DNA of 30,370 nt from a virus: the IMG/VR virus record IMGVR_UViG_3300028430_000206, positions 1 to 30,370 of that record. The stretch is one strand, 5' to 3'. Below the pieces are notes generated by a model. It ran no database searches. It saw nothing but the letters and a program-made list of their open reading frames with translations, and was not told the DNA's origin. The position numbers were made by a program, and so were the translations under genes. Positions 1-30,370 of this stretch are shown here, in pieces (the first letter of the stretch is position 1; each line of letters starts with the position of its first letter).

Positions 1-162
1 AGCAGGAGCTGGAGCGGGAGCTGGAGCGGGAGCGGGAGCAGGAGCAGGAGCAGGAGCGGGAGCTGGAGCTGGAGCAGGAGCAGGAGCGGGAGCGGGAGCA
101 GGAGCAGGAGCGGGAGCAGGAGCGGGAGCTGGAGCTGGAGCAGGAGCAGGAGCGGGAGCTGG
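1..162. repeat. 27-copy hexanucleotide tandem repeat (AGCDGG)n
   Basis: Twenty-seven consecutive 6-bp units of the form AGC-D-GG occupy the window edge. Only the fourth base varies (A, T or G, never C) and the other five are invariant. On the + strand one frame reads alternating Ala-Gly with GCA/GCT/GCG then GGA, leaving the repeat as Ile-Phe-Lys-Asn and a TAA. On the - strand one frame reads alternating Pro-Ala with CCT/CCA/CCC then GCT, but a stop lies a few codons upstream with no ATG between. A third + frame reads Glu alternating with Gln, Leu or Arg, and stops at 186-188. The repeat may therefore be the 3' end of a + strand gene that starts outside the window, or simply the place where an assembly stopped. 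Confidence 0.95.
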
Positions 163-442
163 AATATTTAAGAATTAATTTTATTTGATTCTAGGTTTCT
201 TTTTTGTTTTTTAAATCTAAGACTGTGTTTTTTTGGAGTCTTATTAATTCGATGCCTAGCTTTATATTTAGGACTAGAATAGTGATGATCTGATTTATCA
301 AAATCCCAGTGCTTAGAATTTTTTTTAATCATAAATTATCTTAAATAAAATAATTAAAAATTAAGAATTGTTTTTTGTTGATTACATCTTTGGCCTAGGG
401 CAATAGTTATTAAGCAACAAGTCTAACATTTAGGAGTTGAAA
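163..442. other. AT-rich leader upstream of the recT operon
   Basis: About 280 bases with no convincing gene. It holds T-runs, A-runs and an imperfectly T-looped inverted repeat TAAGACT/AGTCTTA at 218-243, with a 7-bp stem and a 12-base loop. Because all genes from 443 onward run rightward, an early promoter is expected here. TTGATT at 378-383 could serve as a -35, but the -10 seventeen bases later (CAATAG) is poor, so no promoter is called. The last bases carry the ribosome binding site of the recT-like gene. Confidence 0.5.
218..243. other. inverted repeat in the leader
   Basis: TAAGACT (218-224) pairs with AGTCTTA (237-243) around a T-rich 12-base loop. No T-run follows the stem on either strand, so this is not a typical intrinsic terminator. 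It may be an operator or chance. Confidence 0.3.
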
Positions 443-1333
443 ATGTCTAACATCACGCCGATTGAATCGCTTAAGCATTCAATTAAAGCTCTCGAGTCTC
501 AATTTAAAATGGCCCTCCCTTCACATGTTTCAACTGATAGGTTTATCCGAACAGTTCTAACTGCCATTCAACAAACGCCAGATATTGTCCAAGCAGATCG
601 AAACTCTCTCTTTGCTGCATGCATGAAGTCCGCAAGCCAGGGCCTACAGCTTGACGGTAAAGAGGCAGCACTCGTTACGTTTAAACGTAAGGACGATACT
701 ATACAGGTTCAGTATATGCCTATGCTCAGCGGATTACTTAAGCTTGTGAGAAACTCTGGCGAGCTCTCATCCATCACGTCTCAAATCATTTATGAAAAAG
801 ACAAGTTCAAGTACTGGGTGGATTCAGACGGTGAGCATTTAAATCATGAGCCGAACATGTTCATTGATCGAGGCCAAGTCATAGGCTGTTACGCACTGGC
901 CAAGACAAAAGATAATGCAGTCTATATTGAAGTCCTAACTATGGATGAGATCAATGCGGTTAAAAACGTATCAAGATCTAAAGACAAAGGTCCATGGGCT
1001 GGAGCATTTAAGCATGAGATGTATAAGAAAACTGCACTCAGACGATTGATTAAACGCCTCCCTGTTTCCACAGATCTTGACGGCGCATTAAGAGCAGACG
1101 ATGAGACTTATGATTTAACTCCAGAGATGCAGCAAGAAGAACAAGTGCCTCAAGAAAAAACTGTTCAGCCTACATCAAGGTTAGAAAAACTCATTGGCAA
1201 TCAAGTTGAGACTGAAGCTGAGGTCATCGTCGATGATGACGAAGTTAAAGCAAGAGCCAAAGACTTACCACACATTAAACAAAAACCATTTAACCATGCG
1301 CCAGGTGCGGATAACGGAGAGATACCTTTATGA
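443..1333 (+). CDS. recT: RecT-family single-strand annealing protein
   Basis: Encodes a 296-residue RecT-type recombinase, which anneals complementary single strands during phage recombination and replication. The N-terminal half (about residues 15-200) has the family layout: a helical start, the stretch CMKSASQGLQLDGKEAALV, then the YMPMLSGLLKLVRNSG region, and the PWAGAFKHEMYKKTALRRLIKRLP segment that usually closes the conserved core. The C-terminal 90 residues are acidic and low in complexity, as is common in phage RecT. An in-frame TTG lies at 437, but ATG 443 is chosen because AGGAG at 432-436 is spaced 6 bases from it. The usual partner exonuclease of YqaJ type is not seen; the nearest nuclease is the VRR-NUC gene at 3676. 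The stop overlaps the start of the next small ORF. Confidence 0.92.
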   Translation: MSNITPIESLKHSIKALESQFKMALPSHVSTDRFIRTVLTAIQQTPDIVQADRNSLFAACMKSASQGLQLDGKEAALVTFKRKDDTIQVQYMPMLSGLLKLVRNSGELSSITSQIIYEKDKFKYWVDSDGEHLNHEPNMFIDRGQVIGCYALAKTKDNAVYIEVLTMDEINAVKNVSRSKDKGPWAGAFKHEMYKKTALRRLIKRLPVSTDLDGALRADDETYDLTPEMQQEEQVPQEKTVQPTSRLEKLIGNQVETEAEVIVDDDEVKARAKDLPHIKQKPFNHAPGADNGEIPL

Positions 1334-1440
1334 TGGAAATTAAGCGAGACGACTTTAGAAATCTAGCAGCTGGCCATTATGTAATGACATCACAAGAGAC
1401 TACGATTAAGCGTGAGGACATCGATAAGTTTGTTCAATGA
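1330..1440 (+). CDS. small ORF coupled to recT, unknown function
   Basis: A 36-residue reading frame starting at ATG 1330 (or the adjacent ATG 1333), overlapping the recT stop in an ATGATGA arrangement that suggests translational coupling. The peptide begins MMEIKRDDFRNLAAGHYVM and ends REDIDKFVQ. It is charged and mostly helical-looking, and I do not recognise it. The frame stays open past its TGA (1438-1440) for another 33 codons to a TGA at 1540-1542, so the gene may once have been about 70 codons long and been cut by a nonsense change. It could also be chance. Confidence 0.42.
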   Translation: MMEIKRDDFRNLAAGHYVMTSQETTIKREDIDKFVQ

Positions 1441-1507
1441 TCTATCTTTGCTCATGATTTTATTATGAAGCAGGTTCGCCCATCGACTCTCACTGTATTG
1501 AAAACCG

Positions 1508-1996
1508 ATGAAGCTAAGCATGAAGAAAAACTTCAGTCCTGATTCTACAAGACTTTACGACGTTCTTCATAAAATGAAATACAGATGCTACGACAAAAGA
1601 TCAAAGGACTATAGGTTCTATGGTGATCGCGGCATTTCTGTATGTAAAGAATGGCTTGAAAGTTTTGAAGCTTTTTACAACTGGGCAATTTTGAGCGGTT
1701 ATAGAAAGGGTCTGTCTATAGATAGGATTGACTCAAACAAAAACTATTACCCAGAAAATTGCAGATTTATTTTAATGGAAGATCAAGGAAAGAATACTAG
1801 AAAATGCAAAAAGATTTTTTATAATGGGAAAGAGTACAGATCCTTATCTCATTTTTGCGAAGAGCATAATATTAAATACTACGCGGCAAGATCACGGTTT
1901 CGCTATGGATGGACAATTGAAGATATAATTAACGTTGAACCTGTGATCGGAAGAAATCAATTTGGTCTTAAGAGATTATCAAATAAAAATAATTGA
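1508..1996 (+). CDS. HNH homing endonuclease
   Basis: A 162-residue free-standing phage HNH endonuclease. Residues about 40-105 carry the typical pattern YGDRGISVCKEW, then a tryptophan-rich helix, then LSIDRIDSNKNYYPENCRF, which is the His/Asn-type catalytic core of the phage HNH group. The tail from about residue 108 (GKEYRSLSHFCEEHNIK to RYGWTIEDI) looks like a NUMOD-type helix-turn-helix DNA-binding module. Such enzymes spread by cutting genomes that lack them. ATG 1508 is the first ATG after an in-frame TGA at 1499; ATG 1520 is an alternative, and neither has a strong ribosome binding site. The 3' end overlaps the helicase frame by 35 bases. Its codons look more A+T rich than those of the primase gene. 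Confidence 0.88.
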   Translation: MKLSMKKNFSPDSTRLYDVLHKMKYRCYDKRSKDYRFYGDRGISVCKEWLESFEAFYNWAILSGYRKGLSIDRIDSNKNYYPENCRFILMEDQGKNTRKCKKIFYNGKEYRSLSHFCEEHNIKYYAARSRFRYGWTIEDIINVEPVIGRNQFGLKRLSNKNN

Positions 1997-3347
1997 AGAG
2001 ATTAAGCAATCAATGCGCGAAGGACATCGCGCTATAATTCTTCAGAGCGTCACTGGGTCTGGAAAAACTGCCATTGCTGCAGAGATGATTCGTCTTGCTT
2101 CATTAAAAAAAACAAGATGTTGGTTTATTTGTAATCGAGTTGAGCTTGTTCTTCAAACAGCCAGGGCTTTAGATAAGATTGGTTTATCTTTTGGATTTAT
2201 TGCAGCAGGATTTGCTCAAGATAAAAACTGCCTTATTCAGATATGTTCTATTCAAACTTTGTATAGACGATTTGCAGAATTACCTCGGCCCGATTTAATT
2301 TTTTGGGATGAGGGACATTCAATACAAGCTCGAACATGGGCCACTGTTTATGAGTACTTCCATAGCGCGTATCACATTATAATGTCGGCTACTCCCTGCC
2401 GGCTAGATGGGCAAGGATTTAGGCTGTTCGCTACTCATATGGTTAATGGTCCTGATGTTTCATGGTTAATTCAAAATGGATTTCTTTGTGACTACAGGGC
2501 TTTTGCGCCAAGAGAATTCGACTCTTCAAGCCTGAAAGTTAGGATGGGTGATTATGTAAAGTCAGATATTGAAGAAAAGATGATGGATAAATCAATCACT
2601 GGCAACGCTGTTGCTGAATATAAAACAAAATGTAGTGGAAAAAGGAATCTTGTTTTCTGTGCATCGGTTGAGCACTCAATATTTGTTCGCGATTTTTTTA
2701 TATCTGAAGGTATTTATGCGGAGCACATAGATGGAAAGACAGATAGGTCGGATCGAAAAGAATCCCTGGCAAGATTTGAAGCAGGATCACTTAAGATTTT
2801 AACTTCTGTTGATCTTGTAACAACTGGTCTAGATATCCCTGCGATTGAGTGTATTACTTTTCTAAGACCTACTCAGTCAACATCTCTTGCTATTCAAATG
2901 ATGGGCCGAGGCCTTCGTCCACATCCAGGTAAAGATCATATCATTTACTTAGATCATGTAGGATTGTTTAAAAAGCATGGGCTACCCGATGATCATAGGG
3001 AGTGGTCACTTGATGGCGTTAAGAAAAAACCAAAAGATGATATTGGATCTGTAAAGGTATGCCCTGTTTGTTTTGCCGCGATGCCATCGCTTGCAAAGAC
3101 GTGCAAAGAATGTGGGCATAGCTTCATTAAGGAACAAACTCAAAATGCTTTGCCAGAATTTGACGCGACTGAATTAAAAGAAATCGACAAGACGCAGTTC
3201 AGAAAAACAAAAATAGATGTAGACAGGGCCAAGGCCAAAACTAAAGATGAACTTGTCGCACTCGGAATATCTCGTGGTTACAGCCATCCTCACAGATGGG
3301 CTCATCATGTGATGCAATCAAGGCAGCGCAAGAAATTAAATAAATAA
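1962..3347 (+). CDS. SF2 DEAD/DEAH-type helicase with C-terminal zinc ribbon
   Basis: A 461-residue superfamily 2 helicase, probably used in phage DNA replication or recombination. The N-terminus has the LRDYQ motif that normally opens this family. Walker A is SVTGSGKT at residues 29-36. Motif II is WDEGH near 114, with Gly in place of the usual Ala/Cys, and motif III is SATPCR near 142. The second RecA domain ends with QMMGRGLRP near 312. A Cys4 zinc ribbon (CPVC...CKEC, residues about 366-385) follows, then a basic helical tail. The start is inferred as TTG 1962, with GGAAG at 1949-1953 as ribosome binding site. It lies inside the end of the HNH gene, so the native start may have been displaced by that insertion. 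Confidence 0.92.
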   Translation: MVLRDYQIKIIEEIKQSMREGHRAIILQSVTGSGKTAIAAEMIRLASLKKTRCWFICNRVELVLQTARALDKIGLSFGFIAAGFAQDKNCLIQICSIQTLYRRFAELPRPDLIFWDEGHSIQARTWATVYEYFHSAYHIIMSATPCRLDGQGFRLFATHMVNGPDVSWLIQNGFLCDYRAFAPREFDSSSLKVRMGDYVKSDIEEKMMDKSITGNAVAEYKTKCSGKRNLVFCASVEHSIFVRDFFISEGIYAEHIDGKTDRSDRKESLARFEAGSLKILTSVDLVTTGLDIPAIECITFLRPTQSTSLAIQMMGRGLRPHPGKDHIIYLDHVGLFKKHGLPDDHREWSLDGVKKKPKDDIGSVKVCPVCFAAMPSLAKTCKECGHSFIKEQTQNALPEFDATELKEIDKTQFRKTKIDVDRAKAKTKDELVALGISRGYSHPHRWAHHVMQSRQRKKLNK

Positions 3348-3370
3348 CATCTCTTTAGTTGGGGGCTAGT

Positions 3371-3679
3371 GTGTCTGTAAATAAGATCGGGCTGACTGTA
3401 AAACAACAGCTCTTTGTTAATTTTTATGAGGGTAATGGAACTGAAGCCGCTAGATTGGCCGGGTATAAAGGTGACGATAATACTTTAGGACAGGTCGCCT
3501 ATGAAAATCTTCGAAAGCCTTTGATTATAAAAGCTTTAAGCTTACGGGGTTTAAAAAATTATCCTCCTTCAATGAGATCCTTTTTGACAGCTGTAATATC
3601 TGGCACTGTGAGTGAATCAGAAATTAGATTTGCTGAAGATTTGCTTGGCAACATTCGTGATTACGAGGCTTCTTTATGA
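3371..3679 (+). CDS. small HTH protein resembling terminase small subunit N-terminus
   Basis: A 102-residue protein. Its N-terminal 45 residues, beginning at LTVKQQLFVNFYEGNGTEAA and running through RLAGYKG, match the helix-turn-helix start of the Terminase_2 small-subunit group, which binds phage DNA at packaging initiation sites. The C-terminal half is unfamiliar and the protein is shorter than usual for that family (often 150-200 residues). GTG 3371 is preferred over TTG 3359 because a run of five G at 3361-3365 sits 5 bases upstream of it. It lies in the replication module rather than beside the large terminase, and a more complete small terminase is at 6901. It may therefore be a DNA-binding regulator or replication accessory instead of a packaging protein. 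The stop overlaps the next start (ATGA). Confidence 0.68.
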   Translation: MSVNKIGLTVKQQLFVNFYEGNGTEAARLAGYKGDDNTLGQVAYENLRKPLIIKALSLRGLKNYPPSMRSFLTAVISGTVSESEIRFAEDLLGNIRDYEASL

Positions 3680-4113
3680 GCGAAAAAGAACTTATCAACC
3701 TTGTTCAGTATTACTTTACTGAAACAGGAAACAGGATCTTTAGACAAAACACTGGTTTTGGCTGGGTAGGAAATAAATTCTTTAAGCCTCCGATGGAAAC
3801 CTCAGTGAGAATCACACCTCAAGATGTCATTATAAAAAACGCACGTCCTCTTCATGCTGGCCTTTGTAAAGGGAGCTCCGATCTTATTGGCTGGACGACG
3901 AAAACAATTACTCCAGACATGGTCGGTACTAAGGTCGCAGTCTTTACAGCTATCGAATGCAAGACTCTAGGGTTTAAAGCGAGCCCTGAGCAGATCGCGT
4001 TTATCAATGCCGTTCAAAAAGCTGGCGGCATCGGGAAGATTATTTATTCATTGGATGATTTAAATGAACAACGAGCAGAGACGATAAATGACAAACCAAA
4101 ATCAGAACTTTGA
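3676..4113 (+). CDS. VRR-NUC domain nuclease
   Basis: A 145-residue nuclease of the VRR-NUC branch of the PD-(D/E)xK superfamily, whose phage members process branched or recombining DNA. The catalytic pattern is visible: GSSDLIG with Asp69, then AIECK with Glu94 and Lys96, followed by SPEQIAFINAVQKAGG, the helix typical after the active site. The N-terminus carries an Arg-Gln-Asn-Thr segment also usual for the family. Its position between a recT-like gene and the primase suggests a role as phage recombination nuclease, possibly resolving junctions. It starts within the preceding stop (ATGA) and its last 26 bases overlap the primase start, so translation is probably coupled. Confidence 0.88.
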   Translation: MSEKELINLVQYYFTETGNRIFRQNTGFGWVGNKFFKPPMETSVRITPQDVIIKNARPLHAGLCKGSSDLIGWTTKTITPDMVGTKVAVFTAIECKTLGFKASPEQIAFINAVQKAGGIGKIIYSLDDLNEQRAETINDKPKSEL

Positions 4114-6343
4114 TTTTAAAGCGATCGCAGAACAGCTGCGTCCTCATATAAATTCTATTGTCTTTGATCTATGTCCAGGCGGCGAGATCAAGGGGAATGA
4201 GTACGTTGCAGCAAGTATCCTCGGCGGCAAAGGAACCTCATTTAGAATTAACTTAACCTCTGGCAAGTGGGCAGACTTTGCTGATGCGAACCAGAGAGGG
4301 CATGATATTATTTCTTACTATGCAAAATGTAAGAACTTAAATAACGGACAGGCCGCCAGAGAACTTAAGGAAAAATATCTTGGTGATAAACCTAGACCGC
4401 AGTTAAATTATCCGGTCGTTAAAAAAGAGAAGACCGCTTTGATAAAACCACCACCAAACGCGGCCCCTCCACAACAAATCCATTTAGGATCTGGGCCGAG
4501 TCATACATGGTGCTACAGGGATGGTCAAGGTGATCCTCTATTCTACATTTATAGGTACAATTTACCCGATGGATCTAAGGAGTTTAAGCCTTTCAGCTAT
4601 GATACCTCAGGCCGGTGGGTACAAAGAGCATGGCCTAGTCCAAGGCCTATATATAACTTAGATTTAATTCTTAAAAATCCTGACAAACCTATTCTTATTT
4701 GCGAGGGGGAAAAGGCTGCAGACGCTGCTATGAAAATCACGTCGGCCTATGTAGCAACGACCTGGCCGAATGGATCTCAGTCTGCATCTAAGGCTGATTT
4801 CACATCTGTCTATGGCCGCAAGATACTCCTATGGCCCGACGCTGATGATGCAGGGATTAAGGCAATGGCCTATATCGCCTCTCTGTTAGCCGATCATTGC
4901 GCCGAAGTTAAAATCATTGATACGGATAAATCGGACGGCTGGGATGCAGCTGATGCCTTATCAGAGGGTATGGATCATGCGGGCCTTATCTCATGGGCTA
5001 AGCCTTTAGTTCGAACTATTACAAAACCTCAGACCTATTCAAACGTTGAGGTCCTAGATCCTGAGCCTGCAAAACCAAGCAATCCAAACGAGCAGGCATC
5101 TGAGACTGAGGTTAAGGTCTCAAGAAATCTGACTTTAATGTACATCGAAGCAGGCCTTAAGCTGAATGAGAAAACCGGAAAGGTCGCCATCTCTTCAGAT
5201 AATATCGCAAAAATATTATGTTACATGGATGAGTTCAAATCTCACATCTGGTTTGATACCTTTCATCACAGAGTTTTTATGGACTGGAATGGCGAGCGCC
5301 GTCCTCTTAATGACATCTCATGGCTTCAGATCACGGCAAGACTTCAAGGGTTCTATGAGCTCACGACCTTAAAAAAGGATACCGTCTGGGATGCAATACA
5401 AATAGCTGCCTATCAGAATCCAAGAAACGAAGTGAAGGAATACATCACCTCTCACAGATGGGATCAAACGCCAAGGGTTCAGATGTTCTTTCAAGAGGCG
5501 ATGGGCGCTGAGGATTCAGATTATGCAAGAGCTGTATCAAGAAACTTCTTTATCTCTATTGTTGCAAGGGTCATGAATCCAGGTTGCAAGGTTGATACGA
5601 TGGTCATACTTGAGGGCGGCCAAGGGACGTTTAAATCCACATCATTAAAGATCCTAGCAGGTGACTGGTTCGCTGAGGCTAACTCATCCCTTGATTCAAA
5701 GGACTTCGAGCAAGGTCTTGTCGGTAGAATGATAGTCGAGTTCGGTGAGCTTGATCAGTTCAGGAAATCAGACTCGACCTTAATTAAGAAAAAACTAAGC
5801 TGTTCGGTTGATACCTACAGGCCATCATATGGCAGATCAGTTGTGGATATTCCAAGGACGTGCGTCTTTGTCGGCACCACAAATAAAGATAAGTACCTGC
5901 AAGATGAAACTGGAGGTCGAAGGTTTTGGCCGATCAGAGTTAAAGTCTGTGACATTGAATACATAAAGGATAACCGTGATCAGTTATTTGCTGAGGCTCT
6001 ATGGCTGTATGAACAAGGATGCACATGGCATGAGGTGCCTGATCAGGCGAAAGAAGAGCAAGAGGCTAGACGCGAGCAAGATCCATACGAGGAGTTAATA
6101 ATTAAATGGCTTGAGACTGGCAATCCTATGAAGCCATGGGAGGGCCGCAAAGAAAGATTCTCAACAACTGATGTATGGATAGATGGCCTTCAAGGTGATC
6201 CATCAAGGCTTGATATTAGGGCTCAGAAATCTATATCGAAATCTCTTAAGGCTTTGGGATATGAGCAGAGGTTTATTAAAAATACAGACAAGAAAGTTAT
6301 TAGGGTGTGGACTCAGATTTCTGATGAAACAGATAATTCTTAG
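4088..6343 (+). CDS. TOPRIM primase fused to VapE/D5-like helicase
   Basis: A 751-residue replication protein. Residues about 25-95 resemble the N-terminal DNA-binding part of phage primases (INLTSGKWADFADANQRGHDII) but lack an obvious zinc-finger Cys set. A TOPRIM domain follows, with ICEGEKAAD near 203-211 and LLWPDADDAG near 246-256, the acidic residues that bind metal in primases. The C-terminal half is a VirE/VapE-type helicase. Walker A is EGGQGTFKST near 509-518, then FGELDQF as the acidic motif, then VGTTNKDKYLQDETGGRRFWPI near 595-620, a strong signature of the family. The protein should both prime and unwind DNA at the phage fork. It ends with TAG, just before the repeat-rich region at 6344-6900. 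Confidence 0.93.
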   Translation: MTNQNQNFDFKAIAEQLRPHINSIVFDLCPGGEIKGNEYVAASILGGKGTSFRINLTSGKWADFADANQRGHDIISYYAKCKNLNNGQAARELKEKYLGDKPRPQLNYPVVKKEKTALIKPPPNAAPPQQIHLGSGPSHTWCYRDGQGDPLFYIYRYNLPDGSKEFKPFSYDTSGRWVQRAWPSPRPIYNLDLILKNPDKPILICEGEKAADAAMKITSAYVATTWPNGSQSASKADFTSVYGRKILLWPDADDAGIKAMAYIASLLADHCAEVKIIDTDKSDGWDAADALSEGMDHAGLISWAKPLVRTITKPQTYSNVEVLDPEPAKPSNPNEQASETEVKVSRNLTLMYIEAGLKLNEKTGKVAISSDNIAKILCYMDEFKSHIWFDTFHHRVFMDWNGERRPLNDISWLQITARLQGFYELTTLKKDTVWDAIQIAAYQNPRNEVKEYITSHRWDQTPRVQMFFQEAMGAEDSDYARAVSRNFFISIVARVMNPGCKVDTMVILEGGQGTFKSTSLKILAGDWFAEANSSLDSKDFEQGLVGRMIVEFGELDQFRKSDSTLIKKKLSCSVDTYRPSYGRSVVDIPRTCVFVGTTNKDKYLQDETGGRRFWPIRVKVCDIEYIKDNRDQLFAEALWLYEQGCTWHEVPDQAKEEQEARREQDPYEELIIKWLETGNPMKPWEGRKERFSTTDVWIDGLQGDPSRLDIRAQKSISKSLKALGYEQRFIKNTDKKVIRVWTQISDETDNS

Positions 6344-6617
6344 AATAAAGCCAACCTTCAGAATTAATATAGAATTCTGACTTTGCCAAGCTATTTAATC
6401 GACTCAATATAATTTGTTTATCTTCATCAGATTCATTTTTGAGTGATGTTATTTCCCAAATTGGTCCACGCTTACTCTTGTCAGCGGCCTGGATTATGTA
6501 CGAATACCACAGTGTGTTAATTAGTCTCATGCTTAATTTATCGGCATGTTTCTGAAAAAACTGTATGTGTGACCGATCCGTGACCGATCCGTGACCAAAT
6601 TTTAAAAGGTCACACAT
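6300..6617 (-). CDS. possible small minus-strand gene, unknown function
   Basis: A 105-codon frame on the minus strand, convergent with the primase gene and overlapping its last 44 bases. The part from codon 20 onward looks protein-like (LINTLWYSYIIQAADKSKRG, then a charged segment, then SEFYINSEGWLYSKNYLF), and the gap would otherwise be empty. The longest form starts at ATG 6617 inside the GGTCAC repeats, so its first 15-20 residues would be encoded by repeats. A shorter form starts at ATG 6530 and has 76 residues. Neither start has a clear ribosome binding site. I do not recognise a family. A regulator acting on the neighbouring repeats is an attractive guess, but nothing in the sequence proves it. 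Confidence 0.35.
   Translation of the reverse strand: MCDLLKFGHGSVTDRSHIQFFQKHADKLSMRLINTLWYSYIIQAADKSKRGPIWEITSLKNESDEDKQIILSRLNSLAKSEFYINSEGWLYSKNYLFHQKSESTP
6358..6380. terminator. weak hairpin after the primase gene
   Basis: TCAGAATT (6358-6365) pairs with AATTCTGA (6373-6380) around a 7-base loop, starting 15 bases after the primase stop. The stem is AT-rich and lacks a proper T-run (ACTTTG follows), so termination would be inefficient. It also lies inside the possible minus-strand gene. Confidence 0.25.
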
Positions 6618-6635
6618 AGGTCACACATAGGTCAC
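6569..6635. repeat. six facing GTGACC/GGTCAC half-sites with 11-bp spacing
   Basis: GTGACC occurs at 6569, 6580 and 6591, and its inverse GGTCAC at 6608, 6619 and 6630. Within each triplet the spacing is exactly 11 bp, about one helical turn, so all copies face the same side of the DNA. The left spacers are GATCC twice and the right spacers ACATA twice. The triplets face each other across AAATTTTAAAA (6597-6607). This looks like a cooperative protein-binding array such as origin iterons or a multi-site operator. Confidence 0.85.
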
Positions 6636-6674
6636 GGATAACTACGGTGCGTTAAGTAGTTGATTTTATAGTAT

Positions 6675-6703
6675 GGTCACGGAGTCACAGATAGTCACAC
6701 ATA
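6675..6703. repeat. third cluster of GGTCAC-type half-sites
   Basis: GGTCAC at 6675, AGTCAC at 6683 and AGTCAC at 6693, ending in ACATA. The cluster is a near-perfect inverted copy of the cluster at 6824-6853 and has the same three-site structure as the facing arrays just to its left, though with shorter spacing (8-10 bp). Confidence 0.75.
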
Positions 6704-6704
6704 A

Positions 6705-6733
6705 ATTATAAGATTTAAGAATTTATTTACTAG
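6705..6733 (-). promoter_or_regulatory. possible leftward promoter
   Basis: On the minus strand a perfect TATAAT lies at 6710-6705. The -35 region 17 bases upstream (about 6733-6728, CTAGTA) is poor. The predicted transcript start would fall at the third repeat cluster and lead into the possible minus-strand gene. This rests mainly on the -10 match in AT-rich DNA. Confidence 0.22.
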
Positions 6734-6823
6734 TGCTGTATAACGCCCCACGCTAACACGGTGCTCACGCCATAAAGCCGGTTACTGCACATGCATTCTC
6801 GTATTTTATTCCTATATGGATTT

Positions 6824-6853
6824 TATGTGTGACTAGTGTGACCATCCGTGACC
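6824..6853. repeat. fourth cluster of GTGACC-type half-sites
   Basis: GTGACT at 6829 and GTGACC at 6838 and 6848, preceded by TATGT. Read on the other strand it nearly matches the cluster at 6675-6703, so the two form a long inverted repeat around 120 bp. It ends 13 bases before the candidate -35 box of the small terminase promoter. Confidence 0.75.
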
Positions 6854-6866
6854 GTTTTTTTGAACC

Positions 6867-6894
6867 TTGAATTTTTGACTCACCTTGATACAAT
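6867..6894 (+). promoter_or_regulatory. candidate promoter of the packaging/structural operon
   Basis: TTGAAT (6867-6872) and TACAAT (6889-6894) are separated by 16 bases and resemble sigma70 -35 and -10 boxes. The next gene's ATG is only 7 bases after the -10 box, so transcription from here would give an almost leaderless mRNA. The fourth half-site cluster abuts the -35 side, a place where a bound protein could activate or block it. Confidence 0.4.
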
Positions 6895-6900
6895 TTTTGG

Positions 6901-7434
6901 ATGAATCAAATCGAGCGCGAGTACGACTTCTTTTCAGATCCAGATATGATAAACAAAATTTGTATATTTGTTGCTGAAGGCGGATCATTAATTGATGTTG
7001 CTGCTCTGCATCGCATTCGATACACGACCATTAAGAAATGGATAGAGCAAGATGCGTTAAAGCTTGACCTTTATAATAAAGCTCTTGAGGACCGCAAAGA
7101 ATGGGCGCGTGAAAGAATCTTGAAAGAGATCAGAGAGCTCTCGTTCTTCGATATCAGAAAGATCCTGGCCGATGATGGCTCAGTGCTGCCGCCAAAAGAA
7201 TGGCCCGATGAAATAGCTAAAGCTGTTGTCGGAGTCGATGTCGCCGACATGTTCGAAGGCAAAGGCCAAGAGCGCATTCAAACTGGCTTCATGAAAAAGA
7301 TTAAGTTCATCGATAAAGTTAAGGCCATTGAGATGCAGGCCAAGAACCTGAAGCTCTTGACTGAGCAGGTCGAGCATACTGGTAAGGTAACTCTTGACGA
7401 TCTTATTATGGATACGCAAAAAACTAAAGAGTAA
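6901..7434 (+). CDS. terS: terminase small subunit
   Basis: A 177-residue small terminase, which recognises the phage packaging site and loads the large subunit. The N-terminal 60 residues form a helix-turn-helix ([23 protein letters not shown]). The middle has the family hallmark: a helix ending [21 protein letters not shown], then [15 protein letters not shown], then a basic strand [13 protein letters not shown] that precedes the last helix. Length and order fit the podovirus small-terminase type. There is no recognisable ribosome binding site before ATG 6901 (preceded by ATTTTTGG). With the nearby promoter boxes this suggests a leaderless or near-leaderless transcript. It is followed by a small gene and then the large subunit, the normal order. 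Confidence 0.87.
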
Positions 7435-7453
7435 CCAAAAACAAGGAAGTCTT

Positions 7454-7591
7454 ATGCCTTTAAAAAAAGGAACATCAAAGAAAACAGTTTCATCTAATAT
7501 AAGAAAACAAATTAAAGAGGGTGTGCCTCAAAAACAAGCCATAGCCATAGCTTTATCAAAAGCAGGAAAGACCAAAAAAAAATCTAAGTAA
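7454..7591 (+). CDS. small Lys-rich protein, DUF6496-like
   Basis: A 45-residue, strongly basic protein, [19 protein letters not shown] followed by [18 protein letters not shown] and a Lys tail. The pattern of a Lys-rich start, a short helix, then [13 protein letters not shown] is that of a widespread small phage protein (DUF6496 as I recall) of unknown role. Its charge suggests nucleic-acid or capsid-interior binding. ATG 7454 is chosen because AGGAAG (7443-7448) sits 5 bases upstream; a longer in-frame start at 7394 lies inside the small terminase gene and is unlikely. Its stop TAA shares one base with the large terminase start, implying coupled translation. Confidence 0.82.
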
Positions 7592-9018
7592 TGAACTCAA
7601 CAGCGGTATTAACTAAATGGAGACAAGATCCAATCTCATTTGTGCGTGAGGTTTTTGGCGTTGAGCCAGATCCTTGGCAGTGTGATGTGCTTGCTGCGTT
7701 CCCAAAGAATCAGCGCCTTGCCATGCAGTCCTCAAAAGGGACAGGCAAGACAGCCCTATTATCATGGTGCGCGTGGAACTTCTTACTCACTCGACCTCAT
7801 CCCAAGATTGTTGCGACCTCGATATCCTATGACAACTTAGCCGATGGTCTATGGACTGAGATGGCCAACTGGCTGAATAAATCTCCACTGCTTAAGGCTC
7901 AGTTCGAATGGACCAAGACTCGGATATTCTCTAAGGATCATCCAGAGACTTGGTATATGTCGGCGCGTACATGGTCCAGATCTGGCGATTCAAACTCACA
8001 AGCGGACAGCCTTGCAGGTATTCATGCTGACTTTGTTCTCTTTGTCTTGGATGAAGTCGGGGGCATACCGGACGGCGTAATGGCTGCAGCTGAGGCAGGT
8101 CTTGCATCTGGTATAGAGACCAAGATCATTATGGCAGGTAATCCTACGCATCTTGAAGGTCCATTATATAGGGCTGCAACAAACGAGCGGCACTTATGGC
8201 ATGTGACTGAGATCACATCTGATCCTGATAATCCTAAACGCTCAACGAGGGTGTCTCTTCAGTGGGCTAAAGAGCAGCGTGATAAGTACGGCGCAGACTC
8301 TCCATGGTATATCGTAAACGTCTTAGGTAGGTTTCCACCTTCATCTATTAACTCATTGCTTGGTCCGCATGAGGTCTCAATGGCCATGCAGCGCGAGTAC
8401 CATGAAAAGGATTTCATGTGGTCTCAGAAGAGAATCGGTGTGGACGTATCAAGATTCGGGAGTGATCGCACTGTTATATTCCCGCGCCAAGGATTAAGGG
8501 CATTCAAGCCAGCCATCATGCAAGGTGCAAGGACTCAAGAAATAGCAGCCAGAGTCATGCAAGCTAAAATTAAATGGGAGTCTGAAATTGAATTCATTGA
8601 CGGCACTGGAGGTTATGGGTCCGGGGTTGTTGATCAATTAATTCAAGCCGGAGGTTCGCCATTAGAGATTCACTTCTCTGGTAAGGCTACAGATCCAGCA
8701 TACTTTAACAAACGCAGCGAGATGTGGTTTAAGATGGCTGAATGGATCAAGCGAGGAGGCGCACTTCCTAATATGCCAGAGCTTGCTCGTGAACTCACTG
8801 CCCCTCAGTACACATTTCAGAATGGGAAGTTTCAGCTTGAATCAAAGGACCTTATCAAAGAGCGGCTTGGTTATTCGCCGGATCTTGCCGACGCTCTGTG
8901 CCTCACATTTGCTTTGGATGAGGCTGCAGGATCTTTTGATCAAATGCTTATGAAAAAACCTATTCGACTAAAGTCCGAATATAATCCAATGGATTACGAT
9001 AAAGAGGTTGATTCTTAA
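7591..9018 (+). CDS. terL: terminase large subunit
   Basis: A 475-residue packaging motor that drives DNA into the prohead and cuts the concatemer. The ATPase domain shows Walker A SSKGTGKT at residues 47-54 and Walker B FVLFVLDEV near 145-153. The C-terminal RNase H-fold nuclease shows GVDVSRFGSDRT near 288, EFIDGTGGYGSG near 335 and SPDLADAL near 435, which together supply the acidic metal-binding residues. Length fits the family. It overlaps the preceding small gene by one base. Everything downstream to the window end is structural, so this gene marks the beginning of the late region. Confidence 0.96.
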   Translation: MNSTAVLTKWRQDPISFVREVFGVEPDPWQCDVLAAFPKNQRLAMQSSKGTGKTALLSWCAWNFLLTRPHPKIVATSISYDNLADGLWTEMANWLNKSPLLKAQFEWTKTRIFSKDHPETWYMSARTWSRSGDSNSQADSLAGIHADFVLFVLDEVGGIPDGVMAAAEAGLASGIETKIIMAGNPTHLEGPLYRAATNERHLWHVTEITSDPDNPKRSTRVSLQWAKEQRDKYGADSPWYIVNVLGRFPPSSINSLLGPHEVSMAMQREYHEKDFMWSQKRIGVDVSRFGSDRTVIFPRQGLRAFKPAIMQGARTQEIAARVMQAKIKWESEIEFIDGTGGYGSGVVDQLIQAGGSPLEIHFSGKATDPAYFNKRSEMWFKMAEWIKRGGALPNMPELARELTAPQYTFQNGKFQLESKDLIKERLGYSPDLADALCLTFALDEAAGSFDQMLMKKPIRLKSEYNPMDYDKEVDS

Positions 9019-9043
9019 ATAAAATTAAATGACGCTTTGAAAA

Positions 9044-9502
9044 GTGGAAATAGAAATCAAGCAAGAGAAATTCAGCGATGTTCGTTATGAAGTTATGCCG
9101 TTAATATACGAGAACTTCAAAGAGACTTCATGGCATAATAATCTCGACCTTGATCTTAATACTGATCTTATGGACGCACTTGAAATAGGTAAGTGCTGGT
9201 TCGCGTTTACTGCGAGAATTAATAAAGAGCTAGTCGGCTACACCACATTTTTCCTGAATCGCCATCCTCATGTAAATGCAAAACAGGCTTATCAAGATGT
9301 GATTTATATAAAGCCAGAATATAGAAAAACAAAAAGAGGAATAGCTCCAAAGCTCATAAAGTATGCTGAAAATGTTCTGAAAGACTATGGCGCTAAATAC
9401 TTTTTATGTGGGGCTCCTGTTGATTATGACAATGGATATTCAAAACTCTTAGAAAAGATGGGATATAAGCCCGTCGATTTATTGCTAGGAAAGAAGGTTT
9501 AA
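9044..9502 (+). CDS. GNAT-family acetyltransferase
   Basis: A 152-residue protein of GNAT type, which transfers acetyl from acetyl-CoA to an amine. The N-terminal half has the helix pair of the fold, and KELVGYTTFFLNRHPHVNA is the central strand pair. YIKPEYRKTKRGIAPKLIKYAE corresponds to motif A, where the acetyl-CoA pyrophosphate loop is normally RxxGxG/A; here it reads KTKRGIA. The C-terminal GYSKLLEKMGYKPVD is the usual last helix and strand. Similar genes sit beside packaging genes in many podoviruses; their substrate is unknown to me. The start is GTG 9044, after a poor ribosome binding site, 26 bases past the large terminase. Confidence 0.82.
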   Translation: MEIEIKQEKFSDVRYEVMPLIYENFKETSWHNNLDLDLNTDLMDALEIGKCWFAFTARINKELVGYTTFFLNRHPHVNAKQAYQDVIYIKPEYRKTKRGIAPKLIKYAENVLKDYGAKYFLCGAPVDYDNGYSKLLEKMGYKPVDLLLGKKV

Positions 9503-9503
9503 T

Positions 9504-9836
9504 ATGGGCGGCAGTGGCGGCGGCGGATATTTTGATTCACTAGAGAATTTTGTAAATCAAAGTCTTGGCGATGTTGGTGAAGTATTTACCGGAACAAAAC
9601 AAAAGGAAGCCATGAAAGAAGAGTCAAGAAAGGCAGGGATTGCTCAAGAAAAAAGAGAAAAGCAAATGGCCGAGCAAGAGGCTAAATCTCAAGAGCAATC
9701 TAAATTTGCTACGGCAAAAAACAGACAGCGAATGATGTCAGGGAAAGGTCGATCTTCGACAATCCTGACCTCTCCGCTTGGAACTCCTGTCGATTCAGCT
9801 GCTCCTCAATCTGGCAAAACTTTATTAGGTAGTTAA
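9504..9836 (+). CDS. short Gly-rich phage protein upstream of portal
   Basis: A 110-residue protein with a Gly-rich start (MGGSGGGGYF), a charged helical middle (about residues 30-75, Lys/Glu/Gln-rich and likely coiled coil) and the tail RSSTILTSPLGTPVDSAA leading to KTLLG. The Ser-Thr-Ile-Leu-Thr stretch followed by a KTLLG end recurs in small proteins encoded next to the portal in many podoviruses. The function is not known to me; a head or internal virion component is likely from position. The stop is followed directly by the portal ATG. Confidence 0.72.
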   Translation: MGGSGGGGYFDSLENFVNQSLGDVGEVFTGTKQKEAMKEESRKAGIAQEKREKQMAEQEAKSQEQSKFATAKNRQRMMSGKGRSSTILTSPLGTPVDSAAPQSGKTLLGS

Positions 9837-11558
9837 ATGTATAAATCAAAACGTCATCATTTAGACATTCTTAAAAATCAATTAGACTCTGAAAGATCTT
9901 CATTTATTTCTCATTGGAGAGATATTTCTGATTATATACTTCCCCGCCGATCTAGGTTTAGCATTACGGAAGCAAATAGGGGCGAGAAAAAAAATCAAAA
10001 GATTATTGATTCAACTGCAACACTTGCAGCTAGAACTTTAAGATCTGGAATGATGGCAGGTATAACTTCACCTGCTCGACCTTGGTTTCGTTTGACTACG
10101 CCAGACCCAGACCTTGCAGAGTTCGGAGCAGTTAAAAAATGGCTCGATGACGTTCAAAGAATTATGGCCACGTCTTATTTAAAATCGAATCTTTATAATA
10201 TATTACCTGTTATGTATGGAGACCTTGGTGTTTTTGGTACTGATCCTGTTTCTATTGAAGAGGATTTTACTGGGGAAGTGATTCATTTTAAATCGTTTCC
10301 TGTTGGATCTTACATGATTGCGAAAGGTCAAAACGGCAGGGTAAATACTTTTTACAGAGAATTTAGAATGACAGTGGCTCAGCTTATTGAGCAGTTCGGC
10401 AAGGTTGATGAAAAAACAGGCAAGCCAGACTGGTCTAAATTTTCAGTTCATGTAAGAAATTTATATGATCAAGGGATGTATCAGTCTTGGATAGACGTGA
10501 CTCATGTTATCATGCCGAATAAAGACTATAAAAGAAACAATCCTTTTCCTAAATTCAAAAAGTTTATTTCATATTATTACGAGACCGGAACAAATTCCGG
10601 AATGGATTCCACATACGAAGATCGATTGCTTGAAGAGGGGGGCTTCGATTATTTTCCAATCCTATGTCCGAGATGGGAGACAACTGGTGAGGATGTATAT
10701 GGAACGTCTTGTCCTGGCATGGAAGCTTTAGGGGACGTGAAGCAGCTTCAGCATGGCGAGAAGCGAGTTATGGAGGCTGTTGATAAAATGGTCCGGCCTC
10801 CTATGACAGGGCCAACATCTTTAAAAAACTCAGCAGCAAGTATATTGCCGGGCGATATCACTTATGTTGATACAGTATCAGGGCAGCAAGGATTTAGACC
10901 ATCTCATGAGATCAACTTTAGAATTCAAGAAATGGAAATGAAGCAAAATCAAGTTCGAAGTCGAATTCAACGAGCGTTCTATGAGGACTTGTTTTTAATG
11001 CTTGCAAATACAGATAGAAGGCAAATCACAGCAAGAGAGATTGAAGAGCGGCATGAAGAGAAACTCTTAGCTCTTGGACCAGTATTAGAGCAATTGAATC
11101 AAGATCTATTAGATCCCATGACAGATATTGTTTTTGATATTCATGTAAAACAAGGTTTAATCCCGCCGCCGCCTCAAGAGCTTCAGGGTATTGATTTAAA
11201 AGTCGAGTACATTTCTATTATGGCTCAAGCTCAAAAGCTTTTGGGAGTTTCTGCTATTGAGAGATTTACAGGCTTTGCGGGTCAAGTCGCTGGGGTTGAT
11301 CCTTCGGTTTTGGATAAGATTAAAACAGATCAAATTCTTGACGTTTATGCGGATACTATTTCGCTTCCTCCTTCTATTGTTAGAACAGACGAAGAGGTTG
11401 CTGAAATTAGATCTCAAAGAGCAAGACAGCAACAAATGGCGCAGCAAGCTCAAATGGAAATGCAAGCTGCAAAGACGGCCAAGGATTTAAGTCAGACAGA
11501 TCTCTCAGAAGATAAGGCGCTCGGAGCAATGCTAGGCCTTGCGAATGCAGGTATCTAA
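9837..11558 (+). CDS. head-tail connector (portal) protein
   Basis: A 573-residue portal of the podovirus head-tail connector family. Twelve copies form the ring through which DNA enters and leaves the capsid. The start HWRDISDYILPRRSRF and the segment RTLRSGMMAGITSPARPWF are very characteristic. Next come the DLGVFGTDPVSIEE region and the stem/wing part, with YGTSCPGMEALGDVKQLQ near residues 288-305. The C-terminus is Gln/Met/Ala-rich and helical, as for the barrel or tail extension in T7 gp8 relatives. It directly follows the Gly-rich gene and its final A is shared with the next ATG. Confidence 0.95.
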   Translation: MYKSKRHHLDILKNQLDSERSSFISHWRDISDYILPRRSRFSITEANRGEKKNQKIIDSTATLAARTLRSGMMAGITSPARPWFRLTTPDPDLAEFGAVKKWLDDVQRIMATSYLKSNLYNILPVMYGDLGVFGTDPVSIEEDFTGEVIHFKSFPVGSYMIAKGQNGRVNTFYREFRMTVAQLIEQFGKVDEKTGKPDWSKFSVHVRNLYDQGMYQSWIDVTHVIMPNKDYKRNNPFPKFKKFISYYYETGTNSGMDSTYEDRLLEEGGFDYFPILCPRWETTGEDVYGTSCPGMEALGDVKQLQHGEKRVMEAVDKMVRPPMTGPTSLKNSAASILPGDITYVDTVSGQQGFRPSHEINFRIQEMEMKQNQVRSRIQRAFYEDLFLMLANTDRRQITAREIEERHEEKLLALGPVLEQLNQDLLDPMTDIVFDIHVKQGLIPPPPQELQGIDLKVEYISIMAQAQKLLGVSAIERFTGFAGQVAGVDPSVLDKIKTDQILDVYADTISLPPSIVRTDEEVAEIRSQRARQQQMAQQAQMEMQAAKTAKDLSQTDLSEDKALGAMLGLANAGI

Positions 11559-11905
11559 TGGCTGTTGTGGATTACTCTGTGGAAACTCTGAACACATGGC
11601 GAGACAGGGCAAGCATTATTACATGGACTGGACTTACGACAGGCGACACTGGCCGTCCATTAGAGATGACAGGATGGGCTGATAGGTCGATTCAAGTTAC
11701 AGGCACGTTCGGCGGTGCGACTGTTAATATTGAGGGATCAAATAATGGGACTAACTGGTCTTTGTTAACAGATCCTCAAGGTAATAACATCGCGTTGACA
11801 TCAGCAAAAATTGAACAGGTAATGGAAATAACTAGATACATTCGGCCAAGTGTTAGCGGTGGATCTGGCACTAGCATAAATATAATCACTTTAGTTAGGA
11901 GATAA
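11558..11905 (+). CDS. small beta-rich virion protein
   Basis: A 115-residue protein with alternating hydrophobic strands: RSIQVTGTFGGATVNIEG, SNNGTNWSLLTDPQGN, then RYIRPSVSGGSGTSINII. This pattern occurs in small proteins near podovirus structural genes and looks like a single beta-sandwich domain, possibly a capsid surface or cement component. No catalytic motif is seen. It overlaps the portal stop by one base, so it is translated with it. Confidence 0.72.
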   Translation: MAVVDYSVETLNTWRDRASIITWTGLTTGDTGRPLEMTGWADRSIQVTGTFGGATVNIEGSNNGTNWSLLTDPQGNNIALTSAKIEQVMEITRYIRPSVSGGSGTSINIITLVRR

Positions 11906-11909
11906 GCAT

Positions 11910-12317
11910 ATGTCATTTAGTAATACAGCAGAGACAGCAGTCTTAAATCAGGTGTTCGTCGGCACTGCATTAAGCTGGAATGGAAACACAAACTTGTGGC
12001 TTGCACTTCACACAGCAGATCCAGGTGAAGCAGGCACAGCTGTAACATCTGAGGCGACATACGGAGGTTATGCGCGTGTTGTTTTAACTCGTGCGACTGA
12101 CTTTACGGTATCTGGAAACACAGTATCTAACGCTAACTTAGAGCAATTTGCAGCTTGTACATCTGGATCGAATATAATTACTCATGCTTCAATTGTTGAT
12201 ACCGCATCAGGCGCTGGGAATATTATTGTTCGAGCAGCTTTAAATTCATCGATCACTGTATCAACTGGAGTTCAGCCTCAGTTCGCAGCGAATGCATTGT
12301 CATTCACTCTGGATTAA
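11910..12317 (+). CDS. putative virion or tail-fibre-associated protein (Gp80-like)
   Basis: A 135-residue protein. The segment LWLALHTADPGEAGTAVTSEATYGGYARV is cut here only to name its parts: WLALHTADP, TSEATYGGYARV, and later NIIVRAALNSSITVSTG. These belong to a short family often annotated as phage tail fibre or virion protein. The C-terminal part is Ala/Ser/Thr-rich with beta alternation. A good ribosome binding site (AGGAG at 11897-11901) precedes ATG 11910. Its location between portal and capsid genes suggests a head-located rather than tail-tip role, which I cannot settle from sequence. Confidence 0.7.
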   Translation: MSFSNTAETAVLNQVFVGTALSWNGNTNLWLALHTADPGEAGTAVTSEATYGGYARVVLTRATDFTVSGNTVSNANLEQFAACTSGSNIITHASIVDTASGAGNIIVRAALNSSITVSTGVQPQFAANALSFTLD

Positions 12318-12320
12318 TAG

Positions 12321-12479
12321 ATGACTCAGGCTGAAGAACTGGCTCTAATGAAATCAAAACCTTTACAGCTTTTTAAGATGTACTTGGCTCAGCTTGAAGA
12401 GGGCACTCCATTAGACGAAGCTCAGACTGCGAAGTTTGAGTATTTAAAAAAACTTTTTATTAAAGATGAAGAAGATTAA
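12321..12479 (+). CDS. small acidic protein, unknown function
   Basis: A 52-residue frame, MTQAEELALMKSKPLQLF then KMYLAQLEEGTPLDEAQ and YLKKLFIKDEED. It is helical and acidic, with no Cys or Trp. It fits exactly into the gap between the flanking genes, 3 bases from each, which supports it as a real gene. I do not recognise a family; small helical proteins at this place often aid assembly of neighbouring structural proteins. Confidence 0.68.
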   Translation: MTQAEELALMKSKPLQLFKMYLAQLEEGTPLDEAQTAKFEYLKKLFIKDEED

Positions 12480-12482
12480 AAA

Positions 12483-13334
12483 ATGAGTTTTATAAGCTTG
12501 AGTGATTACAGCAATAAAGTTGTGATAGGTGGCCAGACTCACTCTTCGACCTTTCGTAAGACAACGACTGTAGTCACAACAGCTGGAGTTTGGTTTGATG
12601 GTTCAAATATGTCGGGACATCCAGTAACTAACTTCTACGCATCAACTCCTCTCAAGGCTGAATACTTACTTGCTAGGGAGGGAATTCAGCATGGATCAAA
12701 TGTCTCTTCTGACCAAAAGCATTTAAAGAGAGTGACTGCGATGTGTTCTGTTGCTCCAGTTAATTTATTATTTATAGACTCACTTTTGTATTATCCATTT
12801 ATTGATGGAGATTCTACAGATGAGCAGGTCTTTGATAATACAAATTCTCTAACCAGAGAAACTACTGGGGTAGGCGTTAATGCGTATGTCGTAGCTCAAG
12901 GAACATACATTGGCGGCGCTGAGTTTTTTATTACATACACAAATCAAGCTGGGGTTTCAGGCCGCACGAGCAAGTTATGCCGAAGTAATCTTGCAACAAC
13001 TGCAGGAACAATAATATCTAGTGGCGCTTCATCGGGAGCAATGTCTAACGCTTGGTTTATTCCATTAGCAGACGGCGATACTGGAATAAGATCAGTTCAA
13101 TCGTTTACGTTTCTAAGTGCAAATGGTGGGATCTTCGCTCTTGTATTGTGTAAAGATTTAGGAAATCTTTCGATTAGAGAAGCCAATGTACCAGCAGAAA
13201 AAGATTTCTTAATTGATACTGGTTTAAATATGCCAATTATTCCAGACGGTGCTTATCTTTCTTTCTTAGTATTGCCGAATGCTTCAATCGCATCGGCTCC
13301 AATTTACGGTAACATTCAAACAACGTGGGGTTAA
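12483..13334 (+). CDS. beta-rich structural protein, paralogue A
   Basis: A 283-residue protein. From about residue 95 it carries a domain shared with the next gene: LLYYPFIDGD, then NTNSLTRETTGVGVNA, then IPLADGDTGIRSVQS, then the ending IYGNIQTTWG. The family is common among phage structural genes, and its role is not known to me beyond probable virion surface or fibre. Residues 1-95 form a short N-terminal region with GGQTHSSTFRKTTT, possibly the attachment part. It begins 3 bases after the preceding stop, and the next gene starts one base after its own TAA. Confidence 0.74.
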   Translation: MSFISLSDYSNKVVIGGQTHSSTFRKTTTVVTTAGVWFDGSNMSGHPVTNFYASTPLKAEYLLAREGIQHGSNVSSDQKHLKRVTAMCSVAPVNLLFIDSLLYYPFIDGDSTDEQVFDNTNSLTRETTGVGVNAYVVAQGTYIGGAEFFITYTNQAGVSGRTSKLCRSNLATTAGTIISSGASSGAMSNAWFIPLADGDTGIRSVQSFTFLSANGGIFALVLCKDLGNLSIREANVPAEKDFLIDTGLNMPIIPDGAYLSFLVLPNASIASAPIYGNIQTTWG

Positions 13335-13335
13335 T

Positions 13336-14619
13336 ATGCCAGGTTTTTCAGGTACAGATGATTTAATAAATGAGATTACAACGAATGGTAAAAAGTTTAG
13401 ATCGCAGATAAACAAAGTTACTGGTATCACAACTGCATATACTGCAGGCCGTGCTTATGATTTATCTATATTGCCTGGATCTCCTGATCGAATGGGACCA
13501 GGTGAGCATCTTATAAATTCATTTGCTCCAGTTAGTTTATTTAACTGGACTCCAAATGGTACAGGATGGGCAGCAACAGCTAATACTTTTGCTAAGACAT
13601 CTGGTACCGCGACAACTCTAACGGCTGATTCTTTAAATATAGGTATTGTTGCAGGTCGTTTTTATCGTGTTCAATATACGATTTCTGCATGGACATCTTC
13701 GAATGTTAATTTCACACTTGGCGGTGCTACGGGAACTGTCCGAGCGGCAATAGGGACTTTTGTTGAGGTAATAACAGCATCATCAACAGCTGGCTTTGTG
13801 TTGCAAGCATCTGTTAGTACAGGTGTGTTTTCAGTATCGAACATTTCTGTCGTTGAATGGGGATCATCTTCTGGCACTATTACGCCAATGTTTCAGCCGT
13901 TTACTACGGCAAATTCGCCAGCATTGTTTCACGGTGGCTCAGTTTCTACTGATTTAAAATCACTTTTAAACATGGGTCTTATGACAACTGCAGCGACAGG
14001 TATAGGTCAATTTTATTTAGTTGATTTACTTGGATCATATCCTTATATCGATGCCAACTCTGCGCTTGCTCAAACTTGCAGTAATACAAATACACTTACC
14101 AGATACACAACCGGAGCAGGTGTTCGGGCCTTTATGGCCTCAGGTGGAACTGGTTATGTGATATCAAATGCAGCGCCAACAACTGTCGGGGCAGTAGCAC
14201 ACAACGTTGCGATGACTTACACGAATTCAGGCGGCACTGGATCTCGTCAAATGCCAGTCACCGTTGCTTGTACTTCATCGGCAATTCAAGGGCATATCAC
14301 TCATTCGGGTGTGGCAGCTTCAAATTATTTCCCACTTCCATTAGCAAATAATGATGCAGGTATTAGGTCGATTCAGTCGATTCAATTATCTGCAGCGACT
14401 GGTACTGCCGGTACTTATTATCATATGTACCTGTACAAAGAGCTAGCTATGCTTCCTTTGCCAGCTGCCAACATTTACTATGAGCGAGATTTTGTTAACA
14501 TGATGCCAAGTCTTGAGCAAATTGTAGACGGAGCTGTTCTTGGTTTAATTTATGTGGCAGGTAGCACGACTGCAGCGAGCACTACATTTATTGGTCACAT
14601 TGAATCGGCTTGGGGGTAA
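13336..14619 (+). CDS. beta-rich structural protein, paralogue B with inserted carbohydrate-binding-like module
   Basis: A 427-residue protein whose C-terminal 200 residues match the neighbouring gene: SYPYIDANSA, NTNTLTRYTTGAGVRA, LPLANNDAGIRSIQS, and the ending FIGHIESAWG. Between the N-terminus and this domain is an extra stretch (about residues 60-180) with FNWTPNGTGWAATANTFAK, GRFYRVQYTISAW and VFSVSNISVVEW. This has the sequence rhythm of a jelly-roll carbohydrate-binding-like module. ATG 13336 is preferred to the upstream in-frame start at 13279, which lies in the previous gene; GGGG at 13327-13330 acts as ribosome binding site. Surface glycan binding is a reasonable inference, not shown. 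Confidence 0.75.
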   Translation: MPGFSGTDDLINEITTNGKKFRSQINKVTGITTAYTAGRAYDLSILPGSPDRMGPGEHLINSFAPVSLFNWTPNGTGWAATANTFAKTSGTATTLTADSLNIGIVAGRFYRVQYTISAWTSSNVNFTLGGATGTVRAAIGTFVEVITASSTAGFVLQASVSTGVFSVSNISVVEWGSSSGTITPMFQPFTTANSPALFHGGSVSTDLKSLLNMGLMTTAATGIGQFYLVDLLGSYPYIDANSALAQTCSNTNTLTRYTTGAGVRAFMASGGTGYVISNAAPTTVGAVAHNVAMTYTNSGGTGSRQMPVTVACTSSAIQGHITHSGVAASNYFPLPLANNDAGIRSIQSIQLSAATGTAGTYYHMYLYKELAMLPLPAANIYYERDFVNMMPSLEQIVDGAVLGLIYVAGSTTAASTTFIGHIESAWG

Positions 14620-14622
14620 GCT

Positions 14623-15402
14623 TTGGCTTTAATAGGGAACTACACTCTATTAAATAGAACATCGATTAGGACATTTGCAGGTACTGCAACGTCTATGACT
14701 GCGTTCAATTACTCCCCTCCAGCAAGTTTAAAAAATAGACTTTCTAAATATGGACAAATATCTGGCACGCCATATGGATATTTAGCACCTGTCAGCTGGG
14801 TTCTTCCTAATGTTGGTGGCGCAATGTCGTCCTATAATCCAGCGATATTAAGTCTTGTTAAATCAAATGCCGACGCAAAAATGGGTTTAAACATGACGGC
14901 CTCTGCGTTTTTAGTTTTAACTTTAACAAACGCTCAGGCTGATCAAATTATTGCTCTTATAGGATCTGCATCTTTTGCAATAGCAGTTTCAAATGCAAAT
15001 TTGTCTGCTGGTGTATCAGCAGATGCAAGTGGGTTTATTGTAATTTCTAGCAGTGCAATTCTTGGTGGGATTATTCCTGTCCAAGCTACTACTACAATGC
15101 TGTTATCTTCTAATGCTATTAATACAGCACTTGCATTTATGATTGCCGAAGCTGGAGGCGCAACGCCATTAAGTCCTGAGGGATTAACTGCAGAGCTCTT
15201 AGACAATCAAGATATCGAAACAGGTTACTCTTTGCGCGAAGCCCTTCGTCTAGTTCTTTCATCTGTTGCTGGCAAAGTCAGCGGCGCAGAGACAACAACC
15301 ATTACGTTTAGAAATATTGTTGATGACAAAGATAGAATTGTTGCTACCGTGGATTCAAACGGAAATCGTACATCTATAACTTATGACGTAAGCGAGTCTT
15401 AA
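14623..15402 (+). CDS. tail or surface protein with a conserved phage C-terminal domain
   Basis: A 259-residue protein. The C-terminal 80 residues follow a pattern widespread in phages: PLSPEGLTAELLD, GYSLREALRLVLSSVAGKVS, TTITFRNIVDDKDRIVATVD, ending in NRTSITYDVSES. This domain appears at the end of diverse phage tail or surface proteins. The N-terminal 170 residues are Ala/Ser-rich with beta alternation and no motif I can name. The start is TTG 14623, well placed after GGGGG at 14612-14616 although a little distant from it. The gene overlaps the next small one by one base. Confidence 0.72.
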   Translation: MALIGNYTLLNRTSIRTFAGTATSMTAFNYSPPASLKNRLSKYGQISGTPYGYLAPVSWVLPNVGGAMSSYNPAILSLVKSNADAKMGLNMTASAFLVLTLTNAQADQIIALIGSASFAIAVSNANLSAGVSADASGFIVISSSAILGGIIPVQATTTMLLSSNAINTALAFMIAEAGGATPLSPEGLTAELLDNQDIETGYSLREALRLVLSSVAGKVSGAETTTITFRNIVDDKDRIVATVDSNGNRTSITYDVSES

Positions 15403-15539
15403 TGTTTCCAAAAGGTTTTTTTGCGCCAGTATATTTTAAATCTACTTATTGGCCTCCAGTTACTGGGACAGTACCTCCTATTGATACAGATAGTTTTCCA
15501 TATCCAATATTATTTAGACGAAGGCCTAGACGATTATGA
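15402..15539 (+). CDS. small Pro/aromatic-rich phage protein
   Basis: A 45-residue protein, MFPKGFFAPVYFKSTYWPPV, then a Pro-rich linker and a basic tail RRRPRRL. The F-x-x-x-Y-F...YWPPV pattern is familiar from tiny proteins in podovirus structural operons; no function is known to me. ATG 15402 overlaps the preceding TAA and its TGA overlaps the next ATG, so it is fully embedded in the operon. Confidence 0.72.
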   Translation: MFPKGFFAPVYFKSTYWPPVTGTVPPIDTDSFPYPILFRRRPRRL

Positions 15540-15835
15540 GTAAAGTTAAGAACGCAGCTGATGAGAATCAGATCAAGATCGATAGAGAGAAAAACAAATT
15601 CAAACAAGATACCGAGGATAATGATCTTAAGTTTTTACTCGCATCAGACCAAGGTCGAAGATTTATTTGGAACATGCTAGAGAAGTGCGGAGTATTTAAA
15701 TCAAGCTTTACAGGGTCTAGTGAAACTTTTTTCCTTGAGGGACAGCGCAATATAGGATTAAAGTTAATGTCAGACATCATGCGAGTTGATCCTGACAGCT
15801 ATTTAAAAATGATTAAAAGCAATAAGGGGGAATAA
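15536..15835 (+). CDS. Bbp19-like phage protein
   Basis: A 99-residue protein. After a Lys-rich start, the core LKFLLASDQGRRFIWNMLEK, then CGVFKSSFTGSSETFFLEGQRNIG, then DIMRVDPDSYLKMIK matches the Bbp19 family named from Bordetella phage BPP-1. That family lies immediately upstream of the scaffold and capsid genes, as here. It has no established biochemical role. It overlaps the previous gene (ATGA) and ends 3 bases before the scaffold start, where AAGGGGG provides a good ribosome binding site. Confidence 0.87.
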   Translation: MSKVKNAADENQIKIDREKNKFKQDTEDNDLKFLLASDQGRRFIWNMLEKCGVFKSSFTGSSETFFLEGQRNIGLKLMSDIMRVDPDSYLKMIKSNKGE

Positions 15836-15838
15836 GCA

Positions 15839-16462
15839 ATGTCTACAGAAACTGTGCAAACAGCCGCTACAGAAACACCGAATGCGGTTCAAGCAAATGA
15901 TGCAGCAAAAGTCGAGGCAAGTGCCAATACTGATGCAGCAACAGCGAATCAACAAACTCAAACTACGCAGGATGCACCAAAACCAGCTGAGCCAGTCGTA
16001 CCAGAAAAGTACGAGCTTAAGCTGCAAGAGGAGTCTTTGATAGATTCTGCTTACCTTGAAAGTTTCGAAGCCTACGCGAAGGAAAAGAAACTCTCTCAAG
16101 ATCAAGCGCAAGAGTTACTTCAAAGAGAAGAGACTGCAAGAAAGAGTTATTACGATTCACAGATTCAAAAATGGGAACAGGTTAAAGAACAGTGGAAACA
16201 ACAAACAATCGCTGATCCAGAAATAGGTGGCGAGAAATTTGCTGAGAACGCAGAGCTAGCAAAGCGAACGCTTGAGAAGTTCAGCACTCCACAGTTTGTA
16301 TCTGCTCTCGACTCTTCAGGATACGGCAATCACCCAGAACTTGTCCGAGTATTCGCGAGAATTGGACAAGCAATGAGAGAGGCCAAGATCATCGGTGGGA
16401 ATGTAAACACTGGCGGTCAAAAATCTATTGAAGATATTTTTTATGGAAGTAAACAAAATTAA
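15839..16462 (+). CDS. capsid scaffolding protein
   Basis: A 207-residue acidic protein just upstream of the major capsid gene, which identifies it as the scaffold. The first 55 residues are disordered and Ala/Thr/Gln-rich. Then comes PEKYELKLQEESLID, the usual entry to the helical part of podovirus scaffolds. A long charged helix follows (about 75-140, Gln/Glu/Lys), then NHPELVRVFARIGQAM, and a short C-terminus that would contact the capsid protein. It acts inside the prohead and leaves before or during packaging. Confidence 0.85.
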   Translation: MSTETVQTAATETPNAVQANDAAKVEASANTDAATANQQTQTTQDAPKPAEPVVPEKYELKLQEESLIDSAYLESFEAYAKEKKLSQDQAQELLQREETARKSYYDSQIQKWEQVKEQWKQQTIADPEIGGEKFAENAELAKRTLEKFSTPQFVSALDSSGYGNHPELVRVFARIGQAMREAKIIGGNVNTGGQKSIEDIFYGSKQN

Positions 16463-16479
16463 TTAAAAAGGAGTTTTAA

Positions 16480-17478
16480 ATGGCTACAATTGGAGCAAAT
16501 GCACTAACGCTTGCTGACTGGGCAAAGCGTCTTGATCCTCAAGGAAAGGTTCCATCTATCGTGGAACTGTTGGCACAAACAAATGAAATCTTGCAAGACA
16601 TGTTGTGGGTGGAAGGCAATTTGCCAACTGGTCACAGAACGACTGTTCGAACTGGACTTCCAACTGTTGCATGGCGCTTGCTTAACAACGGTGTTCAGCC
16701 TTCAAAATCGACAACTGCGCAGATCGATGAGCAGTGTGGAATGCTTGAAGCATGGTCTGAAGTTGATAAAGACTTGGCTTTGTTGAACGGAAACACTCCA
16801 GCGTTTCGTTTGTCTGAAGCACAAGCATTCATTGAAGCAATGAATCAGGAAATGGCTCAAACATTGTTTTATGGAAACTCTGGTCTTGCGGCTGAAGAGT
16901 TCACAGGCTTGTCAGTTCGATACTCTGATCCTGCAGCTGTAAACGGACAAAATGTTTTGGATGCTGGCGGTTCAGGATCTGACAATACTTCAATCTGGCT
17001 GATCTGTTGGGGTGCTAATACTGTTCACGGTATTTTCCCTAAAGGATCTAAGGCTGGCTTGATTCATGAAGATCATGGCGAAGTTACTGTTGAGACGACT
17101 GCAGGTGTTGCTGGTCAACGCATGAGAGCATACCAAGATCAATGGCAATGGAAGTGCGGCGTTGCAGTTCGTGACTGGAGATATGCAGTTCGAATTGGTT
17201 CTATCGACGTGTCTAACTTGGTTTCCAAATCAAGTGCGGCTGACCTTACGGAATTAATGATCCGTGCTTACCACAGAATCCCGACTATGGGCATGGGCAA
17301 GTGCGCGTTCTACATGAATCGTACTGTTAAACAAATGCTCGATATTCAGCGACGTGACGATGTTCAATCAGGTGGATCTTTGGTTTACAATGATGTTGAT
17401 GGCAAGCTCATCCCTTCATTTCGAGGAATTCCAGTTCGAACGTGTGATGCAATTATTGAAACAGAAGCTTTGGTCTAA
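16480..17478 (+). CDS. major capsid protein (Bbp17-like)
   Basis: A 332-residue major head protein of the HK97 fold as found in the BPP-1 group. Recognisable segments are LTLADWAKRLDPQGKVPSIV at the start, MLWVEGNLPTGHRTTVRTGLP near 40-60, GMLEAWSEVDKDLALL, FYGNSGLAAEEFTGLSVRY and the C-terminal FRGIPVRTCDAI. The ribosome binding site AAGGAG (16469-16474) is strong. Leucine is coded 16 of 29 times by TTG and once by TTA, unlike neighbouring genes and consistent with high expression. A hairpin follows the stop and the cement protein gene comes next. Confidence 0.94.
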   Translation: MATIGANALTLADWAKRLDPQGKVPSIVELLAQTNEILQDMLWVEGNLPTGHRTTVRTGLPTVAWRLLNNGVQPSKSTTAQIDEQCGMLEAWSEVDKDLALLNGNTPAFRLSEAQAFIEAMNQEMAQTLFYGNSGLAAEEFTGLSVRYSDPAAVNGQNVLDAGGSGSDNTSIWLICWGANTVHGIFPKGSKAGLIHEDHGEVTVETTAGVAGQRMRAYQDQWQWKCGVAVRDWRYAVRIGSIDVSNLVSKSSAADLTELMIRAYHRIPTMGMGKCAFYMNRTVKQMLDIQRRDDVQSGGSLVYNDVDGKLIPSFRGIPVRTCDAIIETEALV

Positions 17479-17485
17479 TTTAATT

Positions 17486-17510
17486 GGGGAGCATTTCGCT
17501 CCCCTCTTTC
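17486..17510 (+). terminator. hairpin after the capsid gene, weak terminator
   Basis: GGGGAGC (17486-17492) pairs with GCTCCCC (17498-17504) around ATTTC and is followed by TCTTTC. The U-tract is broken, so it may end transcription only in part or protect the capsid mRNA 3' end. Its arms are almost the same as those of the hairpin at 18197-18220. Confidence 0.6.
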
Positions 17511-17531
17511 AATTTTAAAAAGGAGTTTATT

Positions 17532-17957
17532 ATGTACGTTGATAGAGAAAATTTGTTTTCAAATGCACAGGCGTTGACTGTTACAGCAGCGTCTACTGAT
17601 ATTATCGACCTTGGTCAAGAGCGACGCCTTGGCGTTGGCGAGCCAATGTGTGTTGTTATTGGATGCGATGTTGCTATGGGTGGAACTACTCCAACTATGA
17701 TCGCGACTTTGCAATCTGATGACAATGCTGGGTTCTCATCTGCAACATCTGTTGTAGTGAGCCCTACGTTTTCATCTTTTGCAGCTGGCGCGAAATATGT
17801 TTTGCCAATACCTCCAGGTGTTGCGACAGAGCGTTACATTCGTGTTAACTATACAATGGGTGGAACTACTCCTACCATCACGGTAACTACTCATTTGATG
17901 CCAATGAGTATGGTTCAAAATGATTACGTTTATCCAGATGGATTTGTTGTTTCTTAA
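17532..17957 (+). CDS. Bbp16-like capsid cement protein
   Basis: A 141-residue protein of the Bbp16 family, which in BPP-1-type phages follows the capsid gene and stabilises the head surface. Family marks are the start MYVDRENLFSNAQALT, then STDIIDLGQERRLGVGEP, LQSDDNAGFSSAT, LPIPPGVATERYIRVNYT and the closing YVYPDGFVVS. The fold is expected to be a beta sandwich. ATG 17532 has a strong ribosome binding site (AAGGAG, 17519-17524); a longer in-frame start at 17484 lies before the capsid hairpin and is unlikely. TGGAACTACTCC- and ACTCCTAC-type GGTTP repeats give two MGGTTPT motifs. Confidence 0.87.
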   Translation: MYVDRENLFSNAQALTVTAASTDIIDLGQERRLGVGEPMCVVIGCDVAMGGTTPTMIATLQSDDNAGFSSATSVVVSPTFSSFAAGAKYVLPIPPGVATERYIRVNYTMGGTTPTITVTTHLMPMSMVQNDYVYPDGFVVS

Positions 17958-17969
17958 GGAGATCGTTAG

Positions 17970-18191
17970 ATGGCTAAGATTAAAGCTAAGGCTACTAAGT
18001 TAGGTTATATCGATCACAGAAGAGTTCGAGAAGGACAGATCTTTGATATCGATGAGAAGTTTTTTAAATACGATAGCAACGGCGTACAGATTGCTCCATT
18101 GTGGTGTGTGCCTGTTGACGAAAAAAAAGCTGCTCAGAAATCAAAAGAAAAGATCGAGTTACCAAAATCGTCTAGCGACGAAGTGATCTAA
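17970..18191 (+). CDS. small capsid-module protein, unknown function
   Basis: A 73-residue basic protein. KAKATKLGYIDHRRVREGQIF followed by an acidic and basic segment gives the shape ATKLGYxxHRRxREGxxF, a pattern typical of small proteins next to podovirus capsid genes; it may form a small beta barrel. The C-terminal third is Lys/Ser/Glu-rich and probably flexible. AAGGAG at 17956-17961 is its ribosome binding site. A UUCG-loop terminator follows just after the stop, making this the end of the transcript that starts with the capsid genes. I cannot assign a function. Confidence 0.72.
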   Translation: MAKIKAKATKLGYIDHRRVREGQIFDIDEKFFKYDSNGVQIAPLWCVPVDEKKAAQKSKEKIELPKSSSDEVI

Positions 18192-18196
18192 AAACT

Positions 18197-18220
18197 AAGG
18201 GGAGTTCGCTCCCCTTTTTT
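18197..18220 (+). terminator. rho-independent terminator with UUCG tetraloop
   Basis: AAGGGGAG (18197-18204) pairs with CTCCCCTT (18209-18216) around TTCG and is followed by more T. This is a strong intrinsic terminator, with a loop type that makes very stable hairpins. It ends the capsid transcription unit, or lets only part of the polymerases through to the tail genes. Confidence 0.88.
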
Positions 18221-18234
18221 CTTGGGAGATAATT

Positions 18235-18543
18235 ATGGGGCCACGTTATGATTTTAATACAACATACACCGCCGTTGCCGCATCTCAGACCGACGCTGCT
18301 GTTTCATCTGCTCCCGCCGTAGGTCAAATTCTTGAAAGACTTGTCGTGAATGTTACAACTGCGGCCACCGCTCAAGTTCAAATAAAAGATGGAAACGGCA
18401 CTGCAATAACGATTGTTCCTAACAATACTCCAATTGGAACATACTCTGTAATAATTGGAGCCGTTTGCAGAAATGCGACTTCTCCAGGTTGGAAAATAAC
18501 AACAGCTGCAGGTGTTTCTGTTCTAGCTATTGGTAGGTTCTAA
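18235..18543 (+). CDS. small beta-rich virion protein
   Basis: A 102-residue protein of hydrophobic/Thr alternation: TAVAASQTDAAVSS, ILERLVVNVTTAATAQVQIKDG, then GTYSVIIGAVCRNATSPGW. It is probably a single beta-sandwich domain comparable to small phage head decoration or virion proteins. The exact family is not certain. ATG 18235 follows GGGAGA at 18224-18229. The stop shares one base with the next gene's ATG. Confidence 0.72.
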   Translation: MGPRYDFNTTYTAVAASQTDAAVSSAPAVGQILERLVVNVTTAATAQVQIKDGNGTAITIVPNNTPIGTYSVIIGAVCRNATSPGWKITTAAGVSVLAIGRF

Positions 18544-19148
18544 TGGCTTCAAAGACAGATATTTGCAACATTGCAATATCGCATTTAGGTATTTCAAAAG
18601 AAATTGCTAATGTAACAACTGAGCAATCGAAAGAAGCAGCGGCTTGTCGTAGGTTTTATGATGAGGCGAGAAAAGCTGTTCTCAATGATTATCCATGGCC
18701 ATTTTCAACTAGGTTTGTAAATCTAGGTTTAGTCGAAGAAGATCCAACAACTGAATGGGCTTACTCATACAGATATCCTGTTGATTGCCTTTTTGTGAGA
18801 AGGATTTTGTCAGGATTTAGAGATGACACTGAGGCAACAAAAGTTGTTTACAAAATAGTTCAAGATGACCAAGGTCTTTTGATTTATACGGATCAACAGG
18901 ATGCACAAATTGAATACACGAAAAACGAAGAATCGGCTGATTTATTTCCAAGTGATTTTGTTATTGCTCTTAGTTATAGGCTTGCACACTATATAGGGCC
19001 AAGACTTACGGCGGGTGATCCGTTTAATCTTAGTGACAAGGCAATGCAAAAATATGAAATAGAAATAAGCAAAGCCAGCGCAAATAAATTCAATGAGGAC
19101 AACTCCTCAACTAGACAAGACACTGAATCAATTGCAGCAAGGGATTAA
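18543..19148 (+). CDS. tail tubular protein A / head completion adaptor (T7 gp11-like)
   Basis: A 201-residue protein of the podovirus adaptor family that joins the portal to the tail nozzle. The start KTDICNIAISHLGISKEIAN, then ACRRFYDEARKAVLNDYPWPFS, then WAYSYRYPVDCLFVRRIL, and the C-terminal ALSYRLAHYIGPRLT are all highly characteristic. The last 25 residues are charged and less ordered. It overlaps the preceding gene by one base and is followed one base later by the staple-like gene. Confidence 0.91.
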   Translation: MASKTDICNIAISHLGISKEIANVTTEQSKEAAACRRFYDEARKAVLNDYPWPFSTRFVNLGLVEEDPTTEWAYSYRYPVDCLFVRRILSGFRDDTEATKVVYKIVQDDQGLLIYTDQQDAQIEYTKNEESADLFPSDFVIALSYRLAHYIGPRLTAGDPFNLSDKAMQKYEIEISKASANKFNEDNSSTRQDTESIAARD

Positions 19149-19149
19149 A

Positions 19150-19506
19150 ATGAAAAGCATGGCATTAAATAAAATGATGGCGATGAGTGACGAGGTTGTC
19201 GCAAATGTTGGCTACTCAAACAAAGGTCTTGCTGAAAAACCGAGTGAGCCAAAGTATCCTTATTGTCTTCGTTTGTATTTAAGCCAAAGCGAGTTAGATA
19301 TGCTGGGACTTAAAGAGCTCCCTTCGATTGGATCTAAGATGAGCATGGAAGCGACTGTCATGGTTGTTGGCCAGCGATTAGATGAAGGTGCAAAGACCAT
19401 GGAAATTCAAATCATTGAAATGGAACTTGAATCAGATTCAGATAAAAAACTTAAAGATCCAAGTGAGGCGCTTTATGGAGAAAGCGAAACTGAAGACGAG
19501 GACTAA
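19150..19506 (+). CDS. capsid staple-like protein
   Basis: A 118-residue protein. PKYPYCLRLYLSQSELDMLGL, then ELPSIGSKMSMEATVMVV, then EIQIIEMELES gives the pattern YPYxLRLxLxxxxLxxLGLxxLPxxGxxM found in small phage proteins that I know as capsid staple proteins, which clamp neighbouring capsomers. The C-terminus is very acidic. ATG 19150 is preferred to the in-frame start at 19093, which would overlap the tail gene. GGGA sits 5 bases upstream. Confidence 0.75.
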   Translation: MKSMALNKMMAMSDEVVANVGYSNKGLAEKPSEPKYPYCLRLYLSQSELDMLGLKELPSIGSKMSMEATVMVVGQRLDEGAKTMEIQIIEMELESDSDKKLKDPSEALYGESETEDED

Positions 19507-19508
19507 TC

Positions 19509-22160
19509 ATGACGGCCATTATGCAAAAAAGTTTCTCATCTGGTGAGTTGAGCCCTTCTCTTTATGCTCGAACTGATGTTGCAAAATATCAAAATGCATT
19601 AAGGACTTGTCGTAATTTTTATGTCATGAGACATGGCGGAGTATCAAACAGACCGGGAACTCAGTTTGTTGGTGAGGCAAAAAACCAAAACAGAACTGTA
19701 AGATTAATCCCTTTTGTTTTTAATGTTAATCAAACATATTGCCTAGAATTTGGCCGATTTTATATGCGCGTAATTAAGAATGGCGAATATATAAAAAGAG
19801 ATGGTCAATCAATAACAGGAATTACAAATGCGAATCCGGCTGTAATTACTTATTCAGGCGCGGACAATTATGCAAATGATGATCATATTTTATTGTCTGG
19901 CATATCTGGACCGATGGGAAATTATTTAAACAATAGACAGTTTATAGTTAAGAATGTGAATACAACTGCAAATACATTTCACATTCACTACATGAATAAT
20001 ACAAATGTGAATTCAACTTCATTTGGAGCGTATACTTCAGGCGGAACAATTGAAGAGATTTATGAAATAACAACTCCGTATTCTGAAAATGATTTATCAG
20101 AATTAAAGTTTGTTCAATCTGCTGATGTCCTGACAATCGTTCACCCTGGACATGCACCTCAGAATTTGTCCAGAACTGGCGATGCAAGCTGGACATTGGC
20201 TGCAATAACATTTGAAGCTCAGATTGATTATCCTACATCAATTACTGCAGTTCAAAATGGAACGACTGGCGCAAGGACTTATAAATATACAGTAACAGCA
20301 TTTAATCCTCTAACAGGACAAGAGACGACTTTGAAAACAGTCCCTCCTAGTGGTGCTTATCTTGCGACAGTTACAAATGGAAATGCCACTCTTAGCTCGA
20401 CAAACTCAATTACAGTTTCATGGTCTTTGACTTCGCTTTATGGATTTACGGCTTCTCAATTAGATTTTAATATATACAGAGAAACAAACGGAGTTTTCGG
20501 TTTTATTGGTATTGCATCCGGCGTTACTTCATTTGTTGATATTGGTTATGATATAAACACGGCTGACACTCCTCCAAGGATAACAGAGGATTTTAATGCA
20601 TCTGGGGATTATCCTTCGGCCATTACTTATTATCAACAAAGGCTTGTTTTAGCCAATACAAATAACGATATAGAAAAAGTCTATGCATCAAAAACAGCGT
20701 CATTTTATGACTTCTCAACTTCTAATCCGATACAAGATGATGACGCTATTATTTTTAATTTATCTGGGCGTCAGGTTAATGAGGTCCATCACTTGGTTGA
20801 TCTTGGCGTTCTTCTTATGTTTACAGAATCGGGCGAGTTTGTTGCAAATGGTGATAATGGTGGGACGCTTACGCCGTCTGCTATCAATACCAGACAGTCA
20901 TCTTACAATGGATCTAATGCTCGTTTATCTCCGATTGTTATTGGAAATAGCGCGGTATATGTTCAAGCTCGTGGCAATAATGTTAGGGACATCAATTTTA
21001 AATTTGAATCTAATGACTATACTGGCGATGAACTTTCAATTTATAGTTCTCATTTGGTTGATGACTACACTCTTTTAGATTGGGCTTATCAGCAAATACC
21101 TCACTCAATACTTTGGATGGTTCGAGATGACGGCACGATGCTTGGCATGACATACATTAGAGAGCAGCAAATGCTTGCATGGCATCAGCATGATTTTGAA
21201 AATGGAGTAGTTGAGAGTGTTTGTTCTATTCCTGAGGGTTCAGAAGATACTTTATATTTATCAATACGAAGAGTGGTTAATGGAGAAACAAGAAGATATA
21301 TTGAAAAATTTGTCACAAGAAAAATTTCAGATGTCAGAGACATTGCGATCCTTGATTCTCATTTATCTTATGACGGTAGAAATACAAACGGATCACATAC
21401 AATGACTCTTTCTGGGTCTGGCTGGCTTTATACGGATACTTTGACTTTAACGTCTAGCACGTCTTATTTTACGACGGCTGATGTAGGAAATGAAATTCAA
21501 CTTATAGATACTGACGGTTCAGTAATTAGATTTACAATTGATTCCTATACGTCTGGCACCGTTGTAACTGGACGGCCAAATAGAACTGTTCCAACCACTT
21601 TAAGATCTGTTGCCGTAAATGAATGGGCGAGAGCCGTGGATGTTTTGAGCGGACTTTGGCATCTTGAAGGTCAATCTGTTTCTGTTTATTCCGATGGTCT
21701 TGTAGTGGCAAATCCAAATAACCCCGCCTATGTTCAAGTTACTGTTACAAATGGACAAATAACATTAACAGAAAATTATGCTGTCATTTATGTAGGGATT
21801 CCGATTACATCAGACATTGAGACGTTAAACATTGATATGCCTGGTTCATCAACAATGATTGATCGAAACAAACTTATTTCGAAAGTGTCAATGTTTGTTG
21901 AAAACACTCGTGGACTTTGGGCTGGCACGAGGCCACCAAATGAATCTGTTTCATTTCTTGATGGGCTTACAGAGTTAAAAATAAGAGAAGATGAGCCTTA
22001 TGACAGTCCTGTTGATCTTGAGACAGATCCGATTGATATTATTACAGAGGCGACTTGGAACAACAATGGACGGGTTTTTATTCGTCAGACCGATCCTGTT
22101 CCATGTTCAATTTTAAGTATTGCGCCCACTGGTTATATTCCATTTCCTGGAGGTTCTTAA
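19509..22160 (+). CDS. tail tubular protein B / stabilisation protein (T7 gp12-like)
   Basis: An 883-residue tail nozzle protein. The family start is clear: KSFSSGELSPSLYARTDVAKY followed by TCRNFYVMRHGGVSNRPGTQF and FVFNVNQTYCLEFG. Residues about 90-180 add a beta domain (SGADNYANDDHILL) and about 240-345 a fibronectin-like stretch (TYKYTVTAFNPLTGQETT). The central ITYYQQRLVLANT and GGTLTPSAINTRQSSYNGS motifs recur in BPP-1-type relatives. IPHSILWMVRDDGTMLGMTY closes the conserved core. It forms the end of the tail through which DNA passes. Start and stop are 2 and 0 bases from neighbouring genes. Confidence 0.92.
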   Translation: MTAIMQKSFSSGELSPSLYARTDVAKYQNALRTCRNFYVMRHGGVSNRPGTQFVGEAKNQNRTVRLIPFVFNVNQTYCLEFGRFYMRVIKNGEYIKRDGQSITGITNANPAVITYSGADNYANDDHILLSGISGPMGNYLNNRQFIVKNVNTTANTFHIHYMNNTNVNSTSFGAYTSGGTIEEIYEITTPYSENDLSELKFVQSADVLTIVHPGHAPQNLSRTGDASWTLAAITFEAQIDYPTSITAVQNGTTGARTYKYTVTAFNPLTGQETTLKTVPPSGAYLATVTNGNATLSSTNSITVSWSLTSLYGFTASQLDFNIYRETNGVFGFIGIASGVTSFVDIGYDINTADTPPRITEDFNASGDYPSAITYYQQRLVLANTNNDIEKVYASKTASFYDFSTSNPIQDDDAIIFNLSGRQVNEVHHLVDLGVLLMFTESGEFVANGDNGGTLTPSAINTRQSSYNGSNARLSPIVIGNSAVYVQARGNNVRDINFKFESNDYTGDELSIYSSHLVDDYTLLDWAYQQIPHSILWMVRDDGTMLGMTYIREQQMLAWHQHDFENGVVESVCSIPEGSEDTLYLSIRRVVNGETRRYIEKFVTRKISDVRDIAILDSHLSYDGRNTNGSHTMTLSGSGWLYTDTLTLTSSTSYFTTADVGNEIQLIDTDGSVIRFTIDSYTSGTVVTGRPNRTVPTTLRSVAVNEWARAVDVLSGLWHLEGQSVSVYSDGLVVANPNNPAYVQVTVTNGQITLTENYAVIYVGIPITSDIETLNIDMPGSSTMIDRNKLISKVSMFVENTRGLWAGTRPPNESVSFLDGLTELKIREDEPYDSPVDLETDPIDIITEATWNNNGRVFIRQTDPVPCSILSIAPTGYIPFPGGS

Positions 22161-22661
22161 ATGGCTTGGCAATTTGCTGCGGCAATGGCTGGTTTGCAAT
22201 TAGGTCAAGGTATCGCACAGGCGACCTCAATGGAGGCTCAAGCTAACTATCAAAATGAAATGTCTAGAATTAATCAGCGAAATGCCGAGCTTCAAGCTCA
22301 AAAAATTTTAAGGCAAGGCGGGATTGATGCGATTAGAGCCCAGAAAAAAATCAATCAAATTGTTGGATCTCAGAGAGCTGGATTTGCAGCGCAAGGAATT
22401 GATGTAAGAACAGGATCGGCAGCTTTGATTCAAGAGGAAGCATTTGCTGCGGGTGTTGAAGAAATTGAAACAATTAGAAATAATGCGTTTCTCACTGCTA
22501 TGGGATATCAGGCCGAGGCTGAAGAAAGATCGAGAGCCGCTAGAATTGGGATGACAACTGCCATGAGCCAAGGTCGCCAGTCTATTTTATCTGGAGGAAT
22601 CTCTGCGGCAAGGACATTAAACAAACAGGGATATTTCGATAGAGCGTATAAGGAGGAATAA
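22161..22661 (+). CDS. internal virion protein, T7 gp14-like
   Basis: A 166-residue protein. The N-terminus MAWQFAAAMAGLQLGQGIAQ is Ala/Gly-rich and weakly hydrophobic. The rest is a long helix rich in Gln, Glu and Ala, with the family pattern GSQRAGFAAQGIDVRTGSA and YQAEAEERSRAARIG. In T7 the equivalent is ejected and forms part of the channel across the outer membrane. It starts immediately after the tail protein stop and ends one base before the next gene, with AAGGAGG at 22650-22656 serving the latter. Confidence 0.84.
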   Translation: MAWQFAAAMAGLQLGQGIAQATSMEAQANYQNEMSRINQRNAELQAQKILRQGGIDAIRAQKKINQIVGSQRAGFAAQGIDVRTGSAALIQEEAFAAGVEEIETIRNNAFLTAMGYQAEAEERSRAARIGMTTAMSQGRQSILSGGISAARTLNKQGYFDRAYKEE

Positions 22662-22662
22662 A

Positions 22663-24087
22663 ATGCCAAGCGTTCCACGTTACGGCGTTGCTCAAACTCA
22701 AGAAGTATTAGGGCCAAATATAAGAGTAAGAGAAGAGCAAGGAATTGAAAGTTTTGGGGGCGGTAGAGGTCTTGCTCAAGTTGGTGGAGCCTTAGAAAAT
22801 CTTACAGAAAGTGTAATGGATAGGGCTGATGAGATTGCAGTCATGGAAGCTGAGAGAAAACTTAATGATTGGGAAACTCAATTTTTATATAATCCTGGAG
22901 AAGATGACGGCACTGGTGTTAGAAAAAACCAAGGTGCATTTTATAAAAAAGGCAAAGACGCCTTTGAAATTCCAAAAGCAACAAACGAAGCTTTTGAAAA
23001 AACTCGCAATGAGATTATGCAAGGAATGTCTGGTCCAAGACAAAAGGCTATATTTGAACAAAGGTCATTGCAGAAAAAGCAGATGATCGATAGGCAAATT
23101 CAAAAGCACGTAGGTAATGAAATTGAAAAGTATGAAGCCGATACATTCAAATCCTACATGCAGTCAGAGCGGCAATCTGCAGTTTACAATTATCAAGATC
23201 CAATGGCTGTAAAGGTCGCGATCAATAATCAAAAAGAAAAGCTAATGAAGTTTGGAGAGAATCAGGGATGGGATGCTGAGACCATGAAGCTCAACATGCA
23301 GACTGCTGAATCTCAAACTCATGCTGATGTGATCTCACGAATGATTTCTAATGGTGATGACATTACGGCTCAGCAATACCTTGATAAAAATAAAGAGAGC
23401 ATTACTGGCGCTCACATTGAAAAAGTCGAAGAGATGGTTCAGGCAGGCGCAACAATGGGCTTTGCTCAAAGAACAGCTGATGATCTTATGCGAAAGGGAT
23501 TGAATGAATCTCAAGCATTAAAGGAAGCTGCAAAAGTTGAGAATCCTAAGATGCGAGAGGCATTAGAATCCAGACTTACACGCATGTATAATATGAAAGA
23601 GCAGGCTGATAATCAGCGCCAACAGGATACGTTTAATGCTATCACAAGGGCATTTGATCAAACTGGCGATATCCCTCCTCAATATACTCAGGCTATTTTA
23701 GCATTAAAGCCAGAGTATAGAGAGGCACTTGATCGATACCGTGATCGAAATCCTCTCAGGGATGATGGCTCTAATTTTTATAAACTTCAGCAAATGGCGT
23801 CTAATCCAGATACAAGGGAAAAATTTTCTAAACAAGATCTGTTGTTAGAAAAGCCAAACCTTTCTAAAGAGCATTTTGAGAAACTGTTTACTTTACAAAA
23901 GAATCTTAAAGAGGGTAAAGATTCTGCAGGCAAAGAGCTTGACGGTATTTATTCAGACTCTCAGGTCGTTGAAAATACATTTAAGGAAGCTGGCTTTGAT
24001 ACAAAAGACACCGAAGAGTATTCAAGATTTAAGAGCAGAGTTGATATGCTAGTTGAGCGCGAACAAAAAGAAACCGGAAAAAACTAA
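22663..24087 (+). CDS. internal virion protein, T7 gp15-like (frame-0 product)
   Basis: A 474-residue, highly charged and largely helical protein located between the gp14-like and giant gp16-like genes, where T7-type phages encode the second ejected core protein. The start PRYGVAQTQEVLGPNIRV is familiar from this group, and the rest consists of helices with many Lys, Glu and Gln (for example AVKVAINNQKEKLMKFGEN). The frame-0 stop TAA at 24085-24087 directly follows the heptamer A_AAA_AAC. The -1 frame then stays open to 24314, so a 550-residue form is possible either by programmed frameshifting or because a base is missing in the A-run. Confidence 0.83.
   Translation: MPSVPRYGVAQTQEVLGPNIRVREEQGIESFGGGRGLAQVGGALENLTESVMDRADEIAVMEAERKLNDWETQFLYNPGEDDGTGVRKNQGAFYKKGKDAFEIPKATNEAFEKTRNEIMQGMSGPRQKAIFEQRSLQKKQMIDRQIQKHVGNEIEKYEADTFKSYMQSERQSAVYNYQDPMAVKVAINNQKEKLMKFGENQGWDAETMKLNMQTAESQTHADVISRMISNGDDITAQQYLDKNKESITGAHIEKVEEMVQAGATMGFAQRTADDLMRKGLNESQALKEAAKVENPKMREALESRLTRMYNMKEQADNQRQQDTFNAITRAFDQTGDIPPQYTQAILALKPEYREALDRYRDRNPLRDDGSNFYKLQQMASNPDTREKFSKQDLLLEKPNLSKEHFEKLFTLQKNLKEGKDSAGKELDGIYSDSQVVENTFKEAGFDTKDTEEYSRFKSRVDMLVEREQKETGKN
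24078..24084 (+). promoter_or_regulatory. candidate -1 ribosomal frameshift site A_AAA_AAC
   Basis: In the frame of the gp15-like gene the sequence reads GGA AAA AAC TAA, so the canonical slippery heptamer A_AAA_AAC is in the correct phase and ends right at the stop. A one-base backward slip gives AAA AAA CTA AGC and continues for 76 codons. No clear pseudoknot or upstream Shine-Dalgarno stimulator was identified. Confidence 0.55.
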
Positions 24088-24314
24088 GCAATTCAAGAAT
24101 TAGAGATATAGCAAAGAATCAAACTGTCGAAGAGATTACATCAAAAGGTGTGATTTGGGATACAAAGAAACCAAGATTTTTAATTGATCCGACAGCGGAC
24201 ATTCCTGCGCAAGATCGATCCAAGATCATGGATACTTTGGCAAAAAGAAAAATACCAATGACTGATGAAAACATCTTAAAGCTTTACAATTTAACTAAAG
24301 GTTCGATGAAGTGA
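24084..24314 (+). CDS. -1 frame extension of the gp15-like protein
   Basis: Seventy-six sense codons from CTA 24084 to TGA 24312-24314, in the frame one base behind the upstream gene. The sequence reads as normal protein: SRIRDIAKNQTVEEITSKG, then WDTKKPRFLIDPTADIPAQ and DENILKLYNL. It has no ATG near its start and no ribosome binding site, so independent translation is unlikely. Its TGA overlaps the GTG start of the giant protein (GTGA), the same junction type used elsewhere in this operon, which argues that the extension is the real C-terminus of the protein made at least part of the time. Confidence 0.72.
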   Translation, partial: LSNSRIRDIAKNQTVEEITSKGVIWDTKKPRFLIDPTADIPAQDRSKIMDTLAKRKIPMTDENILKLYNLTKGSMK

Positions 24315-27300
24315 GCGAGAATCAATACGATAAAATATTTGACGATAATCAAGATCAGTTTTCATCTGGCAACGAATTCGACGACGCTTTAGAAAAACAA
24401 AAGCAACAGTCTTTAAGTGCTGCATCTGACTTGGCGGCTGATAGAAATCCAGATCAACATGCAAAGGTCGTATCTCTTTCTGCTCAGCTTGGCGCACAGT
24501 CGAGGTTTGTCGAAGAGAACTATGAAGTCATTGAAAAACAAAGACAGAACTATGAGTTAAAGAAAACTCTGAGCGAGGCATCTGTCACTCGTCCAAAGAC
24601 AACAGAGTTTTTAACTGAGGCTGATAATCTGGCCTTGGCTAAAGACGAGTTAGATAAATACTTTAAGCTTGAAGATAAGGTTCAGGAAACCTCCACATGG
24701 TCTGATCTTGGTAAGGGATTAGCAGCTGGAGTTGTTCGAGACATCGGATCTAATCTATTAAAGTCGCCTTCATATATTGCAGGGGCTTTGAGTGAGTTTG
24801 GTCGCCAGGCTGAAATTCAAAGGATGAAGGATCTTGGATTTGAATTCGAAGATCCAACTGGGAAATCTCAGGCAGATAAGAACAGTGTGTTTTTTGCTGG
24901 ACGAGAAGAGGACTTTGGATTTAATCCGACAAAGGTCGCTGAAGCTACAAAGGTCTTTCGAGACAATCCATTAACCAGATCCCTTGATACTTACGCAAAG
25001 ACTCTAACTGAATCAGCGCCCACATTATCAAAGGACTTTATTGCTGAGGCTCAGGCTGGCAACATTGCTGAAGCTGGCAGAATCTTATTCGTTCAGGCAG
25101 CGTCTCAAGCTCCAATGACTGTGGGTTTGGCTTTAGCATATGCGAGCGGATACGGCGCTGTAGGATTCGCAGGGGCAGGCGTAACAACTGCATCAGGTGA
25201 TTTTGCTGAGGCCATGGAAAAAGGAAAGAATGCAGACGCAGCCCTTGCTCAAGCTACAATATCAGGCGTTGCTGAAACAGTCTTTGAGAGCATGACAAAT
25301 GTTAAAGCATTTAAGCTCATGGAAAACTCTGTTAAAAAAATCGTCGGCGAAAAAACTGCAAAACAAATTATCATCAGCGGACTTGGATCATTAGGTATAG
25401 GCGCTGGGATTGAAGGTCTTGGCGAAGGCTTAACCACAGTCGCTCAGCAATCTGGTAAAGTTGTCACTGGTATTGATGAGAACGCGCTCGATGATATCGG
25501 GAAACAGTTCTTAACTTCTGCATCTATTGGAACAGTTATGGGAGGCGGCATTACTGGACCTGTTGCCGTAGCTGATGCAGTTCGAAAGATGTCTCAGGTT
25601 AAAGAGATGAAGGCTGATCAACAGATGTATAAAGCCCTTGAGGATAATGCTGTTGATTCGAATTTAAAAAAGAGATCTCCAGAAAAATACAAAGAGCTCG
25701 TTGAGCAGATGACTAAAGATGGCTCAATAGAAAGTATTTACATTAACCAAGATGGTTTTAAATCCTACGCTCAGAGTATGAATAAGACTCCAGAGCAGCT
25801 GGCTTTAGAGATGGGAATTAATCAGGAATTCTCAAAGGCATCTGAATCAGAGAGCGGAGTCATTGAAGTTAAGACCTCGGTCATGGCTGATAAAGTCGCT
25901 GGCACTGAATACTATCAGGGCATAAAGAATGACGTTAAATTTAAAGTTGACGGCATGACTCCAAATGAAATGAAAGAGCAGATCGCTCAAGACAAGGCTG
26001 ATGTCGAGGCTGAATACAATAAGGCCAAAGAGGGTAAGTCAGATGAAGAGATCGCAACCGTTGAATCCTCAGCGAAAGAAGTTTTAAAGAGCGTCGAAGA
26101 GCAGCTTCGAAATGGTGGCATGTCACCTAAAGAGGCCAAGAATAATGCTGTTGTATTTAGTAGGCAGCTTGAGATCTTGGGATATCGAACTGGTCAAATG
26201 CCAGCTGACATCTATAAAGAGTATGGCGTTAAGATTAATTTCTTTAATTCAAAAGCTGAAATGCCGACCATTGATATCGCGACCATCTATAATCAAGGTG
26301 CTAATGAGGTTTTAACAACTGAAGTTCAAGACGATGAGTCTGTCACGTTTAAATCACTTGATGGAAAGTCATCAATGAACATGCGCTTATCAAGAGGCAT
26401 GGATGGATCTGCAGTCGTTGATGTAAATCAATTTAATTATGATCCAGAGCTTACTTCGAACACTGCGGCCTTACTTGAAACAGCTGAGAAGATGGCTGTT
26501 GATAACGGATCACCTCTTGTTGTTTTTAACACAAGATCATTTGGAGCAAATGCAGAGCAGGCAATAGAGATGCTTAGGTTTCATGGCTACCGAGCTGTCA
26601 AAAGACGTGACCAGATGTATATGCAAAAGGCTGTTGGCGGCGCTAAGGAATTGTATCAGAAGAAAGTAAGTGAAGCTGGAATTGATTTTACAGCAAAGAA
26701 TGGTGAGCAATATAAAATATTTATAGATAATACATTGACCGAAGACTCAATAGCTGAAGGTAAAAAAAGAGTCGCAATTAAAAATGCTTCTGGAAAGCTT
26801 GTTGGAAGCATGGTTTATCAAGTTAAAGAAAGTGAAATTGAACCAATTGGTATTACCCTAAACAAGAATGCTCAACGTGTGGGTATTGGCACAGCTGTAT
26901 ATGATTATGTAGAGTCTTTAGAGGGAAAACAAATTACTGCAGGAAAAGAGCAGACTGACGCTGGGAACGCTTTTCGTAAATCTAGAGATGGTAAAAATTT
27001 AAGACAAGACATCCGAGGCCAAATTAGATTCGGAAACAACAGACAATTTAATATCGATCTTTTTAAAACAAGAGATGAGTCAACATTCCTTCACGAGTCT
27101 GCACATTTCTTTTTTGAAGTGTATGGCGATTTTGCTGAGGCGAAGAATGCCCCTCAGTCTATTAAAGATGATTATCAAAAGATGCTTGCTCATGTCGGAG
27201 TTAAATCCAGATCTGAAGTAGGCACCGATCAGCACGAGATATTCGCAAGATCATTTGAAGCTTACATGATGGAAGGTAAGTCACCGTCTGAAGCTTTAAA

Positions 27301-30300
27301 GAAAGTGTTCCATACATTTAAGAACTGGCTGATCTCTGTTTACAGACAGGCCTCAGGACTTAATGTTGAAATGACTGATGAGATCAGGAGGGGCTTTGAT
27401 CGAATGCTTGCAACTGAAGAAGAGATCAATCTTGCTAAGTCTAATCTTGGAGTAGCCTCTATTTTTCAGGGTGATCCAAGGCGAGCAGGTTTATCTGAGC
27501 AAGAAACTATGGACTACCTGACAGCTGCAGCATTTGCCAATATGGATGCTAAGGATGAGTTAAGAGCCAAGGTCATGAAAGATTTAATCAGGACCAAGGA
27601 TCAGGCTTACAAGAATAAGTACGATGAGATCTATGCAGCTGAAATGGAAAAAGCTCAGGCTATGCCAGAGTTTAAAGCGATGGCTGCAATCAAGGGTGAG
27701 TTAAAATTATCCAAAGAAATTATCGATCAACAGTTTTCTGAGTTTAAAAAAACCATTCCAAGAGGATCATCTGTTAAAGGTGAGGGTGTTCATCCTGATG
27801 TTGTAGCGACGATGTTTGGATACGCGAATGGTCAAGAGATGCTATCTGCAATGGCCCCTTATGCAAAAGGAATTGATTCTTATGTCGAGGGCAGGGCAGC
27901 TGAAGAGATCAAGAAAACCTATCCTGAATTATTAGAATCTCCAGAGTTATCTGAAGAGGCGATGAGAGCTCTCCATAATGAGAATTATAGAAAGCTGAAA
28001 AGGATGGAGCTTAAGCACCTGGCGACGAATGATCCGCAAGTTCTTAAGACGGTAGCTTCAAAGCTAATTCGCCGAATGCCAAGTGATAAAGCGGTGAAAG
28101 AACAAGCGGTTAAATTAATTGCAGCAACAAACGTTCGAGATATCAAGCCCCATATTTATAGAAACAGCGAAAAGAAATTCTCTATTCAAGCTGCGAAATT
28201 TTATAAGCAAGGCGAGTTTGAAAAAGCATTTGAAGCAAAGAGAAAAGAATACTTGAACTTTGAGCTCTATCTTCAAGCGATGGATGCAAAAGAGGATGTT
28301 AAAAAATCCCTCGATAAATTTAAAAAAATGTTTCGAAAAGATGAGGACATGGCTAAGAGCCGAGACGTTGATCTAGTCAATGCGGCAAAAGCGATCCTTG
28401 CAGAGTTTGGAATTGTCAGGGCTGATAAGACAGCTGAAGAGTATTTAAAATCCATGAAGCAATATGATCCTGAAACCTACTCTATGGTTAAAGCTTTGTA
28501 TGATTCAGCGACGGCACAAAAAGGAAACTATGAGAACGTGACCTTTGATGTGTTCGTTGAGATGAGAGATTCTGTTGACGCTCTTTATGACCTGGCAAAA
28601 TCAAGACGAGAGATTCAGATCGACGGCAAAAAGATGAGCGCTGATAAAGTTAAAGAAGAACTCCTAACTCAAATCGATGCGATCACTCCAGATGTGAAAA
28701 CTCAGTATGAAGAAACCGTGACCAAATGGGGTAAGATTAAAATGATCTTGCTCGGAGCTCGTGCGTCTTTAACAAGAGTTGAGTCATGGGCAAAGGCAAT
28801 GGACGTTCAAGACAATGGTCCATTCCATAAATATATTTGGCAGCCGATTTCTGATGCTACGACAAAGTATCGCCTTCAGAAAAATGAAGTTCTTAAAAAG
28901 TACAAAGACTTGCTTGATGGATACAGATCAAATTTAAGCCATGATAAAATTGTTGCAGATGATTTGGAGTTTATCTTTAAAGACAAAGCTGAGCTCATGA
29001 TGGCAGTCCTTCATTCAGGCAATGAATCTAATCTTAGGAAATTACTATTAGGTCGCAAATGGGGAGAACAAAACGCAGATGAAACTTTAAACACCGAGAA
29101 CTGGGATCGATTCATTAAGAGAATGGTTCAGCAAAAGGTTTTAACTAAGGCTGATTTCCAGTTCGCGCAAAATGTTTGGGATCTTTTGGAGTCTTTAAAG
29201 CCTGAATCTCAAAAGGCTCATAAGGAAATGTTCGGGTATTACTTTAACGAGATCACGGCCAAAGAGCTTGAGGTTGATTTTGGCGAAGGTCCAGTCAAGT
29301 TCCGAGGCGGCTATGTCCCAGCAAAAGCAGATCCTTATACTAATGAGGACGCAAAGGTCAGGCAAGAGAGAGAGCAGTTTGAAAATAACAATAACTCGTT
29401 TCAGTTTCCTACGACTGGCAAAGGGTTTACAAAATCTCGTGTGGAAAGCTACACTGTTCCATTATCTCTCGATATGAATCTATTAGGTGGGCATATCGAT
29501 GGTGTATTGAGATTTACTTACATCGAGCCAAGGGTTAAAGAGGTCTCAAGGATTGCTCTTGATCCAGGCTTTAGACAATCTGTTTCAAAGATCGATACCC
29601 AGATTGCATCTGAAATGCTCGTGCCATGGCTTCAAAGAGCTGCTCAGCAACAGACTATACTTCCATCAGCTACAGGCTTAGGTAAGGCAACGGACGCAGC
29701 TGCAAGGGTATTGCGGCGAAACGTGGCCATGCAGATCATGATGGGTAATGTGACCAATACTCTGCAGCAAGTGACAGGTCTAGTTGTTGCTATGTCTAAG
29801 GTTCAGCCGAAGTACATTCGAAACGCTATGGCTGAGTACACTGTTAATAATAAGGCTATGATCGAAGCGATCATGGAAAAATCTGACTGGATGAAATCAA
29901 CTCAAGGATCAAACATCTTTGAAATACATCAGCAAGTTAAAGAGATCCTTGTTAATCCTACAACCTTTGAAAAGGCTAAAGAGTTCTCATCAAGGCACGC
30001 TTATTTTTTACAGATGCATGCGCAAAACATGGTTAATGCTATTGTTTGGCGAGGGGCTTATGATCAAGCTATTGAGCAAAAGATGTCAGATCTTGAAGCT
30101 GTCAGGATGGCAGACTCTGCAGTCAGAACAACTCAAGGGACAACAAATCCTGAGGATGTTTCAAGGTTTGAAACAGGGACTCCGACTGAGATGATGTTTA
30201 AGCAGTTTGTTTCTTATTTTAACATGTTGGCAAATTTAAATGGTTCAGAGATTCAGAGAATTCAAAGAGACGTGGGTTTAAGAAAAGGCATGGGTAGAGG

Positions 30301-30370
30301 GTTTTATTTATACCTTACAGCCTTTATGCTGCCTGCAGTTTTATCTGAGATTATTGTCAGAGCAATGGGA
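24311..30370 (+). CDS. giant polyvalent internal virion (ejection) protein, partial
   Basis: An open frame of 2020 codons from GTG 24311 that runs off the window end. It takes the place of T7 gp16 as the large ejected protein. Residues 1-125 are hydrophilic and helical. Residues 265-420 contain Gly/Ala-rich hydrophobic stretches (QAPMTVGLALAYASGYGAVG; SGLGSLGIGAGIEGLGEG; SIGTVMGGGITGP) suited to membrane contact. Residues about 700-775 and 780-880 look acetyltransferase-like; the latter includes RVGIGTAVYDYVE. Residues 926-990 carry FLHESAHFFFEV, an HExxH zinc site (His928, Glu929, His932), with HEIFARSFEAYM (Glu976 or Glu983 as possible third ligand). The rest is mainly long helices, ending in GNVTNTLQQ and MFKQFVSYFNMLANLNGSEI segments usual in these proteins. 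No lysozyme-like transglycosylase motif was found in the visible part. Confidence 0.9.
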   Translation, partial: MSENQYDKIFDDNQDQFSSGNEFDDALEKQKQQSLSAASDLAADRNPDQHAKVVSLSAQLGAQSRFVEENYEVIEKQRQNYELKKTLSEASVTRPKTTEFLTEADNLALAKDELDKYFKLEDKVQETSTWSDLGKGLAAGVVRDIGSNLLKSPSYIAGALSEFGRQAEIQRMKDLGFEFEDPTGKSQADKNSVFFAGREEDFGFNPTKVAEATKVFRDNPLTRSLDTYAKTLTESAPTLSKDFIAEAQAGNIAEAGRILFVQAASQAPMTVGLALAYASGYGAVGFAGAGVTTASGDFAEAMEKGKNADAALAQATISGVAETVFESMTNVKAFKLMENSVKKIVGEKTAKQIIISGLGSLGIGAGIEGLGEGLTTVAQQSGKVVTGIDENALDDIGKQFLTSASIGTVMGGGITGPVAVADAVRKMSQVKEMKADQQMYKALEDNAVDSNLKKRSPEKYKELVEQMTKDGSIESIYINQDGFKSYAQSMNKTPEQLALEMGINQEFSKASESESGVIEVKTSVMADKVAGTEYYQGIKNDVKFKVDGMTPNEMKEQIAQDKADVEAEYNKAKEGKSDEEIATVESSAKEVLKSVEEQLRNGGMSPKEAKNNAVVFSRQLEILGYRTGQMPADIYKEYGVKINFFNSKAEMPTIDIATIYNQGANEVLTTEVQDDESVTFKSLDGKSSMNMRLSRGMDGSAVVDVNQFNYDPELTSNTAALLETAEKMAVDNGSPLVVFNTRSFGANAEQAIEMLRFHGYRAVKRRDQMYMQKAVGGAKELYQKKVSEAGIDFTAKNGEQYKIFIDNTLTEDSIAEGKKRVAIKNASGKLVGSMVYQVKESEIEPIGITLNKNAQRVGIGTAVYDYVESLEGKQITAGKEQTDAGNAFRKSRDGKNLRQDIRGQIRFGNNRQFNIDLFKTRDESTFLHESAHFFFEVYGDFAEAKNAPQSIKDDYQKMLAHVGVKSRSEVGTDQHEIFARSFEAYMMEGKSPSEALKKVFHTFKNWLISVYRQASGLNVEMTDEIRRGFDRMLATEEEINLAKSNLGVASIFQGDPRRAGLSEQETMDYLTAAAFANMDAKDELRAKVMKDLIRTKDQAYKNKYDEIYAAEMEKAQAMPEFKAMAAIKGELKLSKEIIDQQFSEFKKTIPRGSSVKGEGVHPDVVATMFGYANGQEMLSAMAPYAKGIDSYVEGRAAEEIKKTYPELLESPELSEEAMRALHNENYRKLKRMELKHLATNDPQVLKTVASKLIRRMPSDKAVKEQAVKLIAATNVRDIKPHIYRNSEKKFSIQAAKFYKQGEFEKAFEAKRKEYLNFELYLQAMDAKEDVKKSLDKFKKMFRKDEDMAKSRDVDLVNAAKAILAEFGIVRADKTAEEYLKSMKQYDPETYSMVKALYDSATAQKGNYENVTFDVFVEMRDSVDALYDLAKSRREIQIDGKKMSADKVKEELLTQIDAITPDVKTQYEETVTKWGKIKMILLGARASLTRVESWAKAMDVQDNGPFHKYIWQPISDATTKYRLQKNEVLKKYKDLLDGYRSNLSHDKIVADDLEFIFKDKAELMMAVLHSGNESNLRKLLLGRKWGEQNADETLNTENWDRFIKRMVQQKVLTKADFQFAQNVWDLLESLKPESQKAHKEMFGYYFNEITAKELEVDFGEGPVKFRGGYVPAKADPYTNEDAKVRQEREQFENNNNSFQFPTTGKGFTKSRVESYTVPLSLDMNLLGGHIDGVLRFTYIEPRVKEVSRIALDPGFRQSVSKIDTQIASEMLVPWLQRAAQQQTILPSATGLGKATDAAARVLRRNVAMQIMMGNVTNTLQQVTGLVVAMSKVQPKYIRNAMAEYTVNNKAMIEAIMEKSDWMKSTQGSNIFEIHQQVKEILVNPTTFEKAKEFSSRHAYFLQMHAQNMVNAIVWRGAYDQAIEQKMSDLEAVRMADSAVRTTQGTTNPEDVSRFETGTPTEMMFKQFVSYFNMLANLNGSEIQRIQRDVGLRKGMGRGFYLYLTAFMLPAVLSEIIVRAMG

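Follow-up and report, generated by a model that had tools for sequence, protein, structure and literature searches.

A phased iteron array behind a VapE-like helicase-primase gene, a probable replication origin of tailed phages

Background

The type of replication start site considered here is best known from small parasites that hijack phages, the SaPIs and PICIs. In such replicons Rep drives autonomous replication and attaches to the iterons by its C-terminal domain, with an AEP-type primase that is either fused to it or separate. The origin of P4 has a two-part ori/crr design, in which crr is a second, distant cis site with the same repeats, and the phage initiator O of lambda has iterons, in the form of direct repeats, beside an AT-rich region and inside the O gene. 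In the PICIs two sets of iterons flank an AT-rich region 3' of rep, and the replicon was the subject of a plasmid test in E. coli (PMC6092414). The primases of SaPIbov1 and SaPI5 are of the AEP type, and the C-terminal domain of the SCCmec helicase Cch2 binds to direct repeats situated immediately 3' of its operon, according to PMC7581432. The P4 alpha protein unites a TOPRIM primase, a helicase and a repeat-binding winged helix in one chain, and the archaeal plasmid pRN1 has an essential region just 3' of the gene for a primase-helicase with a C-terminal winged helix, as set out in PMC4234260. Phage vapE genes are sometimes catalogued as putative virulence genes, as in PMC12860723. A search of the open-access literature recognised no description of a VapE iteron origin in a phage. 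The array described below, which lies directly after a VapE-like helicase-primase gene, is judged from sequence comparisons to be most likely the replication origin of its phage, of the initiator-specific iteron type and working like the origins of SaPI/PICI satellites.

Results and Discussion

The virus record and its genes

The window (the whole stretch of DNA analysed, 30,370 nt) comprises positions 1 to 30,370 of IMG/VR virus record IMGVR_UViG_3300028430_000206 and is a fragment. Its plus strand encodes, in order, recT, an HNH gene, a helicase, a small gene (3359-3679), a VRR-NUC nuclease and the helicase-primase (Table 1), followed beyond the array by terS (6901-7434), terL (7591-9018) and a portal gene (9837-11558; PF12236, E 1e-156); the window gives a large-terminase match and has small-terminase genes. 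The terS product matches terminase small subunits, and its gene starts 48 bp past the last site of the array. The terminase small-subunit models are split over two genes of the window, the N-terminal part falling on 3359-3679, which is missing from the relative L006, and the C-terminal part on 6901-7434. A minus-strand gene of 76 aa (6303-6530, MRLINT...), which has no match in Pfam or PHROGs at E 0.001, is kept in the relatives L006 (81%) and L007 (36%). At the left end of the window (2-188) there is a low-complexity reading frame, open on that side, with repeats of Q, E, R and L.

Table 1. Coordinates of the helicase-primase gene and of the parts of the array in the window
Feature	Position	Strand	Basis
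Helicase-primase of 751 aa (proposed initiator), with a TOPRIM/DnaG-type primase part, a VapE-like helicase and a C-terminal winged helix	4088..6343	+	Pfam, phmmer, AlphaFold2
Left module, forward iterons GTGACC at 6569, 6580, 6591	6569..6596	+	11-bp period
Left-module central spacer, 11 A/T bases	6597..6607	no strand	sequence
Left module, reverse iterons GGTCAC at 6608, 6619, 6630	6608..6635	-	11-bp period
Core origin (proposed), left arm: GGTCAC 6675, AGTCAC 6683, AGTCAC 6693	6675..6698	-	position kept in L006
Core origin (proposed), centre, presumed melting region	6699..6828	no strand	AT content
CTATATGGA box, just left of right arm	6812..6820	+	invariant in window, L006 and L007
Core origin (proposed), right arm: GTGACT 6829, GTGACC 6838, GTGACC 6848	6829..6853	+	site counts

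Structure of the array

The array (6569-6853) begins 225 bp past the stop of the helicase-primase gene and consists of 12 half-sites in four triplets, in the layout >>> <<< <<< >>> that the original prediction had given. The facing triplets of the left module, with their 11-bp steps and 11-base A/T spacer, are exactly as it had described them. It had counted twelve GTGACC half-sites, of which nine have this word and three read GTGACT (two on the minus strand, at 6683 and 6693, and one on the plus strand, at 6829), and it had extended the 11-bp phasing to every triplet, which holds for the two triplets of the left module but not for the outer triplets, or arms, where the steps are 8 and 10 bp on the left and 9 and 10 bp on the right. 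These arms, one entirely on the minus strand and the other entirely on the plus strand, read outward over a centre of 130 bp.

From its sequence the array is real and functional-looking. The whole window contains 16 copies of GTGACC versus 5.75 expected, a number reached by none of 100 shuffles; nine of the 16 fall within 285 bp, and the other seven are scattered singles within this record fragment. Nine copies of one 6-mer compare with a maximum of five in 1000 dinucleotide shuffles of the region, both strands being taken together. An open frame on the minus strand (6300-6617) overlaps the left triplet, but its conserved part stops near 6530, outside the array, so that the repeats do not appear to be part of a coding gene. 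The AT enrichment of the centre is mild in the window itself (0.63 versus 0.59 for the window, with a best 30-bp stretch of 0.90; null p 0.02), and among 28 hand-placed origins the centre was AT-richer than its record in 26. Boxes resembling CTATATGGA were found in 14 of the 28 hand-placed origins versus a background of 2%, with a pattern that was chosen after looking. A GTGCGTTAAGTA-like stretch is present at 6648-6660 of the window and also in L006, and a related inverted form, GCGCATCAAcTACTTAGC, occurs in the centres of L006 and L007.

The VapE helicase-primase

The helicase-primase matches the Pfam family VapE-like_dom (PF05272, E 1e-71), and its closest solved structure is 7pds_A (phmmer E 7.3e-44; VIA-align Z 31.4 over 390 residues, 349-747), entitled 'The structure of PriRep1 with dsDNA', in which the molecule is named 'Similar to D. 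nodosus vapE'. The N-terminal part matches TOPRIM primases of the T7/DnaG type (T7 primase 1q57_A, VIA-align Z 14.6, model residues 116-312). In the AlphaFold2 model of the protein (mean pLDDT 82.5), the C-terminus has the order H-H-H-E-E, three helices and two strands, which is that of a winged helix. The C-terminal model alone gave modest structural matches, nearly all of them to winged-helix DNA binders (Z up to 6.4), and no Foldseek match at E <= 0.001. The helicase-primase itself is supported as the candidate binder that goes with the array, as the comparisons between phages described in the following sections suggest.

Conservation of the layout and concerted change of the word

The array is kept in relatives of the phage. 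The GTGACC set is common to L003, L004 and L005, and L004 is letter-identical over 600 bases past the gene. L006, whose VapE is 81% identical, has the same arms with the word GTGTACA, at offsets from VapE that are nearly those of the window, and in L007 (VapE 62%) and L011 (VapE 47%) the layout is kept with the word GTAGAC. Between the window, L006 and L007 the word changes at nearly every site together, with zero occurrences of GTGACC in the arrays of L006 and L007, and single-copy stretches in the gap, such as CTATATGGA, are unaltered in all three. The layout deviates in that L006 has two left forward words instead of three, with spacings there of 21 and 7 bp, and in that the array of L007 is without the left reverse triplet.

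L006 and the window differ by a sharp mosaic exchange (L006 2039-7600 versus window 3359-9018), a block of approximately 80% identity that runs from VRR-NUC into the first part of terL: the flanks are nearly identical (99.8% for both the upstream helicase and the portal), whereas the exchanged block has identities of 77% (VRR-NUC), 81% (VapE), 81% (minus-strand gene), 83% (TerS) and 90% (TerL). Thus, the word of the array changed inside a swapped block that includes VapE, and L006 is, to judge from these identities, a natural swap of the word along with the VapE block. L006 has an additional HNH-like gene between terS and terL. In L072 two words, TTGGGAA and TTAGGAA, are found in one origin region (+2..+230 after VapE), perhaps a word change caught midway.

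Covariation of the word with regions of VapE

Words were assigned, partly by hand, for 34 phages: GTGACC, GTGTAC, GTAGAC, GTAACA, GTGGCT, GTGGTA, GGTAAC, GGCGAG, GTTGTA, GTGCCG, GTTAGG, TTAGGA, TGGACA, TGGACG, AGGTTG, AGGTCG, GGTCGG, GGCAAG, GGTTAC, CGGGAC, TGGAAC and GGGACA. Distance between words correlates with distance between VapE proteins over residues 691-748 (rho 0.36) and 345-450 (rho 0.39), with partial r, given helicase distance, of 0.31 and 0.36, respectively (p 0.0005 each), whereas the primase part (residues 1-300) gives a partial r of -0.02 (p 0.58). Each of the two regions keeps signal given the other (0.17 for 691-748 and 0.25 for 345-450), and windows at about residues 571-650 correlate too, given the C-terminus, although more weakly. 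The covariation weakens as clades are collapsed, to partial r values of 0.22 (p 0.006) for the C-terminus and 0.24 for residues 345-450 with n=21, and of 0.17 (p 0.052) and 0.19 (p 0.030) with n=17; residues 345-450 perform no worse than the C-terminus. The recognition helix is nearly identical in the window and L006 despite their differing words; the wing and the edges of the helix differ. In these comparisons word similarity goes with the C-terminal winged helix and with residues 345-450 and does not follow the primase part, and the most likely reading is a rapid joint turnover of the word and its putative reader.

Linkage of the array to VapE

An alignment of VapE proteins was used to take 80 viral loci from a larger number. 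Together with the window and three earlier loci this gave 84 (the window, L008, L014, L024 and L046-L125); 24 without the VapE C-terminus were removed, leaving 60, and exclusion of eight near-duplicates (leaving 52) and of the short L054 gave 51 non-redundant loci. At 25 of the 51 loci no other segment of the record has a two-strand 6-mer cluster as dense as the one directly after VapE, versus about five expected if segments were equal. The corresponding figure was 24 of 51 with 7-mers, and 23 of 51 with a looser score, by which the window itself is beaten by a coding repeat at its left end. A strict core pattern, fixed before the control run, was defined as a direct 6-mer pair 8-12 bp apart, an interval of 40-230 bp and the inverted pair, and was sought in 56 segments, namely the 51 loci plus five cultured phages (Haddon was omitted as a near copy of LPPA36). 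It follows VapE in 26 of the 56, with many different words, versus three of 529 segments taken as controls from the same records, the segments and records not being fully independent; some of the 30 segments without a strict core have arrays by the looser test. Arrays are present in the cultured phages LPPA36, Haddon, Aval and VarioGold, and none was seen after VapE in Mica and BT638P6. In bacterial genome contigs the strict core was found at four of eight VapE loci (two of the four being the L113 hit) versus none of 70 controls.

TOPRIM-only relatives with other helicases have the core in nine of 90 cases versus five of 732 controls, which makes the pattern wider than VapE and not exclusive to it. 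The primase-only relatives with a core after the gene are L148, L153, L156, L169, L182, L190, L198, L122 and L123, and their words include TGTCAC, GGGTTA and CCGACA. The GTCCACA repeats of L027 and L028 were set aside, being direct repeats in a reading frame with no VapE nearby.

The portal family PF12236 was detected in 13 of 24 records versus none of 14 controls, and ten of the 13 are array-bearing (L059, L060 and L067 are not listed as such). A search with the large-terminase family phrog_2 matched 11 of 29 records and was not used as evidence because the family also matches 11 of 14 control genomes. The Xanthomonas phages of the CP2 group, the nearest named relatives by TerL (51-52%), have no VapE by tblastn in the stretches examined and no core before terL.

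Of the two roles that had been put forward for the array, these results support replication initiation beside the primase but not control of the late operon. An operator array, bound by a phage regulator and governing either the late operon from terS onward or the divergent minus-strand gene, is unlikely: it would suit the location between the minus-strand gene and the late genes and the TATAT-containing box before terS, but among 33 other array-bearing loci with 1-10 kb available downstream, a terS relative was found in nine and the minus-strand gene in two, the array staying after VapE where they are not found, and the word tracks regions of VapE. Binding of VapE may nevertheless have a transcriptional role as a side effect. 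A still poorer prospect is that the small terminase binds the array as a packaging site (cos or pac), although its gene begins so close downstream and accompanies the array in L006, L007 and L011; the scarcity of terS among the 33 loci argues against it, as do L014, where terS lies approximately 1.5 kb past VapE and the array stays beside VapE, and the lack of any core upstream of terS or terL genes lying away from VapE (none of six and none of 15 loci, respectively; L012 and L013 are near copies). Arrays phased in this way are also found at centromeres, but a partition centromere or other structural array unrelated to initiation is extremely improbable here, as the linked protein is a helicase-primase and no ParA/ParB-type protein was among 20 proteins scanned with Pfam (10 from the window and 10 from the relative G001).

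The same distributions bear on the binder, for which the original prediction had proposed three other gene products. All three were rejected on locus distribution: the 3359 gene (named there by position 3371) is absent by tblastn from L006, L007 and L011, all of which have the array, and the minus-strand gene and terS fail by the counts in the 33 loci. As far as these loci can tell, the array is tied to VapE and to neither the terminase nor the minus-strand gene.

Proposed origin and mechanism

If the array is the replication origin, the C-terminal winged helix of the helicase-primase would bind the GTGAC(C/T) words, and copies of the protein on the two outward arms would load helicase rings that face one another from either side of the centre, where the AT-rich DNA would melt and the TOPRIM part of the same protein could make the first primers. 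The palindromic left module (>>> 11 bp <<<), lying inside the array, might, at a guess, add binding capacity or provide self-limitation by handcuffing or repression. Since the word and the winged helix change together, each phage origin would answer to its own initiator. GC skew, suggested earlier as a check for an origin, proved uninformative because the cumulative skew falls steadily, with no turn near the array, in two long relatives, G001 (41,376 bp) and G003 (42,185 bp). The latter terminates in a direct repeat of 127 bp, a feature that complete records may show.

Such a mechanism is of a known kind in an unexpected carrier, namely tailed phages, several of which have their own portal and terminase. 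If the proposal is true, SaPI/PICI-like origins are common in free phages, which bears on the source of satellite replicons. A broader reading, to which slightly less than an even chance is given, is that ordinary tailed phages widely replicate by initiator-origin pairs of the SaPI/PICI type, which would then not be a distinguishing mark of satellites, the satellites having acquired their replicons from the pool present in phages. On this reading the winged helix and the word would act as lock and key in an exchangeable cassette, both turning over rapidly together and giving each phage a private origin, perhaps as an escape from origin theft by satellites and co-infecting phages. The differing words beside related winged helices are a ready data set for how such domains read DNA, and this set yields predictions of the phage origins that a given initiator would be able to fire. 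For annotation, vapE in these phages looks, from its sequence context, like a replication initiator rather than a virulence gene.

Comparison with known systems

The SaPI/PICI origins are the closest to the array. A helicase of the VapE/Rep type is the closest solved structure to the window protein; two sets of iterons lie around an AT-rich region immediately beyond the 3' end of the initiator gene, in the same order as in the window, as PMC6092414 describes for PICIs; the words of the window and its relatives may likewise be specific to their initiators, to judge from the concerted change of the word and its covariation with regions of VapE; and terS lies further downstream, as in some PICIs. 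Unlike these satellites, the window carries its own large terminase, portal and terminase genes, and so is not a satellite; its primase part is of the TOPRIM type, not the AEP type reported for SaPIs in PMC7581432; and its array has the additional palindromic triplet module. P4 alpha, as characterised in the source cited for it above, likewise joins a TOPRIM primase, a helicase and a C-terminal winged helix, but the helicase of the window protein is VapE-like. SCCmec Cch2 is similar in being a helicase with repeats directly downstream as a putative origin, and differs in having three 5-nt iterons and a separate polymerase-type primase and in belonging to a cassette, not a phage. The pRN1 plasmid shares an essential region downstream of a primase-helicase with a C-terminal winged helix but uses a large stem-loop instead of iterons. 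The lambda-type O origin also has a phage initiator and iterons by an AT-rich region, whereas the array of the window lies outside the initiator gene, past its stop, and has inverted arms.
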